This document shows positions 1 through 11,540 of a DNA stretch of 11,540 nt, in pieces. The stretch is from positions 1 to 11,540 of the forward strand of contig JANJUT010000108.1 in NCBI GenBank assembly GCA_024710445.1. The letters run 5' to 3'. Position numbers and translations under genes: made by a program. Numbering within the stretch: position 1 is the stretch's first letter; each line of letters starts with the position of its first letter. The notes under the pieces are model-generated. The model ran no database searches and was not told where the DNA came from. It worked only from the letters and a program-made list of their open reading frames with translations. Origin of the DNA: Thiobacillus sp. (GTDB lineage: Bacteria > Pseudomonadota > Gammaproteobacteria > Burkholderiales > Thiobacillaceae).

Positions 1-631
1 GATCGTCCTGCGGCACCGGAATGCCGGCCGCCCAGCGGATCAGCCCTTCGGCCTCCGGCAGCGCGGCGCGCAGTTTTTCCCGGATGGCGGCGATGCGGGA
101 CAACTCGGGCGCGGCGTGAAAGCCGCCGACGCGTATCCCCACCGGGTGCACCGAGCGCGCGCCAAACAATTCCATCAGTTCGTTGCCCAAAGCCTGGATC
201 CGCAGCCCGCGGCGCACTTCGTCCGGGGCGATGCGCGCCAGTTCGATCGCGCTGCTGCAGCCGAAAAAGTCTGGTGCGGCCAGCAGGTGGATGTGCAGGC
301 TGTGGCTCTGGATCCACTCGCCACAGTAAAACACCCGGCGCATGTCGCGCGCCCACGGGTCGAGTTCGACGCCGAATAGTTTCTCCAGCGCCTGCGCGGC
401 AGTGACCTGATACGCCACCGGGCAGATACCGCAGATGCGCGCCACCATGTCGGGAACTTCGGTGTAACTGCGGCCTTCGAGGAACTTCTCGAAGAAACGC
501 GGCGGCTCGAAAATACGCAGGCGCAGTTCGGCGATCTCGCCGTTATCGATGCGCAGGTCGAGCGCGCCCTCGCCTTCCACCCGGGTCAGCACGGGCACGT
601 GTATCGCAACGGTCCGTTTCCGTTCAGTCAT
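1..631 (-). CDS. hydA: [NiFe] hydrogenase large (alpha) subunit, group 3b / sulfhydrogenase type, partial
   Basis: Catalytic subunit carrying the NiFe(CN)2CO site that splits or makes H2 in a cytoplasmic NAD(P)-linked hydrogenase. I translated the minus strand from the ATG at 631-629; the frame stays open to the window edge, giving 210 residues, roughly half of the usual 420-odd. The N-terminus reads MTERKRTVAIHVPVLTRVEG and includes the usual TRVEGEG stretch. The L1 motif RICGICP lies at about residues 66-71 (Cys67 and Cys70), supplying the first pair of nickel ligands. The second pair (DPCxxC near the C-terminus) and the maturation-protease site lie outside the window. The start overlaps the end of hydD by 8 nt (GCGATGACTGA), so translation is probably coupled. 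As the last gene seen in the hydBGDA order, it fits the bifunctional group 3b assignment; a group 3d HoxH is less likely because HydG and HydB homologues are its partners. Confidence 0.93.
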   Translation of the reverse strand, partial: MTERKRTVAIHVPVLTRVEGEGALDLRIDNGEIAELRLRIFEPPRFFEKFLEGRSYTEVPDMVARICGICPVAYQVTAAQALEKLFGVELDPWARDMRRVFYCGEWIQSHSLHIHLLAAPDFFGCSSAIELARIAPDEVRRGLRIQALGNELMELFGARSVHPVGIRVGGFHAAPELSRIAAIREKLRAALPEAEGLIRWAAGIPVPQDD

Positions 632-1424
632 CGCGCGCCCTCACCTTGTCGGCTGCTGCCAGAAAGACCGGCGCCTGGCTGTTGATCGACTGGAAGCGCC
701 GGGCAATGGCCCGCGGCGTCAGCCCCAGATGGCTGAATTGCGCTGCCAGCGCATCGGTATTGGCATTCTCGGCGGGACCGTAACAGCCATAGCAGTCGCG
801 CCCCAGGCCTGGGCACAGGGCGCCGCAGCCGGCCCGCGTCACCGGTCCCATGCAGGCCACGCCGTGGCTGACCATGACGCAGGTCAGATTGCGCCGCTTG
901 CATTCGGTGCAGACCTTGTCGGCGTTGTCGTGCGGCGCCACGCCGAGCAGCAGGGCATTCACCACCGCCAATATTTGTGGACCGCTAACCGGACAGCCCC
1001 ACAGCTCGAAATCCACTTTGACGTGGTTTGCTATCGGCGTGGATCGCTCCAGGCTGTCGATGGCCTCGGGATGGCTGTAGATCTGCGCCACCCATTCCGC
1101 TCTGTTGGATCCGTTGCGCAAGGCCTGGATGCCGCCGGAGGTGGCGCAGGCGCCGATGGCGATCAGCAGGCGGCTGTGCTGGCGAATATGCTGGATGCGG
1201 GTCTGGTCTTCCGGCGTGGAGACGCTGCCTTCGACAAAGGCCACATCCACGTCGGTATCGGGATCGAGCGGTCCGGCTTCGGCGAAATGCACCAGTTCGA
1301 CCCGCTCGGCGAGCGCAAGCAAATCCTCGCCGAGATTGAGAAAGGCCAGCTGGCAGCCGTCGCAGGAGCTGAACTTGTGGACCGCCACGCGGGGCTTGAT
1401 GGAGGGTTGCAGGGTCACGGCCAT
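624..1424 (-). CDS. hydD: [NiFe] hydrogenase small (delta) subunit
   Basis: Electron-transfer small subunit (266 aa) that pairs with HydA in the cytoplasm and passes electrons from the NiFe site through iron-sulfur clusters. Proximal-cluster ligands are visible as SSCDGC (Cys21, Cys24), GACATSG (Cys93) and WGCPVSG (Cys144). Eight further cysteines (172, 175, 182, 191, 200, 204, 211, 214) are enough for two more [4Fe-4S] clusters, as in soluble group 3 enzymes. There is no twin-arginine signal and no C-terminal membrane anchor, which fits a cytoplasmic enzyme. The ATG at 1424-1422 shares one base with the TGA of hydG (TGATG), and the stop overlaps the start of hydA by 8 nt. Both junctions suggest translational coupling within one operon. 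Confidence 0.93.
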   Translation of the reverse strand: MAVTLQPSIKPRVAVHKFSSCDGCQLAFLNLGEDLLALAERVELVHFAEAGPLDPDTDVDVAFVEGSVSTPEDQTRIQHIRQHSRLLIAIGACATSGGIQALRNGSNRAEWVAQIYSHPEAIDSLERSTPIANHVKVDFELWGCPVSGPQILAVVNALLLGVAPHDNADKVCTECKRRNLTCVMVSHGVACMGPVTRAGCGALCPGLGRDCYGCYGPAENANTDALAAQFSHLGLTPRAIARRFQSINSQAPVFLAAADKVRARDD

Positions 1425-2272
1425 CAGAACCCCCGGTGCCCAAGCAGGGATTTCGCTTCATTCCAGCTGAACACGGGACCATCGCGACAGACGAACGCGC
1501 CGCCAAACTGGCAATGGCCGCAACGCCCCACCGCACACTGCATGTTGCGCTCCATGCTCAGGAACAGGCGCATAGGCGACAACCCGCGTTGCAGCAGAGA
1601 GTCCGCCGCCGCCCGCATCATGCCTTCGGGGCCACACATCATCGCCGTCGCGCAGGTCGGATCGAAGCGGGCCAGGCTAAACAGTTCCACCACGTGGCCG
1701 ACATGCCAGGGCCATTTGTCCCCACCCTGGCTCGCCGCCACCAGCACCTGGGTATTGGGCAGCTTCGCCCAGCGGTCATACTGCTCGCGCCAGATCAGAT
1801 CCTCAGTGTGTTTCACGCCCTGGATGATGACCAGCTTGCCGAAGCGCTCGCGCCTTTTCAGGATGTAATGAATGACCGACACCACCGGCGCACACCCCAG
1901 TCCGCCGGTCACCAGCACGATGTCGTTGCCGCCCACCTCCTGCAGCGGCCAGCCGCGGCCGAACGGCCCGCGCAGCCCCACCTTGTCGCCGGGCTGCAGT
2001 GCAGACAGCCCCTGGGTGACGCGCCCGAGCGCACGAATGGTGTGGCCGATCCCGCTGCGGTCGCCCGGGTCGGACATGATGGAAATCGGCACCTCGCCCA
2101 CGCCGTAGAGATACAGCATGTTGAACTGGCCGGGCGCGAAGCGGTACGCCGCCTGCGCCGCCGCATCGTCGAGCTGCAGCTTCAGGGTGAAGATCGTCGG
2201 CGATTCCTGGGTGCGTGCCAGCACCGTGGCGGCGTGCGGCGGTCCGGAATCGATTGGGGAATGTATTTTCAT
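1424..2272 (-). CDS. hydG: Hydrogenase FAD/NAD(P)-binding gamma subunit
   Basis: Diaphorase-type subunit (282 aa) that exchanges electrons between the hydrogenase clusters and NAD(P)H. It belongs to the ferredoxin-reductase / dihydroorotate dehydrogenase electron-transfer family. The FAD-binding barrel comes first, with RFAPGQF (about 44-50), PISIMS (62-67) and RGPFGRGW (101-108). The nucleotide-binding fold has VTGGLGCAPV (121-130) and MCGPEGMM (212-219). A C-terminal [2Fe-2S] motif has Cys246, Cys251, Cys254 and Cys262. I place the start at the ATG 2272-2270 (MKIHSPIDSG). A longer open frame reaches 2416, but its extra residues lie inside hydB and look like out-of-frame arginine-rich translation. 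The chosen ATG makes an ATGA overlap with the hydB stop. The gene ends in a TGATG junction with hydD. Confidence 0.92.
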   Translation of the reverse strand: MKIHSPIDSGPPHAATVLARTQESPTIFTLKLQLDDAAAQAAYRFAPGQFNMLYLYGVGEVPISIMSDPGDRSGIGHTIRALGRVTQGLSALQPGDKVGLRGPFGRGWPLQEVGGNDIVLVTGGLGCAPVVSVIHYILKRRERFGKLVIIQGVKHTEDLIWREQYDRWAKLPNTQVLVAASQGGDKWPWHVGHVVELFSLARFDPTCATAMMCGPEGMMRAAADSLLQRGLSPMRLFLSMERNMQCAVGRCGHCQFGGAFVCRDGPVFSWNEAKSLLGHRGF

Positions 2273-3411
2273 GGCTGTGCCTCGCCGGCCGTCAATGCGG
2301 CGACTTCTTCGGTCAGGTCGATGCCTGCGGGGCACCAGGCAATGCAGCGCCCGCAGCCGACACAACCGCTGCGGCCGAACTGGTCGTGCCAGGTGGCCAG
2401 TTTGTGGGTCAGCCATTGCCGGTAGCGGCTGCGAATGTCAGGCCGCACATTGAAGCCATGCAAGTGGCCGTGCGACTCGCCGAAACACGAATCCCAGATG
2501 CGGACATGTTCGCTGCTGCGGCCGTCGAGCACGGGGGTGTCGGTCTCGGCGTGGCAAAAACAGGTGGGGCATACCGCCGTGCAGTTGCCACATGCCAGAC
2601 AACGCGTTGCCACCTCATCCCAGCGCGGATGTTCCAGCTGCTTCATCAGGGCTTCGCGCAAATCAGGGCTGGGCAGGCTGCGCGTCTGCGCTGCTGCGGC
2701 TTCCAGGCCTTGTTGCCGGGCAGCCTCGATCTGCTGTGGCGTGACTGCCGGCAATTCCAGCATGCGAAACACCGCCTCGCCCTTGTCACTACCCGGCACG
2801 ACGACGAAGCCATCCGCCAATTCCACCAGCATGAGGTCATAGCCTACGGTCGGCGTCGGACCGTCCCCGGTCGAGGCGCAAAAGCACGTGGCTGCCGGCA
2901 CCGCACATTGCACCGCCACCAGAAACAGTTGCTCGCGCCGTCGGGCATAGTGTGCGTCGCGCCGAGTGTCGGGAAGAAAATGGGCATCCTGCAAAGCCAG
3001 CGCCGCCAGGTCGCAGGCACGCACGCCGATGATGGCCTGCCTGGCGGGTTCGGGATGTACGGCGACAAACTGCAGCACACCCGATTCATCCCGTTCCGCG
3101 CGCCACAATGACTCTTGGGGCACAAAGGCTTGCGGCTTGATTGCCTGCGGCCCGTTCGCCCAGGCGAAATAACGGTTCTCCGGGTCCGGGGTCAGTCGAT
3201 ACTGCCCTGCTGTCTGGGCGGCCTGCAAGCCTCGCGGCAAGGCATCGGCCGTATGGAGTTCACGCATGACGATGGCGCCGTTCACCACAGAGGGTCCGAG
3301 GCATTGGTAAGCGTTTGCCCTCAAACCGGCCAGCAATGAATTCAAATGCTCGACAGATAAAAATCCTGCGTGCTCAAACCCGGAAGTCACAGTGTCACGG
3401 CTCCATGTCAT
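2269..3411 (-). CDS. hydB: Hydrogenase iron-sulfur (beta) subunit
   Basis: Four-gene operon leader (380 aa), the 4Fe-4S dicluster subunit that works with HydG in moving electrons between the hydrogenase and NAD(P)H or, in sulfhydrogenases, to sulfur or polysulfide. Two ferredoxin-type motifs are plain near the C-terminus: CLACGNCTAVC (Cys271, 274, 277, 281) and CVGCGRCIAWC (Cys350, 353, 356, 360). Family features further upstream are GVRACDLAAL (129-138) and a CFCAS cysteine group (176-180). The ATG at 3411-3409 gives MTWSRDTVTS; no strong SD precedes it. Its stop overlaps hydG by four bases. The 108 bp to the divergent cmpX-like gene must hold the operon promoter; I found no convincing -35/-10 pair or FNR-type palindrome there. 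Confidence 0.9.
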   Translation of the reverse strand: MTWSRDTVTSGFEHAGFLSVEHLNSLLAGLRANAYQCLGPSVVNGAIVMRELHTADALPRGLQAAQTAGQYRLTPDPENRYFAWANGPQAIKPQAFVPQESLWRAERDESGVLQFVAVHPEPARQAIIGVRACDLAALALQDAHFLPDTRRDAHYARRREQLFLVAVQCAVPAATCFCASTGDGPTPTVGYDLMLVELADGFVVVPGSDKGEAVFRMLELPAVTPQQIEAARQQGLEAAAAQTRSLPSPDLREALMKQLEHPRWDEVATRCLACGNCTAVCPTCFCHAETDTPVLDGRSSEHVRIWDSCFGESHGHLHGFNVRPDIRSRYRQWLTHKLATWHDQFGRSGCVGCGRCIAWCPAGIDLTEEVAALTAGEAQP

Positions 3412-3483
3412 ACCCGCAGTGTATGCATAAAACCCCGATTCTGGCAGGTTTGCTGCTACGGCATCGCAGCGTGGTTCGTTCGT

Positions 3484-3489
3484 TATAAT
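3484..3489 (+). promoter_or_regulatory. -10 box (TATAAT) for the cmpX-like gene
   Basis: A perfect TATAAT lies 30 bp before the ATG of the small channel-like gene. The -35 position at suitable spacing (GCATCG around 3461-3466) is a poor match, so the promoter is supported mainly by its -10 element. An SD (GGAGG, 3508-3512) follows downstream, seven bases before the ATG. Confidence 0.55.
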
Positions 3490-3519
3490 GCGTTTTTAAG
3501 CAGTAATGGAGGATGTGCC

Positions 3520-4185
3520 ATGCAGCAACAACTGGATGTATTCGTCGCTTCCCTGACATCTTTCTGGACACAACTGGCAGGCTTTGTACCGCAGTTGCTG
3601 GCAGCGCTGCTGCTGCTGTTCGTCGGCTGGCTGCTCGCCAACCTGGTTCGCACCGGTGTGATGAAACTGCTCGACGTGCTGAAATTCGACATGCTCGCCG
3701 AGAAAACCGGCATCGAGGCCTTTCTCAAGCAGGGCAATCTGGATGTATCGCTGTCGCGCCTGCTGGCCAAGCTGACGTACTGGGTCATCATCTTCATCGT
3801 CATCGTGACCGTGGCCAACAGCCTCGGCCTGCACATGGTGGCAGACCTGTTCAACAAGATCGTGCTCTACATCCCCAATATCATCGTTGCCATTCTGGTG
3901 CTGGTATTTGGCGTGCTGGTGGCGCGTTTCATCAACCGCATGGTATTCGCCTACCTCAACAACATCGGCGTCCAGGGCGCACTCACCATCAGCACCCTGT
4001 CGGAATATGGCGTGATCATCTTTGTGGTGTTTGTGGCACTGGAGCAGCTGGCCATCGGCACCAACCTGCTGACCGCCGCCTTCCAGATCGGCTTTGGCGC
4101 GGTTGGTCTGGCACTGGCGTTGGCATTCGGGCTGGGTGGCCGCGAATGGGCGGCCGGGGTGATCAAGAAACTGACCGAAAAGTAA
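3520..4185 (+). CDS. Small CmpX / TM-helix family mechanosensitive-channel-like membrane protein
   Basis: Predicted inner-membrane protein of 221 aa with about five hydrophobic segments (roughly 21-43, 82-103, 112-137, 161-181, 186-206). It resembles the TM_helix / CmpX group of proteins related to small-conductance mechanosensitive channels. The last segment, LALAFGLGGREWAAGVIKK (198-217), looks like the glycine/alanine-rich pore helix of that superfamily. The soluble beta and alpha/beta domains of true MscS are absent, so gating or osmotic release is inferred only from family resemblance. The start is the ATG at 3520, seven bases after GGAGG; the frame is open further upstream to 3370, but that stretch overlaps the hydB start and promoter and is not protein-like. 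It appears to be a single-gene transcript ending at the terminator at 4234-4280. Confidence 0.8.
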   Translation: MQQQLDVFVASLTSFWTQLAGFVPQLLAALLLLFVGWLLANLVRTGVMKLLDVLKFDMLAEKTGIEAFLKQGNLDVSLSRLLAKLTYWVIIFIVIVTVANSLGLHMVADLFNKIVLYIPNIIVAILVLVFGVLVARFINRMVFAYLNNIGVQGALTISTLSEYGVIIFVVFVALEQLAIGTNLLTAAFQIGFGAVGLALALAFGLGGREWAAGVIKKLTEK

Positions 4186-4233
4186 ATTCAGGGCGGCAAT
4201 CTGCCGCTGCGCAAAAAAAGAAGCCATACAAAC

Positions 4234-4280
4234 AAAACGGCAGTCTGGTTCGCTCAATGGCGGGCCAGACTGCCGTTTTT
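4234..4280. terminator. Bidirectional intrinsic terminator between cmpX-like gene and rluB
   Basis: A perfect 15-bp inverted repeat (AAAACGGCAGTCTGG at 4234-4248 and its complement at 4265-4279) with a 16-nt loop. On the plus strand the stem ends in a T run (4276-4280). On the minus strand the complementary A/T edge does the same for rluB, whose stop is 17 bp away. Its place between convergent genes fits termination of both. Confidence 0.9.
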
Positions 4281-4296
4281 CCATGTTGAGTTCCGG

Positions 4297-5187
4297 TTAA
4301 CGTATCCGCGGCTTGCGCGTATGTTTGTCCGGCACGCCCCGCTTTTGCCGACGCGGGCTCGGCTTCATCTCGGCCCACTCCAGCACGCGCGCGACCAGAT
4401 CATCGTCCAGTTCCATTTTCTGGCCACGGCGCAGTTGCGGCGGCAGGGCGATCGGGCCAAAGCGGACGCGCGTCAGTCGCGACACGGTCAGGCCAAAGTG
4501 CTCGAACAGCCGGCGCACTTCGCGCTTGCGACCTTCCTTGATGACCACACGATACCAGCGGTTGGCGCCCTCGCCGCCTCCGGCAAAGCAGCTTTGCAGC
4601 TGGGCCGGGCCATCTTCGAGTTCCACACCGGCGAGCAGTTGCGCGATCATGTCCTCGGACAATTCGCCCAGCACACGCACGGCATACTCACGCTCGACTT
4701 CAAAACGCGGATGCATCAGGTTGTTCGCGAGTTCACCCGAGGTAGTGAAAATCATCAGACCGTCGGTGTTGTAGTCCAGCCGGCCAATTGAAATCCACTT
4801 GGCACCGCGAATTTTGGGCAAGGCATCAAACACCGTGGGGCGACCCTTGGGGTCGTCACGGCTGACGATTTCGCCTTCCGACTTGTGATAAATCAAAATG
4901 CGCGTGCGCTTTTCGTCAAAGCGCAGATACACGCGACGGCCGCTGACCTTGACGATATCGCGCGGACCGACCTTGCTGCCGATGGTGGCGGTTTCACCGT
5001 TGACCTGCACCCGGCCCTCGGCAATCCATTCTTCCATCTCGCGGCGCGAACCGACCCCCGCCGAGGCCAGTGCTTTCTGCAGGCGCTCGCTGGCCGCCTC
5101 GGGGGCCATGGCCTGCTGCAGGCGGCTCGCCGCGCGGCCCATGGGTGCATTGGGCGAGCGGCGGATGGGAGAGCTGGGGCGGGACAT
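4297..5187 (-). CDS. rluB: 23S rRNA pseudouridine synthase, RluB type
   Basis: Pseudouridine synthase of the RsuA/RluB/E/F family; RluB isomerises U2605 (E. coli numbering) of 23S rRNA. The 296-aa product has an N-terminal S4 RNA-binding domain (about 35-80, with ERLQKALASAGVGSRREMEE), then the catalytic domain with GRLDYNTDGL (about 135-144), whose Asp138 is the expected nucleophile. Later KEGRKREVRRL matches the conserved RNA-contacting motif. The basic tail is Arg/Lys-rich, as in many RluB proteins. I chose the ATG at 5187-5185 (MSRPSSPIRR). A TTG two codons upstream (5193) would overlap the scpB stop as TTGA and is the alternative. It is the last gene of the scpA-scpB-rluB run, an order common in betaproteobacteria, and ends just before the shared terminator. 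RluB versus RluE/F is decided from length and context. Confidence 0.9.
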   Translation of the reverse strand: MSRPSSPIRRSPNAPMGRAASRLQQAMAPEAASERLQKALASAGVGSRREMEEWIAEGRVQVNGETATIGSKVGPRDIVKVSGRRVYLRFDEKRTRILIYHKSEGEIVSRDDPKGRPTVFDALPKIRGAKWISIGRLDYNTDGLMIFTTSGELANNLMHPRFEVEREYAVRVLGELSEDMIAQLLAGVELEDGPAQLQSCFAGGGEGANRWYRVVIKEGRKREVRRLFEHFGLTVSRLTRVRFGPIALPPQLRRGQKMELDDDLVARVLEWAEMKPSPRRQKRGVPDKHTRKPRIR

Positions 5188-5189
5188 AT

Positions 5190-5897
5190 TCAAAGAATCT
5201 CGGTGGCGGTGTCATCAACGACAGGGCGATCAGACAGGGGGCTGACACGGACAATTTCAATCACCGCGCCAAACGTCTGGGGAGCGTCATTGTCCAGCAA
5301 TTCCGCACGAAGTTCCGGAATTAATGCAGTTTCATCCGGTGTGACGAGCTGACCCAACTCTTCCAGCGGTGGCAATTCGGACAGCGTGCGCAGCCCCAGA
5401 TCGCTCAGGAAGTGGCTGGTTGTGCCGAACAGGGCCGGTCGGCCCGGCACATCGCGATGGCCGATGGCCTCGATCCAGCCGCGCTCTTCCAGGGTCTTGA
5501 TGATGTTGGGATTGACCGATACGCCGCGAATATCCTCGATATCGCCGCGCGTCACCGGCTGGCGATAGGCAATGATGGCGAGCGTTTCCAGCACCGCACG
5601 CGAATAGCGCGGCGGTTTTTCGTTCTTCAGCCGCGTCAGCCAGGGCTGCATTTCGGGCCGTGTCTGGAAGCGCCAGCCGTCGGCCACCTGCACCAGTTCC
5701 ACGCCCCGGCCATGCCACTGCGCACGCACTACATCGAGCGCGCGGCGCAGCACATCGTTGGACAGGCCTTGATCGGGCTCGTCCTGTTCGAACATGCGTT
5801 TGAGATCGGCCAGCGAGAGCGGTTCGATGGCTGCCAGCAAGGCCGCCTCCAGAACGACCTTCAGATCGTCCGGGTTGTCATTCGGTTGTAAGTTCAT
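5190..5897 (-). CDS. scpB: Segregation and condensation protein B
   Basis: Kleisin-associated winged-helix protein (235 aa) that binds ScpA and helps SMC organise and segregate the chromosome. The N-terminal part [25 protein letters not shown] (described here by its ends, residues about 12-36) matches the family opening. The central stretch around [20 protein letters not shown] (about 104-123) and [20 protein letters not shown] are the signature winged-helix segments. GRPALFGTT follows. The ATG at 5897 lies 20 bp inside the 3' end of scpA, so the two are probably translationally coupled. The tail after about residue 185 is longer than in Bacillus ScpB, as is usual in betaproteobacteria. Confidence 0.94.
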
Positions 5898-6705
5898 GGA
5901 GCTTTACGTAAATGGGGTCAAACGGCTCGGCCTGGGTCACGTCGAGCAGGGTTTCCTTGGTCAGTTCCAGCACCGCCAGGAAGGTCACTACAAGTTCATG
6001 TACCGTGGAAGATTCCGGAAACAAATCTTTGAATTCCATGAACTCTCCAGGGGCAAGGCGCTTGAGTATCCGGCTCATGTGCTCGCGGATCGACAGTTCC
6101 TGGCGGCCGATACGGTGGTGGGTGCGATTCTTTGCGCGCGACAGGATCGCCAGCCACGCCGCGGCCAGCTCTTCCGGGTGCAGGCTGGGCAAATGCCTGG
6201 CAGCCGCCGGCAGAAACACACTCACCGTGTCGAAATCGCGACCGGACTGCGGCATCTCGTTCAGGTGCTGCCCGGCAAGCTTCATCTGCTCGTATTCCAG
6301 CAAGCGGCGCACCAGTTCGGCGCGCGGGTCGTCGCCCTCGCTGGCCTCTTCGCTCTGTTGTGAACGCGGCAGCAGCATGCGCGACTTGATGTCGATCAGC
6401 ATCGCCGCCATCAGCAGATATTCCGCCGCCAGTTCCAGCCGGGTCGCCCTTGCCGCCTCGACATACGCCATATACTGCCTGGTCAACGCGGCCATCGGGA
6501 TATCCAGCACATCCAGGTTCTGGCGGCGGATCAGATACAGCAGGAGATCGAGCGGGCCTTCAAACGCCTCCAGAAAGACTTCAAGCGCATCCGGCGGAAT
6601 ATAGAGATCCTGCGGCAACTCGGTCAGCAGTTCACCCTTCACCTTGATGACAGGCGCAGCAGGGGTGTCGTGAAGAGGGGGCTGAAGAAGCTCGGTGGCG
6701 CTCAT
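5878..6705 (-). CDS. scpA: Segregation and condensation protein A (kleisin)
   Basis: Kleisin subunit (275 aa) that bridges SMC heads and recruits ScpB for chromosome compaction. The hallmark [21 protein letters not shown] segment lies at about residues 46-66, followed by [15 protein letters not shown] and [19 protein letters not shown] (about 94-112), which are the conserved SMC-binding helices. The C-terminal part carries the winged-helix region. The first 30 residues are a variable extension rich in Pro and Leu. The ATG at 6705-6703 is the only plausible start; no clear SD precedes it. It heads the scpA-scpB-rluB run and is divergent from tetR, with 107 bp between the two starts. Confidence 0.94.
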
Positions 6706-6776
6706 GGCCGCATTTTACCCGACCCAAGGTGTTCTCTTGCACGTCGCCCGCCTCTGCTCTCAAGATTCATGGCCGC

Positions 6777-6805
6777 TTGCATTTTACCGATCGGTCAACT
6801 AGTAT
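6777..6805 (+). promoter_or_regulatory. Candidate tetR promoter
   Basis: TTGCAT (6777-6782) and TAGTAT (6800-6805) are 17 bp apart and are moderate matches to sigma-70 -35 and -10 elements. The expected transcription start falls at about 6812, next to the ATG at 6813, so the transcript could be leaderless; no SD is visible before the ATG. The operator-like palindrome fills the spacer. Confidence 0.5.
6783..6798 (+). promoter_or_regulatory. TetR-type operator, site A (upstream of tetR)
   Basis: The 16-mer TTTACCGATCGGTCAA is an inverted repeat centred on CGATCG. Read on the minus strand it is TTGAC-N6-GTAAA and matches site B at 7459-7474 at 12 of 16 positions. It sits exactly between the candidate -35 and -10 boxes of tetR, where bound repressor would block RNA polymerase, as in autoregulated TetR genes. 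The general form resembles the TAGAC-N6-GTCTA sites recalled for NemR-type regulators. Confidence 0.75.
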
Positions 6806-6812
6806 TCGCCGC

Positions 6813-7418
6813 ATGAACATCGCCACCGACACCCGCTCCAGAATCCTCGCCGCAGCCAAGCCGCGCTTCCACTCGCGCAGCTATGCCAATGTGGGCATCC
6901 AGGAGATATGCGAAGGCGCGGGCATCCAGAAAGGCAGCTTCTATCACTTCTTTCCGTCCAAGCGCGATCTGGTGATGGCGGTGATCGATGAATTTGCGGA
7001 TGAATGGGCGAATGGCTTTGTAGCGGAGGCCTTCGATCCGGCCCTGCCGCCGATGGAGCGCATCGACTATCTGATCGACGCGGCCTACTTCTGGCAAAAA
7101 TCGATCAAGCAGGTGCATGGCCGCATGCTCGGTTGCATTTTTGGCAACCTGACGCTGGAAGTCAGCACCCAGGACGATATTCTCCGGGCCAAGCTGCTGG
7201 CCATCTTCACGCGGGCCAAATCGCGCTTCAGCGAAACCCTGGGCCAGGCGGTTGCGGCAGGCACCATTGCGCCGCTGGATACCGAACTGACGGCAGAAGC
7301 CATGCTTGCGTACCTGGAAGGCGTGATATTGCTGGCCAAGGCACAGAACGATCCCGAGGTGCTATATCGCCTGGGGCCTGCCATCAAAACGCTGCGTGTC
7401 GAACTGAAAACGGCCTGA
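6813..7418 (+). CDS. TetR/AcrR-family transcriptional regulator, NemR/AcuR-like
   Basis: Predicted one-component repressor of 201 aa. The N-terminal helix-turn-helix runs from about residue 8 to 54, with VGIQEICEGAGIQKGSFYHF (27-46) and FPSKRDLV as the classic TetR signature. The C-terminal ligand domain contains LGCIFGNLTLE (106-116), typical of the NemR/AcuR-like subgroup. Cys108 and Lys176 appear to fall where E. coli NemR has its redox pair Cys106 and Lys175; this alignment was made from memory. Cys33 is the only other cysteine. I chose the ATG at 6813 because the protein then begins directly before the HTH; the frame is open back to 6729, but that part covers the promoter and operator. 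It is followed by a terminator, then by tusA-dsrE2 in the same direction with a second operator copy, so it likely represses itself and that pair. The inducer is unknown. Confidence 0.88.
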   Translation: MNIATDTRSRILAAAKPRFHSRSYANVGIQEICEGAGIQKGSFYHFFPSKRDLVMAVIDEFADEWANGFVAEAFDPALPPMERIDYLIDAAYFWQKSIKQVHGRMLGCIFGNLTLEVSTQDDILRAKLLAIFTRAKSRFSETLGQAVAAGTIAPLDTELTAEAMLAYLEGVILLAKAQNDPEVLYRLGPAIKTLRVELKTA

Positions 7419-7448
7419 GCGCCTGGCGCCAGCAGCGCGCTTTTTTTT
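7419..7448 (+). terminator. Intrinsic terminator after tetR
   Basis: Directly after the tetR TGA, the 10-bp palindrome CTGGCGCCAG (7423-7432) is flanked by GCGC repeats (7419-7422 and 7435-7438) that extend the stem, followed by eight T residues (7441-7448). This separates the tetR transcript from tusA-dsrE2, so the downstream pair needs its own promoter. Confidence 0.85.
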
Positions 7449-7458
7449 CGGCCCCAGC

Positions 7459-7474
7459 TTGACTGACCGGTCTA
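7459..7474 (+). promoter_or_regulatory. TetR-type operator, site B (upstream of tusA)
   Basis: TTGACTGACCGGTCTA has the TNGAC-N6-GTCTA layout and agrees with the reverse complement of site A at 12 of 16 positions. It includes a TTGACT that could serve as the -35 box of the tusA promoter, although no good -10 sequence follows at the usual distance. The site lies 89 bp before the tusA ATG and directly after the tetR terminator, which suggests that TetR controls tusA-dsrE2. Confidence 0.72.
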
Positions 7475-7562
7475 GCGGTTGGTGTAGGGATGTTGTTTCA
7501 CCCGGCAAGATTTGCCGATTATTCTGGCCGAACGGTCGTCACTTTGAGAAGGAGTCAACGTC

Positions 7563-7796
7563 ATGAATACACAAGCAACGCAATCCCTGGACGCACGCGG
7601 CCTCAATTGCCCGCTGCCGATTCTTCGCACCAAGAAGGCTTTAACCGCAATGGGCTCGGGCGAAACGCTCGCGATTCTTTCGACCGATCCCGGCTCGGTG
7701 AAGGATATGCAGGCCTTCTGCAAACAAACCGGCCACGAGTTGATCGCCACCAACTCGAACCAGGGCGAGTTTGAATTCTTTATCCGCAAATCATGA
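7563..7796 (+). CDS. tusA: TusA-family sulfur carrier protein
   Basis: Small cytoplasmic sulfur-carrier protein (77 aa) that takes sulfane sulfur as a persulfide and hands it to partners. The signature LNCPLPILRTKKAL (14-27) holds the sulfur-binding Cys16 in the CPxP motif; the length and the beta-alpha-beta-alpha-beta-beta type pattern fit the family. Cys58 is a second cysteine. The ATG at 7563 follows AAGGAG with eight bases between GGAG and the start. dsrE2 begins ten bases after the stop, and the pair recalls the rhd-tusA-dsrE2 clusters of sulfur oxidisers, here without a rhodanese gene next to it. In that setting the role is probably dissimilatory sulfur trafficking rather than tRNA thiolation, but this is inference from the neighbour. 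Operator site B upstream suggests control by the adjacent TetR. Confidence 0.93.
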   Translation: MNTQATQSLDARGLNCPLPILRTKKALTAMGSGETLAILSTDPGSVKDMQAFCKQTGHELIATNSNQGEFEFFIRKS

Positions 7797-7806
7797 GGAG
7801 ACGATA

Positions 7807-8418
7807 ATGGGTGCCGCAGACAAAATCATGACGCAAGGGCTGGATCAAACCCAATTCGATCAGTGGTTTGACCAGCGCTTTGAAACCAGAATGGCCCAGC
7901 GCGAGGAAGCGCACGTGCCGTCGCTCTCGATCATCGCCACCAAGGGCACGATGGACTGGGCCTACCCGCCCTTCATCCTCGCCTCCACCGCCGGCGCGCT
8001 GGGCTGGGAGGTGTCGGTGTTCTTCACCTTCTACGGTCTCGAACTGCTGAAGAAGGACCTGCACCTCGAAATCAGTCCGCTCGGCAACCCCAGCATGCCG
8101 ATGAAGATGCCGTTCGGCCCGCAGTGGCTCAAGGACATCAACTGGAAGGTGCCGAACGTCGTCATGGCCGGCGTGCCCGGCTTCGAGAAAGTCGCGACCG
8201 GGCTGATGCAGCAGACGGTGAAGAGCAAGGGTGTCGCCAGCATCGCCGAACTGCGCAGCGCCTGCCTCGAAGCAGACGCCAAGCTCTACGCCTGCCAGAT
8301 GACGGTCGACCTGTTCGGCTATTCGCAGGACGAGTTCATTCCCGAGATCGCGGGCTGGATCGGCGCGGCGAGTTTTCTGCCGCAGGCGCAGATGTCGGAC
8401 GTGTGTTTGTTCATCTGA
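7807..8418 (+). CDS. dsrE2: DsrE2-like sulfur transfer protein (DsrE/DsrF/DrsH-like family)
   Basis: Peroxiredoxin-like DsrE-superfamily protein (203 aa), probably a persulfide donor or acceptor that works with TusA. The family pattern is seen in SIIATKGTMDWAYPPFILAS (41-60), followed by GWEVSVFFTFYGLELL and by NPSMPMKMPFGP. The hydrophobic stretch at about 52-80 could associate with the membrane, as reported for DsrE2 proteins. Candidate sulfur-binding residues are Cys153, Cys163 (LYACQMTVDLFG, the more family-like setting) and Cys200. The ATG at 7807 follows AGGAG (7796-7800) at six bases; that SD starts on the last base of the tusA stop, so the genes are one transcript. An in-frame extension back to 7771 overlaps tusA and is rejected. 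A GC-rich hairpin (8430-8463) follows. Confidence 0.9.
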   Translation: MGAADKIMTQGLDQTQFDQWFDQRFETRMAQREEAHVPSLSIIATKGTMDWAYPPFILASTAGALGWEVSVFFTFYGLELLKKDLHLEISPLGNPSMPMKMPFGPQWLKDINWKVPNVVMAGVPGFEKVATGLMQQTVKSKGVASIAELRSACLEADAKLYACQMTVDLFGYSQDEFIPEIAGWIGAASFLPQAQMSDVCLFI

Positions 8419-8429
8419 GCCGTGTCATT

Positions 8430-8463
8430 CCCGGGTCGCGCTGATGCATCGGCGCGGTCCGGG
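8430..8463. other. GC-rich imperfect hairpin after dsrE2
   Basis: A stem starting CCCGGGTCGCGC pairs with GCGCGGTCCGGGG, including G:T wobbles, around the palindrome GATGCATC. It lies between the convergent ends of dsrE2 and the Phd-like gene. There is no T run on either strand, so it may be a transcript-end or stabilising structure rather than a classic terminator. Confidence 0.4.
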
Positions 8464-8469
8464 GCTGGA

Positions 8470-8739
8470 TTATTCCAGCCATCGAGCCATGCGGGTCCTG
8501 GCCTCCGCATGCGTCACCACCCTGCCCTCGGCGACCGCCATTCCACCCCGTGCGTTTCCCTCAAGCACCGCCATGCGCTGCTGCAGCAGTTCAAAGGTTT
8601 CAACGTCCACCAGGCAGGCACTCGGCCGCCCGTGCTGCGTGATCAGAATGGACTGTTTGTCCCGTTCGATATCCGCGAGAAATTCGGCCGCCTGGCGTTT
8701 GAGGGTCGTGACGGGTTCGGTGCGCATGGACCGGACCAT
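8470..8739 (-). CDS. Phd/YefM-family antitoxin, solitary
   Basis: Type II antitoxin-like DNA-binding protein of 89 aa. The N-terminal half has the Phd/YefM fold pattern, with LKRQAAEFLADIERDKQSIL (13-32) and ITQHGRPSACLVDVETFELL (33-52). The tail THAEARTRMARWLE resembles the toxin-binding end found in Phd proteins paired with RelE/ParE toxins. The expected toxin gene should follow downstream on the minus strand, but only 51 bp separate the stop from the convergent dsrE2, so no partner exists there. I chose the ATG at 8739 (MVRSMRTEPV). A longer version from the ATG at 8829 would overlap the mazEF promoter. The ATG at 8727 is also possible. No clear SD is seen for any of them. It could be an orphan relic or act on another locus. 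Confidence 0.78.
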   Translation of the reverse strand: MVRSMRTEPVTTLKRQAAEFLADIERDKQSILITQHGRPSACLVDVETFELLQQRMAVLEGNARGGMAVAEGRVVTHAEARTRMARWLE

Positions 8740-8822
8740 AGTGGCACGTTCAGCGTGGAGCAAGACAAATGCGAGGCTGAGCTGACCCTTATCGCTCTTC
8801 AGCAGCGTTTCACCTGACAGCG

Positions 8823-8865
8823 TGGACATTCGACTAGCCGAATGTTTATACTTCGTTTAAACATT
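8823..8865 (+). promoter_or_regulatory. mazEF promoter with two overlapping inverted repeats
   Basis: TGGACA (8823-8828) and TATACT (8847-8852) form a good -35/-10 pair with 18-bp spacing. Two inverted repeats cover it: CATTCG (8827-8832) with CGAATG (8839-8844), and AATGTTTA (8841-8848) with TAAACATT (8858-8865). Such palindromes over a toxin-antitoxin promoter are typical binding sites for the MazE antitoxin or MazE-MazF complex. Confidence 0.7.
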
Positions 8866-8881
8866 GTCACGGAGAATCGTC

Positions 8882-9133
8882 TTGGCCGAGGTCTATCTGG
8901 ATATCAAGCAGTGGGGCAACAACCTGGGGGTTCGCCTGCCCGCCGCCGTCGCCCGCGCCGCGCATTTGCACGTCGACCAGCGCGTGCGCGTGTCGGTCGA
9001 GGACGGCCAGATCGTGATCCGGCCGGCGGATGAATCCGCGCTCACCCTCGAACAGCGCCTGGCGCAGTTCGATCCGGAACGGCATGGCGGCGAGGTCATG
9101 GCCGCGACGCCCGTGGGTGCCGAACAGTGGTAG
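8882..9133 (+). CDS. mazE: MazE-like antitoxin (AbrB/SpoVT-type)
   Basis: Antitoxin of 83 aa with an N-terminal swapped-hairpin DNA-binding domain, seen in LDIKQWGNNLGVRLPAAVAR (6-25) and VRVSVEDGQIVIRPA (35-49). The C-terminal part from about 50 should wrap and inhibit the toxin. The preferred start is the TTG at 8882, seven to eight bases after GGAGA (8871-8875); an upstream TTG at 8864 lies inside the operator repeat. No in-frame ATG exists near the start. The stop overlaps the GTG of mazF by seven bases, as is usual in coupled antitoxin-toxin pairs. Autoregulation through the repeats at 8827-8865 is likely. Confidence 0.88.
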   Translation: MAEVYLDIKQWGNNLGVRLPAAVARAAHLHVDQRVRVSVEDGQIVIRPADESALTLEQRLAQFDPERHGGEVMAATPVGAEQW

Positions 9134-9513
9134 CGGCCGCCAAAACCGCCGCCTGGGCGCCCGACCGCCAGGACGTCATCTGGATCGACTGCAATCCGCA
9201 GGCGGGCCGGGAGATGAAAGACGTCCATCCTTTTCTGGTGCTGTCGCCGCGGAACTTCAATGCCCGCACTTCGCTGGTGATCGGCCTGCCCATGACCACG
9301 GCCGAATACAACGCCGACAATCCCTTCGCCGTGGCGGCCGGCGTCGCCAAGGGACGCGGCAAGGCCGGCAAGACCAGCTATGTGTTGTGCCACCAGCCCA
9401 AATCCTTCGACTGGCGCATGCGCGGCGCCAAAGCGCATCCGCTGGGCGCCCTCCCCGATGCCGTTTTTGCCGACGTCTGCGAGCGGCTGAATCAGATCAT
9501 CCGGCTGGCCTGA
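9127..9513 (+). CDS. mazF: MazF/PemK-family endoribonuclease toxin
   Basis: Sequence-specific mRNA interferase toxin of 128 aa. The core matches MazF: DVIWIDCNPQAGRE (16-29), HPFLVLSPRNFNARTSLV (34-51) and IGLPMTT (52-58), then a C-terminal helix ending LNQIIRLA. Compared with E. coli MazF as recalled, Thr57 takes the place of catalytic Thr52, but the residue before the Pro of RPAVVLSP is His34 rather than Arg29. The GTG start at 9127 overlaps the mazE stop. The protein is longer than E. coli MazF (111 aa), mainly from residues about 60-90, including a GVAKGRGKAGK segment. No frameshift is seen, so the toxin appears intact. The RNA site cut cannot be read from the sequence. Confidence 0.9.
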   Translation: MVAAAKTAAWAPDRQDVIWIDCNPQAGREMKDVHPFLVLSPRNFNARTSLVIGLPMTTAEYNADNPFAVAAGVAKGRGKAGKTSYVLCHQPKSFDWRMRGAKAHPLGALPDAVFADVCERLNQIIRLA

Positions 9514-9528
9514 GTTGACTGCCAGGCA

Positions 9529-9548
9529 AATTGCGAAGCTGACCCCTT
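9529..9548. repeat. Degenerate half-copy of the palindromic repeat at 10811-10889
   Basis: AATTGCGAAGCTGACCCCTT, read on the other strand, resembles the arm of the large palindromic element (AAGGGGCCTGGGTCGAATT) allowing one gap. It is the only recognisable element in the 192-bp gap between mazF and the first PEP-CTERM gene. The match is weak and could be chance. Confidence 0.3.
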
Positions 9549-9705
9549 ATCGTTAATCATTGCTTGGCGATTAGCCGCATCCTGCACCAACGTATGGATG
9601 CGTCTCGCAATTTTTGATCTATACCTTGCGGATAACGCAAACAAGTCGGGGGCAACGCGACCTATCCCAGATTCACCTGGGCCAGTAGACCGATAAGCGA
9701 ACACT

Positions 9706-10455
9706 TCACCTACGCCGCTGCATGCGCCAACCGATCAGCCCCAACCCGGCCAGCATCAATGCATACGTCTCAGCCTCTGGAACGGCAGCGACGTCACCAT
9801 CGCGAACAGCGATAGCGTATTGCCCATAACGCCCAATATCGTCAGACAAACCAGCCTGTAATCCCAACCCCGTGTTAAATCCCCATGCGGGTGTGTACAT
9901 GTCATTCATGTCCCAAGTCGTGCTGTACCAATATCCGTCAGGCTGAAGGTTAACAAACGGCCCCGTGTTCACAAGCCCGCCACCCGACTGAGGATCCCAG
10001 TTGTTGTTGTATGCCGACTGATTTCCTAAGCTGATAAAAAACAAGTGCGCCAACTCGCCGCTACCCGGATTGACCGAAAAACCGCAATTGCCCCCCGCAG
10101 CATAGAAATCACAAGGAGCCACATTGGTCATGTGGGGCAGACGCCAGTCAGTCCAGGTCGTGTCGCGTACGCTGTCGTAATAACTGAGGTTGGACGCCCA
10201 ATCGACGGCGTTCCCCCACCACATGCGTCCGTTGCTGGTACTGCCGGGCACGACTTCATAGTTGCCGTTCACGTCTACGACCTCAGGGCTGTCGTAACTC
10301 GATCCCGCTCCGTAATTGGCGTTCTGCAGCCAGGTCACATCCAGCACGTCGTCGTAAATCAGGCCGCCGCCCCGGTCGTGCAACGCCGCCTGCGCGACGC
10401 CCGACATCCCCGCGCCCAGCGCGAGCACAGCCATGCTCCATTTCAGTGAATTCAT
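9706..10455 (-). CDS. PEP-CTERM sorting-domain protein with DUF1566/Lcl-like domain
   Basis: Exported protein of 249 aa, probably processed by an exosortase. The N-terminus MNSLKWSMAVLALGAGMSG and the following AQA form a signal peptide cleaved near residue 23. The middle has the Trp/Tyr-rich Lcl_C/DUF1566 pattern: GRMWWGNAVDWASNL, WTDWRLPHM, GELAHLFF, GPFVNLQPDGYWYSTTWD and YAIAVRDGDV. The C-terminus is a PEP-CTERM signal: VPEAETYALMLAGLGLIGW, then MQRRR. The ATG at 10455 follows GGGAG with six bases between. Such proteins are commonly linked to extracellular polysaccharide and flocs; the exosortase is not in this window. Two related genes lie directly upstream (to the right), so this is the intact member of a local family. 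The molecular function is unknown. Confidence 0.88.
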   Translation of the reverse strand: MNSLKWSMAVLALGAGMSGVAQAALHDRGGGLIYDDVLDVTWLQNANYGAGSSYDSPEVVDVNGNYEVVPGSTSNGRMWWGNAVDWASNLSYYDSVRDTTWTDWRLPHMTNVAPCDFYAAGGNCGFSVNPGSGELAHLFFISLGNQSAYNNNWDPQSGGGLVNTGPFVNLQPDGYWYSTTWDMNDMYTPAWGFNTGLGLQAGLSDDIGRYGQYAIAVRDGDVAAVPEAETYALMLAGLGLIGWRMQRRR

Positions 10456-10525
10456 GATTTCTCCCTGGTTAATTGCGTTATCTGTTCATGGGCTGACAGC
10501 GTCACTTGCACCCATTCGTGCCTAA

Positions 10526-10810
10526 TTACCCACGCCGCCATCTCACCGCCACGCTCACCAGCCCCAGACCCGCCAGGAGCATCGCCCAAGTCTCCGCCTC
10601 GGGGACTGCGCCGACATCCCCAGGGCTAACAGGCAACGCGTAAGCAAAATCGTCCCACGGTTGTTGATTGCCGCCGCGAAAAAACTCGAGAGTCCACGCT
10701 AAATGGCCGTCTATGAACGACTTCGTGGCGGACCAGTATTCACCGCCGGAAAAGTTGGTAAATTTGGCCTGATCCGGAAACCCTGCGGTACCACCTAGTT
10801 CGTCGTAATG
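10526..10810 (-). pseudogene. 3' fragment of a PEP-CTERM / DUF1566 gene
   Basis: Translating the minus strand gives 94 residues that begin HYDELGGTAGFPDQ and include YWSATKSF, AWTLEFFRGG, FAYALPVSPGDV and a PEP-CTERM tail VPEAETWAMLLAGLGLVS ending RWRRG. The first part corresponds to the end of the DUF1566-like domain of the neighbouring genes. No start codon or signal peptide exists: two codons upstream, the frame meets TGA (10814-10816) inside the palindromic repeat that begins at 10811. The missing 5' half is not found on the other side of the repeat, where the 3' end of the next paralogue lies. The coding sequence shows no internal stop, so the truncation may be recent. Confidence 0.85.
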
Positions 10811-10889
10811 GAATCAAAGGGGCCAGGGTCGAGCTATTTTTGAGATCGGCCTTCGCTGGAAATTAATTCGACCCAGGCCCCTTTGATTC
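10811..10889. repeat. 79-bp palindromic element, REP/RAYT-type
   Basis: Near-perfect 22-bp terminal inverted repeats at 10811-10832 and 10868-10889 differ at one base. Each begins GAATCAAAGGGGCC and ends GGGTCGA. The 35-bp centre is AT-richer than the flanks. The GAATCAAAGGGG...TCGAATT theme resembles palindromic repeats mobilised by REP-associated tyrosine transposases; this resemblance is from recall. It lacks coding capacity. Its left boundary coincides exactly with the broken end of the PEP-CTERM fragment. Transcribed, it would also form a strong hairpin. Confidence 0.8.
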
Positions 10890-10934
10890 TGACTCCCGCC
10901 CGTGCAGGCCCCGCCCGGCGGCCGTCGAATCGCC

Positions 10935-11540
10935 TCAGTCGCGCGCGCCGCGCCGCCTTCTCGCCGCATACCCCACCAATCCCAACCCCGCCAGCATCAT
11001 CGCGTAGGTCTCGGGCTCGGGCACTGCGGCGATGGTGAGGCTGGTGGTGCTGACGCCGTAGGTGCCGTGGGTGTCGGTGACCTTGAGGGCCAGGGTGTAG
11101 GTGCCGGCGCCCATGCCCAGGCCGGTCAGCGTGGAGGGATCGACATCGGGCGTGGCGCCGAAGACGTCGTAGGTGGCGTCGCCGTTCAGGTCCCAGGCGT
11201 ACTGGACGATCGAGTCGGCCACGTAGTCGGGGTCGTAGGAGGCGACACCGTTCAGCAGCAGGTTCTGTCCCTGATTAATGGCGTAGGGGCCGCCGATCAG
11301 CGAGACAGGGAGCAGGTTGGCGATGTCACCTGGGCGAAGAGCTAAGGCAAAGACACTATTGGTCTTAACACCAGGGTTTTGCCAGCCATTAGCAAAATGG
11401 AGGCTCCATGCCCAGCTTGAATTTAGGGCATACGACGTGCCAGACCAGTAGGTGTCGGCCTGTAGATTAACGAAGGGGCCGGGTTTTGTTAGGCCCGCTC
11501 CCATTTCAACATAAAACAGATGCGCCAGCTCGCTAGTGGC
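10935..11540 (-). CDS. PEP-CTERM protein with DUF1566-like and PKD-like domains, partial
   Basis: The frame is open from the stop at 10935-10937 to the right edge, giving 201 residues of the C-terminal part. An ATG at 11504 is internal, because the upstream codons read ATSELAHLFYVE, matching GELAHLFF of the intact paralogue. About residues 1-72 are the end of the DUF1566/Lcl-like domain (GPFVNLQADTYWSGTSYAL, FALALRPGDI). About 80-170 resemble a PKD/Ig-like domain, with GGPYAINQGQNLLLNG, ASYDPD, YAWDLNGD and YTLALKVTD. The end carries PEP-CTERM sequence VPEPETYAMMLAGLGLVG followed by a basic tail. It is presumably secreted and exosortase-processed. The PKD-like domain is absent from the intact neighbour and from the fragment. 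Confidence 0.86.
   Translation of the reverse strand, partial: ATSELAHLFYVEMGAGLTKPGPFVNLQADTYWSGTSYALNSSWAWSLHFANGWQNPGVKTNSVFALALRPGDIANLLPVSLIGGPYAINQGQNLLLNGVASYDPDYVADSIVQYAWDLNGDATYDVFGATPDVDPSTLTGLGMGAGTYTLALKVTDTHGTYGVSTTSLTIAAVPEPETYAMMLAGLGLVGYAARRRRGARD

Follow-up and report, generated by a model that had tools for sequence, protein, structure and literature searches.

A conserved putative operator flanks a TetR-family regulator gene adjoining tusA-dsrE2 in Thiobacillus and many gammaproteobacteria

Results

The window, by which we mean the whole stretch of 11,540 nucleotides that was analyzed, is one contig of a Thiobacillus MAG of 2.4 Mb that is 77% complete. The regulator gene tetR (6813-7418, forward strand) encodes a TetR-family protein of 201 amino acids with TetR_N and TetR_C_13 domains, assigned from Pfam, alignments, and a structural model. 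It is followed on the same strand by tusA (7563-7796), encoding the sulfur-carrier protein TusA of 77 amino acids, and by dsrE2 (7807-8418), encoding a DsrE2-like sulfur carrier of 203 amino acids. To the left of tetR lie, in order, genes for NiFe sulfhydrogenase subunits, a mechanosensitive-channel-like gene, rluB, scpB, and scpA; to the right of dsrE2 lie toxin-antitoxin genes and then genes for PEP-CTERM proteins. An Rfam scan of the window gave zero matches at the gathering score.

The tetR product matched PF00440 with 46 bits and PF16925 with 52 bits, both above cut-off, which places it in the TetR family. TusA scored 89.5 bits against PF01206 (cut-off 28.6) and 69.3 bits against the curated model NF001423, under the cut-off of 78; its Cys-16 and Cys-53 are present in all 40 aligned sequences. 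DsrE2 scored 159 bits against PF13686 (cut-off 25) and 206.2 bits against NF047629, just under the cut-off of 210. Judged by its sequence, the window protein is DsrE2-like and divergent.

An earlier note on this DNA had described two operator-like palindromes that bracket the regulator gene, at 6783-6798 and 7459-7474. Both positions were confirmed, one on either side of tetR, and the reverse complement of the first agrees with the second at 12 of 16 positions. We rejected this agreement as stand-alone evidence, as it lies at chance level: the best match between the two intergenic regions was at least 12 in 898 of 2000 Markov-shuffled pairs. Requiring self-complementarity of both 16-mers as well, a condition set post hoc, left 4.9% of the shuffles when four or more of the 8 pairs had to match and 0.85% when five or more had to. 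The case for operators therefore rests on conservation in relatives, from which the full 16-bp motif TTGACCG-NN-CGGTCAA (TTGACCGNNCGGTCAA) was derived. The two palindromes, O1 (TTTACCGATCGGTCAA, 6783-6798, forward strand) and O2 (TTGACTGACCGGTCTA, 7459-7474, forward strand), are the two top matches to this motif in the window, with one and two mismatches, respectively; the next best has four. A third operator, O3 (CTGGCCGAACGGTCGT, 7524-7539, forward strand), had been overlooked next to tusA; most relatives possess it, and the window copy is decayed, with four mismatches, the site reading TTGACCGnnCGGTCAT in most Thiobacillus.

O1 fills the 17-nt spacer of a putative tetR promoter (6777-6805, forward strand) between the -35 hexamer TTGCAT (6777-6782) and the -10 hexamer TAGTAT (6800-6805), as expected of a repressor; an operator inside the promoter spacer is a usual repressor design. 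The gap between the -10 hexamer and the ATG is only about 7 nt, and the tetR mRNA is therefore probably leaderless. The promoter block recurs in conserved form in 26 loci from Thiobacillus, 22 from gammaproteobacteria, and 18 from a sister clade (see below). Across these 66 loci, the operator begins 29-31 bp before the tetR ATG in 63, and the flanking hexamers read CTTGCAT or TTGAc before the operator and TAGnAT or TAtaaT after it. A sigma-70 consensus scan returned no site at threshold in the tetR promoter region, the window's hexamers being too weak, and the same scan located no promoter for tusA.

The terminator that had been ascribed to tetR remains plausible. A terminator-like stem followed by T8 (7425-7448, forward strand) was picked up by a terminator scan, which found three such sites in the region versus 0.9 in shuffles, and a T-run of at least five follows tetR in all 25 Thiobacillus loci; against this, the stem folds no better than shuffles (z 0.54). 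Between O2 and O3 lies a conserved inverted repeat, CGGCAA-GAT-TTGCCG (7503-7517, forward strand), which was also terminator-like in the scan. It occurs in the tetR-tusA intergenic region of 23 of 25 Thiobacillus loci and in none of the 22 gammaproteobacterial ones, and a hairpin or the site of another factor are candidate roles for it.

A scan of a genome collection with the TetR protein, using one genome per species (84,980 species), yielded 44 loci. Combined with a class-wide search, and after 4 of 73 were dropped as duplicates, this gave 69 distinct loci. Within the 41 loci L039-L079, tusA follows tetR in 38, and the remaining three end at tetR; dsrE2 is present in 36 of the 37 that have sequence beyond tusA. 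One locus, L057, has kept tusA and lost dsrE2, and among the class loci the cassette is incomplete in four, with no detected tusA in L159 and L160 and no detected dsrE2 in L164 and L165. The adjacency of tetR and tusA-dsrE2 is thus conserved in Thiobacillus, including T. thioparus DSM 505 (L047), whose dsrE2 appears frame-shifted in its sequence record, and in many gammaproteobacteria; labels beyond the genus include Thiolapillus, Thiotrichaceae, Chromatiales, and gammaproteobacteria without a further name.

For the operator count, loci short of flanking sequence were left out, so that 67 upstream and 61 downstream regions of the 69 loci were kept; in the absence of a downstream match to tusA or dsrE2, the search covered the 170 nt that follow tetR. 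When sites with at most two mismatches to TTGACCGNNCGGTCAA were counted, 63 of 67 loci had an operator in the 100 bp before tetR (0.025 expected from shuffles), and 56 of 61 had one in the stretch that follows the gene (0.04 expected). At this threshold, the upstream site is missing from L080, L081, L168, and L171 and the downstream site from L080, L081, L171, L182, and L184. At least two sites with up to three mismatches follow tetR in 30 of the 61 regions. In Thiobacillus, O2 stands directly after the tetR T-run, reading TTAACCGACCGGTCTA in most members of the genus, and O3 stands directly before the tusA ribosome-binding site. O2 is unrecognizable in L039 and L040; O3 is absent from L048 and L050 and, in the near relative L082, has decayed in almost the same form as in the window. 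O2 persists where O3 has been lost.

To check its claim that TetR represses both itself and the sulfur pair, the earlier note had proposed asking whether orthologous loci keep the motif at the two positions, and they do. The same operator stands in tetR's own promoter and before the adjacent operon and is kept in orthologues, which is the arrangement of an autoregulated local repressor. Shared regulation of tetR and tusA-dsrE2 by one operator is thus well supported by sequence comparison, and repression is what such sites would suggest.

The operator appears to be almost exclusive to this locus. The short motif TTGAC-N6-GT-N-AA was rejected as a search pattern, as it gave 19 matches in the MAG's own genome versus 30 for the reversed pattern. 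A longer exact pattern, TTGACCGNNCGGTCANNTA, gave 10 matches in 9 of 369 class genomes (two for the reversed control pattern), and all 10 lay at tetR loci found independently by the class-wide TetR search; of the 39 class genomes that have the TetR, 30 lack the exact pattern, the window's own among them. Across the genus (40 genomes), TTGACCGNNCGGTCANC had 18 exact matches, of which 17, all of them O3, were at the tetR locus and one was elsewhere. A shorter pattern searched in six genomes had a single exact match away from the locus (G011:C1:66474). These results make the regulator look local. With one mismatch allowed, matches in the genus genomes sank into the background, being at or below the number for the control pattern, so that weaker distant targets may exist beyond the locus.

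The structural model of the TetR has a pLDDT of 88.9 and aligns with TetR-family structures over 185 residues, NemR (PDB entry 4yze) being among the closest solved structures. Residue conservation was counted after proteins shorter than 150 amino acids and 2 of 16 outgroup loci had been dropped. Cys-108 is present in 67 of 67 clade members, and Lys-176 and Cys-33 are each present in 66 (one gap in each case). Cys-33 occurs in only 1 of 15 outgroup TetRs. Cys-108 is also found in 12 of the 15 outgroup proteins and, being common in the wider group, is not by itself a sign of thiol sensing. The clade has a pair of conserved cysteines, as do the sulfane-sulfur-responsive repressors. The best NCBIfam match, AcuR (NF051457), reached 81.4 bits, far below the cut-off of 247.

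From the class-wide TetR search, the best 30 of 40 matches were fetched, and the 17 sister loci among them (42-50% identity) represent the better-scoring ones. In seven of these, tusA is the next gene, with dsrE2 present too in five; an AhpD-like gene comes next in eight and an AhpC/TSA gene in two, and at one tusA locus an AhpD-like gene lies farther along. All 17 have the operator before tetR, and 15 have it after tetR as well; in L168 and L171 both sites are recognized only when three mismatches are allowed, and L182 and L184 have none after tetR. Six AhpD-like proteins were aligned, and their CxxC is invariant; five had no Pfam match and one a sub-threshold CMD match, and a profile built from all six picked up AhpD-like peroxidase-related PDB chains. 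That the sister regulators are tied to thiol-active proteins favors a thiol-reactive signal, and the presence of the same operator before AhpD-like and peroxiredoxin genes means that a role in thiol or sulfur stress fits as well.

This TetR is found in 21 of 40 Thiobacillus genomes. A DsrE2 with at least 76% identity accompanies it in 20 of the 21 (in G043 as two pieces at contig ends); the locus of the exception, G013, is taken to be L057. The 19 genomes of the genus without the TetR, some of them incomplete, have no DsrE2 match above 67%. The tetR-linked DsrE2 proteins carry an N-terminal extension of about 30 amino acids that was not seen in the tetR-less DsrE2 proteins of the genus. In a quick tree of 65 of 67 rows, in which the tetR-less proteins come from Thiobacillus only, 49 tetR-linked DsrE2 sequences, gammaproteobacterial ones included, split from 16 tetR-less ones (SH-aLRT 100).

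The 16 distinct tetR-less loci that were fetched (L137 and L153 are one place and were counted once) comprise seven rhd-tusA-dsrE2 clusters and nine under a second TetR_C_13 regulator, TetR2, which is 23% identical to the window TetR over the aligned part; the TetR2 loci have an AhpD-like gene in eight of nine cases and an AhpC/TSA gene in L146. The TusA-DsrE2 clusters of the genus thus fall into three kinds, and a TetR accompanies two of these. There is no rhodanese gene next to tusA in the window, and within L039-L079, several of which have short flanks, a rhodanese match was present in 1 of 41 loci (31% identical, 3.8 kb before tetR). The suggestion that the regulator had replaced the rhodanese was wrong and was rejected, as a separate rhd-tusA-dsrE2 cluster coexists in the same MAG (G000:C80, the locus L143). 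Because of this cluster, and because within the genus the window DsrE2 falls in a different, longer group, we regard the window pair as an additional paralogue; its role in bulk sulfur oxidation is assumed.

Discussion

We lean toward the view that tetR-tusA-dsrE2 is a self-contained cassette governed by an autoregulated TetR repressor that would respond to a thiol-reactive signal, most likely sulfane sulfur. A TetR dimer would bind TTGACCG-NN-CGGTCAA at one site in tetR's own promoter spacer and at one or two sites between tetR and tusA, and the bound protein would repress itself and tusA-dsrE2 and little else. Gene content and order, an operator that is conserved and almost exclusive to the locus, and conserved cysteines were observed; DNA binding and repression, like the thiol signal and its identity, we infer. 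The signal, probably a persulfide or polysulfide, would modify Cys-108 near Lys-176, and Cys-33, which lies in the DNA-binding domain, might be the second cysteine involved. The modified repressor would then leave the DNA, and TusA and DsrE2 would be made and would take up sulfur and pass it on. Sulfane sulfur is our best guess for the signal, a natural candidate because the hosts are sulfur oxidizers.

The same autoregulated TetR could instead have a noncovalent inducer, a small molecule, for example a CoA thioester or another intermediate of sulfur metabolism, that occupies the C-terminal pocket. The top NCBIfam match, at 81 bits, is the acrylate-utilization regulator AcuR, and Cys-108 is common beyond the clade. 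According to the abstract of PMC8176726, CssR, another TetR protein, answers to ligands rather than through its cysteines. TTHB023 of Thermus uses an operator of similar form. The AcuR score, however, is far under its cut-off, Cys-33 is nearly unique to the clade, and many of the neighboring genes encode thiol-active proteins; we consider a noncovalent inducer rather unlikely. Another alternative is that the TetR resembles NemR in detecting electrophiles or oxidants (hypochlorite, quinones, or aldehydes), with TusA-DsrE2, the AhpD-like proteins, and the peroxiredoxins serving thiol repair or defense and not sulfur oxidation. Yet many tusA-linked loci are labeled as groups of sulfur oxidizers (Thiobacillus, Hydrogenophilales, Thiotrichaceae, and Chromatiales; others just as Gammaproteobacteria), and a sulfur-carrier output fits a sulfur signal better, which makes such a sensor unlikely in our eyes.

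It seems improbable that TetR represses itself only, with tusA-dsrE2 either expressed constitutively or under a different factor that might act at CGGCAA..TTGCCG. That repeat is kept in most Thiobacillus, the sigma-70 scan found no tusA promoter, and the window has only a decayed O3 while two other loci lack this site, all of which would agree with such an arrangement. The operator nonetheless recurs in nearly all post-tetR regions, with or without the repeat and in the sister clade too, and O2 survives the loss of O3.

Beyond the cassette itself, we tentatively propose, as possible rather than probable, that the whole two-cysteine TetR clade senses intracellular sulfane sulfur and that one operator governs interchangeable thiol-handling modules: TusA with a long DsrE2, an AhpD-like CxxC protein, or an AhpC/TSA peroxiredoxin. 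If this were true, the extra TusA-DsrE2 pairs of sulfur oxidizers would be inducible sulfur-stress relays outside the standing sulfur-oxidation route. The sister regulators link sulfur carriers to AhpD-like and peroxiredoxin genes.

According to the abstracts of PMC10451225, PMC12423496, and related papers, little is known of cytoplasmic sulfane-sulfur sensing in sulfur oxidizers; the sulfur-responsive repressors of sulfur-oxidation genes encountered in the literature consulted here are of the ArsR type. A full-text literature search, with most subscription journals outside its coverage, returned no title or abstract start describing a tetR-tusA-dsrE2 module, and the TetR-type repressor apparently stands in a conserved, undescribed partnership with tusA-dsrE2. 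With its defined operator, this compact cassette, which occurs in many gammaproteobacteria as well as in Thiobacillus, provides a candidate TetR-type sensor of sulfur or thiols.

Among known systems, NemR of E. coli shares the fold, and its Cys-106 and Lys-175 occupy the positions of Cys-108 and Lys-176, a pair that is not unique to NemR; nemR, too, is immediately followed by its partner gene, nemA. The two proteins are only 23% identical, however, NemR lacks a cysteine at the Cys-33 position, and the partner genes here are tusA-dsrE2. In a NemR-derived sensor, the passages of PMC8748444 report that a Cys-Lys bond was not found. TTHB023 of T. thermophilus, likened by description alone, belongs to the TetR family and has a palindromic operator very much like the present one; it differs in being tied to fatty-acid genes (passages of PMC7022988). 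AltR, from the alt thiosulfinate-tolerance clusters, is a TetR-family regulator in a reactive-sulfur tolerance cluster (passages of PMC12306174), a likeness again by description alone; TusA and rhodanese are absent from the main text of that source.

In the rhd-tusA-dsrE2 cluster, the two carrier families are arranged as they are here, and a plain tusA-dsrE2 arrangement has already been described (both in passages of PMC4175335); the rhd cluster differs in having a rhodanese and no such TetR, and its DsrE2 in Thiobacillus is without the extension. A further parallel is offered by the sulfane-sulfur-responsive ArsR repressors SqrR, SoxR, and sHdrR, which likewise have two conserved cysteines and are tied to sulfur-oxidation genes, a tusA gene being among those examined with sHdrR and SoxR (passages of PMC12423496 and PMC10451225). 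They differ from the present regulator in fold, ArsR versus TetR, and in reach: sHdrR and SoxR act on many genes, whereas the TetR described here appears to be local.

Between the two predicted TetR operators that separate tetR from tusA, O2 and the decayed O3, lies a conserved inverted repeat, CGGCAA..TTGCCG (7503-7517). The repeat is present in 23 of 25 Thiobacillus loci, compared with 0 of 22 gammaproteobacterial loci. Both an attenuator hairpin and a site for another factor are candidates for its role.

The DsrE2 encoded behind tetR of the window type has an N-terminal extension of ~30 residues, both in the window (7807-7920) and in its relatives. Directly after dsrE2, the window region 8470-9513 carries a minus-strand Phd/YefM antitoxin gene and a MazE-PemK type pair. 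At one relative's locus, L057 (6769-7030), no dsrE2 follows tusA, and sequence similar to the window's antitoxin and MazE-like genes comes within ~1 kb downstream, which suggests that dsrE2 was lost by deletion. In Thiobacillus thioparus DSM 505 (L047), two overlapping frames match dsrE2 (~7015-7624), possibly reflecting a frameshift or a sequencing error near the 5' end.

At the window's left end, the minus strand encodes four subunits of a NiFe sulfhydrogenase (2-3411), presumably of group 3b; all four score far under the curated NCBIfam cut-offs.

We also observed a further tusA-dsrE2 type in Thiobacillus, headed by a TetR_C_13 regulator unlike the window TetR (TetR2) and mostly also by an AhpD-like gene (L146, 2324-6976; also L134-L138 and L140-L142, L153 being the same place as L137). 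The L146 cluster additionally contains an AhpC/TSA gene, and genes for a zinc-finger protein and a sigma-70-like sigma factor, which we take to be of the ECF type, lie within ~2 kb. An ACC-N4-GGT palindrome precedes the TetR2 start in L146 and L153.
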